This document shows positions 1 through 64,000 of a stretch of 64,000 bases of DNA, piece by piece; positions within the stretch are counted from its first letter, which is position 1, and every line of letters begins with the position of its first letter. The stretch comes from a virus. Under the pieces are notes generated by a model. The model made no database searches and was not told the origin of the DNA. It saw only the letters and a program-made list of their open reading frames with translations. The DNA is taken from IMG/VR virus record IMGVR_UViG_3300050821_006280, positions 45,559-109,558 of that record; one strand, 5' to 3'. The position numbers were made by a program, and so were the translations under genes.

Positions 1-1055
1 AACGAGGCGTCATCGGGATGGATGCCATGTTGCCCAAAATGCTCTCCACGCACGTAGGAGTGTAGTTGAGCTTGGACCTCGGGAGGGAAATTCGTCCCCC
101 ACTGCATCCCGTTCTTGTCATACGCCAGCTTTCCCCCTGGCAAGAAGTGAGAACGGACGCTCTCCTTGCCATGCATCTCTCTCCACGCACGCTGCGCATG
201 CGATTCGCCGCCGATATCGTTGTCGAAGAGAACTGGGTGCACCTTCCCATTCTGTCCGCGGGACAAACGAATATTCCCACCGTGACCATCTGTCTGACTG
301 TGAAGAACATGAGCGACGGCGCCGATCATTCGATGCTGATCATCAACCGCATCAATATCCCCCTGGCTCGAATGAGAGAGATTTTCGCCTGGAGAAAATT
401 CGACAACATGCGCCGGCTGGCCTGCATGCGACCTTGCCATCTTCAACTGCTTTTCAGGCGTATCACTCTCGTCGGGATATGGGTGGCGCTTCGTCAACTG
501 TCCGTGACCATGAAACGTACCGACGAAATTCGGCGTACCCATGTGATGAGCACCGACCGCAGATAGGAAGTCATAGAGATGGGCGTTCTTAGCCCCGATT
601 CTCTCGGGCTGATGAGTTGGATCAATCGTGGCCAACGGCTTCAAGATGGCCTGGTGACCGTTGCTCATTCGGGAATGAAAAACAGCATTCCGTGAGTCAC
701 CGAGATGTCGGACATTTTCAGCACTGGCTTGCTGATCGTTATATCGCTCCATGTGCTGCTGCTGGCGGATATGGCCATGCGGCAAATCTGGGCGCGTCTG
801 CTGTGCAAGCGTCGGCTGCCCCGTGTCATGAGCCATAAATGGCTGTCGGACAGGCTGAATAGGTGATGCCATAGGCTCAACAGCAGGCGCTCCTCCCGGA
901 ACTCCCGTCGCAATTGCCTTCTTCCTAGCCTTTGGAGCCGCGGCATTTGTTCTAAAATCCGCCATTGGCGGTGCTGGCGCCTTTGGCTCTTTCCTTGGCA
1001 TGTCCCGCAAATAGGAGAGATCTGGTGTTTCCTCGAACAATGCCGATACAGGCAT
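1..1055 (-). CDS. kinase-fold-like protein (HipA/PI-kinase style), C-terminus outside window
   Basis: The leftward frame is open from an ATG at 1055 to the window edge, giving 351 residues with the C-terminus missing. The first 110 residues are low-complexity and rich in Pro, Ala and Gln. A candidate N-lobe Lys lies in AILKP (about residue 138). QTDGHGGN (about 254-261) followed by LFDND (about 276-280) resembles the catalytic loop and metal-binding Asp of HipA or PI3/4-kinase-like folds. The neighbour at 1322-3001 has the same type of motif pair. The substrate is unknown and the kinase assignment is by motif only; it could be a non-enzymatic relative. Confidence 0.55.
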   Translation of the reverse strand, partial: MPVSALFEETPDLSYLRDMPRKEPKAPAPPMADFRTNAAAPKARKKAIATGVPGGAPAVEPMASPIQPVRQPFMAHDTGQPTLAQQTRPDLPHGHIRQQQHMERYNDQQASAENVRHLGDSRNAVFHSRMSNGHQAILKPLATIDPTHQPERIGAKNAHLYDFLSAVGAHHMGTPNFVGTFHGHGQLTKRHPYPDESDTPEKQLKMARSHAGQPAHVVEFSPGENLSHSSQGDIDAVDDQHRMIGAVAHVLHSQTDGHGGNIRLSRGQNGKVHPVLFDNDIGGESHAQRAWREMHGKESVRSHFLPGGKLAYDKNGMQWGTNFPPEVQAQLHSYVRGEHFGQHGIHPDDAS

Positions 1056-1065
1056 TAGCGGCAAC

Positions 1066-1338
1066 TTAGGCGCGCGCATACCCCATAACCTCGACGGACA
1101 CACCAGGGCAGCAAGCCAGTTTTTGGCGTAGTAGCTCTAGTGGGGAGACAAGCATCTCCCTGGCCTTAATCTCTAGATCTTCTTGCGAAGGTACCAGCAA
1201 CCCTTCCCAGACGCTGGATACAGCAATCTTGCCATCGAGCGTCTGCCAAGCATCGCAACCTTGATCCAGTATCATCTCGCCTCTGACGAGCTTCGCCCTG
1301 AATATACGAAGGCGTCTCGTATCACTGATCGCTGGCAT
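1066..1338 (-). CDS. hypothetical protein, 90 aa
   Basis: A small leftward gene between the two kinase-like genes; its start overlaps the end of the upstream gene by 17 bp, suggesting translational coupling. I chose the internal Met (MPAISDTRR) because the longer frame runs further into the neighbour. It is mixed alpha/beta with a Cys pair (ACC) near the C-terminus, and has no recognisable family. Confidence 0.6.
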   Translation of the reverse strand: MPAISDTRRLRIFRAKLVRGEMILDQGCDAWQTLDGKIAVSSVWEGLLVPSQEDLEIKAREMLVSPLELLRQKLACCPGVSVEVMGYARA

Positions 1339-3001
1339 CTTCTTCCTTGTCTTCCGCACGCATTTCAGCTGAGAAGTCGAACGTTCGGCCTACCACGTTC
1401 GACATCACCTCGTTCACATAGTCCTCAACTTCCATGAACTCAGCTTCAATCGGCGTTGGATCTATGCTTTCTGCCAGGGCGGTAAAGTAGTCGAGCACCA
1501 AGAATGGATTCCTCGCGAGCTGCTGGTGATGAGTCCACAGCATCCCGACACGAGCAAGCATGCCAGCAATGCTCAGCAATGGAATCTGATGTTCCATAAG
1601 CGACCGCACAAGCTCTGGCGATCGGTCATTACGGAGGTGACGGACAGCTGTTACAGCGATCTCCTCATAGTCACGAAGCTCTTGGTCACCACCACGAGTA
1701 GCAACCATCATCACCGGATCGCTCCATAAGAGCGGAAACGCATTGGCCTCCACTGGTGGATCAAGATAGGTCTGACCATACTTCGATCGCAGAAGCACAA
1801 GACCATGCGGATTGGGCAGCGACAGCTCGTTGTCTCTCAAGACAATGGCATGTCGATTATTGATCCCACCTCCCCACCCAATGCTGCCGAATGTTCGATC
1901 TCCAGTCCAAAGGATGAAATCGAATACAGCAGCCCGCAAAATCGCCATGCGTCGTTCTGTCGGCATCACTTCAAAAAGACGATTCAGAGCGTCGTTTTCT
2001 ACCCCTTCTGGCTCCTCGAATAATTCATGGAACCACTTTTCTCCATCTATGCCATGAATTCCATCTACATAGAACTGCACAGCGGCATAGCCCTGGAGAT
2101 GGCGGCGAATCTTGTCAGGCTGATCGCCAACCACACGAGAAATTGACTCCTCGAAGCGTTGCTTCCTCTCGATCAGCTCGTCAGACATAATGGCATCGAG
2201 ACCACCGAACTCATCATGACGGAGCACTGTCGGTGGCACGATATCGTCAAATCCAGATGCCTTGGCGATCTCATACGCTGCTGCGGCCCGACGAGCAAAA
2301 CCACCTTCTTTTTGCTCAGCGTCATACAGGTCACCCCAGACATCATAAAGGTACGGGTCGTTGAGACCTTCGATCTTCAGATATCCTTTATGGATGTACC
2401 CATCACCACCTTCGATCTTGACGAGCATACAACCCGTTGAGCTGCCAGCCACCCGGAACTGAGTCATCCTTCCCGTACGTAGCCGTCCAACTAATTCTGG
2501 CTCTGTAACGCCCCACAGCATCTGCTCGCCAGCAGTTACAGTGTTTGCAGGGACGTACATCGACAGCGGATTCGTTGCCCGCGCCGTCTTGTTATTTACA
2601 TCGTAGCGACGACGGACCTCCGGCGGGACTGGGTCTTCTGCGTCTTTGCCGTCACCAAGCTCCCAGGCTAGGTCCAAAACCTTCACGCTCACGCGAGATG
2701 GTAGAGGCGCTTGAATCTGCTCCTGAGGAGACTGCGCAGCTGCTTGGTCAGAGGCAATCTGATCTGCCGGCTGTGGTTCCTCGTCAGGAACCTGTGACTG
2801 TTGAGTTGCTGGCCCACTCGCCGCCGGAAGCTCATGTTCCTTCCGTTGAGCATAACGATCGCCGGGAGCAGCCTTCTTCACGTGGAATGACTGCTCATAC
2901 TCATACGTCTTGCCGTCAGGTCCCTTGCGCTTCAGCTTGCGAATGACACGGTGAAGCCCTGCGGCCAGATCCTCAGACACCACCTTCTCACTCTGGCTCA
3001 T
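1322..3001 (-). CDS. kinase-fold-like protein, 559 aa
   Basis: The start is the Met of MSQSEKVV at 3001; the longer frame would run deep into the upstream gene. About 110 residues of charged, Gln/Pro-rich sequence precede the folded part. CMLVKIEGGDGYIHKG (about residue 190) looks like a nucleotide-binding N-lobe. WTGDRTFGSIGW followed by IVLRDNELSLP (about 365-390) matches the order of catalytic loop and DN metal motif in HipA/PI4-kinase-like proteins. It forms a pair with the gene at 1-1055. In phages such proteins often lie near structural genes, which may begin left of the window. Activity is unproven. Confidence 0.55.
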   Translation of the reverse strand: MSQSEKVVSEDLAAGLHRVIRKLKRKGPDGKTYEYEQSFHVKKAAPGDRYAQRKEHELPAASGPATQQSQVPDEEPQPADQIASDQAAAQSPQEQIQAPLPSRVSVKVLDLAWELGDGKDAEDPVPPEVRRRYDVNNKTARATNPLSMYVPANTVTAGEQMLWGVTEPELVGRLRTGRMTQFRVAGSSTGCMLVKIEGGDGYIHKGYLKIEGLNDPYLYDVWGDLYDAEQKEGGFARRAAAAYEIAKASGFDDIVPPTVLRHDEFGGLDAIMSDELIERKQRFEESISRVVGDQPDKIRRHLQGYAAVQFYVDGIHGIDGEKWFHELFEEPEGVENDALNRLFEVMPTERRMAILRAAVFDFILWTGDRTFGSIGWGGGINNRHAIVLRDNELSLPNPHGLVLLRSKYGQTYLDPPVEANAFPLLWSDPVMMVATRGGDQELRDYEEIAVTAVRHLRNDRSPELVRSLMEHQIPLLSIAGMLARVGMLWTHHQQLARNPFLVLDYFTALAESIDPTPIEAEFMEVEDYVNEVMSNVVGRTFDFSAEMRAEDKEEDASDQ

Positions 3002-3458
3002 TTTCGCCTTCCAGAAGTTCCGTCCTGAACCAGCTTGCACGAGCCAATCGCTTCTCCAAGATTGCCAATGGAGAAAGATCCCTGGCCAGTGACGCATTCA
3101 AATATCGCTGCTTTGCTTGGGGCTCAAATAGCATCACAGCAACCATCCCAGAGCCCTGGATCTGGCCAGCGTCATCCTGCCATGCGTCACCAAGGGGTGC
3201 TTCACCGGGCTCGTAATCTGGCCGGAGAGCGTAGACCATCAGGTGTCGACTATCGCCTACTGCCTGATCTTCTGTTGGTCCCGAATATTCATCCGGCTCT
3301 TGTTCCTCATCGGGCACGCTTTGCGGCTCTTGAGGCTGTTCCGATTGGTCTTGATCCTCTGGAGGCAAATCCTCAGGACCAGGCTCTTGCGGCGTGTCTG
3401 CCATTGCAGGATCCTGAGCTTCCCCCGAAGAATCAGCCGGCGCATCCATGTTAGCCAT
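2988..3458 (-). CDS. acidic Pro/Glu/Gln-rich protein, 156 aa
   Basis: The N-terminal 70 residues are strongly acidic and rich in Pro, Glu and Gln, probably disordered. The C-terminal 80 residues (from about HLMVYALRPDYEP) look folded, with a hydrophobic strand GSGMVAVMLFEP. The gene overlaps the downstream kinase-like gene by 14 bp and directly follows the ParB-like gene. No family recognised; a scaffold or adaptor role is only a guess. Confidence 0.65.
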   Translation of the reverse strand: MANMDAPADSSGEAQDPAMADTPQEPGPEDLPPEDQDQSEQPQEPQSVPDEEQEPDEYSGPTEDQAVGDSRHLMVYALRPDYEPGEAPLGDAWQDDAGQIQGSGMVAVMLFEPQAKQRYLNASLARDLSPLAILEKRLARASWFRTELLEGENEPE

Positions 3459-4313
3459 TTACGCCCTCGCTGCGCCTGTCTTTCCGTTCGCCTTCTTCTC
3501 ATCGAACGAATCAGCTGCCTTCTGAATCGCTTCTCCAATCAATTCATTGATATCGACATTCGCCGTTCGGCACTTAGTCATGATCTTCTTCATTGCATCA
3601 TGAACTTTCTTGGACATGGCGATATAGGTGTGTTCCTTGCCGCCCCATGCAAAGACCATGAAGTTGAACCTGATTGAATCCCCATGCTCCTGGAAGAGGT
3701 GCTGAATGATACGCTCCAGGTCATTGATGGTACGGGCTTCCTTGGCTTGTGCCTCAAACTGCTGAGCCATCTCAGGGGGAAGCGTCGCCTTCATCTCTTT
3801 CGAGATTTGCTTGATGATCTTCTTCAGCGGCGCATCGCTGGTATATCCCATCATTCCAGCGACTTTATCCTTCCCGTACTTGTCCGCCATCTCTGTGTAG
3901 AGTTTGGCCATTTTTTCCGGGTTCATCTCGCCATGGATGATATTGAGACGCAGGTTCTGGAGTTTTTGATAGTCGAGATCCTTCCACTTCGCGTTCTTGG
4001 GGACATCGACTGGAATCTTTTTTAGACCCAGCTCCTTAGCAGCCTGCCAACGATGATGTCCGCCGATGATGATGTGATGTTCCCCATCCTCGTGAGGGAC
4101 AGCGATAACTGGATCGATGAAACCGCATTCTGCGATGTTATCTTTGAGCTTCGCATACTTATCTGGCTTCATTTCATTTGGGTTATATTCCGTAGGGATC
4201 AGCTCATCTGGAGAGAGAATGATCCTGTAAGTATCCAGAAGATCCTCTGCCTTGATCTCTGCTTCCCCGTTCTCGTCTCCCGCGGCGCGCTTTTGGTCAT
4301 CCTGCTTATTCAT
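3459..4313 (-). CDS. ParB/Srx-fold nuclease-like protein, 284 aa
   Basis: Residues 30-110 form a ParB/sulfiredoxin N-terminal domain. The start pattern is LSPDELIPTEYNPN, and the diagnostic loop IIIGGHHRWQAAKELG matches the G-x-x-R-x-x-A signature, here GGHHRWQAA. The C-terminal half is helical and may bind DNA or partners. Phage ParB-like proteins act as nucleases, CTP switches or adaptors beside methylases. No parA gene or parS cluster is visible, so chromosome-style partitioning is not supported. It abuts the neighbouring gene with no gap. Confidence 0.8.
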   Translation of the reverse strand: MNKQDDQKRAAGDENGEAEIKAEDLLDTYRIILSPDELIPTEYNPNEMKPDKYAKLKDNIAECGFIDPVIAVPHEDGEHHIIIGGHHRWQAAKELGLKKIPVDVPKNAKWKDLDYQKLQNLRLNIIHGEMNPEKMAKLYTEMADKYGKDKVAGMMGYTSDAPLKKIIKQISKEMKATLPPEMAQQFEAQAKEARTINDLERIIQHLFQEHGDSIRFNFMVFAWGGKEHTYIAMSKKVHDAMKKIMTKCRTANVDINELIGEAIQKAADSFDEKKANGKTGAARA

Positions 4314-4530
4314 CCAACACCTCGACGATCGATGTAAGACGATTCGCCGCTAGCATCAGCTCGCCGCGCAGCTGCATCTCGAAGACCTCCGCATCCAAGT
4401 CATTGGCCGGAAGATCTTCGCCGGGGATTCCCTCTTCAAGTCTCTCTTTCCATTTGGAAATGATGTCAAGGATCTGTGACATCTCTGATCGAAGGGTCTC
4501 CGCCCGCAGCTTCATCGCCATGACGGCCAT
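4306..4530 (-). CDS. small helical protein, 74 aa
   Basis: This protein is almost wholly alpha-helical, with heptad-like spacing and acidic surfaces (KLRAETLRSEMSQIL). It overlaps the start of the ParB-like gene by 8 bp, so the two are probably co-translated. It may be a coiled-coil partner. No family recognised; other Met codons at residues 4 and 6 could be the true start. Confidence 0.6.
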   Translation of the reverse strand: MAVMAMKLRAETLRSEMSQILDIISKWKERLEEGIPGEDLPANDLDAEVFEMQLRGELMLAANRLTSIVEVLDE

Positions 4531-4580
4531 CCTATCCCAAAATCTGATCGCTGTTGTCCAGTAAAGAGAAATCGTCGGTA

Positions 4581-5381
4581 TTACTTGGCGATTTCTCCCA
4601 CGCTAACAAACAAGATCGGTTCTTCGATGTGGATTTCTACGACTTCAGAAGTATCCGAAGATATCGTTCTCCAGATATCCTCGGTCAAAAGCACTGGTCG
4701 ATTTTTGGAAAATGCAGCAACGATCCAAGACCTGGTATGACGACGACGATCCCAACAGCGCTTGCACAGCCCATCTCCAGAATGCCGCTCGCGCTCGCCA
4801 GTGCCACTAGCACTGCACTGAATGCACCTGTCGATGTCGTATTGGCGAGACCACTTCCTCTTCTCGTTCTTTAGATACTCGATGATTTCATGAACCTGGT
4901 CATCGGTAATCATGTACTTCCGTAGGCCATAGCGTTTCCAGGTCTGACCTATCGCATCGCGCGCCCGACGAATCTGACGCCAGTCATAACCAGTTTCTCG
5001 CTCGATACGACCACGTGTAAATGTCCCCTGCGTCGGTGAGAACCCAAGTTCATAACAACGACGTTCGATTGCTACGCGGTTCCGCCGAGGAAGAAGATCC
5101 ATCAATTCAAAAATCGACAGATGCCCAACATTCTTGACAAGTACTAGATCTTCCTCTCGGCTCCACGGATAGGTTACACGCCCTGGCCTACAACCGGCGC
5201 GACGACCCTTTTCCTCTCTCAGCTTGAGAACACTTGCTTTGAACCGAACCACGGACACGGTCTTGTTCAACGCCTTGGCCACGTCGGCATCACGCATCGT
5301 GCCCCATAGCTCTCTAAGCTTGGTCAGCTCATCCTCCGTCCAGGTGCTGCGCCTACCAGAAGCCCGGAGTTTGAATCTCAT
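4581..5381 (-). CDS. Myb/SANT-like double HTH and zinc-ribbon DNA-binding protein, 266 aa
   Basis: I chose the Met of MRFKLRASG. Two consecutive SANT/Myb-like helical repeats are visible: WTEDELTKLRELW, then YPWSREEDLVLVKNV. A third helical segment follows, then a zinc site CIQC...CKRC near residue 200. Phage proteins of this make-up act as regulators or accompany homing endonucleases. No nuclease signature is seen here, so I favour a transcriptional regulator. It is followed upstream by a 117 bp gap to the next gene. Confidence 0.65.
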   Translation of the reverse strand: MRFKLRASGRRSTWTEDELTKLRELWGTMRDADVAKALNKTVSVVRFKASVLKLREEKGRRAGCRPGRVTYPWSREEDLVLVKNVGHLSIFELMDLLPRRNRVAIERRCYELGFSPTQGTFTRGRIERETGYDWRQIRRARDAIGQTWKRYGLRKYMITDDQVHEIIEYLKNEKRKWSRQYDIDRCIQCSASGTGERERHSGDGLCKRCWDRRRHTRSWIVAAFSKNRPVLLTEDIWRTISSDTSEVVEIHIEEPILFVSVGEIAK

Positions 5382-5498
5382 CTTGTCGCCGATCCTATAC
5401 CAGCATATCGGTGAGCGCAAATACTAGCGTATCGCCGTTAAACTACCACGGACGAACTTCTGATCGTTTTATCTGTAAAAGAGGAAGGGTTGTGGTGA

Positions 5499-6074
5499 TT
5501 AAGGAAGCTGATCTTGATACGAGTCGAGAAGATCTTTTGTTGATAATGGCTCGCCAGCCATGACCGCAAGACAAGCCTTCCATGCCCATTCAGCCTGAAA
5601 AGCTAGAGGCGCAAATTGGACATGCCAGAAATCGGCAACCTCCCTCTCCTGGTCCGTGGCGAATGCCAGGAGCGCTGCATCTTCCGTAGTCGGCCAGTGG
5701 TCGCCCATTATCTTCAGCGCCTCAAGTGCCATCAGATTGCACTGAGCAATGAATGGCGCCTTATTTGGCTTTGCCGTGATTTTCGGATCGCCTAGCTCAT
5801 AGGCTTCGATTCCGTTCAGGCAGCGTCCATCCTTCTGTTCTGAGAAGTAGACCTTCTTCCAGAATTGGATAGCTCGATCGACCTTATCCCACGGCGTCGG
5901 GACTCGTTGAGCGATGACCTTACGGGTCTCAGAGTCTTTTTGACGTTGGATGTTTTCGAGGATCTTGGCGACATCATCAGGCGTCTGTACGTCGACCTTG
6001 TATTGCGGCTTTAACTTCTCCAGTCGCTGAGCAATCTTCTCCTGGGTGAGCGAATCTGTTTCCTGATCCTTCAT
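5499..6074 (-). CDS. hypothetical protein, 191 aa
   Basis: A charged helical N-terminus (about 75 residues) precedes a more hydrophobic helical domain containing FIAQCNLMALEALKIMGDHW. No signal peptide or zinc motif. Its start overlaps the upstream gene by 4 bp, placing it in the same operon. Function unknown. Confidence 0.65.
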   Translation of the reverse strand: MKDQETDSLTQEKIAQRLEKLKPQYKVDVQTPDDVAKILENIQRQKDSETRKVIAQRVPTPWDKVDRAIQFWKKVYFSEQKDGRCLNGIEAYELGDPKITAKPNKAPFIAQCNLMALEALKIMGDHWPTTEDAALLAFATDQEREVADFWHVQFAPLAFQAEWAWKACLAVMAGEPLSTKDLLDSYQDQLP

Positions 6075-6565
6075 GACGTTCGTTTCTCCTCTTGCTCAGG
6101 CGCCTGCGATTCGCCATGAAGTGAGCACGGAGCAGCCGGCGCCACGCCGTCAAGGCCGTTTTGGATGTTCTCGAACTGCCCGCAGACGTAGTGATCGACC
6201 ATATCTGCAATCCGAAGCTTCTTTAGCGTGCGCCTGATCTCAGCGGTGCCAGGAATCTGCCGACTCTCAGCAATCTGCATCGCGACCCCGACTGATCGAA
6301 CAACCGGCCGACCCAGCTTGTCAGCTACCTGAGCAGCCTGATGAACTACATGGGCGACAGCTGGGAACCGAGAATCCATCCGGCCATGGTGAGTCTTCCT
6401 GCATTCTTGCGACTTCTGGCAGATATCGAGACAGACAGACCTATTATGGAGTGGCTTTTCGGTGAATTCACGGATGGCACGTCCATGCCCATAGCCAAAA
6501 TATCCGTTGCACTGCCAGCTCGGAATCTTATCCTTGATCCGATTCCGCTCCTTGCCGAAGCCCAT
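6071..6565 (-). CDS. Cys/His-containing hypothetical protein, 164 aa
   Basis: The N-terminal 60 residues hold scattered Cys and His (CNGYFGYGHG, CLDICQKSQECRKTHH) that could bind metal. A basic, helical middle follows, with a charged tail. It lies 3 bp downstream of the 395 aa gene and overlaps the next by 4 bp. No known family recognised. Confidence 0.6.
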   Translation of the reverse strand: MGFGKERNRIKDKIPSWQCNGYFGYGHGRAIREFTEKPLHNRSVCLDICQKSQECRKTHHGRMDSRFPAVAHVVHQAAQVADKLGRPVVRSVGVAMQIAESRQIPGTAEIRRTLKKLRIADMVDHYVCGQFENIQNGLDGVAPAAPCSLHGESQAPEQEEKRTS

Positions 6566-6568
6566 CGT

Positions 6569-7756
6569 CTACTCCTCGTCGTTGTCCTCTGGAGCCTCGA
6601 CAAACCCGGGATCTTCGACCAGCTCTACATCGCCGTGAGCTTCTAGGATCTCGTCCGCTTTAGCTTCCAGGACATTTTCCTTCTTCTTTCGCTTCTTGCC
6701 GCGGATCGGAGTGACATTGCTCGGTTCCTCAGCAATCTCACCGGCACCATTTTTCTCTGCCATCACTCGCTCCTGGACTAACTTCCAGAGCAGATCTCCG
6801 CCGTATACCGGCTTGCCAGCCTTGAGGTCTACCGCCACCAGCTTGAGACCCAGCAGCTTCTCCATCTTGTGGATGTACTGCTTGAGATCTGTTTCTGGCT
6901 TCTTACCAAACTCATTGTTCGACAAGAAATCAGTGCAGATCATCTCCAGATTGTGACCGATCTTGTCGGAGTGAGACATCCCTTTGGCGCGGTCGAGCGC
7001 TGCCTGAACCGTATCCCACTGGCCTTTGTAGAGACTCGTATGGAACTGGTGCATCTCCTCTGGCTTTGGCGGTGCATTGGGCTCGTCGTCATTGCCATCG
7101 CTCCCACCCGTGGCACTTCCGCCAGGGCGCGTCCCGCCCGCAAGAGCAAGGTCGGTATCACCCTCCATCTCATTGCGATCTGCTTTCGCAGCCTTGGCAA
7201 CCCTGATCGCCTTCTTCAGCTCGTCATGCGTCATCTCCTGGGCCTTCTCTAGCCACGACATAACATCGTCTTCGCCGACGAACCCAGAAAGGAGGTAACA
7301 CTTCGAGCGACCTAGAGCCTTGATCCGCTCTTTGACTTCCTTCGGCAAGTGCAACTTGATCTCGAACCAGTAGTAGGCATAGCGCATATTCTCTGCCGAA
7401 CGCTTCAGGATGCCGATCTCCTGTTCGCAATACTCGGCAAACGACTTGAATCCCCACTTGTCGAACAGCGCCTTCCTTGTCGCCCGCGCACCTTCGCCAT
7501 TCATGAGAGCACGATAGCCACCGGGCACGCCGTCAAACACATCGTAGAGACACTGGCCCAAATCCCAGTAGCTCTCCTCGATATCCTTGAACAGCTTCTT
7601 GGCCTTGGCCCTTAGCTCGTTCTCCGCTCGCTCTAGCTCCTCGACGGAGACTTCTCGCTTGGGAACAACGACGATCGAGCCATTCATAGCCTTCGGCTTG
7701 TTCTTGTCGTCATCGTCGCCAGTGAGAATTGCCAGACCCGTTGTGTCCGTGCTCAT
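6569..7756 (-). CDS. hypothetical phage protein, 395 aa
   Basis: A long helical protein: charged N-terminus, helical core about residues 45-200, an Asn/Gly/Pro linker (about 205-235), a second helical block and a lysine-rich segment (IRGKKRKKKEN, about 345-355) before an acidic tail. The layout resembles phage DNA-associated proteins but I cannot name a family. A promoter-like element with the TAGACAATC motif lies 48-53 bp upstream. Confidence 0.65.
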   Translation of the reverse strand: MSTDTTGLAILTGDDDDKNKPKAMNGSIVVVPKREVSVEELERAENELRAKAKKLFKDIEESYWDLGQCLYDVFDGVPGGYRALMNGEGARATRKALFDKWGFKSFAEYCEQEIGILKRSAENMRYAYYWFEIKLHLPKEVKERIKALGRSKCYLLSGFVGEDDVMSWLEKAQEMTHDELKKAIRVAKAAKADRNEMEGDTDLALAGGTRPGGSATGGSDGNDDEPNAPPKPEEMHQFHTSLYKGQWDTVQAALDRAKGMSHSDKIGHNLEMICTDFLSNNEFGKKPETDLKQYIHKMEKLLGLKLVAVDLKAGKPVYGGDLLWKLVQERVMAEKNGAGEIAEEPSNVTPIRGKKRKKKENVLEAKADEILEAHGDVELVEDPGFVEAPEDNDEE

Positions 7757-7780
7757 CGAATTGATCTCCTATTAGGAAGA

Positions 7781-7809
7781 AGCGTTGCTGGCTACCAGGC
7801 GATTGTCTA
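7781..7809 (-). promoter_or_regulatory. weak sigma70-like promoter
   Basis: On the minus strand TAGACA (7809-7804, within TAGACAATC) is followed after 17 bp by AACGCT (7786-7781). The -35 matches the recurrent motif of this module but the -10 is poor. It would drive the 395 aa gene. Confidence 0.35.
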
Positions 7810-8004
7810 CTTCTCTTCAGGCTTTTTTTCGATCGGAAGCAGACTGTCGCGTCGACCATGAACGATGAAGTCCGCCTGTTCGATGCTATGGCCCTGCGCC
7901 TTCAAAAGCTCGATAAACTTCTTAGTCGCGAGATCCGCATCGATATCCTCACGACTGTTGTGATGGCAGCCCTGTCCATTGATCAAAATTGTCCAGTTTC
8001 CCAT
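7807..8004 (-). CDS. small hypothetical protein, 65 aa
   Basis: Start taken at the Met of MGNWTILINGQGCHHN, because the longer frame would run through the small zinc-ribbon gene upstream. The N-terminus looks like a beta strand with a GCHHN cluster. The helix from ADLATKKFIELLKAQG resembles small phage proteins of unknown role. The tail is acidic/basic. Confidence 0.6.
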   Translation of the reverse strand: MGNWTILINGQGCHHNSREDIDADLATKKFIELLKAQGHSIEQADFIVHGRRDSLLPIEKKPEEK

Positions 8005-8011
8005 GTTCGGA

Positions 8012-8170
8012 TTACTCCTTGGCTGGAAGGACGAAGTCCTCAGGTTCGGAAAGCGGATTGCACTTGGTGCTGCCGCAGCCCGCACAGCGCTTCGGCGCAT
8101 TCATGTCCTCGGTCAGCATCTCCTGCTCTGATCCGCACTTTGTGCATTTACGTGTCCGCTGGTCCATCAT
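8012..8170 (-). CDS. zinc-ribbon miniprotein, 52 aa
   Basis: This frame runs from ATGATG at 8170 to TAA at 8014-8012. It has two Cys pairs (CTKCG and CAGCG) about 20 residues apart, a classic treble-clef or zinc-ribbon spacing. It overlaps the SSB gene by 23 bp, so it is probably co-translated. Likely binds zinc and nucleic acid or protein; specific role unknown. Confidence 0.6.
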   Translation of the reverse strand: MMDQRTRKCTKCGSEQEMLTEDMNAPKRCAGCGSTKCNPLSEPEDFVLPAKE

Positions 8171-8483
8171 TTGCCTCCTTTGAATCTGAGGATAGGGTCG
8201 GAAAAAAGAGAATATCTCTTGCCCGAACCTCGGTCAGCTCGCCATGTTTCCCCTGCCTGTTCATCAACTCGCCGATGATCGATACGTAGAGACCCTTGGA
8301 GACATTTTGCTGACACTTCTGCGCAAGCGCTCCATAGACATTGATGCGGACCCACGTTGTACCTCGCCCCAGCTCCTCAGCAGCAAGAGAGAACGAACAC
8401 GCAGGGTTATTGTCTCGCGTCTGACCAGCAACGATCGGCCCACCAACATTCCCGCTTACGAGGACGATATTGTGTCCTCTCAC
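8148..8483 (-). CDS. ssb: single-stranded DNA-binding protein, OB-fold, 111 aa
   Basis: The strand pattern NIVLVSGNVGGPI, then CSFSLAAEE, then TWVRINVYGALAQKCQQNVSKGLYVSIIGEL matches the OB-fold core of bacterial SSB. It is short and has no DDxPF tail, unlike the protein at 15891-16691. It lies between a RuvC-like resolvase and a zinc ribbon, which fits replication or recombination. Confidence 0.8.
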   Translation of the reverse strand: MRGHNIVLVSGNVGGPIVAGQTRDNNPACSFSLAAEELGRGTTWVRINVYGALAQKCQQNVSKGLYVSIIGELMNRQGKHGELTEVRARDILFFPTLSSDSKEANDGPADT

Positions 8484-9055
8484 GATCCACCTGCTAGCTG
8501 ATCCCAGCCGAAACGAGCACAGACATACGCATCCATTTCATCCTGGCTTTGAAAGGTAAGGCCTTGATCCTTTAACCTCATCCCGATCACATCTTTCACG
8601 GTAGCCGGTCGCATCTTTCCATTCTTCCCGGCAATCTTCCCGTAATCCCTCTTCTTCTTCGCTTTGCCCTTCGCGTCCAACACCTGATCGACCTTGAACG
8701 AGATCGAACCTACCACATGACTTCGCAGTTTTGTGGCCTGCTCAACCGACGGGACGATGCCACATGCCAGATATAGCTGCATCCTTACGCAGTAATGGAG
8801 GCCTCCTATCCTTGCCATTTGCCATACTTGGTTCATGGCTGGCGCCTCGATTACAACTAGATTTGGTGGATGATCTTTTACAACGCGAATGATCCTTGAG
8901 CAGATCGAGACAAGCCGATCTAGCTCCGCCTTCTCTCCCTTGACCTGCACTTGTTCAACGAGGAAGGTGTTGACCACCGGCGAAGCATTACTATCACCTT
9001 GAAGAATACAGATCCCGGTCGAAAGCAGACTGAGATCAATACCAATGACAATCAT
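8480..9055 (-). CDS. ruvC: RuvC-like Holliday junction resolvase, 191 aa
   Basis: RNase H-fold motifs are in order: IGIDLSLLSTG (first catalytic Asp near residue 6), LVVIEAPAMNQ (Glu near 72), a basic region with KAKKKRDYGK, and DEMDAYVCARFGWD with the C-terminal Asp cluster. It resolves four-way junctions during recombination-dependent replication or packaging. It overlaps SSB by 4 bp. Confidence 0.85.
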   Translation of the reverse strand: MIVIGIDLSLLSTGICILQGDSNASPVVNTFLVEQVQVKGEKAELDRLVSICSRIIRVVKDHPPNLVVIEAPAMNQVWQMARIGGLHYCVRMQLYLACGIVPSVEQATKLRSHVVGSISFKVDQVLDAKGKAKKKRDYGKIAGKNGKMRPATVKDVIGMRLKDQGLTFQSQDEMDAYVCARFGWDQLAGGS

Positions 9056-9056
9056 T

Positions 9057-9401
9057 TCAGCGATTACGTAGCTTCTCGAAAACTATCTTGGCAGCGGAAG
9101 TCTGTCTGATTGCCACCAGAATACGATCAGCTTCCTCCTCTAAAACGAGTCCGTCCTCATCAGAGATTTTTCGGCCAAGCTCCTGCTCAACCGCAGCCAC
9201 AAGCTTCATGATCGAGAATTTGTTCTGCCGTCCCCATTCAGTCTTCCTGAGGATGCAAAATGAGCACTCGGTCTGGATATACGGACCATCCTGACCCACT
9301 CGCCACCGCGCTCTCTTTTGAAGACAGCGCATGCAGATCTCCGGCTCTTTGCCTTCTAGCGGAGTTAAATGCCTAGGATCAATAAACAAAACCATGGTCA
9401 C
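9057..9401 (-). CDS. zinc-finger protein, 114 aa
   Basis: Two Cys pairs (CMRC near residue 23 and CSFC near residue 46) are separated by a basic, aromatic stretch, forming a zinc ribbon. The C-terminal half is helical. It sits between RuvC-like and Cas4-like genes, so it may help DNA processing; no family recognised. Confidence 0.65.
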   Translation of the reverse strand: MTMVLFIDPRHLTPLEGKEPEICMRCLQKRARWRVGQDGPYIQTECSFCILRKTEWGRQNKFSIMKLVAAVEQELGRKISDEDGLVLEEEADRILVAIRQTSAAKIVFEKLRNR

Positions 9402-10273
9402 GTCTTGATCTCAAAGCAATAATCCCGCGCCTTGCAGCCGATCGCACGCGGGCAGCTGTAATCAGCGCAGACCATCCGCTCGGGAGCTATCCCGCCGACA
9501 ATACCCCCTCTGATCTGCTTAATCGCCTGGTGAACACGCTCGATCACCTCTGGATCGAAATTCATATCGTGCTCAACGATGAAGGTCCCCTTCGCGCCGT
9601 TTTTGTTGAAGTAGACGATCTTCGCCTTCTTCAGACCCGTCAGCCACAGATAACACTGAGCTTGGATCACATGTACGAAGTCTGGAGAATCTTTGTACTT
9701 ATAGAAATTCCTGTCATTGGCGCTCTTGAACTCCAAGAGCCACACGTCCTCGCCGACCGCAAGGTATCCATCTGGGTGACCGCCGATCTTCCACTCGTCA
9801 TTGCCAACAAATTCTTCGACATACAAGAAGGCGTTCGGATGTGATCCTTGCTCAGGACGGCCATTGACCCGAGGCGCATCTCCAGCAACGGCACCACAGC
9901 GGATGCATCGCGTTGGCATCGCCACTAGGCCACGTTCTCTTCCCCCGTAGATCTCGCCGCACCATGTGCACCGCCAAGCCCCCACGAGCAGCCCGGTTGG
10001 TCCTACGGCGCGATTCTGCATCATCCAATGGACTGCATGGCCGAGAGCGAAGTTGATCCCCTGATCGCCAGTGATGTCTTCCTCGCGCATGATGTCGTGC
10101 TTAGCCACGAGCACTTCTTCGCGAGGACACATAGAACCGATTCCCGAGACGCGTATCCAGTCATCTTCCCGAAGCGGATGTTTGACCCGGTGCTCAGCCA
10201 ACGCCCCATGGATCAGAGCTACAAGGCTGACATCCGTTTCGTTCTTCCGACGAATAACCGTGACAAGCGCCAT
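9398..10273 (-). CDS. PD-(D/E)XK nuclease, Cas4/RecB-like, 291 aa
   Basis: The catalytic core is visible as GHPDGYLAVGEDVWLLEFKSA (Asp, then E-F-K) followed by HVIQAQCYLWL, the QxxxY motif. A four-Cys site (CTWC...CIRC) sits near residues 105-135. C-terminal Cys residues in CADYSCPRAIGCKARDYC resemble the Fe-S cluster of Cas4 and AddB families. Such phage exonucleases process DNA ends for recombination; the RecA-like gene is 2 kb upstream in the same operon. Confidence 0.8.
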   Translation of the reverse strand: MALVTVIRRKNETDVSLVALIHGALAEHRVKHPLREDDWIRVSGIGSMCPREEVLVAKHDIMREEDITGDQGINFALGHAVHWMMQNRAVGPTGLLVGAWRCTWCGEIYGGRERGLVAMPTRCIRCGAVAGDAPRVNGRPEQGSHPNAFLYVEEFVGNDEWKIGGHPDGYLAVGEDVWLLEFKSANDRNFYKYKDSPDFVHVIQAQCYLWLTGLKKAKIVYFNKNGAKGTFIVEHDMNFDPEVIERVHQAIKQIRGGIVGGIAPERMVCADYSCPRAIGCKARDYCFEIKT

Positions 10274-10572
10274 AGGAACCCTCTCTTTTTCCTCGTGATC
10301 GAAGCAAGTGTCTGGACACTTCGGATCGTGTCATCGCAGAGGATCGTCGCCTCCTCTGCGGTCAGCTGGTATCCACAGCTCAGGCACTCAAAGAATCGCT
10401 CGCTCTCTCGCCACTCCAGCCGATCAGCACATGTCACGCACTGGTACCATGGCGCAAGGCCAGGATTACCCTCCTCGGGTGGCAAATAGGTCACACGGAT
10501 CTCGACAGCCGCGTGCGGCTTGACCATGAATCTCTCTCGGTACTTCACGAGATCAGCCACTGACGGCTCCAT
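10219..10572 (-). CDS. zinc-ribbon protein, 117 aa
   Basis: The middle carries CVTCADRLEW and CLSCGYQLT, a four-Cys ribbon. The basic C-terminus (KKRGFLWRLSRLFVGRTKR) could bind DNA. It overlaps the downstream nuclease gene by 55 bp, an unusually long overlap, so one of the two starts may be internal. Confidence 0.6.
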   Translation of the reverse strand: MEPSVADLVKYRERFMVKPHAAVEIRVTYLPPEEGNPGLAPWYQCVTCADRLEWRESERFFECLSCGYQLTAEEATILCDDTIRSVQTLASITRKKRGFLWRLSRLFVGRTKRMSAL

Positions 10573-11410
10573 TGAACAACCCGAGCTGTCGACGATCCTG
10601 CATTGGTGGGATCGCGGTGATAATCACCTCGTCAACATCTTTTCGACTCTCTGCGGTTTTCCCGATCTTATGTCTGACCTTGATGATATCGATCTGAGAC
10701 CAGCTGCTATACAGGCCACGGATACTCTCGCAGTCGATGTTGGATGAGAACACGCTCACGCCTCTCTTCACGGCGGACTGAAGACGACGTGCTAGCTGAC
10801 GCTGATCTTTCTCCGTAAAGCTACGACCAGCGTATCTGTCATACGTCCCCCAGTATGGAGGATCAGCAAAAACCACATCGCCCTTGTGCGTTGCACGGAG
10901 TACTAAGCTGTACCCGTTGGAATACAGCGAAGCGCGCCCGAGCAAATCAGAAGCCCGACGTAGCTCCTCGCGAGGAGGAAACGTCGGCATCTTCTCCATC
11001 TTGCCCCAGGCGGCGTTGAACCACAGCTCCTCGTTCAACCGGAACAAGCCGTTGAAACAAGTGCGATTAAGATACAGCAGTCGAGCCGCAAACTTCACTC
11101 CGTAGTCGTGACCGTTCCACTCCTTCTTGAGAGCGTCATAGGTCTCTTTACAGAAAGGCAACTCCTGTAAGCGATCTAGCTCGTCACTTACCGCGTCTGG
11201 CTCACGACGAAGCGCCTCATAAAACGCCATAAGAGGCTTGCAGATATCAACCAAGACTGCCTTCTTAGGTTCCAGGTGAAAGAAGACAGCTGCCCCGCCA
11301 GCAAAGCACTCGACATATCGTCCCCTGTCGTCCATATAGGGACGAATACGTTGTGCAATATTCTCAGCAATTCGGCGCTTACCGCCAGGCCATTTCAACA
11401 GCGGATTCAT
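10553..11410 (-). CDS. dam: DNA adenine methyltransferase, D12 class, 285 aa
   Basis: The start is the Met of MNPLLKWPGGKRR. The Dam signature is complete: KWPGGK near the N-terminus, VECFAGGAAVFF (SAM-binding FxGG) about residue 35 and FADPPYWGTY (catalytic DPPY) about residue 185. It transfers a methyl group to adenine N6, probably GATC-like, protecting phage DNA or marking it for replication. It overlaps its upstream neighbour by 4 bp. Confidence 0.85.
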   Translation of the reverse strand: MNPLLKWPGGKRRIAENIAQRIRPYMDDRGRYVECFAGGAAVFFHLEPKKAVLVDICKPLMAFYEALRREPDAVSDELDRLQELPFCKETYDALKKEWNGHDYGVKFAARLLYLNRTCFNGLFRLNEELWFNAAWGKMEKMPTFPPREELRRASDLLGRASLYSNGYSLVLRATHKGDVVFADPPYWGTYDRYAGRSFTEKDQRQLARRLQSAVKRGVSVFSSNIDCESIRGLYSSWSQIDIIKVRHKIGKTAESRKDVDEVIITAIPPMQDRRQLGLFNGAVSG

Positions 11411-11688
11411 CGTTTGATCCCCATCATCGTGAACTGAGTCGGTGCAGACTCGGCTCCATCTGGATAAACGAAACACATGCCTGACCACACACTGGCGCGA
11501 ATGTGATCCCCGGCGAGATTTGTCAGTTGCTCGATGAAATACTGGATATCGTCGGCCGTTCCGATCATCTCAACGGGTACTCCGAATCCTTCTCCGGCCT
11601 GAAGCGCGATCAGAGCTTCCTGTTGAAGACGCTTGAGAATACGAAGCTTCTTCCCTGCTGCCCACCATCGCTTCAGACCGGAGAACAT
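11407..11688 (-). CDS. hypothetical protein, 93 aa
   Basis: I start it at 11688, where TAATG joins the stop of the upstream gene to its ATG, a typical coupled junction. A basic helix (MFSGLKRWWAAGKKLRILKR) is followed by a small alpha/beta domain. Function unknown. Confidence 0.6.
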   Translation of the reverse strand: MFSGLKRWWAAGKKLRILKRLQQEALIALQAGEGFGVPVEMIGTADDIQYFIEQLTNLAGDHIRASVWSGMCFVYPDGAESAPTQFTMMGIKR

Positions 11689-11927
11689 TAGCCAGCCTTG
11701 ATCCTTCCTGTAGGGCCAATGGGAATCACGAACAGCGTCTGCCACATCTCGCTGGAATTGAAATGCACCGCGATCTGGCTCACCGTGTACGCGATCACTT
11801 CCCCGTTCTCGCTCGTCTCATCGAGAACGCGCGTCCCAGGATTGTCAACGAGCGGCAGATCTCCGCTCCATATTACCTTGCCCTCTTCTCCATAGCTCCC
11901 GCCAGCAACTCTGATCTTTGTCTTCAT
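11688..11927 (-). CDS. hypothetical beta-rich protein, 79 aa
   Basis: A short beta-rich protein without Cys or membrane segments. It is coupled by 4 bp overlap to the resolvase-like gene upstream and by TAATG to the gene downstream. No family recognised. Confidence 0.6.
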   Translation of the reverse strand: MKTKIRVAGGSYGEEGKVIWSGDLPLVDNPGTRVLDETSENGEVIAYTVSQIAVHFNSSEMWQTLFVIPIGPTGRIKAG

Positions 11928-12295
11928 TCGCCTTGTTCCTTGTACCAGTCGATCAGCTCTTTGAGAAATGGAGCTGGAACAGCAACCCAGTCCTTCTCAA
12001 TCAGCGGCGGCATGGCATTAAATTCTAGAGACAATGCCGGAACACGACCAGAACCCATAGCCTCACGGCTGATCTTGATCAGCCACTTCTTGTCTACTCG
12101 AATAGTCTCTTGTTCCGTTCTCTTGCACTCAGTCAGCAGCTCAGTCGTCTTCACATCGCCCTTATGGAAGACAAGCGCACCCGAGCCTTTTTGGACCTTG
12201 CCTCCCAGTTTCTTCGCGACCCGCTTTTCCTGAAACTTTGATTTCTTTCGTTTCTGGTAGTTCGGATCATCCTTCATGTATGTCGGCAAGCCCAT
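11924..12295 (-). CDS. PD-(D/E)XK resolvase-like nuclease, 123 aa
   Basis: A basic N-terminus (KRKKSKFQEKRVAKKLGG) is followed by GALVFHKGDVKTTELLTECKRTEQ. The Asp-x(n)-Glu-x-Lys arrangement (GD ... ECK) is the nuclease core of small phage Holliday-junction-resolvase or VRR-like enzymes. It precedes the recombinase by 1 bp, which fits processing of recombination intermediates. Confidence 0.7.
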   Translation of the reverse strand: MGLPTYMKDDPNYQKRKKSKFQEKRVAKKLGGKVQKGSGALVFHKGDVKTTELLTECKRTEQETIRVDKKWLIKISREAMGSGRVPALSLEFNAMPPLIEKDWVAVPAPFLKELIDWYKEQGE

Positions 12296-12296
12296 G

Positions 12297-13448
12297 TTAA
12301 ACTGCCAACAGCACGGGCATCAGCTCATTGCGAAACTCTTCGTAGGCTCCACGATTCTGCATGAAGTGCTTCGCGAGCGCAGATCCACCTCGATAGGGCT
12401 CTCCCTTCCACGACCTCATGGAACCATTGACATCGACGAGACCAGCCTTCTCGCCCATATCAATTGCCCACTCTTCGTCAAGGACATCACCAACGTTCTT
12501 TACCTCTGTCTTCGACAGGACGAGCTTGTATTCGCCTTCCATCTTGGCTGGCGCTGTCTTGTTCTTTTCGATCTTGAAGCGCATCTCAGCAGAAAGCGGC
12601 TTCCCTGTGATCTCATCCATCACGTACTTGCCAGATGAGCAGCGCACCTCAACAGACGTGGCGAAGCCTTGGGCCATTCCGCCAGGCACCGTCTCCGGGT
12701 TCCCAAACATAACGCCCACCTTCATGCGTAGCTGATTCGTCAGCCAGATCGTTGGGCGACGCCCTTCCTGTTGGGCAATCAGGTTTACACCACTGACAAA
12801 CTTGCGGAACATGACGCCATTCAATCGAGCCTGTGTTCCGACGGTCTGCTCGGTCGACGACTTCTCCGTCTCGACGAACGGTGTCATAAAAGCAATGGAA
12901 TCAATCACGATGATATCGACCTCGCCAGTACGCAGCATTGAATCAGCTGTGTCGATCGTCTGCTCAGCCGTCGATGGCTGTGTGAGGATCACATCTTCGG
13001 CCTTGAGAAATTTTGCCGCCCATTGGTGATCCCACACTCCTTCGACATCGAGCCAGCCGATGACAACCTTTCGATTATCGCCGCACTTGCACTTCGGCTT
13101 GCCACCTTCGACATCGGCTTTGGGGAACGTCCAGCACAGCGAACACAGCCGCTGGGCGATCCCTCCTGCGCGAAGATACTTCGTGCTCTTGGATGAGGAT
13201 TTCGGACCAAAAAGAAGGCTGACGCGGCCAACAGGTAGGCCACCGCCGAGCGCATAGTCGACCTGAAAGATGCCGGTCGGGATCCGCGCCAGCTCCTTCA
13301 CGTCGAAATCATTGGCCTGGTAGATGGCGCGCTCACCGAACTTCTTGGTAGTTGCTTTGATCAGCTCCGAGAGCTTCGCCTCTCGTGCCTTGATCGGGTC
13401 AAGCGCCTCTGTTCCCTGGTCTACTTCTGCCGCCTTCTTCTTCGCCAT
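12297..13448 (-). CDS. RecA/UvsX-like recombinase with zinc insert, 383 aa
   Basis: The order matches RecA-like strand exchange proteins: GIFQVDYALGGGLPVGRVSLLFGP leading into a Walker A of UvsX style (GPKSSSKST), Walker B IIVIDSIAF, and L2-like TIWLTNQLRMKVG. A four-Cys insert (CSLCW ... CKCG) between residues about 95 and 120 is absent from bacterial RecA but known in some phage recombinases. It promotes homologous recombination and replication restart. Confidence 0.85.
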   Translation of the reverse strand: MAKKKAAEVDQGTEALDPIKAREAKLSELIKATTKKFGERAIYQANDFDVKELARIPTGIFQVDYALGGGLPVGRVSLLFGPKSSSKSTKYLRAGGIAQRLCSLCWTFPKADVEGGKPKCKCGDNRKVVIGWLDVEGVWDHQWAAKFLKAEDVILTQPSTAEQTIDTADSMLRTGEVDIIVIDSIAFMTPFVETEKSSTEQTVGTQARLNGVMFRKFVSGVNLIAQQEGRRPTIWLTNQLRMKVGVMFGNPETVPGGMAQGFATSVEVRCSSGKYVMDEITGKPLSAEMRFKIEKNKTAPAKMEGEYKLVLSKTEVKNVGDVLDEEWAIDMGEKAGLVDVNGSMRSWKGEPYRGGSALAKHFMQNRGAYEEFRNELMPVLLAV

Positions 13449-13457
13449 ACTATCCCC

Positions 13458-13817
13458 TTACAGAGGGTTGACTTTCTTGGACTTGTCCTGAAATGTCCTG
13501 ATGAGCGACTTCTCGTGCTCGATCTTTTTCTCAACCCAGGACTGCACAAATTTCGCAGTCTCTTCCACCTCTTCTTTGTAACAAGGCATCGTGAGCTGAA
13601 TGTTGATCTTCGCTGACTCCCAATTACCCAGGTTGATGGTCAGCCCAACAGCAACACTGACCTTCGCCGGCTCAGTGACGAACCTATGGACCGCCAGCAT
13701 TTCCTCTTCGGCTGTGGATTCTGGATCGGCAGCTTTGTCTCCATTTCGAGAGACAGTCCTATTGACAATAGCCGTCGAAGCACGAGCGATTAGCTCATCC
13801 ATTGGCGACTTTTCCAT
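13458..13817 (-). CDS. hypothetical protein, 119 aa
   Basis: I take the start with GGAGAG five bases upstream (Met of MEKSPMDEL). A helical N-terminus leads to a beta-rich middle (VSVAVGLTINLGNWESAKINIQL) and a charged helical C-terminus. It lies between the recombinase and a MerR-like regulator; no family recognised. Confidence 0.65.
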   Translation of the reverse strand: MEKSPMDELIARASTAIVNRTVSRNGDKAADPESTAEEEMLAVHRFVTEPAKVSVAVGLTINLGNWESAKINIQLTMPCYKEEVEETAKFVQSWVEKKIEHEKSLIRTFQDKSKKVNPL

Positions 13818-14382
13818 CGTTCTCTCCAATCTCTAAAGTTGCGTCGATATCAACGCCTATACCCTTCCATCCATTTACGATCTCTTCGTGGAAGGTACGG
13901 TCGGAGATCGAAATGGTGCCACTCCTTGCTTCCATCGCAGATCGGACCACTGCGATCATTTCAGACGTATAGAGGCGCTCCTGCTTGTTCCTTCCAACCA
14001 GCGTAAACGGTGTCCTTGGCAGAACCCCTGATCTTTCCCATTGATGTACAGTTGGAACGCTTCTGCTGATTGCACGAGCAAAATAGCCCACGTGCACGAG
14101 TTGCTTTAGCGTTAGTACACCGTTGATCGGCACATTGATAGCGACTGGCTTCCGATGGCGTGGGATACGCACCCTCGGCTTAGGGATCTTCTTGGCCTCA
14201 GCCGACTTCTTCTCGCGATAAGCACGATTTTGTTCGAGAACTTTCTGTTTGTATTCAGGATCGTTCTCATACCGCTGACGACGCTTCTCGGCCAACTCGG
14301 CGGCATGCTTTGCATACCAATCCTTGTAACTCCAAGTCGTCTGATCGTCCTTACCGTTTTTCATCACATACTCCGCGATCAA
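13795..14382 (-). CDS. MerR-type HTH regulator, 195 aa
   Basis: After a long basic helical N-terminus (about 75 residues rich in Lys, Arg and Glu) comes TLKQLVHVGYFARAISRS and VPTVHQWERSGVLPRTPF. This is a winged-helix HTH of the MerR or excisionase type, with RLYTSEMIAVV as the wing. Probably a transcription or replication regulator. The stop overlaps the start of the next gene by 23 bp. Confidence 0.75.
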   Translation of the reverse strand: MIAEYVMKNGKDDQTTWSYKDWYAKHAAELAEKRRQRYENDPEYKQKVLEQNRAYREKKSAEAKKIPKPRVRIPRHRKPVAINVPINGVLTLKQLVHVGYFARAISRSVPTVHQWERSGVLPRTPFTLVGRNKQERLYTSEMIAVVRSAMEARSGTISISDRTFHEEIVNGWKGIGVDIDATLEIGENDGKVANG

Positions 14383-14429
14383 CCTTTGCGGGGCGCTCTC
14401 CTGTTGTCAAGAAAGACTCCGTATCCACT

Positions 14430-15776
14430 TCACCCATTAACAGCCACTGCTTGCTGAGGATAGAACCTCGCATATGCGCGATCTCTACACTCGGCATATT
14501 CCTTACAGAGCGGGATCTGGTCTGCTCGGATATCAACGATCACTGGGTCCTTCTTGCCTGGATAGGCCGTCAGTGCCCAGCCGACAGGAGCTTCTGGAGT
14601 CTTTATTGGAGACGCCAGCACAACTGTGTCAATCGCCGGGATGTCGAGAGTCTTCGCCGAAGTCTTGTAGGACGCAAAGATCACATCTGCCACTGAAGCT
14701 GCCTCAATGTCAGAGTCAAGCATGTCTTCAGTGATATGATCCGTTTTGATAATCCGATCCTTAAACTGCGTCTCTACCTCAGTCCTGAGACGCTTCAGAT
14801 GATCGAACGTCTCCGAAAACACGACAATCTTCCGACGGGCTGCTAGTGCCTGAACAATCTGATTTGTAACCTCTTGGTTGTAATTAGTGTTCTTAGAGAC
14901 CACTTCAACCACAAGCTCACGCGACGCCAGCTGCGGATTGAAGTATGGATGCGTGATCCTAAACGACGTGAAAACCCTTCTGATTTTCGGCGTCAGTCGC
15001 TGCACTTGGCTCGTATATAGACGACGGCCAAGGTGATACTCAAAGACCTTGTCTGCCTTGTCATCGCGTGCAGGCTTGGAAGATAAGCCCAGGCGCTTCC
15101 CCGCGTGGAAGAAGCCAATAGCCCTTGAAAAGTTGGCTGGGTCTACGGAGTGACACTGGTCGACCACGACTAATCCAAAGCTTCGCTCTATCGACTCGGG
15201 CATCGTTTCCTTGACGACTTGCGACGCCACGCCATCAATCGGCGCCACGACCACATGACATCCATCAATCTCCCACTTACGATTTGCGAGCTGGCCGACC
15301 TTCATTGTTGGGCAACGCTCGTTCAATCGCTTTTTCCACAACGCAAGTCGCTGAGTGCTATTGACCAGAATCACCGTCGTTGTCTTCAGGCGTGTGATTG
15401 CTTCGATGGTGGTGTTAATCTTCCCCCAGCCCGGCGGGGCGTAGACGATTCCTCCCGTGACCTCACGAGATGCAAGCGACGCAATCAGCATTCGCAAAGC
15501 AGTCTCGTTCTCATCTACAACCTTTAGTGCCGGCTCTACATCAGCGAACTCGGTTCCGGTGCTATGAGCCAATCGGATCTCGTGCTTGCGCGTGAGCTTA
15601 CTGTAGAAGAATTCACGAGCGATCCCGAGTCGACCTTCCTGTTCAAGGAAGCAGTTGACGAGAGAGCAATCCTGCCCGACGCGGGGTACGGCCAGTTGAC
15701 TCTTGAGCCAGCCAAGCTGAACAGGCTCAAGCTCCGATGTCGAGATCCATGCATATCCAGCGATGACGACTTCCAT
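14430..15776 (-). CDS. XPB/SF2 helicase-like protein with degenerate motifs, 448 aa
   Basis: The start is the Met of MEVVIAGYAW, two bases after a perfect hairpin. The overall layout is that of XPB/ERCC3-type SF2 helicases. Key residues are altered: Walker A reads APPGWGKINT (Lys followed by Ile, not Thr/Ser), motif II reads VVDQCHSV (DECH to DQCH), motif III reads GLSSKPARDD instead of SATP, and no Q-x-x-G-R motif VI is seen. It is probably unable to hydrolyse ATP and may act as a DNA-binding or assembly factor, unless the motifs have shifted. Confidence 0.75.
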   Translation of the reverse strand: MEVVIAGYAWISTSELEPVQLGWLKSQLAVPRVGQDCSLVNCFLEQEGRLGIAREFFYSKLTRKHEIRLAHSTGTEFADVEPALKVVDENETALRMLIASLASREVTGGIVYAPPGWGKINTTIEAITRLKTTTVILVNSTQRLALWKKRLNERCPTMKVGQLANRKWEIDGCHVVVAPIDGVASQVVKETMPESIERSFGLVVVDQCHSVDPANFSRAIGFFHAGKRLGLSSKPARDDKADKVFEYHLGRRLYTSQVQRLTPKIRRVFTSFRITHPYFNPQLASRELVVEVVSKNTNYNQEVTNQIVQALAARRKIVVFSETFDHLKRLRTEVETQFKDRIIKTDHITEDMLDSDIEAASVADVIFASYKTSAKTLDIPAIDTVVLASPIKTPEAPVGWALTAYPGKKDPVIVDIRADQIPLCKEYAECRDRAYARFYPQQAVAVNG

Positions 15777-15777
15777 A

Positions 15778-15814
15778 GCCTGAGGCCTCACCAAAAAGGA
15801 ACAAGGCCTCAGGC
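15778..15814 (-). promoter_or_regulatory. perfect 10-bp inverted repeat abutting a start codon
   Basis: GCCTGAGGCC (15778-15787) and GGCCTCAGGC (15805-15814) enclose a 17-base loop. A third GCCTGAGGCC lies at 15861-15870. In leftward transcripts the hairpin ends one base before the helicase-like ATG and no Shine-Dalgarno is visible, so it could block or regulate initiation. It may also attenuate read-through from the SSB gene. Confidence 0.6.
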
Positions 15815-15860
15815 CTCTGGCGGCAACGCAAAGCCTTGACTCGACCAATCCGCTCAGAAG

Positions 15861-15870
15861 GCCTGAGGCC
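15861..15870. repeat. third copy of the GCCTGAGGCC motif
   Basis: This 10-base copy sits between the SSB stop codon and the inverted repeat at 15778-15814. It can pair with either arm's complement, allowing alternative hairpins. Confidence 0.55.
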
Positions 15871-15890
15871 CAGTTTCAGCCCAACAGGGC

Positions 15891-16691
15891 CTAGAACGGA
15901 ACGTCGTCCGTCTGCGTGCCGCCCGAGCTGCCGCCGGACGAGCCATTTGCCTGGAACCCACGGGCGCCAGACATAGCTGCCCTCATTGCAGCCGGCTCCA
16001 TCGGGGCATGAACGTTGGCATAGTTGAATGGCGGAACGGAAGCTGGGATCTCTCCCGTCTCTGGGATCTGGAAGTGATGAGCAAGATAGCGGCGAACTCG
16101 TGCCGAGGTTGGGTCCGACGGGTTGTTCGCTGCGTCGATCATGTCCTTCAGCTTCTTGCCCTTGTACGAAACGACTTCGTAGAGCTTGACCATATCGACT
16201 TCACGCTTGTGCTCGAAGTCATCGCCGGTGCTCGCCGAGTTGTCGTCCGTACGAAGAACCTGGAACAGCTGTCCGACCAAGCTTCCTTTTGCTTCCTTCT
16301 TGGCCTTGAGCTTGTTCAAGACCTTGGTCTTCGGCGACAGCTCGACCAGCTCGTACTTGTGTTCCTTGCCGTCCTTCGAGACGTATCCGGTCACGTCCAC
16401 GATCGTGTAGTGACCGATATACTCAGCCTTTTGAACACCCTTGGCGGCATCGCCTGGACAACCTTCGGGATTGATCTTGGAGATGCAGGTCGCGTATTGG
16501 AAGTTCTTGTCATCACCAACGCGCCAGCTGTGCTCCCAGATGCAGAACGGAGAATCGTCGATGAATACGATCTCCTTGGAGGCACCAACCTTCAACCAGA
16601 AGCGACGCGGAGCGGCACCAAGATCTCTTCGCTCCTGTTCCTTCTCTGCGCCGGCATATCCGGTTTCGTACCACGACTTGTTTGCACTCAT
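15891..16691 (-). CDS. single-stranded DNA-binding protein with DDVPF tail, 266 aa
   Basis: I start at the Met of MSANKSWYETG. A central OB-like region with conserved Cys (FCIWEHSW ... ATCISKINPEGCPGD) resembles phage gp32/gp2.5-type ssDNA-binding proteins. The Gly/Ser-rich linker and TDDVPF end match the acidic tip through which SSBs recruit partner enzymes. It has its own promoter (16773-16801). Together with recombinase, helicase and primase it forms the replisome. Confidence 0.75.
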   Translation of the reverse strand: MSANKSWYETGYAGAEKEQERRDLGAAPRRFWLKVGASKEIVFIDDSPFCIWEHSWRVGDDKNFQYATCISKINPEGCPGDAAKGVQKAEYIGHYTIVDVTGYVSKDGKEHKYELVELSPKTKVLNKLKAKKEAKGSLVGQLFQVLRTDDNSASTGDDFEHKREVDMVKLYEVVSYKGKKLKDMIDAANNPSDPTSARVRRYLAHHFQIPETGEIPASVPPFNYANVHAPMEPAAMRAAMSGARGFQANGSSGGSSGGTQTDDVPF

Positions 16692-16772
16692 ATGCGCCCT
16701 CCGCGCTGTAGGGGGTCCCTTATGGTGACCCGTGGTAAAGCCCAAGATCAGATCTTAGGCGAAACGAATTCC

Positions 16773-16801
16773 ATTAAGCGCGTATGACGATCGAATGTCA
16801 A
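16773..16801 (-). promoter_or_regulatory. sigma70-like promoter of the SSB gene
   Basis: On the minus strand TTGACA (16801-16796) is followed after 17 bp by CTTAAT (16778-16773), about 80 bp before the SSB start codon. The -35 is perfect; the -10 matches four of six. Confidence 0.5.
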
Positions 16802-17910
16802 CCGACAAACTTAGATCGGATCTCGTCTAGATGATGGTCACTTAGCTGATCTGGATCGAGCCCATCAGGTGTCGGAAAAATCTGGGTGTTTATTCGTTTT
16901 CCTAACGAATCCGCGATCTGATTTGCGACCTTCCTGCCAGCTGCGTCTCCGTCGGGAATTATCACCAGACGATCAAACCATCGTACTATCTTCTCACGCT
17001 GGTACCTACCAAGGTCTGATCCGAGCATTCCGGTTACATTCTGTATCCCTCGGTCATCGAGCCAAATCACATCGAACATCCCCTCCACCAAAAACACTGT
17101 TCCACGACCTGAGCCATCATACGTGAGATGGTCCTCACCGAAGAGATACACCTCCTTCTTGAAGCCGGTAGCGTGCATCCATGGCGGTGGCTCCCAGTTA
17201 TCAAGGGAACACGGCAGAAATCGTCCGCCAATATTCACCAGCCTCCCGTTACGATCATACTGCGGGATCGCTATGCGTTTAGCGACTGGATGCCAACCAA
17301 GCTTCCATTTCTGTATCGCAGCGAGAGAGAGATTTCGGCCCTTCTCCAAATATAGAAGAGGGTCCACTCCAGTTGCTTCGACCCAGCTACGATCAACGAG
17401 CATCGCACGCATATCATCCATGGCTTTGACATGCGTATCTGGTAAGCTCGGCAATGCATCAGCTACTGAAAGAACGTCACCGTAGTCGCGCCCCTGCGTG
17501 TAGAGCTTTGAAATGCTATCATTCGGATCTGGCATCGCGTAGATACCGGATCCGTGTTTCAAACGTTCCAGCTGTGGAAGTGGATTGCGCTGGTCCCCGT
17601 CCTGAAGTTCATTGATGAGACGATCAATCTTATCTTTCGATTTCCTTTCAGTGTGCTGTCGTTTGATTCGATAAAGCAGGTCTTTCATCGTCCCGCGGAA
17701 CATGCATGTTCCCGACAGGCACTTGCATTTGCTCTCATCGTTATCGACGGCAAATACAGCGAACGACGGCCTCTTGTCCCGCCCCATCTTATGAGTCCAT
17801 GGTGCCAAAGGACAAGACGAACGAACGATCTGCCCCGTTGCCGTGGCTGTCGTGGTGATCCGATCCACATGCAGAGCACGTAGAATTCGTTCGATTTTAT
17901 CAGCCTTCAC
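16798..17910 (-). CDS. DnaG-type primase, 370 aa
   Basis: The start codon is GTG. A zinc-binding N-terminus (Cys in SSCPLAPW, then CKCLSGTC) is followed by the TOPRIM core: FLVEGMFDVIWL with the catalytic Glu (about residue 272) and IIPDGDAAGRK (about 315) with the metal-binding Asp pair. It lacks a C-terminal helicase domain, matching the separate DnaB gene at 19158-20507. It synthesises RNA primers for lagging-strand replication. Confidence 0.85.
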   Translation of the reverse strand: MKADKIERILRALHVDRITTTATATGQIVRSSCPLAPWTHKMGRDKRPSFAVFAVDNDESKCKCLSGTCMFRGTMKDLLYRIKRQHTERKSKDKIDRLINELQDGDQRNPLPQLERLKHGSGIYAMPDPNDSISKLYTQGRDYGDVLSVADALPSLPDTHVKAMDDMRAMLVDRSWVEATGVDPLLYLEKGRNLSLAAIQKWKLGWHPVAKRIAIPQYDRNGRLVNIGGRFLPCSLDNWEPPPWMHATGFKKEVYLFGEDHLTYDGSGRGTVFLVEGMFDVIWLDDRGIQNVTGMLGSDLGRYQREKIVRWFDRLVIIPDGDAAGRKVANQIADSLGKRINTQIFPTPDGLDPDQLSDHHLDEIRSKFVG

Positions 17911-17918
17911 CGACGATC

Positions 17919-17947
17919 AGTGTCGCGTTCGTCGACGAGATTGTCTA
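17919..17947 (-). promoter_or_regulatory. possible promoter of the primase gene
   Basis: TAGACA (17947-17942, within the recurrent TAGACAATC) lies 17 bp from GACACT (17924-17919) on the minus strand. The -10 is weak, so the call rests on the repeated -35 motif. Confidence 0.3.
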
Positions 17948-18364
17948 CTTCTTAGAAGGTGATTGTGGCTGCGGCGCGGCTGGATTGATCCCCGCTCGTT
18001 CTTGATCTTGACTGTCCTTGGCGTTGGCTGGCTTTGGTGGCTGCCGTCCACCAGGCCCATCCAGCTCATAAAGCTTGGGCTCGATCATTTTGAACAAGCG
18101 CTCAAACTGGAGATCTTTATTCGAGCCCTGAAAGCCTTCACGAATATGCTGCTGGTTCCGGGTCCAGCCTTTGCCAGTAAGCCTGATACCTTCAAGAACC
18201 TCTTGCCCGGCGGCCGGATAGAGGTATCCCTGCTTACCCAGCTGAGCACGAGCAATTTTCATTGCCCGGACTACCCCGTCGGCCCCACCGCCGGTGACAC
18301 CTTTGTTGAAGATCGCTACGACGCAATGCCGAAAGAGAGGAGGGATGTCACGCCAGCCCGGCAT
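17945..18364 (-). CDS. hypothetical protein, 139 aa
   Basis: Start at the Met of MPGWRDIPPLF. A compact helical N-terminal domain of about 90 residues contains CVVAIFNKGVTGGGADG. A Pro/Gln/Lys-rich disordered tail follows. It lies between primase and helicase genes and may be a replication accessory, but no family is recognised. Confidence 0.6.
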   Translation of the reverse strand: MPGWRDIPPLFRHCVVAIFNKGVTGGGADGVVRAMKIARAQLGKQGYLYPAAGQEVLEGIRLTGKGWTRNQQHIREGFQGSNKDLQFERLFKMIEPKLYELDGPGGRQPPKPANAKDSQDQERAGINPAAPQPQSPSKK

Positions 18365-18389
18365 GACTCGATCGTAGCACGAGTAACAG

Positions 18390-18788
18390 CTAGCTGGCCG
18401 CGGAGGCGCTCTTTTCTTTCTTCGGGTTCGCCTTCTTGGCATTGGCCTTCTTCGTGCTCTCCTTCTTCACACCGGGGTTCCACTTGCCACCCGGCTGTCT
18501 CGCGCGATCCCGCAAGACCAACTTCTGCTCGTGGGTATAGGACCCGTCGTGAGCCGCGCAGCACATGCCATAGCGAGGAGCCCCAGGCTCCTTGCAGTCC
18601 GGCGCAATGCACGGCTTGCGCGGCCTCGGCTTCCGGGCCAACGGGACGCTGCCCACGCCCTGGGCGAGCCTGGAGAGGCGCTTCTGCACCTCCACAGCGA
18701 CCACCGAGTCCACGACTTCCGTGAACATCTTGGCCACGCTGTCCGCGAGCTGCTTGGCTGCCTGCTTCCGATCCATCTCGTCCTCCAT
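18390..18788 (-). CDS. Cys-rich protein with histone H1-like basic tail, 132 aa
   Basis: A helical N-terminus is followed by CIAPDCKEPGAPRYGMCCAAH, a probable zinc knuckle. The lysine/alanine-rich tail (KKANAKKANPKKEK) resembles histone H1-like bacterial proteins. Probably DNA-binding. A good promoter lies 74-102 bp upstream. Confidence 0.6.
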   Translation of the reverse strand: MEDEMDRKQAAKQLADSVAKMFTEVVDSVVAVEVQKRLSRLAQGVGSVPLARKPRPRKPCIAPDCKEPGAPRYGMCCAAHDGSYTHEQKLVLRDRARQPGGKWNPGVKKESTKKANAKKANPKKEKSASAAS

Positions 18789-18861
18789 CTCGCCGGATAG
18801 TCCGGCCGTTGTCTCACCCAGTTCTACGAATGAATTAGGCAGACATTACAAAACAATCTGG

Positions 18862-18890
18862 AGATTATTTAGAGATGAACCAAGTGTCAA
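18862..18890 (-). promoter_or_regulatory. sigma70-like promoter
   Basis: Minus strand TTGACA (18890-18885), 17 bp, TAATCT (18867-18862). Both hexamers are good and the spacer is AT-rich. It drives the H1-like gene and the genes downstream of it. Confidence 0.6.
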
Positions 18891-18891
18891 G

Positions 18892-19146
18892 CTAGACGTA
18901 ATCTAGAAACTCGGTATCTACTTCGTCAGATAACCCTAAAGATTTAAGCAGTTGCAACCTAAACCCGGACACTTCCTTGCCGCATTGCGGATCTCCGTTG
19001 AGATGAATTACGTAGATATCCGCTTGGGCTTTCGCAGCTCTCTCGATCCTGTATTCGAGCTTGCCAGCACGTTTGTCGAGCAATGCGATGTAGGCACTCT
19101 CGTTAGGATTGATCTTTTGCCTGCACCTAACACATCTGCCCATCAT
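18892..19146 (-). CDS. zinc-binding small protein, 84 aa
   Basis: The N-terminal CVRCRQKINPNESA is a zinc-ribbon half-site. A later HLNGDPQCGKEV may complete the site. The remainder is helical. It is 11 bp downstream of the DnaB gene. Function unknown. Confidence 0.6.
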   Translation of the reverse strand: MMGRCVRCRQKINPNESAYIALLDKRAGKLEYRIERAAKAQADIYVIHLNGDPQCGKEVSGFRLQLLKSLGLSDEVDTEFLDYV

Positions 19147-19157
19147 CCGTACTCCTG

Positions 19158-20507
19158 TCAGAAAGGAAGATCGTCTAGCTTATCTGGATCGTTCTGCACA
19201 GCGGTTGGCGCCACATCGTCATCGGCTCCTGGCTCGCGCGGCTCAAAACTTCCACTGGGTGAAACCGCCCCACCGCTAGACGAGCTGACATCCATGCCAG
19301 ATTCATCGACCTCGGAAAAGTCCATACGATCAAGATCCCAACGGATTCTGATATTTCCTGGCTTCCCCTCACGGATTTTCATCGAGACGATTTCCATCTT
19401 TGCATCGGTACGCATCTCGTCAGACTGATGGATTCCGTACATGATGTCCGAGTTCCAGCCTGCTACGTCGGTGATTCCAACGTTATCCGCGGTGATAGTC
19501 GAGGACTCCCCCTTCTTCGCAGAACGGTTGAATTGCGTGTTTGCGACAGTTGTCAACTTCCCACGCTTCGCTATTCTCTTGAGGTCATCGAACGTATTCG
19601 ACACCCTCTCGTGGCGATCCTTCCCGGTATTCTTGATCAGGTAGGCACCGTCGACGGCTGCAAGTTGACACTCTGAGTCCTCAATTGCAGTTCCAACGTT
19701 GTCGATAGAGAAATCGAAATCGCCACCGACGATGTAGATCCCCTGCTCGTTGAGTATAGACGCAATACCTGAGCGCAGTTTCTGCTCTGCAAATTCGCCA
19801 AGCTTCCCCCTGCGAACATCATCGTACGGAAGCCGGAAGTGCAATGCAAAAAAGCGCATTGCCATCTTGATCTTGTTCATTTCTGTCGAGACGATCATGA
19901 CTCTCGCCCCGTCCTTCCAAGCTGCATGCGTCACAACAAGCAGTGTCCAGGTCTTTCCGGTTCCAAGTCTACCGGCGAACAAGACGAGATCTTCGGGCCA
20001 CCACCCCATGGTCTGGTCGTCCATGGTCGGCCATGGAGTTGCAATCCCCCGTTTTCCAGCTTTGATGTTGTCGTATTGCTGGAGCACTTCCTTGCCAAGT
20101 GCGAAGAGTGATTCGATCTTCGAGACCGAGTTGCACTCACGCATAATCTTTCGGTTGATCTCTCGCCAGACCTCTGCTGCCGCCTGAGGATCACGTCCCT
20201 CTAGCTTCTCTGTGACCTTGGCAGCACCTTCACGTAAACCCTGAAATAGCCGTCTGCTGATAACTTCGTTGATCCAGAATACTGGCGTCTCGCTTGTAAT
20301 GACAGGCAAGTCGACACCCGTCTTCTGCAAGATCACATCTGGCGTCGGCAGAGACCCATATTCCTTGCGATGGAGCAGCAAATACTCGAACGCGTTGCGC
20401 CCATCCCCAAACAAATGATCTGGGGTAATGCCCTTATCAAGCGCCTGCGACAGCGCTTTGGCTCCGCCCAATGAAACGGAGAGAACAAATTCCTTATCCA
20501 GATCCAC
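19158..20507 (-). CDS. dnaB: DnaB-type replicative helicase with SSB-like C-terminal tip, 449 aa
   Basis: The N-terminal helical domain (about 1-130) precedes a RecA-fold motor. Walker A is FAGRLGTGKTWT (about residue 178), Walker B-like CQLAAVDGAYLI (about 282), and TTVANTQFNRS matches the H3/Q motif of DnaB. It unwinds the fork in the 5'-3' direction. Unusually, after a Ser/Gly/Pro-rich linker the protein ends DKLDDLPF, almost the partner-binding tip of SSB proteins. The DnaC-type loader is encoded just upstream. Confidence 0.85.
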   Translation of the reverse strand: MDLDKEFVLSVSLGGAKALSQALDKGITPDHLFGDGRNAFEYLLLHRKEYGSLPTPDVILQKTGVDLPVITSETPVFWINEVISRRLFQGLREGAAKVTEKLEGRDPQAAAEVWREINRKIMRECNSVSKIESLFALGKEVLQQYDNIKAGKRGIATPWPTMDDQTMGWWPEDLVLFAGRLGTGKTWTLLVVTHAAWKDGARVMIVSTEMNKIKMAMRFFALHFRLPYDDVRRGKLGEFAEQKLRSGIASILNEQGIYIVGGDFDFSIDNVGTAIEDSECQLAAVDGAYLIKNTGKDRHERVSNTFDDLKRIAKRGKLTTVANTQFNRSAKKGESSTITADNVGITDVAGWNSDIMYGIHQSDEMRTDAKMEIVSMKIREGKPGNIRIRWDLDRMDFSEVDESGMDVSSSSGGAVSPSGSFEPREPGADDDVAPTAVQNDPDKLDDLPF

Positions 20508-20513
20508 GGCTGC

Positions 20514-20864
20514 TTACCGAATCCCGCCCCGGATAACCTTCAGGTGCAGATGAGACCGACGATCAATTTTCTTCTTAGAAGAAGCTTCGCGACGCGCTTC
20601 CTCTCCGATATCTCGTAGCTCCTCCAGCAGAGCGCGGGCTTCCCAGATGTACGGCACATCATCCATGAGAGGATCGCCTTCTGCCGCCTCAAGGCACGAG
20701 CAATGAAATGACGCGAAGATCAAAACCTTGTTCTGGATCAGGGAGTTGTATTCAGCCGGCCCGTTAGCGATCATGGCATCAGCAACAACCCGAATCTGCG
20801 GAACGCCAAAGACAATCTCTTCCTGGCAGATCTCGCAGATATCCCTGACCTCCTCGCCAACCAT
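20514..20864 (-). CDS. zinc-binding protein, 116 aa
   Basis: CEICQEEI near residue 10 and FHCSCLEAAEG near residue 54 form a likely four-ligand zinc site. A basic tail (KKKIDRRSHLHLKV) follows. It is located between the helicase and its loader (0-6 bp gaps), so it may serve in the replisome. No family recognised. Confidence 0.65.
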   Translation of the reverse strand: MVGEEVRDICEICQEEIVFGVPQIRVVADAMIANGPAEYNSLIQNKVLIFASFHCSCLEAAEGDPLMDDVPYIWEARALLEELRDIGEEARREASSKKKIDRRSHLHLKVIRGGIR

Positions 20865-21566
20865 CTACTTGTTCTCCCTTGATTTGATCCGAGCCTGAAA
20901 TGCGTCCGATGATTTCTGTCTGAGATTCTCTCCCTCGATCGTGACGCCAATATTCGTTCCCTGGAAGACTCCCCACAGGCTCTTGAGCCGCCGATCGTTC
21001 CCCCATGATGATCCCGGGATTCTTGTGGTGAGCATCGTGACCTTCCCGTCCGCCTGGCGTCGAGTGACCAGCTTCTCCATATGCTTCGGACCGAACCGAT
21101 TGTCTTCGATAAAGTCCTCGTTGAAGTTGTCGAGAACGAGCAAGTCTACGGCGCGGATGCGTTCCATCATCGACATGGAGTCATCGAACGGACGATCATT
21201 GAATTGAAGCTCTTGCAGCTCCTCGTGGAAGGTGACGCGAACAGTGAAGGTCCACCGCCGCGCTTCCATTGCGATGATCGCAGCAGCAGCTGATTTTCCT
21301 ACGCCAGGCTCACCCGTGAAGACGAAACCATTTCCACTTTGCACATACTTGACGATATCGTGACAGTAATTGATGACAGTATTCCTAGCGTCTTCGTCCT
21401 GTATGCCCTTCGCCTTTACTCCCCGATAGAGCCTGCCGAGGTTCATTAGCTTGAAATCGAACTCGACAAGCTGATCCCGCCTCTGCCATCTCGACACGAC
21501 AGCTTGCGTGACTGGCTGGGTGTCTGGGTCATCGCGGGAAATCAGCGGCTTTTTCTCATCACTCAT
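20865..21566 (-). CDS. DnaC/IstB-like AAA+ helicase loader, 233 aa
   Basis: Walker A FTGEPGVGKSAAA (about residue 82) and Walker B VDLLVLDNFNED (about 140) with sensor-like TMLTTRIPG (about 185) define an AAA+ ATPase of the DnaC family. It would load the DnaB helicase encoded 360 bp downstream onto DNA. The usual Asp-Glu Walker B is here Asp-Asn. Confidence 0.8.
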   Translation of the reverse strand: MSDEKKPLISRDDPDTQPVTQAVVSRWQRRDQLVEFDFKLMNLGRLYRGVKAKGIQDEDARNTVINYCHDIVKYVQSGNGFVFTGEPGVGKSAAAAIIAMEARRWTFTVRVTFHEELQELQFNDRPFDDSMSMMERIRAVDLLVLDNFNEDFIEDNRFGPKHMEKLVTRRQADGKVTMLTTRIPGSSWGNDRRLKSLWGVFQGTNIGVTIEGENLRQKSSDAFQARIKSRENK

Positions 21567-21594
21567 CGATCAACGCAGACGCTTGCGCGGCTCC

Positions 21595-22863
21595 TCAGAA
21601 GAACTTCGGCTCTGGCTTCTTATTGGCCGGCGAGGAATCGTTGCGCGAGATCTTGCCGAGCACCTCGGAGCGCTTGTAGTAGAGCAACGAGATCTCCGGC
21701 AAGCCCTCCGCCTTATACTTGCGGCTCCACTTGCTTTCCCAGCTTGAGATGAAATCCCGAACCCCTTCCTCAACAAGCTCCGGCCCAAAATCCTCCAGCA
21801 TACGCTTGACTAGGACCATCTCCTGCTTCGTCCAACGTGGATTCGGACGCCCATTGAACGAGTCGCGATAGGCCTCATCCCACCAGCTGCGCACGTTGCC
21901 AGCATTGACCACGCCAGCAGCGTCCTTCTGCTCCTGGTAGCTCGAACGGCGCTCAACGGACCCGCCAGCCTCTTCACGGCGGCGGCGCTTCTCCTCAGCC
22001 TTGGCAGCCTTCGCGCGCGATTTGGCATCGGTCTGCTCCATCGTCTGGCGTGACAGGTTTCTTAGCCGTTCAGCTCTCTCGTCGACCAGTTTCTTCTTCT
22101 GATCAACGACGCTAGTCCCTTCCCCTTGTGTTTCGCTGGGATTTATAGAATCCCTAGTGTTTTCGTCTACCTTTGTCATCTGCTCTTGTACTAGAACATC
22201 GTCGATCCGATCCTGATTGTCATCTGCAATCTTCTGATCTTGAGTTGGTAAATCACCTGTAGGGGCAGCTGCCGGCGAAGCCGGACAATCCTTTATTTCT
22301 TTTTCATTAAATTCTTTTCTTTCTTTTCTTTTCATTTGTCCGAAATTCGCCACGGGTCGACCCGAAGCTTGTTTCGGTCCGACCCGAAATTTCTCACGGA
22401 TCGACCCGTCGTTTATTTCGGTAGGAGGAATCTCGGTCCTCAGTATTTTCAAGTCGAGGTCATCACGATCAGCTTCGAGTAGCTTCCATCCGAATAGCTG
22501 AGCATGTCCGTATACATCAGACGCTGCGACAACCCACTTTTTGTCTGCTTTCAAAGCCTTATCAGCCTCGGTCCTGACCAGTCCCAATCTTATAAGTCGA
22601 GCTGCAAGCTGCTCTACCCGTCGGAGCGACTTGCCCATGTCAGCGGCAATTGTCGCCCACGAGGCGAAGGTATAGCCATGCTTGACAGACCGCACAGAAA
22701 TGACGGCCAGCAGCACCTTCTCCGAGTCGCCGAGACGGCTGTCAGTCATATGGAGCAGACTTATGGGAGCCCAAGGCCCTGGAATAACCTCGGCAGCCCG
22801 CTGCGGAGCAGCAGGCCATTGCAAGACCTTGTGTTCGTCCTCTAGGCTGTCAGGCGGCATCAA
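21595..22863 (-). CDS. winged-helix replication initiator-like protein (lambda O style), 422 aa
   Basis: Residues about 35-110 form a winged helix-turn-helix (SEKVLLAVISVRS ... SLRRVEQLAARLIRLGLV), as in phage O-type replication proteins. A very charged coiled-coil linker (about 200-320) follows. The C-terminal domain (about 325-400) may contact the helicase or loader. Position next to the loader supports an initiator role. Confidence 0.65.
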   Translation of the reverse strand: MMPPDSLEDEHKVLQWPAAPQRAAEVIPGPWAPISLLHMTDSRLGDSEKVLLAVISVRSVKHGYTFASWATIAADMGKSLRRVEQLAARLIRLGLVRTEADKALKADKKWVVAASDVYGHAQLFGWKLLEADRDDLDLKILRTEIPPTEINDGSIREKFRVGPKQASGRPVANFGQMKRKERKEFNEKEIKDCPASPAAAPTGDLPTQDQKIADDNQDRIDDVLVQEQMTKVDENTRDSINPSETQGEGTSVVDQKKKLVDERAERLRNLSRQTMEQTDAKSRAKAAKAEEKRRRREEAGGSVERRSSYQEQKDAAGVVNAGNVRSWWDEAYRDSFNGRPNPRWTKQEMVLVKRMLEDFGPELVEEGVRDFISSWESKWSRKYKAEGLPEISLLYYKRSEVLGKISRNDSSPANKKPEPKFF

Positions 22864-23135
22864 TCTGTCTCCATCTTGCTGCGAACTTCCAAAACGAACT
22901 TCATCAGCTTTTCGTCATCCTTGAACCATTCCCCGAACATCCTGTTCATACCGAAGCGACGGTGGATCTCGCGTTCCTGAACACGACCACCAGGCATGAT
23001 CGCGAGGATCATCAGCTCGCGAGGATAGCCAGTTTGGATCTCGGAAAGACGTTTTTGGGGATCTTTGGAAAAGCCGATCTTGATCGGGCCGCCGGCTTTT
23101 TCTTGAATGAAATATACGTACGTCGTCGTCGCCAT
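22860..23135 (-). CDS. T5orf172/GIY-YIG-like protein, 91 aa
   Basis: TYVYFIQEKAGGPIKIGFS, KRLSEIQTGYPRELMIL and EREIHRRFGMNRMFGEWF match the T5orf172 (MUG113) domain, a distant GIY-YIG nuclease relative. The family is common in phages, and whether it cuts DNA is uncertain. A promoter with TAGCGT lies immediately upstream and the leader has no clear Shine-Dalgarno, so it may be nearly leaderless. Confidence 0.75.
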   Translation of the reverse strand: MATTTYVYFIQEKAGGPIKIGFSKDPQKRLSEIQTGYPRELMILAIMPGGRVQEREIHRRFGMNRMFGEWFKDDEKLMKFVLEVRSKMETD

Positions 23136-23148
23136 GAGGGACGATCAA

Positions 23149-23177
23149 ACGCTAGAAGCTAGATACCTGATTGTCTA
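23149..23177 (-). promoter_or_regulatory. promoter with TAGACAATC and TAGCGT boxes
   Basis: Minus strand TAGACA (23177-23172), 17 bp, TAGCGT (23154-23149). The same boxes and spacing occur before the tmRNA gene, so the pair defines a phage promoter type. Confidence 0.5.
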
Positions 23178-23183
23178 GGAGAT

Positions 23184-23795
23184 CTACTTTTTGAAGCGAG
23201 GACCGAAGTCGCGTATCATCGATCGGACGAGATGTGGATGTGGATTTGCCTGTGGCCTTCCCTTGCGGATCAATCCGAGAGCTTCGACGAAGCCCATCCC
23301 TTCGTACAGCATGAGGTACGAAATCGTCGCGGCAACCGAGCGCGAAATACCAGCTGCGCAGTGAACGATCAGATTGAGCCCCTTCTTCTTCGCTAGATGG
23401 ATCTCCAGAGCCGCCTTCTCGAAGGCTCCGACGGGAGATAGCTCGCCATCCTCGATACCCACCTTGGCAAGAAAGATACCTGGCCAAGGCTCATAATCGA
23501 TCTCCTTGGCCATATTCAAAATCGATTTGACCTCGTCATCGACGAAGAAGATGGGCATGAAGACCGCCGCGTGTTCTCCTACCCAGATCCCTGGAAAGAC
23601 CAGATTTGCTACCTGCTCTGTACGCATCCCATTCTTCCTGTGAGCCTCGAAGTCCGAATGCACCTTATCGAGGAATGCACGAAGCCCTGGAGGCAGTGCC
23701 CTTGCAGTCTGCTGCTTGTACTCCGTTAGCTTGTCAGTGTGGTCGCGGAAGTTCAAGGTGCCTCGTTCTACGCCAGAACGTCTCCGACCTTTCAC
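23184..23795 (-). CDS. dual-specificity protein phosphatase-like, 203 aa
   Basis: The signature loop HCAAGISRS (about residue 150) matches HCxxGxxRS of cysteine-dependent dual-specificity phosphatases. ATISYLMLYEGM and the helix after it fit the fold. A general-acid Asp lies upstream in IDYEPWPG or VGIEDGE. It would remove phosphate from Tyr/Ser/Thr or RNA 5' ends. With two kinase-like genes in the window, phosphorylation-based control of the host or of phage proteins is conceivable. Confidence 0.8.
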   Translation of the reverse strand: MKGRRRSGVERGTLNFRDHTDKLTEYKQQTARALPPGLRAFLDKVHSDFEAHRKNGMRTEQVANLVFPGIWVGEHAAVFMPIFFVDDEVKSILNMAKEIDYEPWPGIFLAKVGIEDGELSPVGAFEKAALEIHLAKKKGLNLIVHCAAGISRSVAATISYLMLYEGMGFVEALGLIRKGRPQANPHPHLVRSMIRDFGPRFKK

Positions 23796-24139
23796 GAGAG
23801 GATGACGTACCAGGTCTGTGAATTACAAGTTGCACAGGAGATGACATAGTACGGCGGCGCTGGAGGCGTCGGCGGCAATGCGTCAGACAGGTCAGATGTA
23901 GTGGCTGAAATATCTGACTCGACGACCATGATCTTGTCAGCTGGCGCAGTGCAGGTCGGACAGGAAATAGCAAGCTCTGGATCTAGGCTGACGATATCTT
24001 CCTGGATAAGCTGTACGCGTTTTACTGGAGAAAATATATCCAGAACACGCAGTCTCTTCTTTGAGAAGGGATGCTTCGTATACTCAGTACGCTTTACTTG
24101 CTTAGTCGCCAATTCTATCAATTCCAATTTCGGCATCAT
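23792..24139 (-). CDS. two-ribbon zinc protein, 115 aa
   Basis: CPTCTAPAD (about residue 60) and CATCNSQTW near the C-terminus give a four-Cys zinc ribbon separated by a Pro-rich linker. The basic N-terminus could bind nucleic acid. It overlaps the phosphatase gene by 4 bp. Confidence 0.6.
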   Translation of the reverse strand: MMPKLELIELATKQVKRTEYTKHPFSKKRLRVLDIFSPVKRVQLIQEDIVSLDPELAISCPTCTAPADKIMVVESDISATTSDLSDALPPTPPAPPYYVISCATCNSQTWYVILS

Positions 24140-24426
24140 CCTTTCCGTATCGCCTTCTTGACTTTGTCGGAGACTGCTTCCTCTCCAATCTGGAGGGCCA
24201 GCGTCTCGATCTCCGAGCAGAAGACATCGACGTAAAGTTTGATCCGATTGTCAATACCTAGCTTACTCAGAACCCTTTCAGCAAGCAATTGCGATTCCTT
24301 ATCGGAGAGGATCTCTCCGGGATCTCCATCATTAACCTTTCCTGCTGCGTACTTGGTGAGAGCCGTGGTGATGATGGTTGTAACATTATCCCGGATCGGG
24401 CTCTTGTCCACTAATGCTCCGTCCAT
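24136..24426 (-). CDS. hypothetical helical protein, 96 aa
   Basis: The start is the Met of MDGALVDKS, overlapping the upstream zinc gene by 16 bp. It is helical throughout, with no metal or membrane motifs. No family recognised. Confidence 0.55.
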   Translation of the reverse strand: MDGALVDKSPIRDNVTTIITTALTKYAAGKVNDGDPGEILSDKESQLLAERVLSKLGIDNRIKLYVDVFCSEIETLALQIGEEAVSDKVKKAIRKG

Positions 24427-24632
24427 CGATCGAAAGGATTTACGGGTTCTGGGGCTTGCATGGCCAGCGGGTGGTTCGACTCCCATTGATGATGGCAGAG
24501 CCTGCATTTGCACTCACGTCGCTCGCGTGCAACAGCGCCGCGGAGATGCTCAGGAAGAAACGTGCTGAAGTTGTACATCGTCCCGACGCGGATGTTGCGA
24601 GACTTGCACTTCGGGCAAACGAATGCCTTCAT
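24411..24632 (-). CDS. zinc-ribbon protein, 73 aa
   Basis: CPKCKSRN at the N-terminus and CKCRLCHHQW (about residue 42) make a ribbon like those of transcription-factor or phage Com-like proteins. The C-terminus is Pro-rich. It is coupled to its neighbour by overlap. Confidence 0.65.
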   Translation of the reverse strand: MKAFVCPKCKSRNIRVGTMYNFSTFLPEHLRGAVARERRECKCRLCHHQWESNHPLAMQAPEPVNPFDRWTEH

Positions 24633-24642
24633 CGCGTGCCTC

Positions 24643-25002
24643 CTACGGCATGAGATTGGCCAAGGTCTCCAGCGCTCGAATAGCAGCTTCGACCCAGGCT
24701 CGGTCGGACATCCCGTCCACCGCGGCGCCTGTCCTTACTTGCTGGGCAACTTTACGAAGTCCATCAGCTGTCGGTCGTCGAGCGCCAATTAAACAAGCTT
24801 TCACTGCCAGAATGCGGTCTGCGACCACTTCCCAAACCGTCGAGCCCTGCTTGGCTTCGTTGATCATTTGGAGCAGAATTGCCTGGTGCTGTTCAGGCGC
24901 TAATCCGCCGACGGCGAAGATTGCCTTGATTCGTTCGTCGTTGATTTCCCATTGACCGGAGTAACTGTTGAGCATTCGCGCGAGGACTTCAGATGGGGTC
25001 AT
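24643..25002 (-). CDS. hypothetical helical protein, 119 aa
   Basis: All-helical with small-residue-rich helices (VWEVVADRILAVKACLIG). No signal peptide. It overlaps the upstream gene by 4 bp. Function unknown. Confidence 0.6.
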   Translation of the reverse strand: MTPSEVLARMLNSYSGQWEINDERIKAIFAVGGLAPEQHQAILLQMINEAKQGSTVWEVVADRILAVKACLIGARRPTADGLRKVAQQVRTGAAVDGMSDRAWVEAAIRALETLANLMP

Positions 25003-25232
25003 GGCTCTTCATCGTATCCCTGGTTGTGCCGCATGACGCGCTTCACCAGCTCGCAGAAATCAAACACCTCGCAGTCCGAGCAAACTGGATGACCCCGCAT
25101 CTCGCGGCATTTGATGACTTTCAGCTGGTCGAGACGATGTTGGAACTGCGGAGATGAAGGATCATGGCCTTCTTGAGTGACCGAGGCTTCTAACTGACTA
25201 AGCAGGGAGGCTGGTTCTTCTTCGTCGGCCAT
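24999..25232 (-). CDS. small Cys-containing protein, 77 aa
   Basis: The acidic N-terminus is followed by VIKCREMRGHPVCSDCEVFDFC, a Cys cluster that may bind zinc or Fe-S. It shares one base with the next gene (stop/start overlap), so the two are coupled. Confidence 0.6.
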   Translation of the reverse strand: MADEEEPASLLSQLEASVTQEGHDPSSPQFQHRLDQLKVIKCREMRGHPVCSDCEVFDFCELVKRVMRHNQGYDEEP

Positions 25233-25498
25233 CAGGATTCCAAGATAGATTCTAGATCTTCGAGTAGATCAATACCACCAATAGCTCGACGAAAACACGA
25301 GAGATGCATCCTACCCCAAACACGGCGCTTGTGGAATGGAGCCTTCTCTTTGCCTTCATCGGGCATGAGCAAACCTATTTGGATCTCGACGACTTCATCT
25401 CCAGGCTTCCTACGAGATGACGATCGGATAATCGGCTTCGGACAGCCGAGGCATTGCGTCGGATCATTTTTCTTTTGATTGGCCATATCTTGATCCAC
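25232..25498 (-). CDS. small Cys-containing protein, 88 aa
   Basis: CLGCPKPI near residue 16 and a later HLSC make a likely zinc site in a basic protein. It is the first gene after a promoter at 25522-25550. No family recognised. Confidence 0.6.
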   Translation of the reverse strand: MDQDMANQKKNDPTQCLGCPKPIIRSSSRRKPGDEVVEIQIGLLMPDEGKEKAPFHKRRVWGRMHLSCFRRAIGGIDLLEDLESILES

Positions 25499-25521
25499 GC
25501 AAGCGTCTGCGCGGTAAAATC

Positions 25522-25550
25522 AGACTATCGGCCGATCACTTGATTGTCAA
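25522..25550 (-). promoter_or_regulatory. promoter TTGACAATC / TAGTCT
   Basis: Minus strand TTGACA (25550-25545), 17 bp, TAGTCT (25527-25522), 24 bp before the 88 aa gene. A TCCCAT/ATGGGA hairpin lies further upstream (about 25576-25592) and may end transcripts of the gene before it. Confidence 0.6.
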
Positions 25551-25617
25551 ACGATGGCGCAATAACATGCCAAATCCCATAGAGAATGGGACAGAGACGA
25601 AAGCTGGCGGCTAAGAC

Positions 25618-25818
25618 CTAAGAGACGGCGAGCCGTTTCGCGGTGGCTACTACGTGAGCAGCCTCCAGGGCGCGACGTGCAGCGTCCCGAAACTTATTCT
25701 TCATCTCCTCTGGAATGGCTTCCCACGGGCTCTCCCTCTTTGGGAATTGCCACTCGACGATAGCCCGTGCTGCGGCTTCGATTTCATCGTCGCATGGCTC
25801 ATGGCGATGCGTTGCCAT
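25618..25818 (-). CDS. small helical protein, 66 aa
   Basis: I chose the Met of MATHRHEP, which has AAGGAAGG six bases upstream. DDEIEAAARAIVEWQ and AARRALEAAHVV resemble a small helical domain common in phage proteins. Function unknown. Confidence 0.6.
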   Translation of the reverse strand: MATHRHEPCDDEIEAAARAIVEWQFPKRESPWEAIPEEMKNKFRDAARRALEAAHVVATAKRLAVS

Positions 25819-25865
25819 TTGGGCCTTCCTTTCACGTCTCATGAATCTCGGCAGTACCATCGTTG

Positions 25866-26285
25866 CTAGTCGTCTCCCATCGTCGGATCGTGTTCAACTT
25901 CGTGATCTTCGGCCTCAGCCAGAATTCTGGTGATTAAGGCTTCCCGCTCCTCAACAGTCTGATTCTTGGCAAAGAGCAAGAAGTCCTCGGTCCGACGAGA
26001 ACCAGTAACGGTCCGGCTGCCAAGCTGGATCGTGTAGTGCTGCTCGAATACGTAGGACACCTTCTCAAGCGGACCGTGGTTCTGGCAGACGAACACATCG
26101 AAATCGTCCACTGCTCTCAAGGTCTGATCTTTCGGCTGCGATGACTCCACGCATTGTACGCAGCCAGCAGGCATCCATATCCATAGCCGGCCGTTGTGCA
26201 TGAGGTGCGCGTTGCGGTCGAGACCCTCCCACTGACTGGGATCTTCGGCCAGCTCAATGATTCTCTTCGGTCCACCCATTGCCAT
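25866..26285 (-). CDS. hypothetical protein, 139 aa
   Basis: An alpha/beta protein with a Cys pair (GCVQCVESS, about residue 42) and FVCQNHG further on, perhaps a zinc site. The C-terminus is an acidic helix. It is the first gene after a promoter at 26336-26364. Confidence 0.6.
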   Translation of the reverse strand: MAMGGPKRIIELAEDPSQWEGLDRNAHLMHNGRLWIWMPAGCVQCVESSQPKDQTLRAVDDFDVFVCQNHGPLEKVSYVFEQHYTIQLGSRTVTGSRRTEDFLLFAKNQTVEEREALITRILAEAEDHEVEHDPTMGDD

Positions 26286-26335
26286 GTCCTGTTGTACGAA
26301 GCATTAAGCAGGCGATTACCGCTGCCATAGCTACT

Positions 26336-26364
26336 GGACTAACAGTTAGCTACCAGATTGTAAA
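26336..26364 (-). promoter_or_regulatory. promoter TTTACAATC / TAGTCC
   Basis: Minus strand TTTACA (26364-26359), 17 bp, TAGTCC (26341-26336). It shares the AATC extension of the -35 with the other promoters of this module. The rest of the 26286-26453 spacer shows no gene. Confidence 0.5.
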
Positions 26365-26453
26365 CACGTTGAATGTACGATTTTTCTTACATGAAAACCA
26401 TGGCCATGGCATGACTTAGCCCACATTCGACTGACTGTACGGAAAGCTTAGGA

Positions 26454-26624
26454 CTATTCAGGACGTGGAGCGGTGAGATCTTCGGCACGAACGCAATCGA
26501 TACGAGCTTTGATGACAGCCATGGCTGTTTCCACGCCAGCGATTCCATGCTCTGCCTCCAGGATCTCCAGGAAGCGCAGAGTCATCTTCTCCGCGGGCAG
26601 CTCCTTTTGCTCAGATGGAGTCAT
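26454..26624 (-). CDS. small hypothetical protein, 56 aa
   Basis: An open frame from ATG at 26624 to TAG at 26456-26454, overlapping the upstream IHF-like gene by 14 bp. It is helical (TLRFLEILEAEHGIAGVETA) with one Cys. The overlap and steady codon pattern suggest a real coupled gene. Confidence 0.5.
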   Translation of the reverse strand: MTPSEQKELPAEKMTLRFLEILEAEHGIAGVETAMAVIKARIDCVRAEDLTAPRPE

Positions 26625-26928
26625 TCAGGATGCTCTTGAGTACGTCCGATGGTTTGAACTTCAGAACTCGTCGAGCCGAGATATGGACGGGTTCGCCAGT
26701 CTGTGGGTTACGCCCGACACGCGCGTTCTTGGCTTTCACGACGAACTTCCCGAAGCCTGAGATCTTGACCTCCTCGCCCTTGGCCAAGGTATCTCGCATG
26801 GTGTCGATGATGCTGTCGACCACAGCATTGGCATCCTTCTGTGTCAGTCCCGGAAGCTGATCTAGAAGACGCTTGGTGATGTCCTGTCTCGTGATGTTCT
26901 GGTCGTCGGTGGTTGCTTCCGTCGTCAT
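26611..26928 (-). CDS. IHF/HU-like DNA-binding protein, alpha-type, 105 aa
   Basis: The HU/IHF fold is clear: ITRQDITKRLL, then VKISGFGKFVVKAKNARVGRNPQTGEPVHISARRVLKFKPS. The arm motif with GRNP and the intercalating Pro are present. It bends DNA, probably at origin, promoters or packaging sites. It is paired by 4 bp overlap with a second HU/IHF gene, suggesting a heterodimer. Confidence 0.85.
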   Translation of the reverse strand: MTTEATTDDQNITRQDITKRLLDQLPGLTQKDANAVVDSIIDTMRDTLAKGEEVKISGFGKFVVKAKNARVGRNPQTGEPVHISARRVLKFKPSDVLKSILNDSI

Positions 26929-27212
26929 GGAGTTACTCCGTCGTTGAGAGCTTTCTTGGCTTCCTTGCCTGGCTTGAAGAACGGAAGACGCTTGGGCGCG
27001 ATAGGCACGTTCTCGCCAGTGCGCGGATTCCGTCCCATGTATCCATCGTAGTCCCGAATCTGAAAGCTTCCGAACCCGCGCAGCTCGACGCGGCGACCAG
27101 ATTTCAGACCAAGCGACAAGGTCTCGAAGAAGCCGTTTACCGCGGCCTCCGCCTTGTCGATCGCCAACCCATTCTTCACCGAAATGACGCGAATCAAATC
27201 CGACTTCGTCAT
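26925..27212 (-). CDS. IHF/HU-like DNA-binding protein, beta-type, 95 aa
   Basis: Start at the Met of MTKSDLIRV. The HU/IHF signature is complete, including VELRGFGSFQIRDYDG and GRNPRTGENVPIAPKR with FFKPGKEAK. It differs from its neighbour as IHF-beta differs from IHF-alpha, so the pair probably forms a phage heterodimer for DNA bending. Confidence 0.85.
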   Translation of the reverse strand: MTKSDLIRVISVKNGLAIDKAEAAVNGFFETLSLGLKSGRRVELRGFGSFQIRDYDGYMGRNPRTGENVPIAPKRLPFFKPGKEAKKALNDGVTP

Positions 27213-27225
27213 GCTGTCCCCTTTC

Positions 27226-27852
27226 TTATATGAGTATCGACACTTGTCCGTTTTCAATGAAATCAAGAACCGGCTTTGGGATTTGATGAACAGCGCGCTT
27301 CGCGCTCGCCACTAGCTTGTCCAAAGCCACGCGATCCTTGATCTTTAGCTTCGTGATGTCAGTCTGCGCGTCATCTGTTGCAACCAGTTTCCCATCAGCG
27401 AAGATCAGTCTGGATGGTGATATTGACTCACCGGATAGGTACTTCAGTGCCTTGCCGGTGAGATGGAACGCTCTATGGCGACCATCTTGTACAACCTGTA
27501 GCAGCCCAGCATTCACAGCGTAGTCGATGGAGAGCGGATCTAACTCAACACATCGGGGATGCTCGTGCTCGATGATCGATGAGAGAGGCGTCTTCGAGTT
27601 GTAGAGGAGGACCGAACGGGTGATTTTCATCGTCTCGGCAATAGCCACGAGCTTCTCGACTAGCTTCCCCGAGATCGGTAATGCCTTCTCTTCGGAGAAT
27701 GGTTTCAAGCAAGCTGGACATTTACCCAGACGCTGCCGTTCCTCGCGGTCTAGATTCACTACCTGGAGATAGCTCCGCTTCCCGAGCGCGGAGATCAGCT
27801 CGTCTGCCCGGTTCTCCTCGACATTAATGACAATGAATCGGCGACCAGACAT
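27226..27852 (-). CDS. hypothetical protein with Cys pair, 208 aa
   Basis: KCPACLKPF near residue 44 is a zinc half-site. A middle region looks like a winged helix (VAIAETMKITRSVLLYNS). No family recognised; possible DNA-binding regulator. Promoter at 27883-27911. Confidence 0.6.
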   Translation of the reverse strand: MSGRRFIVINVEENRADELISALGKRSYLQVVNLDREERQRLGKCPACLKPFSEEKALPISGKLVEKLVAIAETMKITRSVLLYNSKTPLSSIIEHEHPRCVELDPLSIDYAVNAGLLQVVQDGRHRAFHLTGKALKYLSGESISPSRLIFADGKLVATDDAQTDITKLKIKDRVALDKLVASAKRAVHQIPKPVLDFIENGQVSILI

Positions 27853-27882
27853 AAGACCAGCTGTTTCCTCGTGTTATGAGGA

Positions 27883-27911
27883 ACCGTACGCGTGTTGATC
27901 CTGATTGTCTA
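27883..27911 (-). promoter_or_regulatory. promoter TAGACAATC / TACGGT
   Basis: Minus strand TAGACA (27911-27906), 17 bp, TACGGT (27888-27883), about 30 bp before the 208 aa gene. The -35 has the shared AATC extension. Confidence 0.45.
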
Positions 27912-27962
27912 GGGACGCTTGAAGTTTTTGAGAAAGCGAAGATCTGATCGTATGTTAGACGA

Positions 27963-28277
27963 TCAGGATAGCGAGATCAAACCGTTGTCTTCTGTAGAGG
28001 GAAGATGGAAGATGGTGAATCCGATTTCAGAGCAGCGCCGACATGAACGTAGGTGCTCATCTTCTTCGTCGGACACGACGGGAGCCTCGGCGGATCGGAG
28101 AAGATCTTCCTTCGACATGCAGAATGGACCGGCGACGGCGGTAGCGGCCTCGGTCAATTTCTGGATCTTCTCCCGACAGCCCACGCACGTCAGAGCGTGA
28201 GCACGCACCCTGGACACTTCGTCCTGGGAGGCGATACCGAGAGCCACACGGGCTGTAATGATCTTACTGAAGCACAT
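27963..28277 (-). CDS. anti-sigma-like putative zinc-finger protein, 104 aa
   Basis: RVRAHALTCVGCREKI resembles the HxxxCxxC zinc site of anti-sigma factors (ZAS domain). A second pair, HLRSCRRCSEI, sits near residue 78. As the first leftward gene next to the divergent fibre module, it may control host sigma factors or phage timing, but no transmembrane part is present. Confidence 0.6.
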   Translation of the reverse strand: MCFSKIITARVALGIASQDEVSRVRAHALTCVGCREKIQKLTEAATAVAGPFCMSKEDLLRSAEAPVVSDEEDEHLRSCRRCSEIGFTIFHLPSTEDNGLISLS

Positions 28278-28292
28278 AGATGATGTGCTCTG

Positions 28293-28321
28293 ATCCTAAG
28301 GGCGACGACCACGCTTGTCAA
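28293..28321 (-). promoter_or_regulatory. leftward promoter TTGACA / TAGGAT
   Basis: Minus strand TTGACA (28321-28316), 17 bp, TAGGAT (28298-28293), about 16-20 bp before the zinc-finger gene. It faces the rightward promoter at 28415. Confidence 0.6.
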
Positions 28322-28414
28322 GCATGACTATCGCAAGAGATCGAATGAGTACGCCGATCTACGATCTTTATCACCTGGTGACATTGTCGTAACCAGTGCG
28401 TGTCTCTCCCGTCT

Positions 28415-28443
28415 TTGACACCATAAACTTTGATCGGTAAACT
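28415..28443 (+). promoter_or_regulatory. rightward promoter of the fibre module, TTGACA / TAAACT
   Basis: TTGACA (28415-28420), 17 bp, TAAACT (28438-28443), about 37 bp before the first fibre gene. The 28278-28479 gap is the divergent control region and holds no gene. Confidence 0.6.
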
Positions 28444-28479
28444 CAAATATCGAAATAAGTATATGCGGTCAAAGACGAA

Positions 28480-29001
28480 ATGGCATGCATAATCACTGAC
28501 TTGGTATTCAACTTCAATTCGTTGAATGCCCCGATCCCGGTCCCTCTGGTAACGGTATTTGCCGAACCAGCGACGACTCCTTTGTTTTTGTCTTCGTCTA
28601 GCTTGTTTCACGAGCAAAGCTTTACGAAGCGGGCCACGTCCACTGATCAGACGGGTCAGTGGTCTTTCACTTTGCCGTGGCCAAGCGAGCAAGATCCGGC
28701 GTTGACTCAGTGGATCATCACTCTGCCCGACAACTCAAGATGGATGGGGCTGATTCCACAGGGGGTAAATGGACCGCTGTCACTTCATACGCTGAAGAAT
28801 ACATATGGCTGGGGCCTGATCTCGGCGACTAACCTCAACTTGCTCCCCGTCGCAGTCCAAGGGCCTCCTGGTCCACTCGGCCCTTATACGCCATCGGCTC
28901 CTTTGCAATGGCAGTCGCCTGTGCCGTCGACACCACAAGAAGCACTTGATCGGCTTGCTGCTGCTGTTTATGCGCTCCGCGGCAATACTCCGATTCCGTA
29001 A
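28480..29001 (+). CDS. tail-fibre-associated protein, 173 aa
   Basis: The first 120 residues are clearly homologous to the N-terminus of the next gene; shared blocks include LPWPSEQDPAL, WIITLPD, SRWMGL and YGWGLI. The C-terminus is a short collagen-like stretch (GPPGPLGPYTP) and a helix. It probably has the same attachment domain as the larger fibre protein but no distal part, so it may be an adaptor or a degenerate duplicate. Confidence 0.7.
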   Translation: MACIITDLVFNFNSLNAPIPVPLVTVFAEPATTPLFLSSSSLFHEQSFTKRATSTDQTGQWSFTLPWPSEQDPALTQWIITLPDNSRWMGLIPQGVNGPLSLHTLKNTYGWGLISATNLNLLPVAVQGPPGPLGPYTPSAPLQWQSPVPSTPQEALDRLAAAVYALRGNTPIP

Positions 29002-29029
29002 CTGATCTTCGATTCCCTAGAGGGCAGCG

Positions 29030-30337
29030 ATGGCATGTCAAATTGTGGATCTGGTTGCGAAGTTTGATCCTGGCAATATTCCGCAGCCAATTCCTTATGT
29101 TTCGGTCTTTGCCGAGCCATCGGTAATTCCTGTCTTCATCCTAAGCAGCAGCATTTTTCGCGAACCCTTCATGGGTCGACGTGTTGCTTCGACGGACGTG
29201 AATGGACAATTCACATTCCTTCTTCCATGGCCAAGCGAGCAGGACCCTGCGCTAGCTAATTGGATCATCACTCTTCCAGATGGTTCTCGGTGGATGGGTC
29301 TTGTTCCTCAGGGAGTCAGCGGCCCTCTAACGATCCACGATCTAAAAATTCATTATGGCTGGGGGCTGATCGACAACAACGGTGTAATTCCCGTTGCCAT
29401 TGAAGGAGATCCAGGCCTCAACTGGGTTGGAACTTGGTCGTCCAGTGTCCCATACGAGGCAAACGATGCAGTCTCATTCCTAGATCCGACCGGCGGCGGC
29501 ATTCCGCTTATATCGAGCTTCCGTTGCCTTATTGCCAATCTGAATGTTCCTCCCATTACAGGAGGCGTCCTTTCTCCAGATTGGGCTTATATCGCACAGC
29601 ATGGCGGATCGCCTGTTCCTGATTTTAGTTCTAGTCCCGATCAGTTTCTGAGAGTAAATGACGCAGCAACCGCTCTGAACTGGGTCACTCTCACAGCGGA
29701 TATGATCGCAGCGGCGTTCATCCCAACTCTGAGCGGGCCGGCTTCTCCTGTCGAAGTCGGATCGACGGTCGTCAATCCAGCGTTCACAGCCTCATACAAT
29801 CGTCCGGCAGCGGCAGCAACGTTAAACGATGGGACTGGAGCTATTGGCCTTACGTCGCCATTCACGGCATTTGCGTATGGATCTGGAACGCTACCGCCGC
29901 GGAGTTACACCAGAACAGGGATCAATGCCGTTGTTACTTGGACGCTAACCGCAAACGAGACGGGTGGTCCCAGCAAAACCTCGTCAGCTAGTGTCCAATG
30001 GGAAGCCCGAGCATATTGGGATACCGCAGTTGATCCAGGCATTGGAGGATATACAGCAGCCTTCATTACCTCGCTGACAGGAAACGCATTAGAGCCTGGC
30101 TTCGCCCGAACGATTGCTTTTGGAGCTGGCGGTGGCACCAAGAAGATGTACTACGCGTTTCCTACGTCCTTTGGAACACCTGCACGCTTTTTGAACATCG
30201 ATACGGGCTTCGCGATCCCGTTCTCCAAAGTGGGGTCAGCTGTTTCTGTCACTAGTACCTTTGGCGTCACGATCAATTACGATTTGTGGGGCAGTGACTT
30301 TGCCGTTGTCGGCGCAGTCAACGCGGGAGTTTCATAA
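29030..30337 (+). CDS. tail-fibre protein, 435 aa
   Basis: The N-terminal attachment domain (about 1-125) is paralogous to the preceding gene. WVGTWSSSVPYEANDAVSF (about 136-155) is a carbohydrate-binding-like repeat often seen in phage fibres. The rest is beta-rich with Thr/Ser/Gly. It joins the giant fibre gene by TAATG overlap, so the two are probably parts of one adhesion device. Confidence 0.7.
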   Translation: MACQIVDLVAKFDPGNIPQPIPYVSVFAEPSVIPVFILSSSIFREPFMGRRVASTDVNGQFTFLLPWPSEQDPALANWIITLPDGSRWMGLVPQGVSGPLTIHDLKIHYGWGLIDNNGVIPVAIEGDPGLNWVGTWSSSVPYEANDAVSFLDPTGGGIPLISSFRCLIANLNVPPITGGVLSPDWAYIAQHGGSPVPDFSSSPDQFLRVNDAATALNWVTLTADMIAAAFIPTLSGPASPVEVGSTVVNPAFTASYNRPAAAATLNDGTGAIGLTSPFTAFAYGSGTLPPRSYTRTGINAVVTWTLTANETGGPSKTSSASVQWEARAYWDTAVDPGIGGYTAAFITSLTGNALEPGFARTIAFGAGGGTKKMYYAFPTSFGTPARFLNIDTGFAIPFSKVGSAVSVTSTFGVTINYDLWGSDFAVVGAVNAGVS

Positions 30338-33300
30338 TGAACGGCAAGATCCCTATTCAGGGTACGCTCACTGCTGACGGAACCTTTCCGATCGCCAACG
30401 GAGCTATTCAGGTTCCTTCTCAGGCTGGATCACGCCAAGTCATCTACGTCCGCCCCACTGGAAATGACACCACTGGAGATGGCAAAACACCAGGAACCGC
30501 CTTCCGCACTGTACAATTTGCGCTCGACACGATCCCCGTTCTCCAACGTAGCGTTAGCTACGTCGTTGATATCACCGGAATCAATGACGCGAACCAGGCG
30601 ATCAAGGTTCCCCCTTATGCATCTGATAAGCAGATCTCCTTCAATTTCTCGCCTCCGTCACCAATGCAGCTATATGAGGGATACGTCACCCTCTTAGCTC
30701 AGCCAACGGTTGCTGCGACGCTTAATACTGGGACAACCACGATCTCCAGCGATCCTATTACTGGGATGAGTATCGTCACCGATACATCGCAGTCATGGAC
30801 TGTAGATCAATGGAAGAATTCGCTCGTTGCTGGAGGTAGCCTTTTCGAGGGCGGCATCGTTGAGCACAATACGGCTACCCAGCTCTTTATAGCTGGGTCT
30901 GTGTTCTCAACTCCGGTACACCTCTTGACTCCAGGAGCGACGCTTACCGGAGCAAGCAATGTTCCGACGATATCAATCACCAATGTCCATGCACCATTCG
31001 TCATTAGCGGCATAAGTGTACAGAACGCAAACGCCAACACTGGAGCCATTCAAGCAAACAGCTGTGACTTCGTTGTTCTAGACGCATGCATCACCAACGA
31101 ACTGATCATTGGCTTGAACGGCGCCTGTGACAGTATTCTCATATTTGGATCATTCATTCTTGGGGCAAGCGGCACCAGCCTCACGGATATGATCATTACG
31201 TCTGGAACTATCGATATTCAACGGAGCTATATTCGGAACTCGACTCCATCGTTTACGTGTCAATCAGTAAATTTCACATTTTGCGGCCTAGAGAATGTCC
31301 GGTTCGCTGACGCAACAACAAGCTCGCCGCCATTCGTCGACATTTTTGGTCTTCATATGGTCGGACAGGGCCTGTTGGTTATGGGCCAATGTTCGATCGC
31401 TGATATCAAAGTCGACAATGCGACTAATGGCGGGTCTCCGCACCAAAATCCAAACGGAAGCGGAATCATAGTCTTTGGCGGCGGCGTTCTTGATATTGCA
31501 GGCGATGGCGGCAACGTTGGTGGCAGTGGCAATCAGGGTTATGGACTCGAAATCCAGGCGGGTGGTTCTGCCTTTTTTCAATCCGGTCATGTTCCAACCA
31601 CTGGGACCCTGACGATCACTGGAACACTTGGAGATTGGGCTGTAGGCCGGCGCGCTGGAACCTGGACCACCCTTGCTGCCAATCACCCGGTTTGGACTGT
31701 TTTCGATCCATCAACTAGATCATCTATGGCGCCCAATGCTGGTGCCGAGATTACTCCTCTGTTCGAGTCGTATGCGACTTCTGGCCGACCCGCAGCTACT
31801 ACAGTTGCAATCGGCGTCGTCATTCGTGATACGACAAAGAATACTTTCAGCTTTTCGGACGGAACCGGCTGGAACGATCTCGCTGTAAGTCCTGCTGGAG
31901 GATATTTGCCGCTTGCAGGCGGCACGATGACTGGTGCGATCGATTCAGCCTCTAATCTCCAGCTCGGTACCACCACTGCTACAAACATTTCAATCGGTAA
32001 CTCTTCGTCCTCGACGACGCTCAGTGGAGTGATCGCAAGCGACCTCTCTTTCGTCAAGGAGACTGCACGCAATCTCGGAATTGCCACATCAACCACGATC
32101 GGCGCCGCCGGCCCGACGCTATCAATCAATGGCGCTACTTCAGCCGCTGCTAGCGCAGGAGCCGCAGCTGGACAAGCTGGCTTGCTCGCGCTGGTTGGTG
32201 GCGTCGGCGGCACTTCAAGTTCAACGCAGGCTGCGGGTTCTGGTGGTGACATCAGCATTATTGCGGGCGCAGCCGGATTGAACGCGCTCGGAGGTGGTGC
32301 TGCGGCCCGAGGCGGAAATCTCGTACTCGACTCGGGTGCTGGTGGGACTGTCAATGGCAGTATAACGATAGGTGCAACCAACGCCCTCTCTATTGGTGTT
32401 GGGCGCAGTGGTAGTACCACGACCTTCTCTGGTGCCATCACTTTTCCTGCGGGGTCGATTGCGATTGCTGCTCTGACAGCAGATACAATCGTCATTGCAG
32501 CTGGAACAGGATTGTCAGGTGGTGGGTCAGGTACTTTGGGCGGCAGCGCTCCAGCTCTTAGTGTTGTTTACGGCACTGCAACTAATACAGCGACACAAGG
32601 TAACGACTCACGTCTCCCACCTGCTCCTTCTCAGCTTGGAAATTTGATCTACGATACGGGATCTGCATACGCAACCGTTGCCCGCGGCGCTGCAAACACT
32701 GTCCTATTAGGTCAGGGTGCTGCTTCGCCGTCTTTTGGCGCAGTGCCTAACGCTGCACTTCAAAATAGCTCTATCACCGTTTCTGGTAGCACTGGACTAT
32801 CTGTAACAGGATCTCCAGTCTCCCTTGGCGGAACGCTCACGCTCACTAACTCGGGCGTGACGTCCAATGTTGCCGGTGCGGGCATTGCTGTCTCTGGTGC
32901 AACAGGTGCAGTGACGATCTCGATTCCGAGCGGCGCTGTCACTACAGGGATGCTCGCTAACGGTGCCTACGTCCAGCTCAGTCCAGGATCACAGCAGACC
33001 GGCAGTAGCAACATCAGTTCAACGAGCGAGGCCGATGGAGGGTTCCTCGGGCCATCGCTGACCGCTTTGTCTGGCAGCAACTTGACGATGTCGAGCGCAG
33101 GTGCACAGACCACAACAGTACAAGGCGGTGCAGCTGGCGGAATATTGGATCTGTTTTCACCGACTGGGACGATCAATATAGGCACTGGAACCGAAGCAAC
33201 AATTAACGTAGGCAACGCTGCCGCAAAGCTGTCGATACTTGGAACTAATACCCAGGGCGCTGCCCTTAGAATTGGAACCTACGATGCCGATGGAACCGGC

Positions 33301-36300
33301 ACGTCGATGGCGTCGGTACAACCAACAGAAGTCGGGTCATCTCAGTGGGTCGAGTATTTCAGAGGGTTTGCCAACTCATTAACGTCTCGCTTAGATCAAG
33401 TATACGCGATGGGTTGGAACATCAACTCCAACGGGTACAATCTCAATAGCGGTGATACTGCTCTCCAGGATATCTGGGAAGCCTACTATGAACCTGGTCA
33501 GGTCGGCGCCTCCCAGATGGAGCGCCATCTTCAGTTTGTCAATCTAGCCGGAACCGCTTTTAGGCCTTTCTCGTTTTTGATGAGACGGGATATCGATTTC
33601 ATTACGTCCCTCTCGCAGGTCTCGTCAGCTACGTGGTCCGATCTGTTCGGGAACACTCTCTTGAGCGTTGTTGGGCAAGGCCTTGCTGCAACGAATGCAG
33701 CGCCTGGACAGTCAGGCGGAGCTGCCCTTCTTAATGGTGGCCCAGGCGGTGCTGGATCGGCCACTCAGCTTGGCGGAAACGGCGGCACTGTTACCATCAC
33801 AGGCGGCCCCGCAGGTGCAAATTCTGGCGCCGGTACGAACGCACCTGGTTATATCCTGATCGTGCCCGGTGCGGGCACCGGGGCGGTTGGCAGTAATAGC
33901 CTCGGAGTCAATGCAGGTCAGGTCCAGATAAGGGGTATCGCTGGCGGTGCGGGGACAGCGACTGCTCCAGGAGGACAGGGCAGTGGAGTCTTCGTCAATG
34001 GTGGTAATGCCGGCACAAACAATGGTGGCGGATCATCCCTCGGTGGGCAGATCCAGCTTCAAACAGGACCGGGCGCGGCTGCTAACGGCTCCAGCGGTGG
34101 CACACAAGGCGGAGCGCTTGGTCTAACTGGTGGCGCAGGCGGTGCGGGCTCCGCGACAGGAAGCGCTTCTGTTGGTGCTTATCTAACATTTACTGGAGGG
34201 GTGGGCGGTGCGTCTGGTGGCTTTTCAGCTGGTGGTCAGGGTGGTGCCGTTATTAGCAAAGGCGGCGCGGGTGGACTTGCGTCTGGATCACAGTCTGGAG
34301 GTCGAGGTGGTGAAGTTGATCTAATCGCTGGCACCGGTGGCGCAGCAGCGATAGGGGCTGGCGCTGGAGGTACGGGAGGTCCAGCCTTCGCCGAAGGTGG
34401 AGTTGGTGGAGCTGGCACAGCAAGCGGTGCGGCAGGAAGTGGCGGCGCCATCACCGTTCTCGGTGGTTCGGCTGGGGCGAATGGCGGAGCAGGTGGTGCA
34501 AACGGAGGGAATGCAACTTTCGATGCAGGTGCTGGATCTGGTGCTGGAATTGGCGGGGTTGTCCAGATAGCTAATGCCAACGCAAGTAGCTTTACTATCG
34601 GCGGTACCAATGTAACAGCTAGTTCGACCGTCAGCACTGGAAGTACATCTACTCTGACGATTCAAGGCGGGGTTTCTGGAGGCATACTCGATCTCCGTGC
34701 TCCGCTCGGTACCGTTAATGTTGGTGATATCTCAGCAACGACCCTGAATCTAGGAAACGGCACAACCACCGTTTCTCAAAATGGCGCGACTTACACAGGA
34801 ACGCTGACTGCCCCTTCAACGGTTGGGACTGTTGGTGGAGCATGGGCGGAAACTGCTGCAACAGGAGGAGCTGGATCTAGCGTCACAGCTGGCGGTACTG
34901 GTGGCACATGGACTGCTACGTCTGGCGCGGGTGGTGCTGGAGGCACTTCTGGAAATGGTGGCAACGCTGGAAACGCGACTGTTACGGGAGGAACTGGTGG
35001 TGCGGCCGGGACAGTCTCTGGTACGGGCGGAGCTGGCGGGCAAGTCTCTCTTCTTAGTGGTGTTGGAGGTGCCGCATCTACTGGTACAGGTGCGGGTGGT
35101 GCGGGTGGTCTTGTTCAACTTATTGCCAACACCGGTGGAGCCTCTTCAGCGACCGGAAACGGTGGGGCGGGCGGTGGAGTTACGATTCTGTCTGGTTCTG
35201 GTGCCAACGCTACAGCGAATGGTGGAACTGGCGGAGGTGCGGGAAGTATCACGCTGACAGCGGGAACAGCGGGAACTGGCAACGCGACCGGCAATGTTTC
35301 AGGTGGCAACGCCGGCAATATCAACTTCAACGCCTCGGCAGCAGCTAATGCCGCTGGCAGCGCGAACGCAACCATTGCGGGATCTGTATTCGCTACAGCC
35401 GGCGCGGGTGGAAATGCAGCAGCCAGTGGTGGTGCCGCAACTGGCGGAGGATCATTTACTGGGACTGCTGGCGCTGGTGGCACTGGCGCTGTTTCAGTCA
35501 ATGCTGGTGTCGGTGGAGTAGCCTCTGTCATTGGTGGTGTTGGTGGTAACTCTGGCAGCTCTGCGTCGTCGCCTGGTACGGGAGGAAATGCCAACGTCAC
35601 TGGTGGCAACGGTGGGAGTGCCAATACCGGCGGCGGTGCCGTCGGTGGTACGGGAGGGACGATCAACGTCACGGCCGGTATTGGTGGACTTGGCGATGCT
35701 GCAAACAACACAGCGGCTGGAGTTGGTGGTCCAGCAAATGTTAAGTCTGGTGCAGGTGGAGCGGCTGGAACTGGAACTGGCGCCGCTGGCGCTGGTGGTC
35801 TTCTAACTGTTCAAGGTGGTATTGGTGGGGCCTCTTCAGCGACTGGTGCTGGCGGTGCTGGTGGTGGTGTAGTCGTACAAGGCGGCACTGGTGCCAATGC
35901 AACAGCAAGCGGTGGAGCTGGAGGAGCCGCAGGCTCCGTCACAATTACAGCCGGAAATCCCGGTAACGGAAATGCGACGGGCAATGTCGCTGGTGGTGTC
36001 GGCGGAAATCTAAATCTAAAAAGCAGCCCCGGAGCAAATGCAGCTGGCGCTGCCAACGCTACTGCTCCTGGTGCGCTTTCAGCTACGGCAGGAGCTGGCG
36101 GTAACGCGTCGACGACTAGTGGAACGGCGTCGATCGGAGGAACTTTCTCTGCCACAGGTGGAGCTGGTGGCGCTGGCTCAACAGCACTTATTGGCGCAGC
36201 CGGTGGTACTGCTTCTGTTACAGCAGGAGCTGGCGGAGCTTCTGGCGCTTCGGGTGGTTTTGGATCTGGTGCTGGTGGTGCTGTCTCACTGGTGAGTGGA

Positions 36301-39300
36301 GCTGGAGGCACGAACACCTCTGGTCCTGGCGGGGCCGGTGGTGCCGTCAACATTACTGGTGGTGCGCCAGCAGCTGGTGACGCTTCGAGTGCTGCTGGTG
36401 CAACTGGGACGATCACCATTCAGAGCGCTAGTGGTGGAACCAACAACGGTGGCGGTGGCTCTGCTGGTGGTGCAATCAATATCCTTTCAGGGAACGGTTC
36501 TGCGGCAAACGGAGCAAGTGTTGCTCAAGCCGCCGGCACAATCCAAATCTTGCCAGGTGTCGGCGGTGCAGGTTCTGCGAGTGTCGGCGGAGGTACTGGC
36601 GGCAATGGTCTGCTTAAAGGCGGCGCTGGTGGTGTGGCTTCAAGTGGTGGTGTCGGCGGAACAGGTGGTCAAGCAAACGTCCAAGCTGGCGCAGGTGGTG
36701 CCGCTGGAACTAGTAATGGTGGTGTTGGTGGTCAGGTAAGTATCAATTCTGGTGCGGGTGGCGCTGCATCAGCAAGTGGTGGTGTTGGTGGTGCGGGGGG
36801 AATCGTACTTATCCAATCGGGTGCTGGCGGCGCCGGAGTTGCTGGCTCCAACATCGCCGGTGGACTCGGTGGAAACCTAACCGTTGTTGGTGGTACTGGC
36901 GCTGCTGTTGCTGGAAGCGCTGCTGCTAAGAATGGTGGCTCATTCCAAGCACAGGGTGGAACTGGCGGCGCCGGTAACACAGGAAGCGCCGCAGCTGGAA
37001 CAGGTGGTCCCGCTACACTTCTTGGCGGTGCGGGCGGCGTATCAAGTGCGACCAGTGCCGGAGGTTCAGGAGGAGGCACATTCGTCACTGGTGGCCCTGG
37101 CGCGAATGCGACTGCGTCTGGCGGTGGGGCAGGTAATGGTGGTGGTGTAGCCATAGTAGGTGGCGGATCCGGTGCAGGAAACGCCACCGGCAACGTCGGC
37201 GGCGGGGCAGGCGGTGTCGTTACGATCAACGGCGGAGCCAGTGCTGCTGCGGCTGGTAGCGCTAATGCGATAACTGGATCCACTGTATCTTTGACGGGCG
37301 GTACCGGTGGAGCTGCTGGTGCTGGCACGGGCACTGGTGCACCTGGTGGTGGAACAACCGTTGCTTCAGGCGCGGGTGGCGCAGGCAGCGCGACGGCCAC
37401 TGGTGGTGCGGGTGGTGAGCTTCTTCTCAATTCGGCAGCAGGAGGTACTAACAGTGGATCAGGAGGCGGTGCAGCTGGGCAAGTAACAATCAGTGCGTCA
37501 AACGGTACAGCCGCTAGCAGTGCCTCTGCTGCGACAGCCGGTGGTGCTATCGTCTTCAATTCCAGCCTGCACGCGGCACTACAGGGAACGGGCGGGGCCG
37601 GAGGGACCACTACTGGCGGCGGAGCTGGTGGTGCTGTCACCGTCAATACTGGTGTCGGTGGCGTAGCAGGATCGACCTCTGGTAACGCGGGAGCTGGTGG
37701 CGCCTTCAGTGTCGTCTCGGGCAATGGCGGCGCCGCTGCGGCTGGAACAGGAACGAGCGGAGCTGGCGGTATCATCTCTCTCAATGCCGGCAACGCAGGC
37801 GCTGCTTCTTCAACTGGCGCTGGTGGTCTTGGTGGATCTATCACGATCCAGTCTGGTGCTGGTGCTGCGGCAAGTGGGACCAGCAACGGCAGTGCCGCGG
37901 GTGGAATCTCCATCCAAGCGAATAACAGCGGCGCTGCGGCATCTGGTGGAGGTACCGCTGGTGCTGGTCCCACACTGACTGTTCAGTCCGGCAATGGCGG
38001 TGCCGGCGCTGGTGCTGTTGGCGGCGGTAACGGCGGCGTCGTTGCAATCACTGGCGGCAACGGCGGTGCTGGTGGCACTACCGTTGCTGGCGCTCCTGGT
38101 GGTGCAGTTCAATCAATCGGCGGTATCGGTGGAACCGCGGGAACCACGTCGGGTACTGGCGGTCTTGGTGGCACAGGTCTAGTCAGAGGTGGTGTTGGCG
38201 GGGCGGCTGCTGCTGGCAGCGGGGCGGCAGGCAATGGCGGTCCTGCGAACATTCAAGGCGGAGCCGGCGGAGCTTCCTCGACAACAGGAGCTGGAGGCAA
38301 TGGCGGCGCTGCAACGCTCACTGGCGGTGCTGGCGCAGCGGGTACATCAGGAAGCAACATTTCTGGAGGTATCGGCGGAGACATCACTCTTACGACCGGT
38401 GCAGGTGCTGCGGCAGCCGGTACTGCCGTCGGTACCTCTTCTGGAAACGTAAACGTCAGCATCGGAACAGCAGGAGCTGCTGGCGCAAGTGCTGGTGGCG
38501 GAGCTGCCGGTACGATCACTCTGACAGCTGGCACTGGTGCCGCGGCTGGCAGTGGATCATCTAACGCAACAGCTGGTGGTGTTGCTCAAATGTTTGGTGG
38601 TTCGGGCGGGGCTGCATCAACAGGAACTGGTGTAGGTGCTATTGGAGGTACAGCTTCACTTATAGGCGGCGCTGGTGGCGCTGCATCAACAGGAACTGGA
38701 GCGGCTGGCACCGGCGGCCAAGCAAGAGTAACCGGCGGTGCTGGTGGTGCATCAACTTCAACTGGTTCTGGTGGTTCTGGTGGTTCTGTCTTAATAAGCG
38801 GCGGCGCTGGCGCAGCAGGTAGTGCTGGAACTAATATTTCTGGCGGTGTAGGCGGTGGCGTAACTATTCAAACAGGAGCTGGAGCTGCCGCAGCTGGTAC
38901 TGCTGTAGGTACAGCGCCTGGATCTGTTACGATTGCAATTGGAACTGCCGGTGCTTCAGGTGCCAGTGCTGCTGGTGGTGCAGCCGGAACGGTCTCGATC
39001 ACCGCTGGGACTGGTGCAGCAGCTGGGACAGGATCAAGCAACGCCACTGCGGGCGGTACACTAACAGAGGCAGCCGGCGCAGGTGGAGCAGCGAACGCGA
39101 CAGGAACTGGTACGGCAGCAGCAGGTGGTGCCTGGTCTGCGAGTGGTGGAGCTGGAGGCGCAGGAGCTGCTGGAAATACTGCTGGCGCAACAGGTGGCGC
39201 TGCATCTGTCATTGGCGGGGCTGGTGGCGCTGGGTCTGGAGCTGGCAATCCAGGTGGCGGCGGTCAAGTAAACATTACTGGCGGCGCTGCCGGGACTGGC

Positions 39301-39771
39301 GGCAGTGGCAATGCGAGCGGTGCCAATGTTGTGATCCGTGGTGGTCTCAAGGCTGGGACTGGTGCCAATGGCACCGTGACCATCGGTGACACGAATACTG
39401 CTGCCGTGAATATTGGTGCCACTGGCATCACGGCCACGATTCTCGGTGCTCTAAAAGTCAATCAGGGCTTTGGCGGAAATCTTCGCACTGCTGCCTCGAC
39501 GGTCTCTATCGCCAACACCGATGGCTTTGTCGGAGTAACAGGAAGCGGGGCTCGCACCGTCAATTTGCCAGCCGCGAACACCGTCATTGTTGGCTTTGAA
39601 CTTATTATCCAGGAAGTCGGGAATAGCTCTGGTACAATTACGATCAATCCATCCGGGGCTGATAATATCAATGGTGCAAATGCGGCCATCACCATTGCGG
39701 CTGCGTTCGGGAGAAAGACGTTGGTCAGCGACGGTGCTTCCAACTGGTATGTGAATACTGGAGTTGCATGA
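30337..39771 (+). CDS. giant Gly-rich tail-fibre/adhesin protein, 3144 aa
   Basis: Residues about 35-440 look like a right-handed beta-helix (IYVRPTGNDTTGDGKTPGTAF, then repeated short strands). GYLPLAGGTMTGAI (about 525) is a typical phage-fibre motif. A non-repetitive block about 980-1110 contains WVEYFRGFANS. From about 1125 to 3030 the chain is almost only Gly, Ala, Ser, Thr, Asn and Val in GGAGG / TGGAGG units, suggesting polyglycine-II-type packing. The last 80 residues form a beta-rich tip as in other fibre C-termini. Probable receptor-binding fibre or side filament, extraordinarily long. Confidence 0.75.
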   Translation: MNGKIPIQGTLTADGTFPIANGAIQVPSQAGSRQVIYVRPTGNDTTGDGKTPGTAFRTVQFALDTIPVLQRSVSYVVDITGINDANQAIKVPPYASDKQISFNFSPPSPMQLYEGYVTLLAQPTVAATLNTGTTTISSDPITGMSIVTDTSQSWTVDQWKNSLVAGGSLFEGGIVEHNTATQLFIAGSVFSTPVHLLTPGATLTGASNVPTISITNVHAPFVISGISVQNANANTGAIQANSCDFVVLDACITNELIIGLNGACDSILIFGSFILGASGTSLTDMIITSGTIDIQRSYIRNSTPSFTCQSVNFTFCGLENVRFADATTSSPPFVDIFGLHMVGQGLLVMGQCSIADIKVDNATNGGSPHQNPNGSGIIVFGGGVLDIAGDGGNVGGSGNQGYGLEIQAGGSAFFQSGHVPTTGTLTITGTLGDWAVGRRAGTWTTLAANHPVWTVFDPSTRSSMAPNAGAEITPLFESYATSGRPAATTVAIGVVIRDTTKNTFSFSDGTGWNDLAVSPAGGYLPLAGGTMTGAIDSASNLQLGTTTATNISIGNSSSSTTLSGVIASDLSFVKETARNLGIATSTTIGAAGPTLSINGATSAAASAGAAAGQAGLLALVGGVGGTSSSTQAAGSGGDISIIAGAAGLNALGGGAAARGGNLVLDSGAGGTVNGSITIGATNALSIGVGRSGSTTTFSGAITFPAGSIAIAALTADTIVIAAGTGLSGGGSGTLGGSAPALSVVYGTATNTATQGNDSRLPPAPSQLGNLIYDTGSAYATVARGAANTVLLGQGAASPSFGAVPNAALQNSSITVSGSTGLSVTGSPVSLGGTLTLTNSGVTSNVAGAGIAVSGATGAVTISIPSGAVTTGMLANGAYVQLSPGSQQTGSSNISSTSEADGGFLGPSLTALSGSNLTMSSAGAQTTTVQGGAAGGILDLFSPTGTINIGTGTEATINVGNAAAKLSILGTNTQGAALRIGTYDADGTGTSMASVQPTEVGSSQWVEYFRGFANSLTSRLDQVYAMGWNINSNGYNLNSGDTALQDIWEAYYEPGQVGASQMERHLQFVNLAGTAFRPFSFLMRRDIDFITSLSQVSSATWSDLFGNTLLSVVGQGLAATNAAPGQSGGAALLNGGPGGAGSATQLGGNGGTVTITGGPAGANSGAGTNAPGYILIVPGAGTGAVGSNSLGVNAGQVQIRGIAGGAGTATAPGGQGSGVFVNGGNAGTNNGGGSSLGGQIQLQTGPGAAANGSSGGTQGGALGLTGGAGGAGSATGSASVGAYLTFTGGVGGASGGFSAGGQGGAVISKGGAGGLASGSQSGGRGGEVDLIAGTGGAAAIGAGAGGTGGPAFAEGGVGGAGTASGAAGSGGAITVLGGSAGANGGAGGANGGNATFDAGAGSGAGIGGVVQIANANASSFTIGGTNVTASSTVSTGSTSTLTIQGGVSGGILDLRAPLGTVNVGDISATTLNLGNGTTTVSQNGATYTGTLTAPSTVGTVGGAWAETAATGGAGSSVTAGGTGGTWTATSGAGGAGGTSGNGGNAGNATVTGGTGGAAGTVSGTGGAGGQVSLLSGVGGAASTGTGAGGAGGLVQLIANTGGASSATGNGGAGGGVTILSGSGANATANGGTGGGAGSITLTAGTAGTGNATGNVSGGNAGNINFNASAAANAAGSANATIAGSVFATAGAGGNAAASGGAATGGGSFTGTAGAGGTGAVSVNAGVGGVASVIGGVGGNSGSSASSPGTGGNANVTGGNGGSANTGGGAVGGTGGTINVTAGIGGLGDAANNTAAGVGGPANVKSGAGGAAGTGTGAAGAGGLLTVQGGIGGASSATGAGGAGGGVVVQGGTGANATASGGAGGAAGSVTITAGNPGNGNATGNVAGGVGGNLNLKSSPGANAAGAANATAPGALSATAGAGGNASTTSGTASIGGTFSATGGAGGAGSTALIGAAGGTASVTAGAGGASGASGGFGSGAGGAVSLVSGAGGTNTSGPGGAGGAVNITGGAPAAGDASSAAGATGTITIQSASGGTNNGGGGSAGGAINILSGNGSAANGASVAQAAGTIQILPGVGGAGSASVGGGTGGNGLLKGGAGGVASSGGVGGTGGQANVQAGAGGAAGTSNGGVGGQVSINSGAGGAASASGGVGGAGGIVLIQSGAGGAGVAGSNIAGGLGGNLTVVGGTGAAVAGSAAAKNGGSFQAQGGTGGAGNTGSAAAGTGGPATLLGGAGGVSSATSAGGSGGGTFVTGGPGANATASGGGAGNGGGVAIVGGGSGAGNATGNVGGGAGGVVTINGGASAAAAGSANAITGSTVSLTGGTGGAAGAGTGTGAPGGGTTVASGAGGAGSATATGGAGGELLLNSAAGGTNSGSGGGAAGQVTISASNGTAASSASAATAGGAIVFNSSLHAALQGTGGAGGTTTGGGAGGAVTVNTGVGGVAGSTSGNAGAGGAFSVVSGNGGAAAAGTGTSGAGGIISLNAGNAGAASSTGAGGLGGSITIQSGAGAAASGTSNGSAAGGISIQANNSGAAASGGGTAGAGPTLTVQSGNGGAGAGAVGGGNGGVVAITGGNGGAGGTTVAGAPGGAVQSIGGIGGTAGTTSGTGGLGGTGLVRGGVGGAAAAGSGAAGNGGPANIQGGAGGASSTTGAGGNGGAATLTGGAGAAGTSGSNISGGIGGDITLTTGAGAAAAGTAVGTSSGNVNVSIGTAGAAGASAGGGAAGTITLTAGTGAAAGSGSSNATAGGVAQMFGGSGGAASTGTGVGAIGGTASLIGGAGGAASTGTGAAGTGGQARVTGGAGGASTSTGSGGSGGSVLISGGAGAAGSAGTNISGGVGGGVTIQTGAGAAAAGTAVGTAPGSVTIAIGTAGASGASAAGGAAGTVSITAGTGAAAGTGSSNATAGGTLTEAAGAGGAANATGTGTAAAGGAWSASGGAGGAGAAGNTAGATGGAASVIGGAGGAGSGAGNPGGGGQVNITGGAAGTGGSGNASGANVVIRGGLKAGTGANGTVTIGDTNTAAVNIGATGITATILGALKVNQGFGGNLRTAASTVSIANTDGFVGVTGSGARTVNLPAANTVIVGFELIIQEVGNSSGTITINPSGADNINGANAAITIAAAFGRKTLVSDGASNWYVNTGVA
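33660..39300 (+). repeat. Gly-rich coding repeat region with long-period duplications
   Basis: About 5.6 kb of GGTGGNGCNGGN-like DNA encodes the polyglycine region. Longer units recur: blocks with NATGNV near 35.29, 35.97 and 37.18 kb, and two copies of an NISGG(I/V)GG block near 38.36 and 38.83 kb, about 470 bp apart. Repeat expansion and contraction are likely. Confidence 0.7.
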
Positions 39772-39821
39772 TCCCACGTCATCAATTTGCATTCAGGCTG
39801 ATCACCCTCAGGAGAGCCTTC

Positions 39822-41579
39822 ATGATGAAGTTTCTTTATACCTCTTTCGTCTTCGTGGTCTTTGGATGCACCTCTGGTTACGCGCCAAGTAACAATCCGC
39901 GATTATTGAATATCGATGTCACGAAGAGTCCGTATCTTGCTGTTGCAGATGGAATGACCCACGACTCGGCCGCCATCCAGGCTGCTATCAACGCAGCGTG
40001 TGCCACACCGCCCCTTGGCAATCTCTTAACTCCGCCGCCAATCGATTTCCCGGAAGGTGAATATTTAGAGGATATGCCACTGATCGTTCCTTGTGACAAC
40101 ATGACCCTTCAGGGTACTGGTGGAGCTAATAACTCCCATATACGAGATGTCTTTGGATGGGGTCCGATGATTGCGGTTCTACCTCATAACTACCCCGGAG
40201 TGCCAACAGTTCCAAGTTTTCTCCCAGACGGTGGCAATTCTCTCGCACTTCCGGCCGATGATACTATGTGGTTCAACTTGCGCGCCGATATGATGCCTGT
40301 AGCCATCGAGACAAATGGGCTACCCAGCCTGACTGTCGAGGCGTACATCAAGCCGAAGGCGCTGCCTGGCGGTCCGGCCAGCATCATCACATCAAGCGGG
40401 CGTTCAGCACTATCTAAGCCAGTCTCCTTCGCCTTCTCGCTTTACACGTCGGGGGCATTCATCGGTGCGCTCATGACTGTCGGTGGCCACCAGTATCAGC
40501 TCATGGGCCCAACAAGCAATCTTGTTGTTGGCGTTCCTGCCCACGTGGCTGTCGACTACGACGGCGCGATGATCCGCCTCTACGCGAATGGTGTGGTGGT
40601 CGCAAGCCAGGCCGCGACTGGCACCATCACGCAGGGACCGTTCGAGGACGTTACCCTCGGTCCCGCTATGCAGGACAGTGAGACGACCTTCCTTTGGGAA
40701 GCCTTTCAGGGCTACATCGACTCGGTCCGCATCAGCAACACCGCGCTCTACGCGGGTACATGCGCGCCCACTTTTCACAAACTCGGCGCCAGTTCCAGCA
40801 CGATGGTGCTCTTGAATTGGGGGAATCAGGTTGGCGCTCTGGCGCAGGGTCTCAGCGCGCTCGGCGGCTGGGGCTGGCTCCAGATGCGCGCGAACGGAAA
40901 TTACGCGCAGTCATCGGTTACGATCCAGCACCTGAAGATAGATGGCGTGACCTACGGAACCCCCTTGTTTATGTCGTTCAATCACAACTACACCCTCTCG
41001 GATCTCGAGTTGGATTGCGGTGGAGAGGACTGTTTGGTCCTCGCGAACAACGACTATGAGGGGAAAATAGATAACGTGAGGATCTTAGGTGGTCCGCGAA
41101 TTGGCTTGCTGGCGGCCATCGCGGCGGGAGTGATCCAAATCGATGCGCTTCGATTTGTCGGCGGCATGTATCAGCTGGTCATCACAAATGGGTCAGTACT
41201 GTTGAATCAGCCGTACTTCGGTGGTTCCGCGAATACACAGATCAGTGCCGTTTTGAAGAGCATCAACATCAGCGTGCAGATGGATCAACCACTATTCGAT
41301 GCTGAGTCTGCTGGCGGTCCGACCTATCGACCGATGTTGCTGTCAGGCACCGCAGGTGCTGAGCTGAACATGATTACCTCTGATATGACATCCCACAACA
41401 ATCTGCCGCCGATCGAAGTCGATATGTGGGACAACGCAACCTTCATCGGTAGCGCTTTCACTCTGTCTGGCCAGGAGCCAGAAGTCTTTCAGCTGGACTC
41501 GCCACATGCGCTCTCGATGCCCCTGACTCTGATAAGCACATGGCAAAAGAATGGAATGCATGTTCCCTGGACCAACTAA
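39822..41579 (+). CDS. lipoprotein with beta-helix start and LamG-like domain, 585 aa
   Basis: Start chosen with AGGAGAG upstream; a second Met follows at once. The signal sequence MMKFLYTSFVFVVFGC ends in a lipobox (VFGC). DSAAIQAAINAAC and FPEGEYL are the beginning of a pectate-lyase-like beta-helix. About residues 150-320 resemble a LamG/concanavalin sandwich (LTVEAYIKPKA ... VAVDYDGAMIRLYANGVVV ... YIDSVRISNTALYAG). A host-envelope lipoprotein made by the phage could bind glycan or block receptors. Alternatively it is a fibre cap whose signal is coincidental. Confidence 0.65.
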   Translation: MMKFLYTSFVFVVFGCTSGYAPSNNPRLLNIDVTKSPYLAVADGMTHDSAAIQAAINAACATPPLGNLLTPPPIDFPEGEYLEDMPLIVPCDNMTLQGTGGANNSHIRDVFGWGPMIAVLPHNYPGVPTVPSFLPDGGNSLALPADDTMWFNLRADMMPVAIETNGLPSLTVEAYIKPKALPGGPASIITSSGRSALSKPVSFAFSLYTSGAFIGALMTVGGHQYQLMGPTSNLVVGVPAHVAVDYDGAMIRLYANGVVVASQAATGTITQGPFEDVTLGPAMQDSETTFLWEAFQGYIDSVRISNTALYAGTCAPTFHKLGASSSTMVLLNWGNQVGALAQGLSALGGWGWLQMRANGNYAQSSVTIQHLKIDGVTYGTPLFMSFNHNYTLSDLELDCGGEDCLVLANNDYEGKIDNVRILGGPRIGLLAAIAAGVIQIDALRFVGGMYQLVITNGSVLLNQPYFGGSANTQISAVLKSINISVQMDQPLFDAESAGGPTYRPMLLSGTAGAELNMITSDMTSHNNLPPIEVDMWDNATFIGSAFTLSGQEPEVFQLDSPHALSMPLTLISTWQKNGMHVPWTN

Positions 41580-41589
41580 AGGCGAAACC

Positions 41590-41964
41590 ATGAAACGCGC
41601 ACTATTAGCCGTATTGATTTTCTCGGCATGTTCGAGTAACCGACCAAATACGATCACTCAGCCATGGGTATGTGGCTCTTATACGATGCGTGCCGAATGG
41701 GCAAAACACGGCGTCTGTTTATCTGCGTGTAAGATCATGTACAGGCAACGCGGAGCGCCCCTCTTCAATGATCCAGTGGCATTCCGTAAGGAGGGAACCG
41801 AGAGAGACAGGTGCACGTGTATGTCAATGTTTGCTTCCGATCCGATCGCCAAGGCAGTCTACGGAGGCTCTCCGCCGTCAGGCTGGATCGACGGAGCGTC
41901 TCTGACTATCGCTCACGTTGATACTCCTCCGACACCGCCTCGTTCACCCGAATGCGCCTTCTAG
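41590..41964 (+). CDS. small Cys-rich lipoprotein, 124 aa
   Basis: MKRALLAVLIFSAC is a lipoprotein signal with lipobox FSAC. The mature part holds six or more Cys (VCGSY, GVCLSAC, DRCTCMSMF, PECAF), so disulfides in the periplasm are likely. It overlaps the next lipoprotein gene by 13 bp. No family recognised. Confidence 0.65.
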   Translation: MKRALLAVLIFSACSSNRPNTITQPWVCGSYTMRAEWAKHGVCLSACKIMYRQRGAPLFNDPVAFRKEGTERDRCTCMSMFASDPIAKAVYGGSPPSGWIDGASLTIAHVDTPPTPPRSPECAF

Positions 41965-42347
41965 CCCTGATCTTTCTCCTAGGATGTACGCAGGCGTTTG
42001 CGCCACAGCACGCCGCTGAAGCGGTTTCAATAGTATGGACTTCATATAAGGCCGTCGGAGAACCACCGTCGATCAACTGGCTCTTGCCGGAATGCGTGGC
42101 TCCAAAGGGCCAACATGGAATTCCATTACCTGGCACTGACGAATGCGTGGCGAGCTATTATGAGTTCCCGCCGGAAGAATTAGCTGTCATCGCGTGGGTT
42201 GGTCAATTTCACAATACAGGTCTAGCTCATGAGCTGATGAATTCGGTCGATTGCAGGTCGAATCCAAACTGTCTCGATGAGCAATTTATGATGAGGCAGT
42301 ATCTCGTAGATAAAGCCAACGCTTCCTTGGCCGCTGCCGGGTACTGA
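41952..42347 (+). CDS. lipoprotein, 131 aa
   Basis: MRLLALIFLLGC is a lipoprotein signal with lipobox LLGC. The mature protein contains paired Cys (LPECVAP, DECVASY, DCRSNPNC). It is third in a run of three lipoproteins after the fibre genes, which hints at surface modification of the infected cell. Function unknown. Confidence 0.65.
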   Translation: MRLLALIFLLGCTQAFAPQHAAEAVSIVWTSYKAVGEPPSINWLLPECVAPKGQHGIPLPGTDECVASYYEFPPEELAVIAWVGQFHNTGLAHELMNSVDCRSNPNCLDEQFMMRQYLVDKANASLAAAGY

Positions 42348-42374
42348 TCTCTTTCGAGATTTCTGATCGTTTCC

Positions 42375-42404
42375 TTGTAAATTAAACATACGCGGTGCTA
42401 GCAT
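42375..42404 (+). promoter_or_regulatory. possible promoter TTGTAA / TAGCAT
   Basis: TTGTAA (42375-42380), 18 bp, TAGCAT (42399-42404), about 60 bp before the gene at 42465. Moderate match; it could drive that gene independently of the fibre operon. Confidence 0.4.
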
Positions 42405-42464
42405 GCCGTCGTGTCCACCCGTCGAAAACGTCGACGACCAGATTACTGGCAAAGGAGAGGAAAG

Positions 42465-42875
42465 ATGAAGTACGTGATGATTCCAAGTCCGGTCAAGCTC
42501 GTAGAGCCAAGGACTGGAAAACCCATCAAGCAGCAGAACGAAGCCGGCGTGCTCGAAGATATTCCACCAGTGACAATGCCTGGTTGGAACAACGATTTCA
42601 TCATTTCCAACCAGATGATCGGAAAGGGCGGTGACGGCATTCGTCGTGTGATCCGCCTGGAGAAAGCCTTCAAGGAAGAGAATCTGAAGGTAGCCAACGG
42701 CGTCAAGTATGCCGCGGTTGAATCTGACGATCATAAGATGGTGATGAACATCGTCAACGAGCTGACATGGCAGAATATGCTCGTTGGCAAGCAGTACTTC
42801 GTGTTCATGGAGGCCTGGGAGAAGGCGCTCGATGAGCTTCCAAAGGAAGAAGCCAAGCCAGCTGCCCAGGCCTGA
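42465..42875 (+). CDS. hypothetical protein, 136 aa
   Basis: The start has GGAGAGGAAAG just upstream. An alpha/beta N-terminus (KYVMIPSPVKLVEP) is followed by a helical region and an acidic, Ala/Pro-rich tail. It lies between the fibre module and the tRNA island. No family recognised. Confidence 0.65.
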   Translation: MKYVMIPSPVKLVEPRTGKPIKQQNEAGVLEDIPPVTMPGWNNDFIISNQMIGKGGDGIRRVIRLEKAFKEENLKVANGVKYAAVESDDHKMVMNIVNELTWQNMLVGKQYFVFMEAWEKALDELPKEEAKPAAQA

Positions 42876-42917
42876 AGAAACGCCCATATATAATGGGCCG
42901 AGAGCACCTCCCGAAGT

Positions 42918-42942
42918 TTTGTCAAGAACCAACCTTGACAAA
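42918..42942. promoter_or_regulatory. 9-bp inverted repeat over the tRNA-island -35 box
   Basis: TTTGTCAAG (42918-42926) and CTTGACAAA (42934-42942) form a perfect dyad with a 7 bp centre. The right arm contains the -35 TTGACA of the tRNA promoter, so the site could be an operator. The left arm carries a TTGACAAA on the other strand. Confidence 0.5.
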
Positions 42943-42964
42943 CACCCCCAGCCGACCGTAGACT
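42935..42964 (+). promoter_or_regulatory. promoter of the tRNA island, TTGACA / TAGACT
   Basis: TTGACA (42935-42940), 18 bp, TAGACT (42959-42964). The -10 ends 6 bp before the first tRNA, so transcription would start at or next to the tRNA 5' end. Confidence 0.65.
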
Positions 42965-42970
42965 CTCTTT

Positions 42971-43044
42971 TGCGGACAAGAGAAACGGCAACTCACTTGG
43001 CTCATAACCAAGAGAATCAGGTTCAATTCCTGGGTCCGCAACCA
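42971..43044 (+). tRNA. tRNA with anticodon CAT (Met or Ile2)
   Basis: Acceptor TGCGGAC/GTCCGCA, D arm GAG/CTC, anticodon arm CTTGG-CTCATAA-CCAAG, T-loop TTCAATT, CCA encoded. The anticodon is CAT. T1-A72 pairing is odd for an elongator; it could also be an Ile(k2CAU) tRNA. Confidence 0.85.
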
Positions 43045-43085
43045 AGGTAGTTTACAAGAGGAGTCTCGCTAGAGAGCTGAACATC

Positions 43086-43277
43086 ATGTTGACCCTGAAT
43101 TTACATAGGACCATAGGCGAAGCTGCCCTAGCCTCCGGTATCCAAACCGGACGGTCATGGTCCATCGTGGGTTCGGGATCGCTCTTTAGCTCGGATTGCG
43201 TCATGGGCCTGGAGCGCGGTCATAAGTATATCCAGACCCCGGCGACGACCACAAATCCCGGAGGCCCTTTCAGATAA
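43086..43277 (+). CDS. doubtful small ORF, 63 aa
   Basis: An ATG frame between tRNA-Met and a terminator, with GAGGAG 20 bases upstream, too far for a good ribosome site. The product has no recognised family. It may be only a spacer. Confidence 0.3.
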   Translation: MLTLNLHRTIGEAALASGIQTGRSWSIVGSGSLFSSDCVMGLERGHKYIQTPATTTNPGGPFR

Positions 43278-43301
43278 ACCTGCACCAAGGGAACTGAAAG
43301 G

Positions 43302-43333
43302 GCCGCCAGGAGAGATCCTAGGCGGCTTTTTTA
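43302..43333 (+). terminator. intrinsic terminator
   Basis: GCCGCC (43302-43307) pairs with GGCGGC (43321-43326) and is followed by TTTTTTA. A strong rho-independent terminator that would separate the first tRNA segment from tRNA-Tyr unless antiterminated. Confidence 0.75.
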
Positions 43334-43361
43334 TTTTCCGGGGTCAAAAAGGATCAAATAT

Positions 43362-43446
43362 GCGGGCGTTGAGCAGCGTGGTGGGCTCACCTGACTGTAA
43401 ATCAGGCGCTTCGGCCGTGAAGGTTCGATTCCTTCCGTCCGCACCA
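43362..43446 (+). tRNA. tRNA-Tyr(GTA)
   Basis: Acceptor GCGGGCG/CGTCCGC, anticodon loop CTGTAAA, long variable arm as in bacterial tRNA-Tyr, T arm GAAGG/CCTTC, discriminator A and encoded CCA. Confidence 0.9.
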
Positions 43447-43507
43447 GGAGAAGTAAATGGATCTGATCTACGAGCGAAAACGCGGGCGAACGGAAGGGCA
43501 TACCTAC

Positions 43508-43580
43508 GCCTCCGTAGCCAAGCGGATAAGGCAGCGAACTTTTAATTCGTTGATCGCAGGTTCAAATCCTGCCGGGGGCA
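43508..43580 (+). tRNA. tRNA-Lys(TTT)
   Basis: Acceptor GCCTCCG/CGGGGGC, anticodon loop CTTTTAA, T arm GCAGG-TTCAAAT-CCTGC. CCA not encoded. Confidence 0.9.
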
Positions 43581-43597
43581 CCTGAAGGAGAGAAGTC

Positions 43598-43828
43598 ATG
43601 AAGGTCTACATGATGCACGCAGGCGGCATGAAGGAAGTCGAGATGGAGTTCAAGAGCGCAGAGGGCGCTCTGGATCGTCTCGGTGTCCTCGGGCGTGGCG
43701 TGGAGACCATCAAGGATGACACGGGCACGGTGTTCCGTGTCGACCTTGGACGTGGCTTCTCGACAAAAAAGGGAGAAGTGATCCGTAAGACCTCGCTGGC
43801 CGCTTCTTTGTATCGGCAGGCGGGGTAG
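43598..43828 (+). CDS. hypothetical protein, 76 aa
   Basis: Good Shine-Dalgarno (GGAGAGAAG) before the ATG. A small alpha/beta protein (KVYMMHAGG, helix, then FRVDLGRGFSTKKG). It is one of many small genes set between tRNAs; no family recognised. Confidence 0.65.
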   Translation: MKVYMMHAGGMKEVEMEFKSAEGALDRLGVLGRGVETIKDDTGTVFRVDLGRGFSTKKGEVIRKTSLAASLYRQAG

Positions 43829-43870
43829 ATAGAAATAACCGATCCCCCTCCTAACGGCCGGGGATCGTAT

Positions 43871-43942
43871 TCGGGGATAGGTCAATGGTAGACCAGCAGC
43901 CTCTGGAGCTGCGTGTTGGGGGTTCGAGTCCCTCTCCCCGAA
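43871..43942 (+). tRNA. tRNA-Gln(CTG)
   Basis: Acceptor TCGGGGA/TCCCCGA, D arm GGTC/GACC, anticodon arm GCAGC-CTCTGGA-GCTGC, T-loop TTCGAGT. The anticodon CTG is repeated in the split gene at 53088. Confidence 0.9.
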
Positions 43943-43946
43943 CTAG

Positions 43947-44036
43947 GGTTGTCGTGACTGTGCTGTACGCGACGTGAGTGTCTGATCTTCGGATCCAGGC
44001 CAGGGCGAGCGACAGGACGGCGAAACGTCGACAACC
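43947..44036 (+). ncRNA. tRNA-sized structured element without T-loop
   Basis: GGTTGTCG (43947-43954) pairs perfectly with CGACAACC (44029-44036), closing a 90 nt element. Inside are an ATC-TTCG-GAT tetraloop hairpin (about 43984-43993) and GACG-gcgaaa-CGTC. It lies exactly between two tRNAs. No ORF or T-loop is present; the function is unknown. Confidence 0.35.
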
Positions 44037-44088
44037 TATTGATAATTTAATAGTTGACGACGCGGGGGCGCACCATCGCCCCCAATAT

Positions 44089-44160
44089 GTCCCCTTAGCT
44101 TAATTGGTAGAGCGCTGCGCTGAAGACGCGGAGACCTCGGTTCGATCCCGAGGGGGGACA
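44089..44160 (+). tRNA. tRNA-Phe(GAA)
   Basis: Acceptor GTCCCCT/GGGGGAC, anticodon arm CTGCG-CTGAAGA-CGCGG, T-loop TTCGATC. The intact Phe gene next to an insert-bearing Phe tRNA. Confidence 0.9.
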
Positions 44161-44166
44161 CAATAT

Positions 44167-44298
44167 GCACCTGATGGTCAACGGTAGACCACCATCCTGA
44201 ACAGATGGCAAATCAAATACCAGGATTGCACCTCGGCTCCTTACGGAGCCAACTAGTGATCCTCACAAGCAGAGAAGGTTCGACTCCTTCCAGGTGCG
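44167..44298 (+). tRNA. tRNA-Phe(GAA) with 65 nt variable-loop insert
   Basis: The tRNA body is complete: acceptor GCACCTG/CAGGTGC, D arm GGTC/GACC, anticodon arm CCATC-CTGAACA-GATGG, T arm GAAGG-TTCGACT-CCTTC. The variable region spans 44209-44273 (65 nt, normal about 5). It forms AGGAT/ATCCT, CAC/GTG and GGCTCC/GGAGCC helices (44222-44263). The same insert occurs in the next two tRNAs. It may be spliced, tolerated, or make this a specialised RNA. Confidence 0.7.
44209..44273 (+). ncRNA. structured insert family, copy 1
   Basis: Helix A 44222-44226/44259-44263, helix B CAC/GTG, internal loop CTC facing AACTA, helix C GGCTCC/GGAGCC with a TTAC loop, then CACAAGC. The helices covary with copies 2 and 3. 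Confidence 0.65.
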
Positions 44299-44304
44299 CA
44301 ACAT

Positions 44305-44434
44305 GGCGCGTATGGGGATGGTCCCCAGCTCTCTTCCAAAGAGTGCAATATCCAGGATGGCACCTCGGCTTGAATAACAAGCCAACCAGCGATCCTCACA
44401 AGCTTTGTCGGTTCGATTCCGGCACGCGCCTCCA
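44305..44434 (+). tRNA. tRNA-Gly(TCC) with 62 nt variable-loop insert
   Basis: Acceptor GGCGCGT/ACGCGCC, D arm GGGG/CCCC with a short loop, anticodon arm GCTCT-CTTCCAA-AGAGT, T arm GTCGG-TTCGATT-CCGGC, encoded CCA. The variable region is 44345-44406. An intact tRNA-Gly(TCC) exists at 46338. Confidence 0.7.
44345..44406 (+). ncRNA. structured insert family, copy 2
   Basis: Helix A AGGAT/ATCCT (44354-44358/44392-44396), helix C GGCTTG/CAAGCC, internal loop CTC facing AACCA, then CACAAGC. Helix B has one A-C mismatch here (CAC/GCG). Confidence 0.65.
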
Positions 44435-44446
44435 CAGTAGCAACAT

Positions 44447-44582
44447 GGGTGAACACAGAGGGAGGGTCCCTCGCCAGCCTTGATAGCTGGAGCCAAAAGC
44501 TCCCAGAATCACACCTCGATCTCAGCAATGGGATCAACTCGTGGTTCTTACACGCCATCCGGTTCGACTCCGGGTTCATCCA
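44447..44582 (+). tRNA. tRNA-Ser(TGA) with 67 nt variable-loop insert
   Basis: Acceptor GGGTGAA/TTCATCC, D stem GAGGG/CCCTC with a 5-nt loop, anticodon arm CCAGC-CTTGATA-GCTGG, T arm TCCGG-TTCGACT-CCGGG. The variable region is 44491-44557. Ser tRNAs normally have a 15-20 nt arm, so the excess is about 50 nt. An intact Ser(TGA) is at 58932. Confidence 0.65.
44491..44557 (+). ncRNA. structured insert family, copy 3
   Basis: Helix A AGAAT/GTTCT (44505-44509/44544-44548), helix B CAC/GTG, helix C GATCTC/GGGATC, internal loop CTC facing AACTC. Base changes relative to copies 1 and 2 keep the pairing. Confidence 0.65.
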
Positions 44583-44595
44583 CTGATTTGTTTTT

Positions 44596-44667
44596 GGGTG
44601 CGTAGCACAATGGAAGTGCAGTTGATTCTTAATCAATTGGTTCCGAGTTCGAGTCTCGGCGCACCCA
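44596..44667 (+). tRNA. tRNA-Lys(CTT)
   Basis: Acceptor GGGTGCG/CGCACCC, D arm GCAC/GTGC, anticodon loop TTCTTAA, T arm CCGAG-TTCGAGT-CTCGG. Confidence 0.9.
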
Positions 44668-44670
44668 CTA

Positions 44671-44701
44671 TTGAACGGGTTCGATTCCCTCCCTGGGCAC
44701 T
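44671..44701 (+). pseudogene. tRNA 3' fragment
   Basis: A T-arm-like GGG-TTCGATT-CCC followed by CCTGGGCAC, the same ending as tRNA-Leu(TAA) at 54719, but with no 5' half. A remnant left by recombination. Confidence 0.5.
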
Positions 44702-44790
44702 ATCCTGTGGTAAGATCAAATGGAGCGCAGATGCAGGTAATCGCCTCGACGTTCTCCAGTCTGATCTTTACCCCAGGGCTTTCTTCCGAT

Positions 44791-44879
44791 GGAAGGGTTT
44801 GCACATTGGCAAGTCAGCACCGCTCGAAACGGTGTGGGCCGGGTAACTGGCTCTGGGAGTTCGACTCTCTCCCCTTCCG
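44791..44879 (+). tRNA. tRNA-Ser(CGA)
   Basis: Acceptor GGAAGGG/CCCTTCC, anticodon arm CACCG-CTCGAAA-CGGTG, long class II variable arm, T-loop TTCGACT, discriminator G. Confidence 0.88.
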
Positions 44880-44905
44880 CTCTCAATACCAGCAAGGAGT
44901 ACTGC

Positions 44906-45124
44906 ATGCGGACGTGCCCCGAGTGCGCGACATGGCGTGGCGCTACGAGCGAGATCAACGTTCATAAGCGCGGGACGTACTGTCCGACATGCGGTGCTAC
45001 CAGGGCATTTGACGATCCTCTCTCAGAAGAGGATAACGAGATCCAGCACCACACCATGAAGCGGAAGTTGCGCAAGGTGGACTCTTTGAGTGAGGGAGCG
45101 CGCAAGCGTTTGCGCCTCGCATGA
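44906..45124 (+). CDS. zinc-ribbon protein, 72 aa
   Basis: ATG with AAGGAG upstream. CPECATW at the N-terminus and CPTCGATR at about residue 26 form a zinc ribbon; the basic C-terminus (KRKLRKV, RKRLRLA) may bind RNA or DNA. The reading frame extends back into tRNA-Ser but this start is the convincing one. Confidence 0.65.
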   Translation: MRTCPECATWRGATSEINVHKRGTYCPTCGATRAFDDPLSEEDNEIQHHTMKRKLRKVDSLSEGARKRLRLA

Positions 45125-45131
45125 CCAGCTG

Positions 45132-45174
45132 GTGGATCTTGCGCAATATCGTAATCATGTGCAAGATCCACGTT
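45132..45174. repeat. long hairpin, 14-bp arms with one mismatch
   Basis: GTGGATCTTGCGCA and TGTGCAAGATCCAC enclose about 13 bases. No T-tract follows, so it is not a clear terminator. It sits just before a homing-endonuclease-like gene and could be its target or a remnant of the element. Confidence 0.5.
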
Positions 45175-45255
45175 CCAACGCTGTTTCGGTGGATCGGTCC
45201 GTTTTTGTTGTAACCGGATTGATCGACCTCCGTATGGATGATACTGTGCTCTGTA

Positions 45256-45690
45256 ATGCGAGAGCTTAGTCACCACACGAAGGATAAAGGCGATCAAGGA
45301 GTCGGGTTCGTGATCGCTTCGCTTCTTTCCCACAATATCAAGATTGCTCTTCCGCTAAGTGAACATCTTCCGTTTGATCTGATTGCAATTTCTACTTCAG
45401 GACAAATGCGAAAGGTGTCAGTTAAGTATCGTGCGGAAAGAGATAGCAAAATTGAGGTAAGACCAGAAAGTAATTGGTCGAACGCAAAACAGTTCTGCAC
45501 TCGCAAATACGAGCCAGGCGAAGTCGATGCATATGCCATCTACTGTCCTAATACAAAGACGTGCTATTTTGTTCGGGAGTCAGATGCACTTCATGGAATC
45601 ATTCTTCGCATGGAACCGCCAGGCAACGGCCAGACAAAGGGCATACGAATGGCGAAGGATTTCGTAGATCCAAATTCGATATTTGTATAG
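45256..45690 (+). CDS. PD-(D/E)XK homing-endonuclease-like protein, 144 aa
   Basis: Start at the Met of MRELSHHTK. HTKDKGDQGVGFVIASLL, then LPFDLIAISTSGQMRKVSVKYR, gives the Glu/Asp ... Asp ... Val-x-Lys order of the PDDEXK_5 family that includes intron-encoded enzymes such as I-Ssp6803I. No intron is visible. It stands just upstream of tRNA-Ser(GCT), 7 bp away, so it may home into tRNA genes. Confidence 0.65.
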   Translation: MRELSHHTKDKGDQGVGFVIASLLSHNIKIALPLSEHLPFDLIAISTSGQMRKVSVKYRAERDSKIEVRPESNWSNAKQFCTRKYEPGEVDAYAIYCPNTKTCYFVRESDALHGIILRMEPPGNGQTKGIRMAKDFVDPNSIFV

Positions 45691-45697
45691 ATTTCAC

Positions 45698-45786
45698 GGA
45701 AGGATGGCAGAGAGGCTTAATGCGGCGGCTTGCTAAGCCGTTGTGCTGGGTAACCGGTACCGCGGGTTCAAATCCCGCTCCTTCCG
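45698..45786 (+). tRNA. tRNA-Ser(GCT)
   Basis: Acceptor GGAAGGA/TCCTTCC, anticodon loop TTGCTAA, class II variable arm, T-loop TTCAAAT, discriminator G. Confidence 0.9.
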
Positions 45787-45899
45787 CCGGTCAGTGAAAG
45801 GCCTAGTAGCTGACCAAATAAAACGCTCGCACCCAACGTGAGTTCCTCGGCATCGGCCGAAGCGTAAAAAGGAATCCCTGCGAAGGGTCTGGGTGTTTT

Positions 45900-45973
45900 C
45901 CGGGTGTAGCTCAGTTTGGAAGAGCATCCGCTTTGGGAGCGGAGGGTCACTGGTTCAAATCCAGTCTCCCGGA
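45900..45973 (+). tRNA. tRNA-Pro(TGG)
   Basis: Acceptor CCGGGTG/CTCCCGG (one mismatch), D arm GCTC/GAGC, anticodon arm TCCGC-TTTGGGA-GCGGA, T-loop TTCAAAT. Confidence 0.88.
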
Positions 45974-45992
45974 CTACTGTAGTATTCGAGCC

Positions 45993-46214
45993 ATGAGCCG
46001 GCTTCTCTCCGTCGAAATGGCACTGACCATCTTCGTCATGAGCGCCGCCGGTTGCTATGTCGCTCTCACGCTTCGTGATCTATGGCGTCAGTACAGGCGC
46101 TATCGACGATTGAAAAAAGAAGGACCTTCCCCTGGTACCCCGGTGTACTTCGTCTCGAAGCAGGATAGAGCCAAAGACGATACCCCAGTCACGAAGAAGA
46201 CGATCAAACACTAA
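45993..46214 (+). CDS. small membrane protein, 73 aa
   Basis: Start at the Met of MSRLLSVEMAL. A single transmembrane helix (TIFVMSAAGCYVALTL, about 12-28) is followed by a very basic cytoplasmic-like tail (RQYRRYRRLKKE). A lysis or membrane role is possible but no family is recognised. Confidence 0.6.
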   Translation: MSRLLSVEMALTIFVMSAAGCYVALTLRDLWRQYRRYRRLKKEGPSPGTPVYFVSKQDRAKDDTPVTKKTIKH

Positions 46215-46216
46215 AT

Positions 46217-46291
<75 letters not shown>

Positions 46292-46337
46292 GCTTGCAAT
46301 TCAGGACATGTAACAGTACGCTGTTTAAGATCCAAAT

Positions 46338-46413
46338 GCGGGTGTAGCTCAATTGGTAGAGCGCTAGCCTTCCAAGCTGGATGCTGTCGGTTCGAGTCCG
46401 ATCGCCCGCTCCA
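46338..46413 (+). tRNA. tRNA-Gly(TCC)
   Basis: Acceptor GCGGGTG/CGCCCGC, anticodon arm CTAGC-CTTCCAA-GCTGG, T-loop TTCGAGT, encoded CCA. Intact counterpart of the insert-bearing Gly(TCC) at 44305. Confidence 0.9.
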
Positions 46414-46655
46414 TGAGAATCACGAGAGTAATTATCGAAGCTGAAGGCGATATTTCTGGATCAGCTTATCCGCCAACAGAAATACCGGGCTGCGGCCATG
46501 GATATCATGCCAAAGTCACGTATTCAGTCGACATGGAAACTGGCAAATGCGAAGCGGATGTTGACCTTCCAGGACTTGCAATGATTTCGAGTGACAAGTG
46601 GGAGCTTCATCTTCAAGAGGTCGCTGAACGCTGCAAGCGACTCATCAATCAGTAA
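46413..46655 (+). CDS. hypothetical protein, 80 aa
   Basis: The ATG begins at the last base of the tRNA CCA. A beta-rich protein (RVIIEAEGDISG, AKVTYSVDMETGKCEADVDL) with a helical end. No family recognised; a start further in is possible. Confidence 0.55.
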   Translation: MRITRVIIEAEGDISGSAYPPTEIPGCGHGYHAKVTYSVDMETGKCEADVDLPGLAMISSDKWELHLQEVAERCKRLINQ

Positions 46656-46656
46656 T

Positions 46657-46729
46657 GCCCTCATAGCTCATTTGGTAGAGCACCGCTTTCGTAAAGCGGG
46701 GGTGGTCAGTTCGATCCTGACTGGGGGCT
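46657..46729 (+). tRNA. tRNA-Thr(CGT)
   Basis: Acceptor GCCCTCA/TGGGGGC, anticodon arm CCGCT-TTCGTAA-AGCGG, T arm GTCAG-TTCGATC-CTGAC. Confidence 0.9.
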
Positions 46730-46733
46730 CCGT

Positions 46734-46806
46734 GCCGGTGTAGCTCAATTGGCAGAGCGCCTCCCCTGTAAGGAGGATGTTGCGGGTTCGATGCCTGTCG
46801 CCGGCT
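46734..46806 (+). tRNA. tRNA-Thr(TGT), C33
   Basis: Acceptor GCCGGTG/CGCCGGC, anticodon arm CCTCC-CCTGTAA-GGAGG. Position 33 is C instead of the near-universal U. T-loop TTCGATG. Confidence 0.88.
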
Positions 46807-46821
46807 CTAAGGAGAGAAACG

Positions 46822-46980
46822 ATGCCGTGTTGGCCATGCGCAAAAGAGATCGAAGTTGGCAGTCTATGCGCTAGCTGCGAGCGCGGCGGAGATGATGACT
46901 GCGTACGAAAGCAGTCCATTTTCATCAAAAAACGTCGAAGCAATAAGAAGAAACCTCGGTCTCCAGTCACCGGAAAGTGA
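46822..46980 (+). CDS. zinc-binding miniprotein, 52 aa
   Basis: MPCWPCAKEIEVGSLCASC contains two close Cys pairs, and another Cys follows in DDDCVRK. The C-terminus is strongly basic (KKRRSNKKKPR). Good Shine-Dalgarno (AAGGAGAG). Likely nucleic-acid binding. Confidence 0.6.
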   Translation: MPCWPCAKEIEVGSLCASCERGGDDDCVRKQSIFIKKRRSNKKKPRSPVTGK

Positions 46981-46986
46981 TCTTAT

Positions 46987-47038
46987 TCCAGTGTAGCTCA
47001 GTCTGGACAATTACCCAACTGTCTCGTAGTTTTGCTGC
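46987..47038 (+). pseudogene. tRNA 5'-half fragment upstream of homing endonuclease
   Basis: TCCAGTG-TA-GCTC-AGTCTGG is a tRNA 5' end nearly identical to tRNA-Asn at 47446 (TCCAGCG-TA-ACTC-AGTTGG). It ends just after an anticodon-loop-like stretch where the endonuclease ATG begins. No 3' half follows. Confidence 0.65.
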
Positions 47039-47455
47039 ATGAAAAACGATCCAAAAGCCAAAGGGGAGCGATCGGAGGCTATGGTTCTAGCGGCACTTCT
47101 GCGAAGTGGCAAGTCCGTTCTGCGACCGTTCGGTGATAACGAGCGATACGATCTAGTCATTGACGACGGCGAAAAATTCTCCAGAGTTCAATGCAAAACA
47201 GCACGTCGGGTTGGAAACGTCCTTAAATTCGACACGTGTTCATCGTATTCGCACCGCGGTGGGAAGAAAAAAGACTACCGCGGCCAGGTTGAGTTCTTTG
47301 GCATCTACAGTCCAGATGTCGATCGTGTATTCCTTGTTCCAGTCAGTCATGTTGGTACCACGAGCGCATCGCTTAGACTTACTCCGACTGTTAATGGCCA
47401 GCATGTCAACGTTAGGCTTGCTAGCGATTATGAATTGTCTTTCATTCCAGCGTAA
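47039..47455 (+). CDS. PD-(D/E)XK homing-endonuclease-like protein, 138 aa
   Basis: AKGERSEAMVLAALLRSGKSVLRPFGDNERYDLVIDDGEKFSRVQCKTARR follows the PDDEXK_5 pattern: Glu in the first helix, Asp in RYDLVI, and Q-C-K as the (D/E)xK. This family includes tRNA-intron endonucleases. The gene begins where a tRNA 5' half ends. Its last codons (Ile-Pro-Ala-stop) are read from the first ten bases of tRNA-Asn. Confidence 0.75.
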   Translation: MKNDPKAKGERSEAMVLAALLRSGKSVLRPFGDNERYDLVIDDGEKFSRVQCKTARRVGNVLKFDTCSSYSHRGGKKKDYRGQVEFFGIYSPDVDRVFLVPVSHVGTTSASLRLTPTVNGQHVNVRLASDYELSFIPA

Positions 47456-47518
47456 CTCAGTTGGCAGAGTGCCTCACTGTTAATGAGGAGGTCACAGGTT
47501 CGAGTCCTGTCGCTGGAG
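47446..47518 (+). tRNA. tRNA-Asn(GTT)
   Basis: Acceptor TCCAGCG/CGCTGGA, anticodon arm CCTCA-CTGTTAA-TGAGG, T arm ACAGG-TTCGAGT-CCTGT. Its first ten bases double as the end of the endonuclease gene. Confidence 0.9.
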
Positions 47519-47650
47519 CTGTCATTCCTGAGATCGTCACCAGACGACGCCAGGCGGACGTGGTGAAAGTCCACGTGATCTCACAGCCGCTACGGGGCCG
47601 GCAGAAGCACCATCTCCCGCCGCCGTTTGCTCGGTCTTTGGGATGACAAT

Positions 47651-47724
47651 GAACCGCGCGCCGGACTGGGATGGCACTGGCCTGTTAAGCCAGGATAAGC
47701 AGGGTTCGATTCCCTGGCGGTTCG
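47651..47724 (+). tRNA. tRNA-Asn(GTT), second copy
   Basis: Acceptor GAACCGC/GCGGTTC, D arm GCC/GGC, anticodon arm CTGGC-CTGTTAA-GCCAG, T arm CAGGG-TTCGATT-CCCTG. Unrelated in body to the first Asn gene, so separately acquired. Confidence 0.88.
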
Positions 47725-47735
47725 CAGACTAGATT

Positions 47736-47808
47736 GCGAGAGTAGCTCAGCTGGTAGAGCGCATCCTTCCCAAGGATGATGTCGTGGGTTCAAATCCCAT
47801 CTCTTGCT
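47736..47808 (+). tRNA. tRNA-Gly(CCC)
   Basis: Acceptor GCGAGAG/CTCTTGC, anticodon arm CATCC-TTCCCAA-GGATG, T-loop TTCAAAT. Confidence 0.9.
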
Positions 47809-47810
47809 CC

Positions 47811-47899
47811 GACGGCAGTTGGTGTTTGGAGCTTCCCCCGAGCGGAGACGTTCGGAGGATGACGAGCTAGCGGAAGCAGTTCGTCGCCACCTGCCGTCC
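47811..47899 (+). ncRNA. tRNA-sized structured element without T-loop
   Basis: GACGGCAG (47811-47818) pairs with CTGCCGTC (47892-47899), then GGTG/CGCC extends the stem. Two hairpins lie inside: CCGAGCG-gaga-CGTTCGG and GACGA/TCGTC. 89 nt between tRNA-Gly and tRNA-Glu with no ORF. Confidence 0.4.
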
Positions 47900-47908
47900 A
47901 TTTCCACG

Positions 47909-47983
47909 GCGCCATCGTCTACTGGTTAGGACCCGGGCCTTTCACGTCCGAGAAGTGGGGTTCAATTCCCCCTGGCGCCACCA
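47909..47983 (+). tRNA. tRNA-Glu(TTC)
   Basis: Acceptor GGCGCCA/TGGCGCC, anticodon loop CTTTCAC, T-loop TTCAATT, encoded CCA. Confidence 0.9.
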
Positions 47984-47986
47984 TCT

Positions 47987-48061
47987 GGTCCCATAGTCTA
48001 ATGGTTAGGACGCCGGCCTCTCACGTCGGAATTCCGAGTTCAAATCTCGGTGGGATCACCA
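47987..48061 (+). tRNA. tRNA-Glu(CTC)
   Basis: Acceptor GGTCCCA/TGGGATC, anticodon arm CCGGC-CTCTCAC-GTCGG, T-loop TTCAAAT, encoded CCA. Only 3 bp after the previous tRNA. Confidence 0.9.
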
Positions 48062-48066
48062 TGCAC

Positions 48067-48144
48067 GTCCCATTCGTCTAGCTGGCCTAGGACGCTGCCC
48101 TCTCAAGGCGGAAACGGCGAGTTCAAATCTCCCATGGGACACCA
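48067..48144 (+). tRNA. tRNA-Glu(CTC), second copy
   Basis: Acceptor GTCCCAT/ATGGGAC, anticodon arm CTGCC-CTCTCAA-GGCGG, T stem with one C-C mismatch, encoded CCA. Tandem relative of the preceding gene. Confidence 0.85.
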
Positions 48145-48195
48145 CTTCCAAATTGATCAATGGACGGGTAGATTGCTCGATCAAAGGAGATCCAA

Positions 48196-48576
48196 ATGAT
48201 CAAACCTTCTACCCTGTTCATGATCTTGTTTCCCGTCCTGCTTTCTGGCTGCCCTGCCCACACCGATATCAAGGCAACGTTGAAGGATTTCGGTATCGGT
48301 GAGCTGGACTGTGGCAAGGCTGCTGTGGCGAATGAAATGCCGACCATCACTCCCGCAGTTGGGGCTCTCCTCGGTGGCTCCTCGCCAAATGGTCAGTCGC
48401 TTCTCGATGCACTGTTTCGCCAGGCGCCAGAGCTGATTGCGTGTTCGGTGAAGAACTTGATCGCCACCGCTGAGCACCCTGTCATCGGTCAAGAGGTCAA
48501 TCGCATGATGGCTGAGAAGAGTGCAGTCGTCGTGAAGAATGGAAAGGACGCACTTTCTCGTTGGGGTGCGCAATAG
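48196..48576 (+). CDS. lipoprotein, 126 aa
   Basis: MIKPSTLFMILFPVLLSGC is a lipoprotein signal with lipobox LSGC, and AAAGGAG precedes the ATG. The mature part is helical with two further Cys (ELDCGK, LIACSV). It could be an outer-membrane spanin subunit or a small envelope lipoprotein; it lacks the typical Pro-rich spanin sequence. Confidence 0.65.
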   Translation: MIKPSTLFMILFPVLLSGCPAHTDIKATLKDFGIGELDCGKAAVANEMPTITPAVGALLGGSSPNGQSLLDALFRQAPELIACSVKNLIATAEHPVIGQEVNRMMAEKSAVVVKNGKDALSRWGAQ

Positions 48577-48580
48577 GCTG

Positions 48581-48817
48581 ATGTCGAAGAAAGCTCATAT
48601 ACCAGTGATTGAACGGTTGTTGTCTGGCTGGACTCATCCGCAAGGCCCGGACATGGCGTTCAATGATGCCCTTGCCGAATGGCACTCTGACAAGGTGTTC
48701 ACTGGTTCGATCTATGAGTATATGGGCTTGACCTGGGAAGAGTATCGTCGGTGGGCCGGTGATGCGAAGGCAGCCGCGGTCATCCTTCAAGAGAGACGGA
48801 GCCTACGGGCTCAATGA
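48581..48817 (+). CDS. hypothetical protein, 78 aa
   Basis: Start at the Met of MSKKAHIPV, just after the lipoprotein stop. Aromatic-rich C-terminal half (SIYEYMGLTWEEYRRW). A good terminator follows. No family recognised. Confidence 0.6.
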   Translation: MSKKAHIPVIERLLSGWTHPQGPDMAFNDALAEWHSDKVFTGSIYEYMGLTWEEYRRWAGDAKAAAVILQERRSLRAQ

Positions 48818-48822
48818 AACCT

Positions 48823-48856
48823 CCCCTGGGCTCTGCGAAAGCAACCTGGGGTTTTT
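48823..48856 (+). terminator. intrinsic terminator before tRNA-Val
   Basis: CCCCTGG (48823-48829) pairs with CCTGGGG (48845-48851, one T-T mismatch) and TTTTT follows. It ends one base before tRNA-Val(GAC). Confidence 0.55.
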
Positions 48857-48929
48857 GAGACCATAGCTCAGCTGGTAGAGCGTCGCCTCGACACGGCGAA
48901 GGTCGCAGGTTCGATCCCTGTTGGTCTCA
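48857..48929 (+). tRNA. tRNA-Val(GAC), C33
   Basis: Acceptor GAGACCA/TGGTCTC, anticodon arm TCGCC-TCGACAC-GGCGA with C at position 33, T arm GCAGG-TTCGATC-CCTGT. Confidence 0.87.
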
Positions 48930-48931
48930 CC

Positions 48932-49101
48932 GCTCCCGTTGTCTCAATAGGTAGACCCTATGGGTTCCTGAGAGGGAATGCGTGGGTCGCGCCGAAGTAA
49001 GCAGTGGCCTATTCGCGGTAAGCCACTGACGAACGGCATCCGTAAAGACAGCCATCCTTACGCATGGTGGATGCAGGTACCCAATCCTGCCGGGAGCGCC
49101 A
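48932..49101 (+). tRNA. tRNA-like gene with about 95 nt insert, identity unclear
   Basis: Acceptor GCTCCCG/CGGGAGC is perfect, with D arm GTCT/AGAC, T stem GCAGG/CCTGC (loop TACCCAAT, not TTCRA) and encoded CCA. The anticodon stem can be CTATG (48958-48962)/CATGG (49063-49067) enclosing 100 nt, or the insert may start later with ATGCGT/ACGCAT as its base. It includes a CAGTGGC/GCCACTG hairpin. The sequence differs from the 44 kb inserts. The anticodon cannot be assigned. Confidence 0.45.
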
Positions 49102-49106
49102 ATTCC

Positions 49107-49216
49107 GCTCGCGGAGCGTGTTAAACCGGGTTGATCACCGGCGAAGACCTAGATCCGCCCGCTACGGCAGGAGGCATCCTGCCAGGGATCAGACACGAAA
49201 GAACGTGCTGGCGAGC
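49107..49216 (+). ncRNA. structured spacer element without T-loop
   Basis: GCTCGC (49107-49112) can pair with GCGAGC (49211-49216). Inside, GATCC/GGATC closes a strong GGCAGGA-ggca-TCCTGCC hairpin, with ACCGG/CCGG and CACG/CGTG nearby. No ORF. The 6 bp closure could be chance. Confidence 0.3.
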
Positions 49217-49221
49217 CAAAT

Positions 49222-49297
<76 letters not shown>

Positions 49298-49346
49298 GGA
49301 ACATAAAAGTCGATTCTGGTATTGTTGATCGCATAGGAGGTCAACG

Positions 49347-49571
49347 ATGACGACCCGAACGACCAAAGAAATGGCCGAGGAAGTCCTTGAATCGTTGAAG
49401 TCTGCTCACGAGGACAAGCCTTGGTTCAAAAAGGCAGTACTCGAAACGAGTGACTTGGGCTATGGCGTTGACCTTTGGGTTGATCGCGAGAAGTTCAGGG
49501 CTCGGACCGACAAGTTCATGCCGCCCGGTGCCATCAATCATGTCGTTGTATGCGTAATGGTGCAGGGCTAA
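49347..49571 (+). CDS. hypothetical protein, 74 aa
   Basis: AGGAGG precedes the ATG at ideal distance. A helical N-terminus (KEMAEEVLESLKSA) and an alpha/beta rest (GVDLWVDREKF ... NHVVVCVMVQG). No family recognised. Confidence 0.65.
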   Translation: MTTRTTKEMAEEVLESLKSAHEDKPWFKKAVLETSDLGYGVDLWVDREKFRARTDKFMPPGAINHVVVCVMVQG

Positions 49572-49575
49572 TCGC

Positions 49576-49651
49576 GCCCGTGTAGCTCAGCCTGGACAGA
49601 GCACCGGTTTACGAAGCCGGGTTTGCGGGGGTTCAAATCCCTCCTCGGGCA
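49576..49651 (+). tRNA. tRNA-Arg(ACG)
   Basis: Acceptor GCCCGTG/CTCGGGC (one mismatch), anticodon arm CCGGT-TTACGAA-GCCGG, T-loop TTCAAAT. A34 would need deamination by host TadA to read the CGN codons. Confidence 0.88.
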
Positions 49652-49792
49652 CTTCGCCTCTAGCAATTTGAATGACAGTAGATCAGGATTGGTGTCGTGC
49701 ACCGGAGTGCTGGACCCGTAATGCGCGTTGGTGGCCACCGACGAGTCAAGCCAGCCGGGGATTGATCACGCCCGTTATCACAGTGATCATTT

Positions 49793-49867
49793 GGGCTGGT
49801 AGCTCAACGGGAGAGCAGCGGCTTTGCAAGCCGAAGGTTGTGGGTTCGATCCCCATCCGGTCCACCA
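49793..49867 (+). tRNA. tRNA-Ala(TGC)
   Basis: Acceptor GGGCTGG/CCGGTCC, anticodon arm GCGGC-TTTGCAA-GCCGA, T arm GTGGG-TTCGATC-CCCAT, encoded CCA. Confidence 0.9.
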
Positions 49868-49877
49868 CGAGGTCTAG

Positions 49878-50144
49878 ATGTTCGAGATGATCATCGATGG
49901 CGTGTATTGTATCTCGGGGCGAGGAATTGTTGTAACAGGCCACCCGAACCGAGAATCAATCCGTGTTGGAGAATCCGTCGAAATTTGGAATCCAGATGGA
50001 TCTGCACTCGACACGGTAATCACGGGGGTGGAGATGGTTTCCCCTCGTCGGCCGAATGACAATATCGGTCTTCTTCTGCGAACGACAGAAACCTTGAAAA
50101 CCAAGGACAACATCCACCCCGGCGCAGTCATGCGGCGCAAGTAA
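49878..50144 (+). CDS. free-standing EF-Tu domain-2-like protein, 88 aa
   Basis: GVYCISGRGIVVTGHP, then IRVGESVEI, VITGVEM, NIGLLLR and HPGAVM align in order with EF-Tu domain 2 (FSISGRGTVVTGR, IKVGEEVEI, TCTGVEM, NVGVLLR, RGQVL). No GTPase domain is present. Domain 2 of EF-Tu holds the aminoacylated 3' end of tRNA. Placed beside Pth2 in a tRNA array, it may bind tRNA or the ribosomal GTPase centre. It could be an EF-Tu mimic, decoy or tRNA chaperone; known short relatives exist but their role is unclear. Confidence 0.8.
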   Translation: MFEMIIDGVYCISGRGIVVTGHPNRESIRVGESVEIWNPDGSALDTVITGVEMVSPRRPNDNIGLLLRTTETLKTKDNIHPGAVMRRK

Positions 50145-50152
50145 GGTGACCC

Positions 50153-50335
50153 ATGGAACGCAAGCTGACGATGATCCAAGTCGACCTGGAGCAGTGCCGT
50201 TGTGGTGTCGGTGCCCATGGTGATGGCAATGGACCAACCGTGTTCATCACCATGTTCCACAACGAGTTCGACGAACCGATCGTTGACGACGAAGCACGCC
50301 GTCAGATCAAGACAATCTTCCCGCAATTCGAGTAG
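50153..50335 (+). CDS. hypothetical protein, 60 aa
   Basis: Follows the EF-Tu-like gene by 8 bp, probably in the same transcript. QVDLEQCRCGVGAHGDGNG has a Cys pair and His/Gly-rich loop. No family recognised. Confidence 0.55.
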   Translation: MERKLTMIQVDLEQCRCGVGAHGDGNGPTVFITMFHNEFDEPIVDDEARRQIKTIFPQFE

Positions 50336-50342
50336 TTCAAAT

Positions 50343-50412
50343 GGGCAGCGGTCTGGGACCAAGCGAGTCTCCAAAACTTGCTAGCGCATGGGTTCGATCC
50401 CCCGGCGGCCCG
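50343..50412 (+). tRNA. tRNA-Trp(CCA), atypical
   Basis: Acceptor GGGCAGC/GCGGCCC (one mismatch), anticodon arm CGAGT-CTCCAAA-ACTTG, T-loop TTCGATC. The D arm is GGTC-TGG-GACC with only three loop bases and no spacer after the acceptor. Two T-stem pairs are mismatched. It may be decayed or a compact variant. Confidence 0.6.
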
Positions 50413-50431
50413 CTAATGGATGGAGCAGTAG

Positions 50432-50833
50432 ATGAGCGATCCATATAAGACTAAGCAAGTCATCGTGATGCGTAAAGATCTCAACATGAACCGTGGGAAA
50501 GAGATCGCCCAAGGCGCACACGCCTCAATGGCGTGGTTGTCTAATCGCATCCGCACGTCGAAGCGAGAAAATGGCCGTTATCTCGTTGAGCTTAGCGAGG
50601 CCGAAAGAGTCTGGCTCGAAGGTCAATTTGCTAAGGTGACATGCCAGGTTGACTCTGCCGCAGAACTTGAAGATCTCGTCGCCGCTGGCAAACGGCTGTA
50701 CATCGGAGCTGAGCTGATCGTCGATTCCGGTAAAACCTATTTTAAGGGTGTCAGCACGCCGACTTGCTGCGCAATCGGCCCAGGCACATCGGATCTCATC
50801 GACAGGATCACCGGGAAGCTAAAACTGTATTGA
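50432..50833 (+). CDS. pth2: peptidyl-tRNA hydrolase, Pth2 family, 133 aa
   Basis: KQVIVMRKDLNMNRGKEIAQGAHASMAWL matches the Pth2 signature (VVRxDLxMxxGKxAAQxxHA), followed by GAELIVDSGKTYFKGVSTPT and CAIGP, the usual DAGxTQ ... G-x-x-T and AIGP blocks. Pth2 frees tRNA from prematurely released peptidyl-tRNA. It is typical of archaea and eukaryotes and occurs in some phages and bacteria. Together with the tmRNA gene it suggests phage-run recovery of tRNA and ribosomes. Confidence 0.85.
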   Translation: MSDPYKTKQVIVMRKDLNMNRGKEIAQGAHASMAWLSNRIRTSKRENGRYLVELSEAERVWLEGQFAKVTCQVDSAAELEDLVAAGKRLYIGAELIVDSGKTYFKGVSTPTCCAIGPGTSDLIDRITGKLKLY

Positions 50834-50850
50834 TCGTGTAAGCTTGGCTT

Positions 50851-51042
50851 ATGGCCGAGTTGAACTTCATCGAGCTGCTAAAAAAGCACCTTGACGATCA
50901 TGGTCTCTCCGTAGAGGCTGCATCAGTGAAGTCTGGAATCCCACGGCTCCACATCGAAAAAGTTATCAATGGTCATGTGACATTGACCGCTTCACAGGAG
51001 GAAGAGATGGCCGCTCGAATAGGTCTGACGATCAAGTTCTAA
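50851..51042 (+). CDS. small XRE-like HTH protein, 63 aa
   Basis: HLDDHGLSVEAASVKSGIPRLHIEKVINGHVTLTASQEEEMAARIG follows the XRE/Cro HTH pattern (helix 2-turn-helix 3 plus scaffold helices). Likely DNA-binding regulator, perhaps of the tRNA island. Confidence 0.7.
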   Translation: MAELNFIELLKKHLDDHGLSVEAASVKSGIPRLHIEKVINGHVTLTASQEEEMAARIGLTIKF

Positions 51043-51043
51043 T

Positions 51044-51118
51044 CCGCCTGTCGCCTAAGGGTTAAGGCCCGTGCCTTATAAGCGCGTGAACCGAGTTCGA
51101 GTCTCGGCGGGCGGACCA
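51044..51118 (+). tRNA. tRNA-Ile(TAT)
   Basis: Acceptor CCGCCTG/CGGGCGG, D arm GCC/GGC, anticodon arm CGTGC-CTTATAA-GCGCG, T arm CCGAG-TTCGAGT-CTCGG, encoded CCA. Reads AUA directly, rare in bacteria, which normally use the modified CAU tRNA. Confidence 0.88.
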
Positions 51119-51158
51119 TGCTATAACACTGTCATTCGATCCGATCAGGGAGGATCCA

Positions 51159-51437
51159 ATGGCAGGCCCCATTCTGATTCTTGAAGTAGGTCATACCCGA
51201 AAGCTCATCGGCATTAACGCTGATGCCTCTGGATTTCTAGCTCCAGGACCACCAATCACCTGGGCTACAAGCAATGCTGCCGTCGCTACCGTCGACGCCA
51301 ACGGCAATGTTACCGGAGTCGGTGCTGGAACGTGCAACATCACGGCGACCAACGGTTCCCAGAGCACTGTGACAGCCACGACGGTTGCTGCGCGCAGCAC
51401 CTCACAGATCACGGTTGCTGTGGGAGACCGAACGTAG
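51159..51437 (+). CDS. BIG2 Ig-like domain protein, 92 aa
   Basis: GPPITWATSNAAVATVDANGNVTGVGAGTCNITAT is the core of the bacterial Ig-like domain 2 fold. Single-domain phage BIG2 proteins often decorate capsids or tails. GGGAGG Shine-Dalgarno upstream. Confidence 0.75.
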   Translation: MAGPILILEVGHTRKLIGINADASGFLAPGPPITWATSNAAVATVDANGNVTGVGAGTCNITATNGSQSTVTATTVAARSTSQITVAVGDRT

Positions 51438-51440
51438 CGC

Positions 51441-51641
51441 ATGGGTGACACTCTCAAGCTGTCGCAGCTTGACGCGCCTGACGATGGTCTTTCGGTCGAG
51501 CAGCTGGTTCATCTTGTCATCGACCCTCATGACGGTCCCCTGTGCGATCCAACAGAGCCAGTGACATCAACCAATGACCCTCACAAGATGACCTGTGAGC
51601 GATGCCGTCGAATTTGGATGACAGGTACCGCCGACGGGTAA
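51441..51641 (+). CDS. small Cys-containing protein, 66 aa
   Basis: MTCERCRRIW near the C-terminus and an earlier Cys and His (DPHDGPLC) suggest a zinc site. It follows the BIG2 gene by 3 bp. No family recognised. Confidence 0.6.
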   Translation: MGDTLKLSQLDAPDDGLSVEQLVHLVIDPHDGPLCDPTEPVTSTNDPHKMTCERCRRIWMTGTADG

Positions 51642-51653
51642 ACTATAGCTGCC

Positions 51654-52115
51654 ATGTCGCTCAATCTTCGTGACAAGACAGACGTGGAAGCCTGGGCCGC
51701 GTTTTGGATGCTGGCAGCAAAGATGGACATCGAGCGCAGCGGAGCATTGCTTCCTGTTGCCACGATTGTAGTTACCAGGAACATTCAGGAGATGCAGCCC
51801 GGTGGCTTCGTTCTCATCAAGGCGGATGCGCCGCTGGATGCTGATTCCAAGTTTCGCTGGGTCTCCAAGATCAAGGAGATTGTCCAAGCCGGCGCCGCTC
51901 TGGCAGTGATGACAGCTGGCGAGGCAATCCTAGCTGCTGCGGATGGTCCCGAGGCTGGCCTTGAACAGGAAGTTGTAGTTGTTGATCTTGAGCATGCGAC
52001 GCTTGGAGATCACTCATGGGTTGCCAATATCATCCGTGGCGACACGGGCGTGAAGCTGACTCCGTTCAAAACACGTCGACTTGAAGCAAGGTTTGGTAAG
52101 TTTCTGAAGCGATAA
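51654..52115 (+). CDS. hypothetical protein, 153 aa
   Basis: An alpha/beta protein with alternating strands and helices (GALLPVATIVVTRNIQEM, GGFVLIKADAP, AGAALAVMTAG, EVVVVDLEHATLG). No zinc or membrane motif. No family recognised. Confidence 0.65.
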   Translation: MSLNLRDKTDVEAWAAFWMLAAKMDIERSGALLPVATIVVTRNIQEMQPGGFVLIKADAPLDADSKFRWVSKIKEIVQAGAALAVMTAGEAILAAADGPEAGLEQEVVVVDLEHATLGDHSWVANIIRGDTGVKLTPFKTRRLEARFGKFLKR

Positions 52116-52117
52116 AT

Positions 52118-52190
52118 GGCTCCTTAGCTCAACTGGCAGAGCGACCGCTTCATACGCGGTAGGTTCGGGGTTCGACTCCCCGAGGAGCCA
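52118..52190 (+). tRNA. tRNA with anticodon CAT (Met or Ile2)
   Basis: Acceptor GGCTCCT/AGGAGCC, anticodon arm ACCGC-TTCATAC-GCGGT, T arm CGGGG-TTCGACT-CCCCG. Which CAT tRNA is the elongator Met cannot be told by eye. Confidence 0.88.
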
Positions 52191-52192
52191 CC

Positions 52193-52281
52193 GACGCGCG
52201 GGGCAGGACCGCAGGGGGTTCCTCGCCGGGCGAAAGCCCGTAAATGTCGAGCATTCCCTCCAGCCGTGCAAGGCTGGCGTC
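52193..52281 (+). ncRNA. tRNA-sized structured element without T-loop
   Basis: GACGC/GCGTC closes an 89 nt element holding CGGGC-GAAA-GCCCG (GNRA loop) and CCAGCC-gtgcaa-GGCTGG. It fills the whole spacer between two tRNAs. No ORF. Confidence 0.35.
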
Positions 52282-52286
52282 TTCTC

Positions 52287-52359
52287 CGGGGTGTGGCGCA
52301 GTTGGTAGCGCGTTCGGTTCGGGACCGAAAGGTCGCTGGTTCAAATCCAGTCACCCCGA
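52287..52359 (+). tRNA. tRNA-Pro(CGG)
   Basis: Acceptor CGGGGTG/CACCCCG, D arm GCGC/GCGC, anticodon arm TTCGG-TTCGGGA-CCGAA, T-loop TTCAAAT. Confidence 0.9.
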
Positions 52360-52377
52360 CTAAATTGACAATCATAT

Positions 52378-52453
52378 AGTCCCTTAGCTCAGCTGGTAGA
52401 GCGCCTGTATCACACACAGGAGGTCACCCGTTCAATCCGGGTAGGGACTACCA
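52378..52453 (+). tRNA. tRNA-Val(CAC)
   Basis: Acceptor AGTCCCT/AGGGACT, anticodon arm CCTGT-ATCACAC-ACAGG, T arm ACCCG-TTCAATC-CGGGT, encoded CCA. Confidence 0.9.
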
Positions 52454-52455
52454 AT

Positions 52456-52528
52456 CGGCACCAGTCCACCCGGTGGTGAGTCGATCCCTACAAGGTCGAC
52501 GTGGCGGGTTCGATTCCCGCGGTGCCGA
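52456..52528 (+). tRNA. tRNA-Val(TAC), C33, short D arm
   Basis: Acceptor CGGCACC/GGTGCCG, D arm CCAC-ccg-GTGG with a tiny loop, anticodon arm CGATC-CCTACAA-GGTCG with C33, T arm GCGGG-TTCGATT-CCCGC. Confidence 0.75.
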
Positions 52529-52534
52529 CAACAC

Positions 52535-52607
52535 GCGCATATAGCTCAACAGGTAGAGCAGCTGCCCGATTAGCGGAAGGTTGGGGGTTCGATTCCCTCT
52601 ATGCGCA
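52535..52607 (+). tRNA. tRNA-Ile(GAT), C33
   Basis: Acceptor GCGCATA/TATGCGC, anticodon arm GCTGC-CCGATTA-GCGGA (27-43 mismatch, C33), T-loop TTCGATT. Confidence 0.8.
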
Positions 52608-52609
52608 CT

Positions 52610-52688
52610 GTGACGATAGGTTAAGGCTCCCGGTGGAGCCGCTGGTTTGTGGAACCAGCATCAGCGAGTTCAACTCTCGGTCGTCACC
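52610..52688 (+). tRNA. tRNA-His(GTG)
   Basis: Acceptor GTGACGA/TCGTCAC with C73 as in His tRNAs, anticodon arm CTGGT-TTGTGGA-ACCAG. The D region is unusual, with a six-pair GGCTCC/GGAGCC stem after an extra TTAA. Confidence 0.78.
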
Positions 52689-52698
52689 CCAATACGAT

Positions 52699-52790
52699 TT
52701 GGCAGTAGGCGAGTAAAGACGCGCTGAGGGGCGGGTACTCCCCCGCTTGGAGGACTTCAGAGATACCGGGGGCGGTCCCGGTACTGCCAA
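52699..52790 (+). ncRNA. tRNA-like element lacking a T-loop
   Basis: TTGGCAG (52699-52705) pairs with CTGCCAA (52784-52790). TA and a GCG/CGC D-like arm follow, a GGGG/CCCC hairpin sits in the middle, and TACCGGG-ggcggt-CCCGGTA replaces the T arm. 92 nt. It may be a degenerate tRNA or a structured RNA of the same class as 47811-47899. Confidence 0.4.
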
Positions 52791-52801
52791 TCAATTTTGC
52801 T

Positions 52802-52999
52802 TCATCTGATCATGTGGACAAAGTGCGGGTGTCCAAATACGCCGAGAAGATTGAGAAGCCAGAGCAGCATGACTACAGCCATGATGATCTTTGCTATCTG
52901 CATCATCGGCGGCGGAAGCCCAAGCATCGTGATTATCCAGTACACGACTGCTATCACAGCAAACATGAGCAGCAGTGAAATCAGGAGCGACAGCAACAT
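52802..52999 (-). CDS. small two-helix membrane protein, Thivi_2564-like, 65 aa
   Basis: A rare leftward gene inside the island. GGAGGTGATCC, close to a perfect Shine-Dalgarno, precedes the ATG at 52999. Two transmembrane helices (LLSLLISLLLMFAVIAVVYWI and IAKIIMAVVMLLWLLNLLG, split by GLPPPM) match a short membrane protein family seen in proteobacterial prophages. Role unknown. Confidence 0.7.
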   Translation of the reverse strand: MLLSLLISLLLMFAVIAVVYWIITMLGLPPPMMQIAKIIMAVVMLLWLLNLLGVFGHPHFVHMIR

Positions 53000-53115
53000 T
53001 GGATCACCTCCGATCAAATGATTATCGGCACAATCATTCTATGTTTCAATGTAATTAGAATCTGACGTGTGACGCAGGGTGTAAAACGGATCTGTAGCTC
53101 AGTTGGTCAGAGCGG

Positions 53116-53238
53116 CGAATTCTGGAAGAGATAGAAAAGTGTGACCTGGTGTGCGCCAACTGCCATCGCGAACGCACCTTCTCTAGGCAGTTCTCCGCTC
53201 ATAGCTCAAAGGCAGAGCAATCGGCTGATAACCGATAG
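53116..53238 (+). pseudogene. HNH endonuclease fossil
   Basis: In frame from inside the tRNA-Gln anticodon arm, the sequence reads ILEEIEKCDLVCANCHRERT. This is the typical C-terminal end of phage HNH proteins (KCDxVCANCHRxRT). The N-terminal part is missing, and the frame then runs into tRNA-Ile before a TAG. Confidence 0.75.
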
Positions 53239-53265
53239 ACGCAAGTTCGATCCTTGCTGGGCGGA
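53195..53265 (+). tRNA. tRNA-Ile(GAT), nested inside the split tRNA-Gln
   Basis: Acceptor CCGCTCA/TGGGCGG, D arm GCTC/GAGC, anticodon arm ATCGG-CTGATAA-CCGAT, T arm GCAAG-TTCGATC-CTTGC. Fully canonical. Confidence 0.88.
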
Positions 53266-53317
53266 CCGCTAGTTCAAGTCTAGCCAGATCCACTACAATA
53301 TCGGTTGGTGCTGGGGC

Positions 53318-53764
53318 TTAGACGCCGGTGGTTGCAGGCTGATCGTGGGTGTCGACAGGAGCGGCTGGCTGCTCTGCGGCTGCGGCTGGGGCGGCAGGAG
53401 CAGCCGTCGCAACAGGAGCAGCGGGAGCAGGCGCTGGTGCTGGTGCTGGCGGCGCAACAGGCTGAGCGACTGGCGAATCGAACGAGAGATCCAGCTCCGA
53501 ATCATCGCTCACAGTCACGTGCACATGGATCACGTGGGTGAGCGGACCGCAGACGACAGTGACATCTGCATTCCCAGGGTTCCCAGCCACCATGGTGCAG
53601 GCGCGCTTCGTGGTGTCCGCAGAATCGCAGCTGATCGCGACGATGGCAGAATCCGACGTGCTCCAGGTGGCGACAGTTGTTGTATCCACGACTCCCTTCG
53701 CATCCTTGGCAAGGATGCGGACGATCTGTTGCTGTTCGTCACTGAGAACTGTATTGAATTCCAT
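53318..53764 (-). CDS. Ig-like domain protein with Pro/Ala tail, 148 aa
   Basis: Leftward gene; GGAGGAG lies just before the ATG. About residues 20-85 show a BIG2-like Ig fold (TVATWSTSDSAIVAISC ... GNADVTVVCG). A long Pro/Ala tract (APAPAPAAPVATAAPAAP) follows. Similar in fold to the rightward gene at 51159. Possibly a virion decoration or surface protein. Confidence 0.6.
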   Translation of the reverse strand: MEFNTVLSDEQQQIVRILAKDAKGVVDTTTVATWSTSDSAIVAISCDSADTTKRACTMVAGNPGNADVTVVCGPLTHVIHVHVTVSDDSELDLSFDSPVAQPVAPPAPAPAPAPAAPVATAAPAAPAAAAEQPAAPVDTHDQPATTGV

Positions 53765-53962
53765 GACTCCTCCTGTTCCGTTGATAGGTGATCCGACCCA
53801 GACTTCGAGCTGGGATGGGACTTGATGGTGCCGGTGCCTGAACATCGACATGATCTTGATCCAGCACATTTGATCGGATCAGAAATATACCTGGATTATC
53901 AAAGAACGTCTTGCAAAAGGATCGATACGAGAATTACCGCGCAGACGCTTGCGTGGGATATG

Positions 53963-54036
53963 GTGGGTGTAGCTCAATTGGTTAGAGCACCGGATTGTGG
54001 ATCCGGGGGTTGCGGGTTCAAGTCCCGTCACTCACC
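53963..54036 (+). tRNA. tRNA-His(GTG), second copy
   Basis: G at -1 (53962) opposite C73, acceptor GTGGGTG/CACTCAC, anticodon arm CCGGA-TTGTGGA-TCCGG, T-loop TTCAAGT. More canonical than the copy at 52610. Confidence 0.9.
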
Positions 54037-54076
54037 CCATATGAAAGCTTGGTTACCGTCGTGGTAAGATCAAAGC

Positions 54077-54634
54077 ATGAAGAACGACGAAGTAACTGAT
54101 CAAGTTAAAAGGCCGAAGCAACCATCCCCTCAGTGGCTTGTCACTGCGGTGTTCGGGCTTCTCTCTGCTGTTGCGGCGAGTCTGCCTGCGGCATATTTCA
54201 GCTACCGATCAGCAAAGGTCGAAGCCGAATCAAAGACTTCGCAAGTAAAGGCCGAGGCTGATATCGGGTATCAGACCCTGGTCAAAGCTGTTGCGAAGCA
54301 TGAAGAACACGATGCTCAGCAAGACCATTGGATCTCTCGGATCGAAGGTCATGTTGCTGCCATTGAGCAGGCGCTGACGCGAGTAACGATTGTGAGCAGC
54401 CACAGGACAATTCCGGCTGAAAGCGAGGATGGAGCTTCCGAGGTCGAAGGTGGCTCTCCGCCGCCTCCCAAGAAGAAGCCGAAGGCGATGAAATTGAAGT
54501 TTAATTACACTCCACCTGCCCCCATCGCTGCACAAGGCCATGAATACAAACCGGAGGTTCTGCCCTCGACGCTGGACAAAGCCGTTACGAATTTCGGTGA
54601 TTCGAGCATTAAGCGGGCAGCGACCGCGAAGTAA
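54077..54634 (+). CDS. membrane-anchored coiled-coil protein, 185 aa
   Basis: One transmembrane segment (WLVTAVFGLLSAVAASLPAAYF, about 20-41) is followed by a coiled coil (YRSAKVEAESKTSQVKAEAD ... ISRIEGHVAAIEQALTRV) and a Pro/Lys-rich tail. The topology resembles inner-membrane spanins or signal-anchor proteins, but no lysis cassette is visible nearby. Confidence 0.6.
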   Translation: MKNDEVTDQVKRPKQPSPQWLVTAVFGLLSAVAASLPAAYFSYRSAKVEAESKTSQVKAEADIGYQTLVKAVAKHEEHDAQQDHWISRIEGHVAAIEQALTRVTIVSSHRTIPAESEDGASEVEGGSPPPPKKKPKAMKLKFNYTPPAPIAAQGHEYKPEVLPSTLDKAVTNFGDSSIKRAATAK

Positions 54635-54638
54635 TACC

Positions 54639-54719
54639 GCCCGGGTGGCGTAATGGTAGCCGCAGCCCACTTAAAACGGGCCGTCGCAAGACGTGCGAGT
54701 TCGATTCTCGCCCTGGGCA
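54639..54719 (+). tRNA. tRNA-Leu(TAA)
   Basis: Acceptor GCCCGGG/CCTGGGC, anticodon loop CTTAAAA, class II variable arm, T arm GCGAG-TTCGATT-CTCGC. Confidence 0.87.
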
Positions 54720-54777
54720 CAGTTTCCTCTTTCAGCTTGTTTTCCTGATCAAGAAAATGGTCGATTTTAGGAAACAC

Positions 54778-54852
54778 CGGCGTGTGGCGCAGCCTGGTTA
54801 GCGCACCAGTCTGGGGGACTGGGGGTCGGAGGTTCAAATCCTTCCACGCCGA
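54778..54852 (+). tRNA. tRNA-Pro(GGG)
   Basis: Acceptor CGGCGTG/CACGCCG, anticodon arm CCAGT-CTGGGGG-ACTGG, T arm GGAGG-TTCAAAT-CCTTC. Its last 19 bases are repeated after the next gene. Confidence 0.9.
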
Positions 54853-54901
54853 CGGAGGAGCACCGATACTTACTCCGACCAATTTGATATGATGGCTTCC
54901 A

Positions 54902-55432
54902 ATGGAAGCGAATCCGATCAAGTGCGGCTGTGGTGAAACCGACGAAAGACAGTTCTACGTTCGGATGGTAAATGGCAGCAAAGCAATCAAATCGATATGC
55001 AAGTTATGTGAAAACAAACGTCGATGGCCACGGCAGAAGAAACGTGGAGAAACCTACACCAAGTATAATAAGGCATACGATCATAAGGTTTCTGAGTGGC
55101 GGCGGAGCGGTGTAGATCAAGACCGATGGATATGGCGGGATACGAGGGGATGGGACCGTAAGCACGGATTTGAACCGGAGCTGACAAGGGAAGAGATCCG
55201 CGAGCTAATCGCTTCGGGATGTCTCTACTGCGGCGAAACGAATCTGCGCATGACGCTTGATCGTATCGACAACAGCAAGGGACACTGTCGAGGAAACGTG
55301 AACCCGGCTTGCATAAGGTGCAATTACGCGCGTAGGGCAATGCCGTATGAAGCATGGCTTTGCCTTCTGCCGGGGCTAAAGGAGGCGCGAGAAAAAAGAC
55401 TGTTCGGGGATTGGACAGGACGCTGTAGATGA
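54902..55432 (+). CDS. HNH endonuclease, 176 aa
   Basis: An N-terminal zinc site (KCGCGETDE ... SICKLCENKRR) precedes the HNH core LYCGETNLRMTLDRIDNSKGHC then NPACIRCNYARRAMP. It has the layout of phage free-standing homing endonucleases. It follows tRNA-Pro(GGG), whose 3' end is repeated right after the gene. Confidence 0.8.
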   Translation: MEANPIKCGCGETDERQFYVRMVNGSKAIKSICKLCENKRRWPRQKKRGETYTKYNKAYDHKVSEWRRSGVDQDRWIWRDTRGWDRKHGFEPELTREEIRELIASGCLYCGETNLRMTLDRIDNSKGHCRGNVNPACIRCNYARRAMPYEAWLCLLPGLKEAREKRLFGDWTGRCR

Positions 55433-55451
55433 CAAATCCTCTCACGCCGAC
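55433..55451 (+). repeat. duplicate of tRNA-Pro 3' end flanking the HNH gene
   Basis: 19 bases at 55433-55451 match 54835-54853 (the tRNA-Pro T-stem and acceptor end) at 17 of 19 positions. The HNH gene is thus bracketed by tRNA ends, like an attachment-site duplication. Confidence 0.6.
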
Positions 55452-55495
55452 CTGGACAATCACGGATTGCGATAGGACGATGATCATCGTAATGA

Positions 55496-55577
55496 GGTCC
55501 CCTGGCGGAACTGGCAGACGCGCTGGACTTAGGATCCAGTGCCGAAAGGCGTGGGGGTTCGATTCCCCCGGGGACTA
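55496..55577 (+). tRNA. tRNA-Leu(TAG)
   Basis: Acceptor GGTCCCC/GGGGACT, anticodon arm CTGGA-CTTAGGA-TCCAG, variable arm GCC/GGC, T arm GGGGG-TTCGATT-CCCCC. Confidence 0.88.
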
Positions 55578-55580
55578 CTA

Positions 55581-55868
55581 ATGGATCAATCGGAAGACGA
55601 TTCGGTCGATCTGTCTTCAAAGGAAGGACGCTTTCGATACTGCACCAGCAAAATCGAAGTAGCTGTCCGCGAGCTTGGCCAGGAAGGGCTAGAAGCCACG
55701 GATATTTTCGATGCCTTAGCTGGGCTGGTCGTCTCATCGTTTGTGATGAACGATGTACCGAAAGAACAATCACTCCAATATATCAGCGAGATGTTTGATC
55801 GTGCATGGGATCAGGCCGATACAGCTGAGCTGATCATGCATGACCGCGACAGAAACGAGGAATCATAG
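55581..55868 (+). CDS. hypothetical protein, 95 aa
   Basis: Start at the Met of MDQSEDDSVD, just after the tRNA; the longer frame lies inside the tRNA. Helical, acidic ends, no motif recognised. Confidence 0.6.
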   Translation: MDQSEDDSVDLSSKEGRFRYCTSKIEVAVRELGQEGLEATDIFDALAGLVVSSFVMNDVPKEQSLQYISEMFDRAWDQADTAELIMHDRDRNEES

Positions 55869-55951
55869 TGATCTTTGATCTCGTAGACTTCATTGTTGAG
55901 CTTCTTGGAGATGTGGTTCTCATGCTTTTTGGTGTTGATTCAGACGATTAG
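55868..55951 (+). CDS. possible 27 aa hydrophobic peptide
   Basis: A GTG start shares its first base with the TAG of the preceding gene. IFDLVDFIVELLGDVVLMLF is hydrophobic with acidic spots and ends in DSDD. Coupled translation is plausible but it may be chance. Confidence 0.35.
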   Translation: MIFDLVDFIVELLGDVVLMLFGVDSDD

Positions 55952-55957
55952 TAATAT

Positions 55958-56004
55958 GCGGGTGTGGCGGATCTGGTAGACGCGCTAGCTTTGTTGGGAT
56001 ACGG
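55958..56004 (+). pseudogene. tRNA-Leu 5'-half fragment upstream of HNH gene
   Basis: GCGGGTG-TG-GCGG-ATCTGGTA-GACGC-GCTAG matches a class II tRNA-Leu from the acceptor to the anticodon stem, then stops in the anticodon loop. It resembles the complete tRNA-Leu at 56398 over about 33 bases. Confidence 0.7.
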
Positions 56005-56412
56005 ATGAAGACAGAACGACACAGAACGCCTTGGTTTCAAAAGGACGGATACTGGGCGTGCACTGCGTATTATGTCGACGGCACTCGCACCACGATTTAT
56101 CAGCACCGAGAAGTGCTTGAGCATAAGCTTGGCAGAACTATTCGAGATGGCTATGTTGCTCATCACAAAGATGAAAACAGATCAAACAACAATCCAGATA
56201 ATCTCGAAGAGAAATTCGAGCCCGATCATTGTAGGGATCATCGTCCGCCAGCCGAAATAATTGAGATTATCTGTCCTGAGTGCGGACAAACGAAGAAAAA
56301 GATCGCTCGCCTCGTTAGGCATAACCAGAAACAGGGAAAGGAAGGACCGTTCTGCGATAGGCGTTGCGCCGGAAGATGGAATGCGAAGAAACAACATGCT
56401 CGGGTGGCGTAA
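56005..56412 (+). CDS. HNH homing endonuclease, 135 aa
   Basis: An AP2/HNH-type phage homing enzyme: YQHREVLEHKLGRTI, then VAHHKDENRSNNNPDNLE is the HNH core. ICPECGQTKKKI and FCDRRCAGRWN form a C-terminal zinc site. It begins where a tRNA-Leu 5' half ends. Its stop codon TAA is formed by the 5' end of the next tRNA-Leu. Confidence 0.82.
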   Translation: MKTERHRTPWFQKDGYWACTAYYVDGTRTTIYQHREVLEHKLGRTIRDGYVAHHKDENRSNNNPDNLEEKFEPDHCRDHRPPAEIIEIICPECGQTKKKIARLVRHNQKQGKEGPFCDRRCAGRWNAKKQHARVA

Positions 56413-56480
56413 TTGGTAGCCGCGCTAGATCGAGGGTCTAGTGGTCTCTGACCGTGCGGGTTCGACTCCCGCCCCGAGTA
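56398..56480 (+). tRNA. tRNA-Leu(GAG), C33
   Basis: Acceptor GCTCGGG/CCCGAGT, anticodon arm CTAGA-TCGAGGG-TCTAG with C33, class II variable arm, T arm GCGGG-TTCGACT-CCCGC. Its first 15 bases encode the end of the HNH protein. Confidence 0.85.
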
Positions 56481-56482
56481 CT

Positions 56483-57067
56483 ATGAGCAACGAGAAATGG
56501 AAACGGATCGGAAGGCCTGGCTACTTTGGACGACGCCGTGACGAGAAGATCAAGCAGCTGAATGAGGACTTTGGCAAGGACGAGTGGAAGCTGGTCTGGG
56601 TGATCGACGTGGATTTCTTGGGCGGAGAAGTCCACTACGACTTCGAGCAGGCCTGCAAGAAGCTCTACGAGGCCAGCTATCTCAAATGGTTCCAGGAGAA
56701 CCCATTGGAGATCGACCTCGTCTGCTCCTACGGCGAGTGTATCGATAACGCGCCGACGAACGTGGATTCCGGGCTCGACTATATGAAGCAGGAAGCATTC
56801 TCCACCCACATCCAGGACATTGCCGTGCGCAACGTCCTGGCTAAGATGGGCAGGAAGTTCGAGGGTCCCAAGGACAAAATCCTCGTGATCCGGTCGCAGG
56901 ACTCCAACGGCTTCAAGTACGGGCCGGGCAATATTCCTTTTTCGGAGCCGTGGCTGATCGCTCAGCCGTCGAAGTGCCCGAAGTGGGCTAATGCTGGATC
57001 TGTTGAGGATTTTTGGCAGTCAAATAAGTGGATCATGATCCGCGAGACACAGCCAGCTCTCTTCTAG
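56483..57067 (+). CDS. hypothetical phage protein, 194 aa
   Basis: Start at the Met of MSNEKWKRIGRPG right after the tRNA. Mixed alpha/beta, with IDVDFLGGEVHYDFEQACKKLYE and a closing SVEDFWQSNKWIMIR. It looks like a conserved phage protein but I cannot name a family. Confidence 0.7.
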   Translation: MSNEKWKRIGRPGYFGRRRDEKIKQLNEDFGKDEWKLVWVIDVDFLGGEVHYDFEQACKKLYEASYLKWFQENPLEIDLVCSYGECIDNAPTNVDSGLDYMKQEAFSTHIQDIAVRNVLAKMGRKFEGPKDKILVIRSQDSNGFKYGPGNIPFSEPWLIAQPSKCPKWANAGSVEDFWQSNKWIMIRETQPALF

Positions 57068-57083
57068 TACACTCTTCTAACAA

Positions 57084-57171
57084 GCCGACGTGGTGGATTC
57101 TGGTAGACACGCCGTATTCAGAGTGCGGTGAGCGAAAGCTCGGGCAGGTTCGATTCCTGTCGTCGGCACCA
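57084..57171 (+). tRNA. tRNA-Leu(CAG)
   Basis: Acceptor GCCGACG/CGTCGGC, anticodon arm CCGTA-TTCAGAG-TGCGG, class II variable arm GAGC/GCTC, T-loop TTCGATT, encoded CCA. Confidence 0.9.
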
Positions 57172-57199
57172 CTGACCCAATAGGTCAGGCAGTGAGCAG

Positions 57200-57907
57200 A
57201 TGATCAAGGCTCGGTTGATCCACGAGAATGGTCGAATGGCTTGGCTTCGGGTCTACTGGAACTCCGTCAAGATCATCGGCAAGTGTGAAAAGGGTTGCTG
57301 CGATCGGACAGAATCGCTCAACGACTGTCCTAACTGCTACGGCAGTGGAAAACCCGGATGCCACAACGCTCAGATCAAGCTTGGTGAGAGCGATGATCTA
57401 GAGAAGCATGATCAATGGGGGAAGCCAGAAGACTACCCTGACGATCGTTGGCCAACGAAATGCGACCACTGCCCAGCAATCATCCCAGCTGGTGGTCCAT
57501 ATAAGGGTGAGACGCGCAAGCCGGAGCTAGTCCAAGTCCATCGCCAGGTATTCACCCAGCGTCGCTACTCCACTCCAAGCGGTAGCCCAGAGCCTGGTGA
57601 TGTTTTTTGGGCGAAATGGCACCACTGGAAGGGCGACGATGGGAAAGAACAGTGCATCTGGTGGGATAACTGCGATGGTAAGCATCTCATCGCGATCCTT
57701 CCTAATGGAACGCAGTGGGACATCATGTCGAGAGCCTCGAATTGCGCCTTGAAGGACGACAAGGTTCATCGTTGTTGGATCCTTCACGGCTCTCCAGAAG
57801 CTGGAAACCTTCACGTTGACAAGAATGGACTAACTTGCGCAGCGGGGGCAGGATCGATCGCCGTCGAGGGTTACCACGGATTTTTGCAAAACGGTCACTT
57901 CACCTAG
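57200..57907 (+). CDS. conserved phage protein with zinc motifs, 235 aa
   Basis: CEKGCCDRTESLNDCPNCYGSGKPGC (about 29-54) and CDHCPAII (about 89) are zinc-binding-like. The C-terminal half has WDIMSRASNCALKDDKVHRCW and TCAAGAGSI...YHGFLQNG. This pattern recurs in many uncharacterised phage proteins. Function unknown. Confidence 0.7.
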   Translation: MIKARLIHENGRMAWLRVYWNSVKIIGKCEKGCCDRTESLNDCPNCYGSGKPGCHNAQIKLGESDDLEKHDQWGKPEDYPDDRWPTKCDHCPAIIPAGGPYKGETRKPELVQVHRQVFTQRRYSTPSGSPEPGDVFWAKWHHWKGDDGKEQCIWWDNCDGKHLIAILPNGTQWDIMSRASNCALKDDKVHRCWILHGSPEAGNLHVDKNGLTCAAGAGSIAVEGYHGFLQNGHFT

Positions 57908-57914
57908 GTGATGA

Positions 57915-58103
57915 TTGGAAAAGACCGAAATCGAACAGGCCTTTGAAGAGATGATCAATAAGATCGACCTCGAAAAGGAGCTGAGATTCATCTTCTTCGG
58001 CGGGTTTGAGACGTATGAAGACTACGAGAAGTACGGAGACAGTTTCATAGAAATCGCAACAGATAGTGGACCAAGACAACTGCCCTGGTGGCGTAATAGG
58101 TAG
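57915..58103 (+). CDS. small acidic protein, 62 aa, ending inside tRNA-Leu
   Basis: A TTG start (57915) with AGGTGA upstream. Helical and acidic (EIEQAFEEMINKIDLEKEL). The last seven codons and stop are read from the first 22 bases of tRNA-Leu(CAA). Confidence 0.5.
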   Translation: MEKTEIEQAFEEMINKIDLEKELRFIFFGGFETYEDYEKYGDSFIEIATDSGPRQLPWWRNR

Positions 58104-58167
58104 CCGCAGCAGGCTCAAACCCTGCCGCTCCTTAGTGGGCGTGCCGGTTCGACTCCGGCCCAGGGCA
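58082..58167 (+). tRNA. tRNA-Leu(CAA)
   Basis: Acceptor GCCCTGG/CCAGGGC, anticodon arm GCAGG-CTCAAAC-CCTGC, class II variable arm, T arm GCCGG-TTCGACT-CCGGC. Confidence 0.88.
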
Positions 58168-58218
58168 CAACCTGTCAGAAATGAGGGCTAGGTGCGTCCT
58201 AGCAGAAAGGAGGCGGTC

Positions 58219-58836
58219 ATGAGTATGGCCCTTCAAAGTACACGGACACTGCTTCTCTCCAATGCCTACGAGCCGATTCAGGCCATCTCCTTGAAGAGGG
58301 CAATGACCCTGCTGTTCAATGGCAAGGTCGAGGTCATCGAGGAGTACGACTGGAACATCGTACCTGTCCCTTCCGAGATTCAGACGGATGTGCAGGTAAC
58401 GCATGGCAATGAGCGTAGGACGGTCAAGCGTACGATGATCGTCTTCAAGGCTCCTGCCGTCGTTCGTCTGCTTACCGCCTTCATCCGCCGCCGTAGGCCG
58501 ATAAAGTTCTCGCGCGTGAACATCTATGCTCGTGACCGTTACACGTGCCAGTACTGCGGTACCAAGAGGACATTGGCGGAGCTGACGTTCGACCACGTCA
58601 TCCCGAGAAAGCTTGGGGGCAAGACGACGTGGACGAATATCGCAACGTCGTGTGGTACTTGCAATCTGAAGAAGGGTGGTCGTACGCCGGAGCAGGCCGG
58701 CATGAAGCTGCTGAAGCAGCCTGTGCAACCAACCTGGCAGTCCGCCATCGCCGTCACCGTCAGCAGTACATCGGTGCCGGATGCATGGAGGGATTACCTG
58801 TACTGGACTGGCGAGCTAGAGAACGACAACTCGTAG
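58219..58836 (+). CDS. HNH endonuclease, 205 aa
   Basis: AAAGGAGG precedes the ATG. The N-terminal half (LLLSNAYEPIQAISLKRAM) and the HNH core DRYTCQYCGTKRTLAELTFDHVIPRKLGG then TSCGTCNLKKGGRT define the widespread HNH family of bacterial chromosomes and phages. It is larger than the tRNA-linked homing types here, so it may be a packaging-associated or defence nuclease. Confidence 0.82.
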   Translation: MSMALQSTRTLLLSNAYEPIQAISLKRAMTLLFNGKVEVIEEYDWNIVPVPSEIQTDVQVTHGNERRTVKRTMIVFKAPAVVRLLTAFIRRRRPIKFSRVNIYARDRYTCQYCGTKRTLAELTFDHVIPRKLGGKTTWTNIATSCGTCNLKKGGRTPEQAGMKLLKQPVQPTWQSAIAVTVSSTSVPDAWRDYLYWTGELENDNS

Positions 58837-58931
58837 TCAATCATAGTCGTGCCACGGGATGGCCACCTGGAAGCATGACGCCTTAGCCGTGTGGCCCCTA
58901 CGTAAAAAGGGGCTCCCTTCATGGGGATTTT

Positions 58932-59018
58932 GGAGGAATGGCAGAGCCTGGTTTATTGCGCCGGTCTTGAAAACCGGAGTGGGTAAGACCACCGGGGGTT
59001 CAAATCCCTCTTCCTCCG
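58932..59018 (+). tRNA. tRNA-Ser(TGA)
   Basis: Acceptor GGAGGAA/TTCCTCC, anticodon arm CCGGT-CTTGAAA-ACCGG, class II variable arm, T-loop TTCAAAT, discriminator G. Intact counterpart of the insert-bearing Ser(TGA) at 44447. Confidence 0.9.
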
Positions 59019-59060
59019 CCCAGTCTGTCACACAAGAATCAAAGATCTCGTTACATCATT

Positions 59061-59176
59061 GGACGCCTGTCTGGGGTAAGTAGACCCTGTGACCGCAAGT
59101 AAACGCGTTTCTGGGCCAGGAGCCCAGGTAGCGGTAGCGATTTAAGCAGAGCGGCTCAGCGCCAGCGAAAGCGTCC
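59061..59176 (+). ncRNA. structured element closed by GGACGC/GCGTCC
   Basis: 116 nt with GGGT/ACCC and a strong CTGGGC-cagga-GCCCAG hairpin. It starts like a tRNA (GGACGCC-TG-TCT...AGA) but has no matching T arm. No ORF. It directly precedes the insert-bearing tRNA at 59182. Confidence 0.35.
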
Positions 59177-59181
59177 ATTTT

Positions 59182-59288
59182 GCTAGGGTTCTTGGTAGGA
59201 GCTGCGGGTCCCGCTCGATCGGCGATGTAGACTCGGGAGTCGAAATCTGATCGGTGCCGCAGTGCTGGTTCGATTCCAGCCTCTAGCT
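59182..59288 (+). tRNA. tRNA-like gene with about 40 nt insert, identity unclear
   Basis: Acceptor GCTAGGG/CTCTAGC and T arm GCTGG-TTCGATT-CCAGC are canonical. CTGCGG/CCGCAG can serve as the anticodon stem but encloses about 49 nt, including CGATC/GATCG and GACT-cggg-AGTC helices. The anticodon is not assignable. Confidence 0.45.
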
Positions 59289-59331
59289 GTCCTTCCAATT
59301 ATCGATCGGATCAATCACAATCGTAGTCAAG

Positions 59332-59619
59332 ATGCTCTACGATCATGATTGTCACCTTCCATCACGCGACAGGAATGACGATCTGCCCTGGAATTGTCGG
59401 CCAGTTGACGACTCGCTCATTGCGCGGGTCATGGCTAGCCTGCGGCGGCGGGTGGAGTTCGCGCGAACCTGCTTCCCGATGTTACGGCAAGTATTCCCTG
59501 CTCTGATCGCTAGTGAGATCGTGTCGGTTCAGCCAATGACCGCGCCTACGAGTCTCTTATTTTTCATGGATCCATCGTATGTCTGGAATCCTGCTGATCG
59601 TACTAGTTCGGGGATATAG
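59332..59619 (+). CDS. fragment resembling major capsid protein (gp23-type), 95 aa
   Basis: FPMLRQVFPALIASEIVSV followed by QPMTAPTSLLFFMDPSYV strongly resembles the N-arm region of T4 gp23-like major capsid proteins (MVRRAIPNLIAFDIAGVQPMNSPTG). The frame ends inside tRNA-Arg after 95 residues, where a capsid protein would have several hundred more. It has no good Shine-Dalgarno. Probably a relic or a small capsid-derived protein; the functional capsid gene must lie elsewhere. Confidence 0.6.
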   Translation: MLYDHDCHLPSRDRNDDLPWNCRPVDDSLIARVMASLRRRVEFARTCFPMLRQVFPALIASEIVSVQPMTAPTSLLFFMDPSYVWNPADRTSSGI

Positions 59620-59683
59620 CTCAACTGGATAGAGCATTCGGCTACGAACCGAAAGGCTAGGGGTTCGAGTCCCTTTATCCCCA
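59610..59683 (+). tRNA. tRNA-Arg(ACG), second copy
   Basis: Acceptor GGGGATA/TATCCCC, anticodon arm TTCGG-CTACGAA-CCGAA, T-loop TTCGAGT. Body unlike the first Arg gene. Confidence 0.9.
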
Positions 59684-59771
59684 CCGCTGTCTTGGCCTGA
59701 GGGAATTGCGGTGAACCTCAGGAGGAAGCAAAAGAGCACCCGGTTGAAGTCCGAGGGGCAGCACCGCGCTT

Positions 59772-59861
59772 GGAAGGATTGGCACATTGGCAAGTCCACG
59801 CGCCTGGAAAGCGCCGGGCTGGGGAAACCTGGCTCTGGGGGTTCGACTCCCCCTCCTTCCG
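59772..59861 (+). tRNA. tRNA-Ser(GGA)
   Basis: Acceptor GGAAGGA/TCCTTCC, anticodon loop CTGGAAA, class II variable arm, T-loop TTCGACT, discriminator G. Confidence 0.87.
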
Positions 59862-59868
59862 CTGCTAT

Positions 59869-59980
59869 GGTGGCGGTTCAAGTGGTCTTGGGCGGGTAGC
59901 TCCCGCAACTTGAGAGTTCGATTCTCTCAGCCCGGAAGGGTTCCTGGCTGGAGGATTGGGTTCGATTCCCACCGTCACCC
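59869..59980 (+). tRNA. composite tRNA-like gene with two T-arm hairpins
   Basis: GGTGGCGG pairs with CCGTCACC around 112 nt. It contains TCAAGT/ACTTGA enclosing GCGGG-tagct-CCCGC, a T-arm-like GAGAG-TTCGATT-CTCTC, an AGCC/GGCT hairpin, and a second T arm TGGG-TTCGATT-CCCA. It may be a tRNA with another tRNA's 3' part inserted. No anticodon can be assigned. Confidence 0.4.
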
Positions 59981-60031
59981 CCTAGAGGAGCAATGGAAAG
60001 GTACCCTGAAGATCTAGTCAAGGAGCGCTCC

Positions 60032-60280
60032 ATGAGTAAACACCAGCAGCTATATCGTCAGTGCCGTATGGAAAAGAAGACTGAAACGGGAAAGCTGGTC
60101 CACACGGCCTGGATCCCGACGCAGTTTGCGCATGTCGGCAAGAACATTTCGATCAAGAACAGCGACGATGAGTGGGTTGGAGGCTGGCAGGTTGTAGAAG
60201 CAAGCTCTGGTACCCGCACGCATGATGACATGGAGACCCAGCGTGACGCTCACAAGCGCTGGGAAGAAGTACTTGCCTAG
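60032..60280 (+). CDS. hypothetical protein, 82 aa
   Basis: I chose the start with AAGGAG six bases upstream (Met of MSKHQQLYRQ). Beta-rich with W-x-P and VGGWQVVEASSG, resembling small T4-like phage proteins of unknown function. Confidence 0.65.
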   Translation: MSKHQQLYRQCRMEKKTETGKLVHTAWIPTQFAHVGKNISIKNSDDEWVGGWQVVEASSGTRTHDDMETQRDAHKRWEEVLA

Positions 60281-60286
60281 TTTCAA

Positions 60287-60359
60287 GCGTTGCGACTCAG
60301 CTGGTGACGAGGGCCGCCTGTCCAGCGGTAACTGACGGGTTCGATTCCCGTGCGACGCG
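60287..60359 (+). tRNA. tRNA-Asp(GTC)
   Basis: Acceptor GCGTTGC/GCGACGC, D arm CTC/GAG, anticodon arm GCCGC-CTGTCCA-GCGGT, T arm ACGGG-TTCGATT-CCCGT. Confidence 0.87.
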
Positions 60360-60454
60360 CTCTTGTAATTCGTCCCTTCTTCCTGAAGTATGCGATGTAT
60401 GACCTGGTTCTAGAGCTGGGTCTAGGTGATGAAGATCGGTAGCTCGCGCAGTGC

Positions 60455-60501
60455 GAAGACACTCCCTGAGGACCCCCACCTCTCTCAGGCCCGTCTTCGT
60501 G
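60455..60501. repeat. strong spacer hairpin
   Basis: CGAAGAC and GTCTTCG enclose CTGAG/CTCAG. The 60360-60557 spacer otherwise shows no gene. Confidence 0.4.
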
Positions 60502-60557
60502 AGTCGCAGGAGGCGTGTCGTGGGCACCTCGTTCCTCCCCGATCAACATCACCGCTT

Positions 60558-60631
60558 GGGGTGGTAGTTCAGCTGGTTAGAACGCCGGCCTGTCACGCCG
60601 GAGGCCACGGGTTCAAGTCCCGTCCATCCCG
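60558..60631 (+). tRNA. tRNA-Asp(GTC), second copy
   Basis: Acceptor GGGGTGG/CCATCCC, anticodon arm CCGGC-CTGTCAC-GCCGG, T arm ACGGG-TTCAAGT-CCCGT. Confidence 0.9.
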
Positions 60632-60635
60632 CTTC

Positions 60636-60664
60636 TTGACAATCGAATAAAGTCCACTTAGCGT
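60636..60664 (+). promoter_or_regulatory. promoter of tmRNA, TTGACAATC / TAGCGT
   Basis: TTGACA (60636-60641), 17 bp, TAGCGT (60659-60664), the same boxes as at 23149-23177. It ends 15 bp before the tmRNA 5' end. Confidence 0.5.
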
Positions 60665-60679
60665 CATGTTCAGTTACAC

Positions 60680-61076
60680 GGGGGTGTAACGGTTTCGACG
60701 GAGAACGCGCAGACTAGCAGGGCGAGCCGTGGGTTCTGGTCACCACGACAAAAGATCAGAACGAAACAAAAGCCAACGACAACATGTACCCGGCTGCTTC
60801 CCTCCGCGCTGCGGCCTAATCAGCCAAGGCTCTCAGAGTAAGAAGCCATCGACACCGTAGATGGGTCAGTAGCGGTGAAGATGTAAAAACGACGACCCCT
60901 ACCACTGAGAAGTGTCGCGACGATCTCAGTAGCGAGGTCTAGACGGCCTCAACAGCGGCTATGAAGACGGAGTAAGGCGTACCGACCGGCTTCGAGAACT
61001 AATGGCATGCCAAACGCTCGTAATTCTCTATAGTAAGCGAATTTTTCGGACCCGAGTTCGACTCTCGGCACCTCCA
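60680..61076 (+). ncRNA. ssrA: transfer-messenger RNA (tmRNA), 397 nt
   Basis: The 5' end GGGGGTGTAACGGTTTCGACG and the 3' end TTCGACTC...GGCACCTCCA are the tRNA-like domain of tmRNA. The acceptor is GGGGGTG/CACCTCC. The tag frame starts at resume codon GCC (60772) after AAACAAAA and encodes ANDNMYPAASLRAAA, ending at TAA (60819). Pseudoknot-like GC-rich segments follow. It rescues stalled ribosomes and tags peptides for proteolysis. CCA is not encoded. No smpB gene is visible, so host SmpB would be needed. Confidence 0.93.
60772..60819 (+). other. tmRNA tag-peptide reading frame
   Basis: Fifteen sense codons, GCC to GCC, then TAA. The start AND matches typical proteobacterial tags. The end RAAA keeps an Ala-rich C-terminus but lacks the Leu of the usual LAA degron. 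Confidence 0.85.
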
Positions 61077-61104
61077 CAAATTTCAGCTACTTAATCGTGA
61101 AAGA

Positions 61105-61179
61105 CACACCATTCCCTGTCGTACAACTGCACCAATAGACCGATGGCTCAGCCACCGGTCACTTCAAGCGAATGGTGTG
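61105..61179 (+). ncRNA. structured leader with 10-bp closing stem
   Basis: CACACCATTC (61105-61114) pairs perfectly with GAATGGTGTG (61170-61179), enclosing GACCG/CGGTC. It ends 3 bases before the ATG at 61183 and leaves no free Shine-Dalgarno, so it may control translation of the next gene. Confidence 0.45.
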
Positions 61180-61182
61180 ACC

Positions 61183-62112
61183 ATGGACTTTGATTGGCGT
61201 CCCCGTCCCTCGTACGAGCCTGAGCCGGAACAGCCGCAGCAGGAACAGTCAACATGGCACATGGATCCCTCCGTGTCCGCCCTTTTCGATGGTGTTCAGT
61301 CTACCGACGAAGAGTTGGGAACCGCCGACAAGGACATCGCAGCCCAAGCTGAATCCTGCCTAGTTGGATTCAATGGTTTTTTCAACGAGTTTCGGGCCAC
61401 GAGCAAAGTAGCGGATAACATTGCGCTCGGGGAGACATCTGGGCTTGGTCAAGTCAAAAAGACGCCAGATATCACGGATAAGCTCTGCCAGATTGCAGCC
61501 TTTGGGGCGAAGATGCTCTGGGAACACTTTGGCGGCGCGGCCGAGATGGAGGCAGTCTTCGGCATTTTGAAGGAAGAGGTTCTCGGACCTGCTGAGAAAT
61601 ATGCCGAGACAGCCTACGACAAGATCAAAGAGCACATCGAAAAACACCAAACGGAATTCAGTCTCAAAAACTGCATCTTGGAAATAGTTACCGCAGTCAA
61701 CGACGCAACCGACGAACTGTGCGATAAGGCCAGTCGGCGTATCGCCTCTATGCCGAAAGAGAGTCTTGCTTCCACCTGGCGCTTGATCAGCGGCACCCGC
61801 AATGACATGACAGTTCACGGTGACAAGCTCGACACCGAGGGAAAGCAAACGGTGACTACCGAGATGTTTTCTCTGCTTACCGGAATCGAGGTGGGTGGCA
61901 AGGCAGCCGAAGAACTGGCTAATACCATCCGTCAGCAGGCGCTGTTGAATTACGCTGGCATGCTAAACACCGTTGGCGAACGCAATGAGGCCTACAAGCG
62001 AGCAGCAAGCGGCGAGATCCTCAGAACGACCCCGGACATCGAAAAAGATCTCCATGAGGACAACTGGATCCACGAGGATGAAGCGAAGCGCGCTCGCGTG
62101 CGTGAAGACTGA
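61183..62112 (+). CDS. hypothetical protein, 309 aa
   Basis: Start at the ATG of MDFDWRPRPSYEPE. A Pro/Glu/Gln-rich N-terminus (about 25 residues) is followed by a long, mostly helical protein without Cys clusters or membrane segments. It shares TGATG with the next lipoprotein gene. No family recognised; possibly a structural or surface protein. Confidence 0.7.
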   Translation: MDFDWRPRPSYEPEPEQPQQEQSTWHMDPSVSALFDGVQSTDEELGTADKDIAAQAESCLVGFNGFFNEFRATSKVADNIALGETSGLGQVKKTPDITDKLCQIAAFGAKMLWEHFGGAAEMEAVFGILKEEVLGPAEKYAETAYDKIKEHIEKHQTEFSLKNCILEIVTAVNDATDELCDKASRRIASMPKESLASTWRLISGTRNDMTVHGDKLDTEGKQTVTTEMFSLLTGIEVGGKAAEELANTIRQQALLNYAGMLNTVGERNEAYKRAASGEILRTTPDIEKDLHEDNWIHEDEAKRARVRED

Positions 62113-62348
62113 TGCGCCGACTCATCCTGCTTGTTGTGATTGTGGCGGCTTGCACGAAATCTGCACCGATTCCTGTGGCGGACGATCGAGCCGGTTACAT
62201 CCACAAGATCAAAATCGAGCTGGACACTCACCAGCGGATATTCGATTCGGAGAATCAGCTGGCGCGTAAGTACTGTGATCAGCACAAGGACATCAGCGAG
62301 TGCGGAGAGGTCATCAGTAAGCTCCCGCCGCTGCCGCCACAACCATAG
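62112..62348 (+). CDS. small lipoprotein, 78 aa
   Basis: MRRLILLVVIVAAC is a lipoprotein signal with lipobox VAAC. The mature protein is short and helical with a Cys pair (YCDQHKDISEC) and a Pro-rich end (LPPLPPQP). Size and Pro-rich end resemble an outer spanin (Rz1-like), but the partner is not obvious. Confidence 0.65.
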   Translation: MRRLILLVVIVAACTKSAPIPVADDRAGYIHKIKIELDTHQRIFDSENQLARKYCDQHKDISECGEVISKLPPLPPQP

Positions 62349-62439
62349 GCGCAACACAAGGAAGGTCGACAATGGTCAAGTTCACGGCTGTGATGGAGAT
62401 AGTTGGCTCAAAGATTCCTCACGCCCGTGGAGGTACCAC

Positions 62440-62724
62440 TTGGCTAAAGTCAACCGGATGTTCAACCGCAAGCGGCGGGGACATCGGATAACCTTCCTGA
62501 TGTCGCGCGACGGAGCTAATTGCTCCATCTGCCATGACCTTCTAGATCGCCACATCCATGATTACCACGATCCTCGCTACATTACCTTCGACCATGTTGT
62601 ACCCCGGTCAGATGGGGGTCTGGATCATCTAACCAATCTCAGGCTCGCCCACCAGCAGTGCAACAATGAGCGTGGCAATGATCCAATCCACGTTTTCGAC
62701 GAAGGAATCGAGCTGGAGGACTGA
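62440..62724 (+). CDS. HNH endonuclease, 94 aa
   Basis: I start at TTG 62440, which has GGAGG six bases upstream. The core is CSICHDLL, then YITFDHVVPRSDGGLDHLTNL with QQCNNERGN, a compact HNH fold. A short frame from ATG 62372 overlaps its start in another frame and could be a leader peptide. Likely a free-standing homing nuclease. Confidence 0.75.
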   Translation: MAKVNRMFNRKRRGHRITFLMSRDGANCSICHDLLDRHIHDYHDPRYITFDHVVPRSDGGLDHLTNLRLAHQQCNNERGNDPIHVFDEGIELED

Positions 62725-62886
62725 TTACTCGATCCCGATACCCGCAAAAATCCCGTTAAACCACTTCAGGGCCTTTTGGAGCAGCCTTTTTTCATCCTTC
62801 GACTAGTTGGGGTAACCAATTTCGTTCTCCAGTGAGTTCCGATAGCGGTTCGCCTTCTCTGCGCAATCACAATTGTTTTTATTCAT
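62725..62886 (-). pseudogene. 53-codon leftward ORF with internal amber codon
   Basis: From ATG 62886 the frame reads MNKNNCDCAEKANRYRNSLE and so on to a TAG at 62805-62803. It then continues in frame for 25 more sense codons (SKDEKRLLQKALKWF ...) to TAA. The second half looks like a genuine helix. Either a recent nonsense mutation or stop read-through; the region holds no other gene. Confidence 0.4.
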
Positions 62887-62922
62887 GTCCTACATCATAC
62901 TACACCTGGATACATATGTCAA

Positions 62923-62995
62923 GGGTCGGTAGCTCATCTGGGAGAGCGCCTGCTTCGCAAGCAGGAGGCAGAGGGTTCGAGTCCCTTCCGATCCA
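62923..62995 (+). tRNA. tRNA-Ala(CGC)
   Basis: Acceptor GGGTCGG/CCGATCC, anticodon arm CCTGC-TTCGCAA-GCAGG, T arm GAGGG-TTCGAGT-CCCTT. Last tRNA of the island. Confidence 0.9.
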
Positions 62996-63034
62996 CTGGT
63001 AGACATTCGCTGCTAAGCCTGATGAAACAAGATC

Positions 63035-63265
63035 ATGATCGATTTTGATAACTGGACAGAAGTGACTGAATGGATCGTTCACCGCGGTCCATTCACGCTA
63101 AAAGTTGAGTCGATGATCGTTAATTTCCAGCGATGGGAGTATCGACCGTCTGTTCGCATCGGAGATAAGTCGATCCGGGATGGAGGCCTCTTCAAAACGG
63201 TTGAAGAGGCGAAGCGAGTGGCCGAAGACCTGGCTCGCGACCTTGCCAACGAGCTGTGTACTTGA
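63035..63265 (+). CDS. hypothetical protein, 76 aa
   Basis: A small alpha/beta protein (FTLKVESMIVNFQRWEYRPSVRI, then a helix VEEAKRVAEDLARDLAN). It starts shortly after the last tRNA. No family recognised. Confidence 0.6.
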   Translation: MIDFDNWTEVTEWIVHRGPFTLKVESMIVNFQRWEYRPSVRIGDKSIRDGGLFKTVEEAKRVAEDLARDLANELCT

Positions 63266-63411
63266 CAATTTTCCGTCGGTGCAATGCCGCGCAGTCGTTC
63301 TGATCTTAGTTCCCGTCACTAGGGTAGACAATGTTTTCTCCACGTGAGTAGATGTGGATCAAAGCTGATCCACGGGCCATAGAGCCCAACTGACTCCGAA
63401 GGAGAATTACA

Positions 63412-64000
63412 ATGCCGACCAAATCCACCAGAAGTACCCGTGCATCGAAGACCAAGGCCGAAGTGAAGGATGATTTTGAGACGGTCGCCGAGAAGGTTCG
63501 GTCGACCGAGGCTCTGCCTGCGAAGGAAGCCGAGCTGAAGGCAGCTCGCGAGTCTGCTGTCCGCAAGGCTGTCGAGGACATTTCGCCCGAGGCAATCACG
63601 CAGAAGGTCACCGCGGCGCAATTCGCCATCAACCGCACGCTGGCATCTGTTCAAGAGCAACTTGTCCAGCAGACCCAGGAGCTTGAGACAATCAAGCAAG
63701 CCAAGGATCTACTCCAAGCTGATCTCGAACGGCTCCATGGGGCTGACAAGGTGCTTTCAGCTTTGGATGTCCTCGTCCAGGAGTATAAGGACAAGGAAGC
63801 GGAGCTGGAAGGCACGCACGACCAGCGGATGGAGAATCTCGAAGCCGAATTCACCAGGGCGCGTCAGGCCTGGACAGAGGAGCAAACGCTGCATACGAAG
63901 CAGATCGGCGAGAGGAACGCCGAGCTTCAGAAGACGCGTACTCGCGAGCAGACCGATCACGAGTACCAGACGCAGCAGGCGCGCAAGCTCGATCTGGACA
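63412..64000 (+). CDS. coiled-coil protein, C-terminus outside window
   Basis: GAAGGAGAA precedes the ATG. The visible 196 residues are basic and Ser/Thr-rich for 20 residues. They then become a continuous charged coiled coil (LVQQTQELETIKQAKDLLQADLERL ...). No stop before the window end. Function unknown; a structural or scaffold protein is possible. Confidence 0.7.
   Translation, partial: MPTKSTRSTRASKTKAEVKDDFETVAEKVRSTEALPAKEAELKAARESAVRKAVEDISPEAITQKVTAAQFAINRTLASVQEQLVQQTQELETIKQAKDLLQADLERLHGADKVLSALDVLVQEYKDKEAELEGTHDQRMENLEAEFTRARQAWTEEQTLHTKQIGERNAELQKTRTREQTDHEYQTQQARKLDLD

What the first reader, a model, noticed from the sequence alone, without database searches (positions are those of the whole stretch)
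44167..44582. Three consecutive tRNAs share a novel structured insert in the variable loop
tRNA-Phe(GAA), -Gly(TCC) and -Ser(TGA) have complete acceptor, D, anticodon and T arms. Each carries 62-67 nt where about 5 (Phe, Gly) or 15-20 (Ser) are normal. The inserts are homologous to each other although the tRNA bodies are not. Each folds as helix A (AGGAT/ATCCT, AGGAT/ATCCT, AGAAT/GTTCT), helix B (CAC/GTG in two copies) and helix C (GGCTCC/GGAGCC, GGCTTG/CAAGCC, GATCTC/GGGATC). The compensatory changes and a constant CTC facing AAC internal loop imply selection on RNA structure. The position is not where known bacterial tRNA introns sit. Each of the three has an intact isoacceptor elsewhere (44089, 46338, 58932), so these copies are free to do something else. 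They could be mobile mini-introns, regulated tRNAs, or decoys for host tRNA-cutting defences.
Basis: partly seen in the sequence, partly recalled or inferred. Interest (0 to 1): 0.9.

Follow-up and report, generated by a model that had tools for sequence, protein, structure and literature searches.

The report
A new intron-like RNA in phage tRNAs
Three transfer-RNA genes of a large bacterial virus carry the same small folded RNA, one of a previously undescribed family found in tRNA genes of many huge phages, sometimes with the tRNA gene encoded in scrambled order, which suggests that these viruses cut and rejoin their tRNAs in a way not known from bacteria.

Summary
tRNA-Phe(GAA), -Gly(TCC) and -Ser(TGA) at 44167-44584 carry homologous 62-67 nt inserts between the anticodon and T stems. 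The insert is one member of a widespread, strongly covarying RNA module: CCRG, a 7-8 bp helix P1, CTC, hairpin P2, A, P1', then YACA[AC]GC. A 36-sequence alignment gives 118 double-change cells against 36.6 in shuffles (0/500). The model finds 84 copies in 30 IMG/VR records, mostly large or huge phages. It matches no Rfam family and has no convincing cellular home.

The same core also occurs circularly permuted: wrapped around whole tRNAs, or in permuted tRNA genes (3' half before 5' half). Where the permuted module interrupts the acceptor stem, the flanking 4 + 3 nt restore an exact 7-bp acceptor in five genes. The tRNA-splicing ligase RtcB occurs in 11 of 21 module-carrying phages above 190 kb and in 0 of 14 controls; ATP-dependent RNA ligases show no such excess.

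Best reading: a new kind of tRNA intron or processing module, cut out and rejoined by RtcB. Cleavage itself is inferred. Against it: several wrapped genes have a 3-bp acceptor stub without partner, and many variable-loop copies lack U33. Decoy or structural roles remain open.

The parts
44167..44298 (+). tRNA-Phe(GAA) gene carrying the module in its variable loop
   Evidence: acceptor, D, anticodon and T arms; called by ARAGORN only with the insert replaced
44209..44273 (+). insert of tRNA-Phe, 65 nt: P1 44223-44229/44256-44262, CTC 44232-44234, P2 44235-44240/44245-44250, ACAAGC 44265-44270
44305..44431 (+). tRNA-Gly(TCC) gene carrying the module in its variable loop
44345..44406 (+). insert of tRNA-Gly, 62 nt: P1 44355-44361/44389-44395 (one mismatch), CTC 44364-44366, P2 44367-44372/44378-44383, ACAAGC 44398-44403
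44446..44584 (+). tRNA-Ser(TGA) gene carrying the module 3' of a small variable-arm hairpin
44491..44557 (+). insert of tRNA-Ser, 67 nt, with variable-arm-like hairpin AGC-CAAAA-GCT; P1 44506-44512/44541-44547, CTC 44515-44517, P2 44518-44523/44530-44535, ACACGC 44550-44555
44089..44161 (+). ordinary tRNA-Phe(GAA) isoacceptor
46338..46413 (+). ordinary tRNA-Gly(TCC) isoacceptor
58931..59022 (+). ordinary tRNA-Ser(TGA) isoacceptor
45238..45690 (+). PD-(D/E)XK endonuclease gene (PF11645) in the tRNA array; a possible mobility factor, no link shown
   Evidence: E=5.9e-26

Best explanation
The inserts are copies of a new phage RNA module that acts as a tiny intron or processing element of tRNAs. 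Strand i (CCRG-P1-NN-CTC) and strand ii (A-N4-P1'-YACA[AC]GC) fold together by P1 and P2 whatever their order in the transcript. The RNA is cut next to the module: on the 3' side between ACA[AC] and GC, on the 5' side upstream of the CCAG-type motif. The tRNA parts are then joined, by RtcB encoded by the phage or the host. In the window this would remove the variable-loop insert from tRNA-Phe, -Gly and -Ser; in permuted relatives it would give a circular pre-tRNA that is opened at the tRNA ends. SHOWN: the family, its fold, the permuted and wrapped gene forms, exactly abutting acceptor halves in five genes, the RtcB association. INFERRED: that cleavage and joining happen, the 5' cut site, whether the RNA cuts itself or an RNase cuts it, and that the window copies are processed too.
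For: (1) Structured RNA family: P1+P2 pair in 91.0% of cells vs 67.1% shuffled, 118 double changes vs 36.6, 0/500 shuffles; sliding the partner by one column drops pairing to 45-47%. (2) Widespread: 62 matches in 20 records and 22 in 10 more. (3) Permuted and wrapped forms keep P1 and P2 across a whole tRNA. Test that did not select on pairing: 36 tRNAs beginning at ACA[AC]GC; 32 have CTCG within 60 nt downstream vs 216/1200 others; CTCG-anchored 7/7 complement in 10 vs 0.56 expected, at least 6/7 in 18 vs 4.4. (4) Permuted tRNA genes (T arm and acceptor 3' first, spacer, sometimes encoded CCA, then 5' half) need joining to give a continuous tRNA. (5) Module in the acceptor 5' strand: AGGT|GCA, GAGA|GCA, GCGG|GCG, GCGG|GCA, GAGG|GCG each give 7/7 Watson-Crick pairs with the 3' strand; exon 2 starts at ACA[AC]|GC every time. 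(6) RtcB in 11/21 module-positive records over 190 kb vs 0/14 module-negative (Fisher p=0.0009). ATP-dependent ligases show no excess: PF09414 5/22 vs 8/14, PF09511 1/22 vs 4/14. RtcB seals 2',3'-cyclic phosphate/3'-phosphate to 5'-OH ends. The RtcB genes fall into a shorter (~390-400 aa, ~410-420 bits) and a longer (~470-490 aa, ~280-295 bits) group, so they are probably not a single inheritance. (7) In the variable-loop class the stretch from G of ACA[AC]|GC to the T stem is 5 nt, the normal variable-loop length, in 24/48.
Against: No RNA or biochemical data. The 5' boundary in the variable-loop class cannot be fixed and no empty-site homologue was found. Wrapped genes with only a 2-3 bp acceptor stub and no partner (L189:2780, L338:528, L068:3344, L556:7386, L213:2440) would not give a chargeable tRNA; L246:11093 does not fit the cut site and L230:2592 pairs 6/7. 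Of the five abutting genes, three have weak P1 (L184, L266 and L189:2434). Variable-loop copies often lack U33 (T in 16 of 40 seven-nt loops) and have 5-nt D loops (22/48), odd if the product is an ordinary tRNA. The RtcB link is not corrected for relatedness of the phages; the controls were chosen by convenience; 10 of 21 carriers lack RtcB; none was found in the window contig, which is a fragment. No splicing endonuclease family (PF01974) was found.
Confidence: 0.5

Rival explanations
1. Decoy or nuclease-resistant tRNA: the module is kept in the mature RNA, changes the variable region and hides the tRNA from, or soaks up, host tRNA-cutting defences such as Retron-Eco7, Septu or VapC.
For: Variable-loop copies have short D loops and U33 in only 16/40; stubs lack an acceptor; duplicates of ordinary isoacceptors in the window; [quoted passage not shown]
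Against: Permuted genes with spacer and encoded CCA, and exact acceptor restoration, make sense only if a functional tRNA results; wrapped and split forms mostly keep U33 and normal D loops; does not explain RtcB.
Confidence: 0.2
2. Structural clamp: no joining. The module holds tRNA pieces together, like two-piece tmRNA, or acts as an extra domain.
For: Circular permutation with kept helices is what two-piece RNAs show; short D loops could have evolved together with a retained module.
Against: A module projecting from the middle of the acceptor stem should block aminoacyl-tRNA synthetase, EF-Tu and ribosome; acceptor halves abut exactly; RtcB association.
Confidence: 0.12
3. End-processing signal or self-cleaving leader/trailer: the module only cuts tRNA 5' and 3' ends free, replacing RNase P-type processing, and the variable-loop copies are side products.
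For: In 16 of 36 wrapped tRNAs ACA[AC] ends exactly at the called tRNA 5' end; theta ribozymes cut next to phage tRNAs (PMC10879173).
Against: Does not explain variable-loop insertion or permuted genes; 5' ends lack 1-5 nt in other wrapped genes.
Confidence: 0.1
4. Binding site for a regulator or packaging protein, with no RNA cutting.
For: Two conserved internal loops around a variable helix is also the anatomy of a protein- or ligand-binding RNA.
Against: Always joined to a tRNA in the examples read, and placed where joining restores it.
Confidence: 0.08

Closest known systems
Archaeal/eukaryal tRNA introns and bulge-helix-bulge (BHB) splicing with RtcB
   Same: One small RNA motif serves insertions inside tRNAs, permuted tRNA genes and (for archaeal rRNA) leader-trailer pairs; RtcB-type ligation is plausible.
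   Different: Not a BHB motif: 7-8 bp helix between two asymmetric conserved internal loops with fixed CTC and ACA[AC]GC; no PF01974 endonuclease in 26 records; phages of bacteria.
Circularly permuted tRNA genes of red and green algae and Thermofilum (Soma 2014, PMC3978253)
   Same: 3' half, spacer joining the acceptor ends, then 5' half; terminal pairing of leader and trailer; proposed circular intermediate opened by RNase P and tRNase Z.
   Different: Junction motif is unrelated; break also in the acceptor 5' strand; whole tRNAs are wrapped too; I found no report from phages in the library searched.
Group I introns in bacterial and phage tRNAs
   Same: Intervening RNA in tRNA genes, with homing-type endonuclease genes nearby.
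   Different: 55-65 nt, no group I core, no Rfam match, not in the anticodon loop.
Theta (HDV-like) ribozymes beside phage tRNAs (Kienbeck 2024, PMC10879173)
   Same: Small structured RNA adjoining phage tRNAs.
   Different: Those lie 3' of the tRNA and are double-pseudoknotted; this one lies within or around the tRNA and has a plain two-loop stem with unrelated conserved bases.
Class II variable arms (Leu, Ser, Tyr)
   Same: Located between anticodon and T stems.
   Different: 62-67 nt, conserved between unrelated tRNAs, present in Phe, Gly and other class I tRNAs, and in Ser in addition to a variable-arm hairpin.

Membership tests
BHB tRNA intron | bulge-helix-bulge motif (two 3-nt bulges around a 4-bp helix) at the exon junctions | tested here: not met
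   7-8 bp P1 between asymmetric loops; no 4-bp helix flanked by 3-nt bulges
BHB tRNA intron | splicing endonuclease PF01974 in phage | tested here: not met
   0/26 records; the host could supply one, though this family is not expected in bacteria (own knowledge)
BHB tRNA intron | RtcB ligase available | tested here: inconclusive
   15 of 36 module-positive records, 0 of 14 controls; not found in the window contig, a fragment
Circularly permuted tRNA gene | 3' half upstream of 5' half with short spacer joining the acceptor ends | tested here: met
   about 15-20 relatives (not the window copies, which are in normal order)
Circularly permuted tRNA gene | circular RNA intermediate | not testable with these tools
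   no RNA data
Group I intron | group I catalytic core | tested here: not met
   no Rfam match in window or relatives
HDV-like/theta ribozyme | HDV-like covariance model match; cleavage site at tRNA 3' end | tested here: not met
   no match; position differs
Any Rfam 15 family | match at gathering score | tested here: not met
   only tRNA and tmRNA in the window, only tRNA in the relatives scanned
Tiny tRNA intron (what it works like) | excision and exon joining | not testable with these tools
   indirect support only: exact 4+3 acceptor halves

The most novel reading that the evidence does not exclude
A third way of splicing tRNA: a ~55-nt self-cleaving RNA, unrelated to group I/II introns and BHB motifs, that with RtcB excises itself from tRNAs and matures permuted and circular tRNA precursors in huge phages.
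Probability: 0.3. Interest if true: 0.96.

Novelty: categorically new. Interest (0 to 1): 0.9.

Why it matters
It would be a new RNA family with its own way of interrupting and rejoining tRNAs. Permuted tRNA genes are known from algae and one archaeon, and the library searched holds no report of them from phages. Standard tRNA finders miss the interrupted copies, so tRNA sets of huge phages are undercounted. It offers a concrete role for phage RtcB, and a directly testable link between tRNA architecture and tRNA-targeting defence. If the RNA cuts itself, it is a new ribozyme class.

Tried and rejected
Rfam at gathering and permissive thresholds: no family. First strict DNA pattern over viral contigs: 31 loci that looked like chance matches outside tRNAs. 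BLAST against annotated phages with the window insert and three relatives' arrays: only tRNA bodies or nothing. RecA-relatives of the window phage and Rhodococcus phage Trina: no module. Six named large phages and five uncultured huge phages: none. Bacterial/archaeal genome scan: 3 hits, no R2 match; one (L272) is a phage-like tRNA array in a Verrucomicrobiota bin with apparent split genes. Thg1-like 5' repair to explain missing acceptor 5' nt: only 4/24 records. Pseudogene decay: rejected, since helices covary and copies recur with intact arms. Exact splice sites from empty homologues: none similar enough.

Full report
What was checked. The window lies in a 109,558-nt IMG/VR virus contig with a dense array of about 44 tRNA and tmRNA genes. 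The three reported genes are real: Phe(GAA) 44167-44298, Gly(TCC) 44305-44431, Ser(TGA) 44446-44584. Inserts are 65, 62 and 67 nt. Neither ARAGORN nor the Rfam tRNA model calls them; replacing the insert by 5 nt makes ARAGORN call all three.

The fold. Aligning 36 variable-loop copies (A4) gives: (A)CCRG, P1 (7 bp, an eighth pair A-U/G-C covarying), two free bases, CTC, hairpin P2 beginning at the G of CTCG, a mostly conserved A, 3-6 bases, P1', then YYACA[AC]GC and usually 3 bases before the T stem. P1+P2: 91.0% of cells paired against 67.1 +/- 1.4 in shuffles, 118 cells with changes on both sides against 36.6 +/- 7.0, 0/500 shuffles; sliding by one column drops pairing to 45-47%. Caveat: most aligned copies were collected with pairing filters (P1 at least 6/7, P2 5/5), so the percentage paired is inflated; the diversity of pair types is not a product of the filter.

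Distribution. Model R2 matches 62 places in 20 of 34 records and 22 places in 10 of 26 further records, 1-6 copies each, mostly phage contigs of about 70-530 kb (not dereplicated). These records were reached through motif hits, so the tally is not a frequency. The window's three copies score 57.0, 52.6 and 49.3 bits. In the relatives read, the module is joined to a tRNA with its own arms.

Permuted and wrapped forms. The same core occurs with strand ii first, then a tRNA, then strand i, so that P1 and P2 pair across the tRNA. Test that did not select on pairing: of 1236 distinct ARAGORN tRNAs, 36 begin at ACA[AC]GC; 32 of these have CTCG within 60 nt downstream against 216 of 1200 others (p about 2e-19); a CTCG-anchored 7/7 complement is present in 10 against 0.56 with shuffled partners. 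In other loci the tRNA itself is permuted: T arm and acceptor 3' strand, spacer (such as GCTC, TTCG, GAAA, TACCA or ACCA plus linker), then acceptor 5' strand, D arm and anticodon arm. This is the gene order of circularly permuted tRNA genes of algae (PMC3978253).

Evidence for joining. In some permuted genes the module sits inside the acceptor 5' strand. In L157, L184, L189, L266 and L432 the 4 nt before the module and the 3 nt from ACA[AC]|GC onward together give seven Watson-Crick pairs with the 3' strand: AGGT|GCA, GAGA|GCA, GCGG|GCG, GCGG|GCA, GAGG|GCG. L557 repeats the L432 sequence and is not counted separately. In L184, L189 and L266 P1 is weak (about 5/7 or less), so membership there rests on motifs and position. 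L230 gives 6/7. This places one cut at ACA[AC]|GC. In the variable-loop class the distance from that G to the T stem is 5 nt in 24 of 48.

Ligase association. RtcB (PF01139) is in 8 of the first 24 records and 7 of 12 further module-carrying records (G053 counted as module-carrying by its motif hit, not by R2), against 0 of 14 module-negative huge-phage records. Restricted to records above 190 kb it is 11/21 against 0/14 (p=0.0009). Two of the positives (G002, G050) are gene fragments. PF09414 and PF09511 ligases go the other way (5/22 vs 8/14; 1/22 vs 4/14). A survey of 224 jumbo phages reports RtcB as less common than ATP-grasp ligases (PMC7824862). The controls were contigs at hand, not matched relatives, so shared ancestry may contribute.

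Evidence against, and unexplained. Five wrapped genes have 2-3 bp acceptor stubs without partner (L189:2780, L338:528, L068:3344, L556:7386, L213:2440). L246:11093 would need a different cut site. Many variable-loop copies have 5-nt D loops (22/48) and lack U33 (T in 16/40; A, C or G in 24/40), while wrapped and split genes mostly keep U33 (17/25 and 12/16). Some of these loop assignments may be off by one, but CGGTAAA (Tyr, G33) recurs in four phages. These facts keep the decoy and retained-domain readings alive; the window copies themselves keep U33 but have pyrimidine 37 in Phe and Ser (read directly).

Mechanism. I commit, at about 0.5, to intron-like excision and joining: two cuts next to the P1 base, ligation by RtcB, then ordinary end processing. 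Whether the module cuts itself is open; no endonuclease of the archaeal type is present, and size, permutation tolerance and RtcB chemistry are compatible with a small ribozyme (inference).

Comparison with the known. No Rfam 15 family matches. It works like BHB splicing in the range of contexts served but fails the BHB membership tests; it is not a group I intron, and not an HDV-like theta ribozyme (PMC10879173). Literature searches found no description; the library lacks preprints and most subscription papers.

Verdict. A real, previously undescribed RNA family; mechanism plausible but unproven.

Noticed in passing
window 45238-45690 and 47039-47455: Two PD-(D/E)XK endonuclease genes (PF11645, E=5.9e-26 and 8.2e-34) lie between tRNA genes; the second follows a truncated tRNA-like 5' half at about 46991-47038.
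   Followed up: partly
window 58192-58836 and 62140-62724: Two HNH endonuclease genes in the same tRNA array.
   Followed up: no
window 59866-59984: tRNA-like sequence with a nested second T-arm-like hairpin inside a GGTGGCG/CGTCACC acceptor-like stem, unrelated to the module.
   Followed up: partly
window 59181-59289: Another uncalled tRNA-like sequence (GCTAGGG/CTCTAGC ends, good T arm) with a long inserted arm.
   Followed up: partly
window 44697-44785 and 47792-47902: Strongly folding intergenic stretches between tRNAs (z about -3.2 and -3.6 in mononucleotide shuffles); other intergenic stretches tested there were not clearly unusual.
   Followed up: partly
L272 (Verrucomicrobiota bin contig JAKQDD010000002.1): A phage-like array of 12 tRNAs with three apparent split tRNA hits, probably a huge phage binned with a bacterium.
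   Followed up: partly
G007, G015, G016, G020: Thg1-like (3'-5' polymerase) genes in four module-carrying phages; could repair missing 5' acceptor nucleotides.
   Followed up: partly
L157, L141, L216, L177: tRNA-Tyr(GTA)-like genes with G33 (CGGTAAA loop) in four different phages.
   Followed up: partly

Follow-up and report, generated by a model that had tools for sequence, protein, structure and literature searches.

The stretch of DNA analysed here (the window; 64,000 nucleotides, positions 45,559 to 109,558 of IMG/VR record IMGVR_UViG_3300050821_006280) belongs to a virus contig of 109,558 bases; its last 21 kb contain 43 tRNA genes called by ARAGORN, together with a tmRNA. Among these genes, two parts of one apparent tRNA are separated by other sequence, all on the plus strand. 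The 5′ part (53088-53114, with a possible extension to about 53121, tRNA position 33) consists of the acceptor strand GGATCTG, the bases TA, a D arm, GCTC-AGTTGGTCA-GAGC, and G26. It is followed at 53116-53180 by the 3′-end relic of an HNH endonuclease gene, RILEEIEKCDLVCANCHRERT, which was recognized by tblastn and blastn matches to annotated phage HNH genes, and at 53195-53267 by an intact tRNA-Ile(GAT) (67.7 bits) that ends in A73-C-C. This tRNA is the orthologue of the second of two consecutive tRNA-Ile(GAT) genes in related phages, which we call Ile1 and Ile2. The 3′ part of the broken tRNA (53268-53292) starts with its T arm, GCTAG-TTCAAGT-CTAGC, directly after the A-C-C of the tRNA-Ile(GAT) and continues with the acceptor strand CAGATCC and A73, after which the sequence reads CTA, not CCA. 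The insert between the halves measures ~145-150 nt, the 73-nt tRNA included. A first-pass annotation had described a split tRNA that encloses the decayed remains of an HNH gene and a complete tRNA-Ile, and all three are indeed present at 53088-53292.

The acceptor strand at 53088-53094 pairs 7/7 with that at 53285-53291; a proper D arm follows the former, and a proper T arm precedes the latter. We searched for comparable arrangements with a split-tRNA finder that required a T arm, a 7/7 Watson-Crick acceptor, and a D arm over a span of >96 nt. Within the window it picked out three places, the broken tRNA itself plus insert-bearing tRNAs at 44167 and at 44305. Neither 292 kb of reverse strand nor 200 shuffled versions of the 20-kb cluster gave a match. 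When 5′ and 3′ acceptor strands of different intact tRNAs from the window were paired with one another, only 3/1806 combinations reached 7/7. The earlier claim of a perfect acceptor match was thus confirmed, and because the control searches were empty and mismatched acceptors rarely pair 7/7, the two halves most likely come from one gene or from two copies of one gene.

On the 3′ side, the broken tRNA picks up again only from the T stem onward (or from variable-loop bases that it has in common with the end of the tRNA-Ile), which leaves it without the 3′ strand of its anticodon stem. No complement of GCGAA, the 5′ anticodon strand, was found between 53120 and 53292, even with wobble pairs included.

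Related phages and the order of their tRNA genes

We found no close DNA relatives in the phage collection, and none through a neighboring 153-aa protein or a DnaB-like helicase. A search with the capsid protein did yield relatives, at 67-86% amino acid identity, several of which carry 39-47 tRNAs. In G002 (with its near-twin G001) and in G005, the order is Ile(tat), Pro, Leu(cag), Ile(gat)1, Ile(gat)2, Val(tac), and Leu(taa), with an additional Met after Ile(tat) in G005; the Ile1-Ile2 pair is thus directly observed in two relatives. The window reads Ile(tat), Met, Pro, Val, Val, Ile, the broken tRNA with Ile2 inside, His, and Leu(taa). The nested tRNA-Ile matches Ile2, with 92% identity over 50 nt to the gene of another relative, G007, and the broken tRNA occupies the place that Ile1 has in relatives, directly before Ile2, except that Ile2 is nested within it.

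None of G002, G005, and G007 has the nested arrangement, and it is thus not a conserved design. A pattern search for Ile2 recovered G007 and unrelated phages, none with a nested copy. No relative was found to have Ile1 and Ile2 separated by an HNH gene, as a presumed intermediate would, or to carry two copies of Ile1. A whole tRNA-Ile does lie within the broken gene, as the first-pass annotation had stated when it proposed the capture of another tRNA. Because Ile2 normally follows directly after Ile1, however, a rearrangement involving the next-door neighbor fits better than capture.

The HNH relic and its junction with the tRNA

The relic comprises the last ~24 codons of an HNH gene, in the frame R-I-L-E-E-I-E-K-C-D-L-V-C-A-N-C-H-R-E-R-T, with its stop at 53238, inside the tRNA-Ile. 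The C-terminal C-x-N-C-H and its flanking residues are present, and the first catalytic His and the remaining domain are absent. Pfam gave no match up to E=1. Against annotated phage HNH endonucleases, the relic showed 79% amino acid identity to a gene of Daredevil (tblastn, E 3e-5) and, at the DNA level, 80% identity over 55 nt to Myrna (blastn, E 5e-4); 48/63 nt are identical to Myrna gp144. An HNH gene with the same C-terminal type (KCDLLCANCHR) and a longer frame is present elsewhere on the contig to which the window belongs, outside the tRNA cluster (L003:16668, minus strand).

The HNH homology runs back to the codon CGA at 53116, where Myrna gp144 has CGA ATC TTG and the window CGA ATT CTG, and the blastn match extends to 53115/53116 in Myrna and Spooky. 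The residues before the CGA codon are E-R-R in the window, K-K-R in Myrna, and K-E-R in G007, and by this likeness even the end of the D stem of the broken tRNA could be shared with the HNH gene. The joint is a stretch of microhomology, within CGAATTCTGGA. Since HNH homology reaches at least 53116, which is tRNA position 28, the tRNA/HNH boundary may lie anywhere from about 53108 to 53126. Given this range and the missing 3′ anticodon-stem strand, a break placed neatly in the anticodon loop was not confirmed.

In relatives and in further tRNA-rich phages, HNH genes of the same type directly abut the tRNA downstream of them, ending inside that tRNA or a few bases before it. One stands flush before Gly(tcc) in G007, and G005 has two, before Pro and before Cys, each of which ends 10 nt inside the tRNA. 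The HNH gene before tRNA-Lys of Myxococcus phage Mx1 (L136) ends 23 nt inside, and that of Myrna about 10 nt before tRNA-Tyr. Elsewhere in the window, two nuclease genes likewise run into the tRNA that follows them, a PD-(D/E)XK gene by 10 nt (into Asn, at 47446) and an HNH_3 gene by 15 nt (into Leu(gag)). Nuclease stop codons thus fall 10-23 nt within the downstream tRNA (window 47446 and 56398; G005, G007, and Mx1), and they are often a TAG/TAA at tRNA positions 8-10. In view of the HNH genes flush upstream of tRNAs elsewhere, the relic and Ile2 are best seen as one such unit. Since the HNH genes of these phages lie upstream of tRNAs and not inside them, and the tRNA-HNH joint is a stretch of microhomology, the proposal of an endonuclease invading an anticodon loop is not supported.

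Identity of the broken tRNA

The first-pass annotation read the CTG triplet at 53122-53124 as the anticodon of a tRNA-Gln. A CTG is present at tRNA positions 34-36, but it lies inside the HNH homology; the same bases are, in frame, the Leu codon of R-I-L-E in the relic, and the triplet is consequently no evidence of tRNA identity. The broken tRNA's own anticodon has been deleted or overwritten. We scored the remaining positions, anticodon left out, with a position-specific classifier whose training set was 400 tRNAs, from these phages and from others (66% accurate in leave-genome-out tests; 14/17 for Gln). Gln ranked last of 20 isotypes, with a log-odds of -23 compared to +1 to +3 for Val, Met, and Ile; the top isotypes, Val, Met, Ile, and Arg, all fell within about 2 log units. 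The 1-72 pair is T-A, A-T, or T-T in all 17 Gln tRNAs compared and G1-C72 in the broken tRNA.

Within the syntenic stretch, the best match of the 5′ half is tRNA-Ile(GAT)1 of G005 (24/27 identical) and that of the 3′ half is tRNA-Ile(GAT)1 of G002 (21/26), although the Ile1 match of both halves is weaker when they are compared against all phage tRNAs. At the matching place in the relatives stands tRNA-Ile(GAT)1 and no tRNA-Gln, and it is Ile1 of a relative, not Gln, that the 3′ half matches. In effect, this is the outcome that the first-pass annotation had named as refuting its reading, a 3′ half that in a relative is part of another tRNA. A D-arm 23-mer that we considered as an Ile1 marker was rejected, because phage tRNAs of many isotypes carry it, Met, Val, and Asn among them. 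An intact tRNA with the acceptor GGATCTG was found only once in viral contigs, in an unrelated tRNA-Met. Because the D arm is undiagnostic and the Val, Met, Ile, and Arg scores are close, the assignment to Ile1 leans mainly on synteny. By sequence and gene order, the broken gene is most likely a tRNA-Ile rather than a tRNA-Gln, and we infer that both halves come from a single gene, Ile1.

Other unusual tRNA-like genes

Three consecutive tRNA-like genes in the window (44167-44301, 44305-44434, and 44448-44584) were missed by ARAGORN and Rfam. They have acceptor, D, anticodon, and T arms, with the loops CTGAACA, CTTCCAA, and CTTGATA, and a ~70-nt structured insert between the anticodon arm and the T arm; the fold z values are -3.0, -1.7, and -3.4. 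The inserts (type 2) have a long stem, a conserved CACCTCG / CAACYMGYG internal loop, and an inner hairpin. G007 has a similar gene. Neither Rfam nor a pattern search of other viral contigs gave a match to the type 2 insert.

G002 (L100) and G005 (L097) contain seven tRNA-like genes of ~125-135 nt with a conserved insert of ~60-70 nt (type 1) in the anticodon-arm region and the motif AAAA..CCGT..TTGTTC-hairpin-GARCCGNCCGA..ATGGTTA. This insert had no Rfam match, and a pattern search of viral contigs gave only G001/G002 and G005. One type 1 gene abuts Ile2 in both G002 and G005 and is missing from the window. We rejected the insert-bearing tRNAs as a parallel to the broken tRNA, because they hold a conserved structured RNA in an otherwise whole tRNA, as opposed to an HNH relic and a second tRNA.

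ARAGORN also missed a probable tRNA-His(GTG) with an unusual D arm at 52611-52690 (GTGACGA...TCGTCAC). Two more tRNA-like sequences in the window have a good T arm and extra sequence, one at 59182-59287 with acceptors GCTAGGG/CTCTAGC and one at 59869-59980 with acceptors GGTGGCG/CGTCACC. The tRNA cluster of G005 includes a bacterial small SRP RNA (RF00169, 42.1 bits, above gathering; L097:18126-18208).

Discussion

We conclude that the outer tRNA is probably a remnant of Ile1, in which a local rearrangement put the 3′ end of an HNH gene and the neighboring Ile2 between the two halves. Breaks, probably made by a homing endonuclease, would have been followed by joining at short shared sequences, within CGAATTCTGGA at the tRNA/HNH joint and at GGACC where Ile2 ends; a transient tandem duplication may or may not have been part of the process. 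By a one-event route, an HNH-Ile2 segment would have inserted into Ile1 and displaced the anticodon and the 3′ stem strand; by a route of several events, a tandem duplication would have fused the T arm of Ile1 to Ile2 at its end, with deletions afterwards. The rearrangement of the tRNA cluster is probably linked to homing endonucleases, and the position of the relic suggests that the HNH enzyme itself may have been involved.

A less probable, though serious, alternative is that the halves derive from two copies of the same tRNA, one having lost its 3′ half through a deletion into an HNH gene and the other its 5′ half through fusion to the end of Ile2. Both junctions lie on short shared sequence, duplicate tRNAs occur in phage tRNA clusters, and tandem amplification of tRNA and nuclease units driven by homing endonucleases is documented (PMC13096335); however, this history requires two or three events, and none of the relatives found has a second copy of Ile1. 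The history put forward in the first-pass annotation, in which an HNH gene invaded the anticodon loop of a tRNA-Gln(CTG), later decayed, and picked up a tRNA-Ile, appears very unlikely. The one point in its favor is that TTCTGGA would be a valid Gln loop, resembling the CTCTGGA of the intact tRNA-Gln at 43871 and having TCTGGA in common with it, but these loop bases are HNH codons (R-I-L-E, with CGA ATC TTG kept in Myrna), and Gln is the lowest-scoring isotype for the G1-C72 acceptor and for what else remains of the two halves. Moreover, Gln(CTG) of the relatives adjoins Phe and Gln(TTG) lies between Thr genes, and no Gln occurs at this place. We consider a chimera from metagenome assembly or amplification to be slightly more improbable still: the IMG/VR contig does lack a close relative that would confirm its order, but the junctions share about 5-12 bases, far under an assembler k-mer, and the tRNA order continues on either side (Ile(tat), Met ... 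Leu(taa)).

The broken gene is best read as a dead pseudogene, whereas Ile2 has been retained and probably continues to be processed and used. A trans-spliced tRNA, for which the first-pass annotation proposed a check, is not tenable; the anticodon and the 3′ anticodon-stem strand are gone and nothing at the locus pairs with the 5′ strand, so neither cis nor trans splicing could restore the tRNA. A functional nested layout, in which the outer acceptor/T-arm minihelix would steer Ile2 processing or serve as an anticodon-less decoy for host tRNA-cutting defences, seems to us the least credible of the readings considered here. We regard the locus as a frozen footprint of nuclease and tRNA gene shuffling in tRNA-rich phages. 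It also cautions that an apparent anticodon beside a recombination joint may be a codon of another gene.

Group I introns interrupt bacterial tRNAs in their anticodon loops, often in association with homing endonucleases, and the interruption described here likewise falls within the anticodon arm. Unlike such introns, the insert includes a 73-nt tRNA, the 3′ anticodon strand is missing, and nothing is left to splice back; the insert had no Rfam intron match. Another likeness is found in the free-standing HNH genes of Mycobacterium phage Myrna (gp144), Mx1, G005, and G007, with which the relic shares both the C-terminal K-C-x-x-V-C-A-N-C-H and a place flush against the downstream tRNA, although those genes are complete and their upstream tRNA is intact, and here neither is the case. 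The flush HNH-tRNA units of several phages, in which the tRNA supplies the stop codon of the nuclease gene, are consistent with the view that homing endonucleases move together with tRNA genes.

Homing endonucleases drive recombination in phage tRNA regions, as described for SegB of T6 (PMC13096335) and T4 (PMC2988022). In T6 mutants that escape under Septu selection, a unit of tRNA-Tyr and a C-terminally truncated segB is tandemly repeated, and the junctions lie at microhomology that the 5′ end of the tRNA shares with the 3′ end of segB (PMC13096335); such joints therefore do arise in tRNA-nuclease regions. Our locus resembles the T4/T6 region in having a homing endonuclease gene between tRNA genes (PMC13096335; PMC2988022) and in microhomology recombination between a tRNA and the 3′ end of a nuclease gene. 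SegB, in contrast, is an active GIY-YIG enzyme and not an HNH relic, and the outcome in the SegB case was the amplification of intact tRNAs, whereas here it is a broken one.
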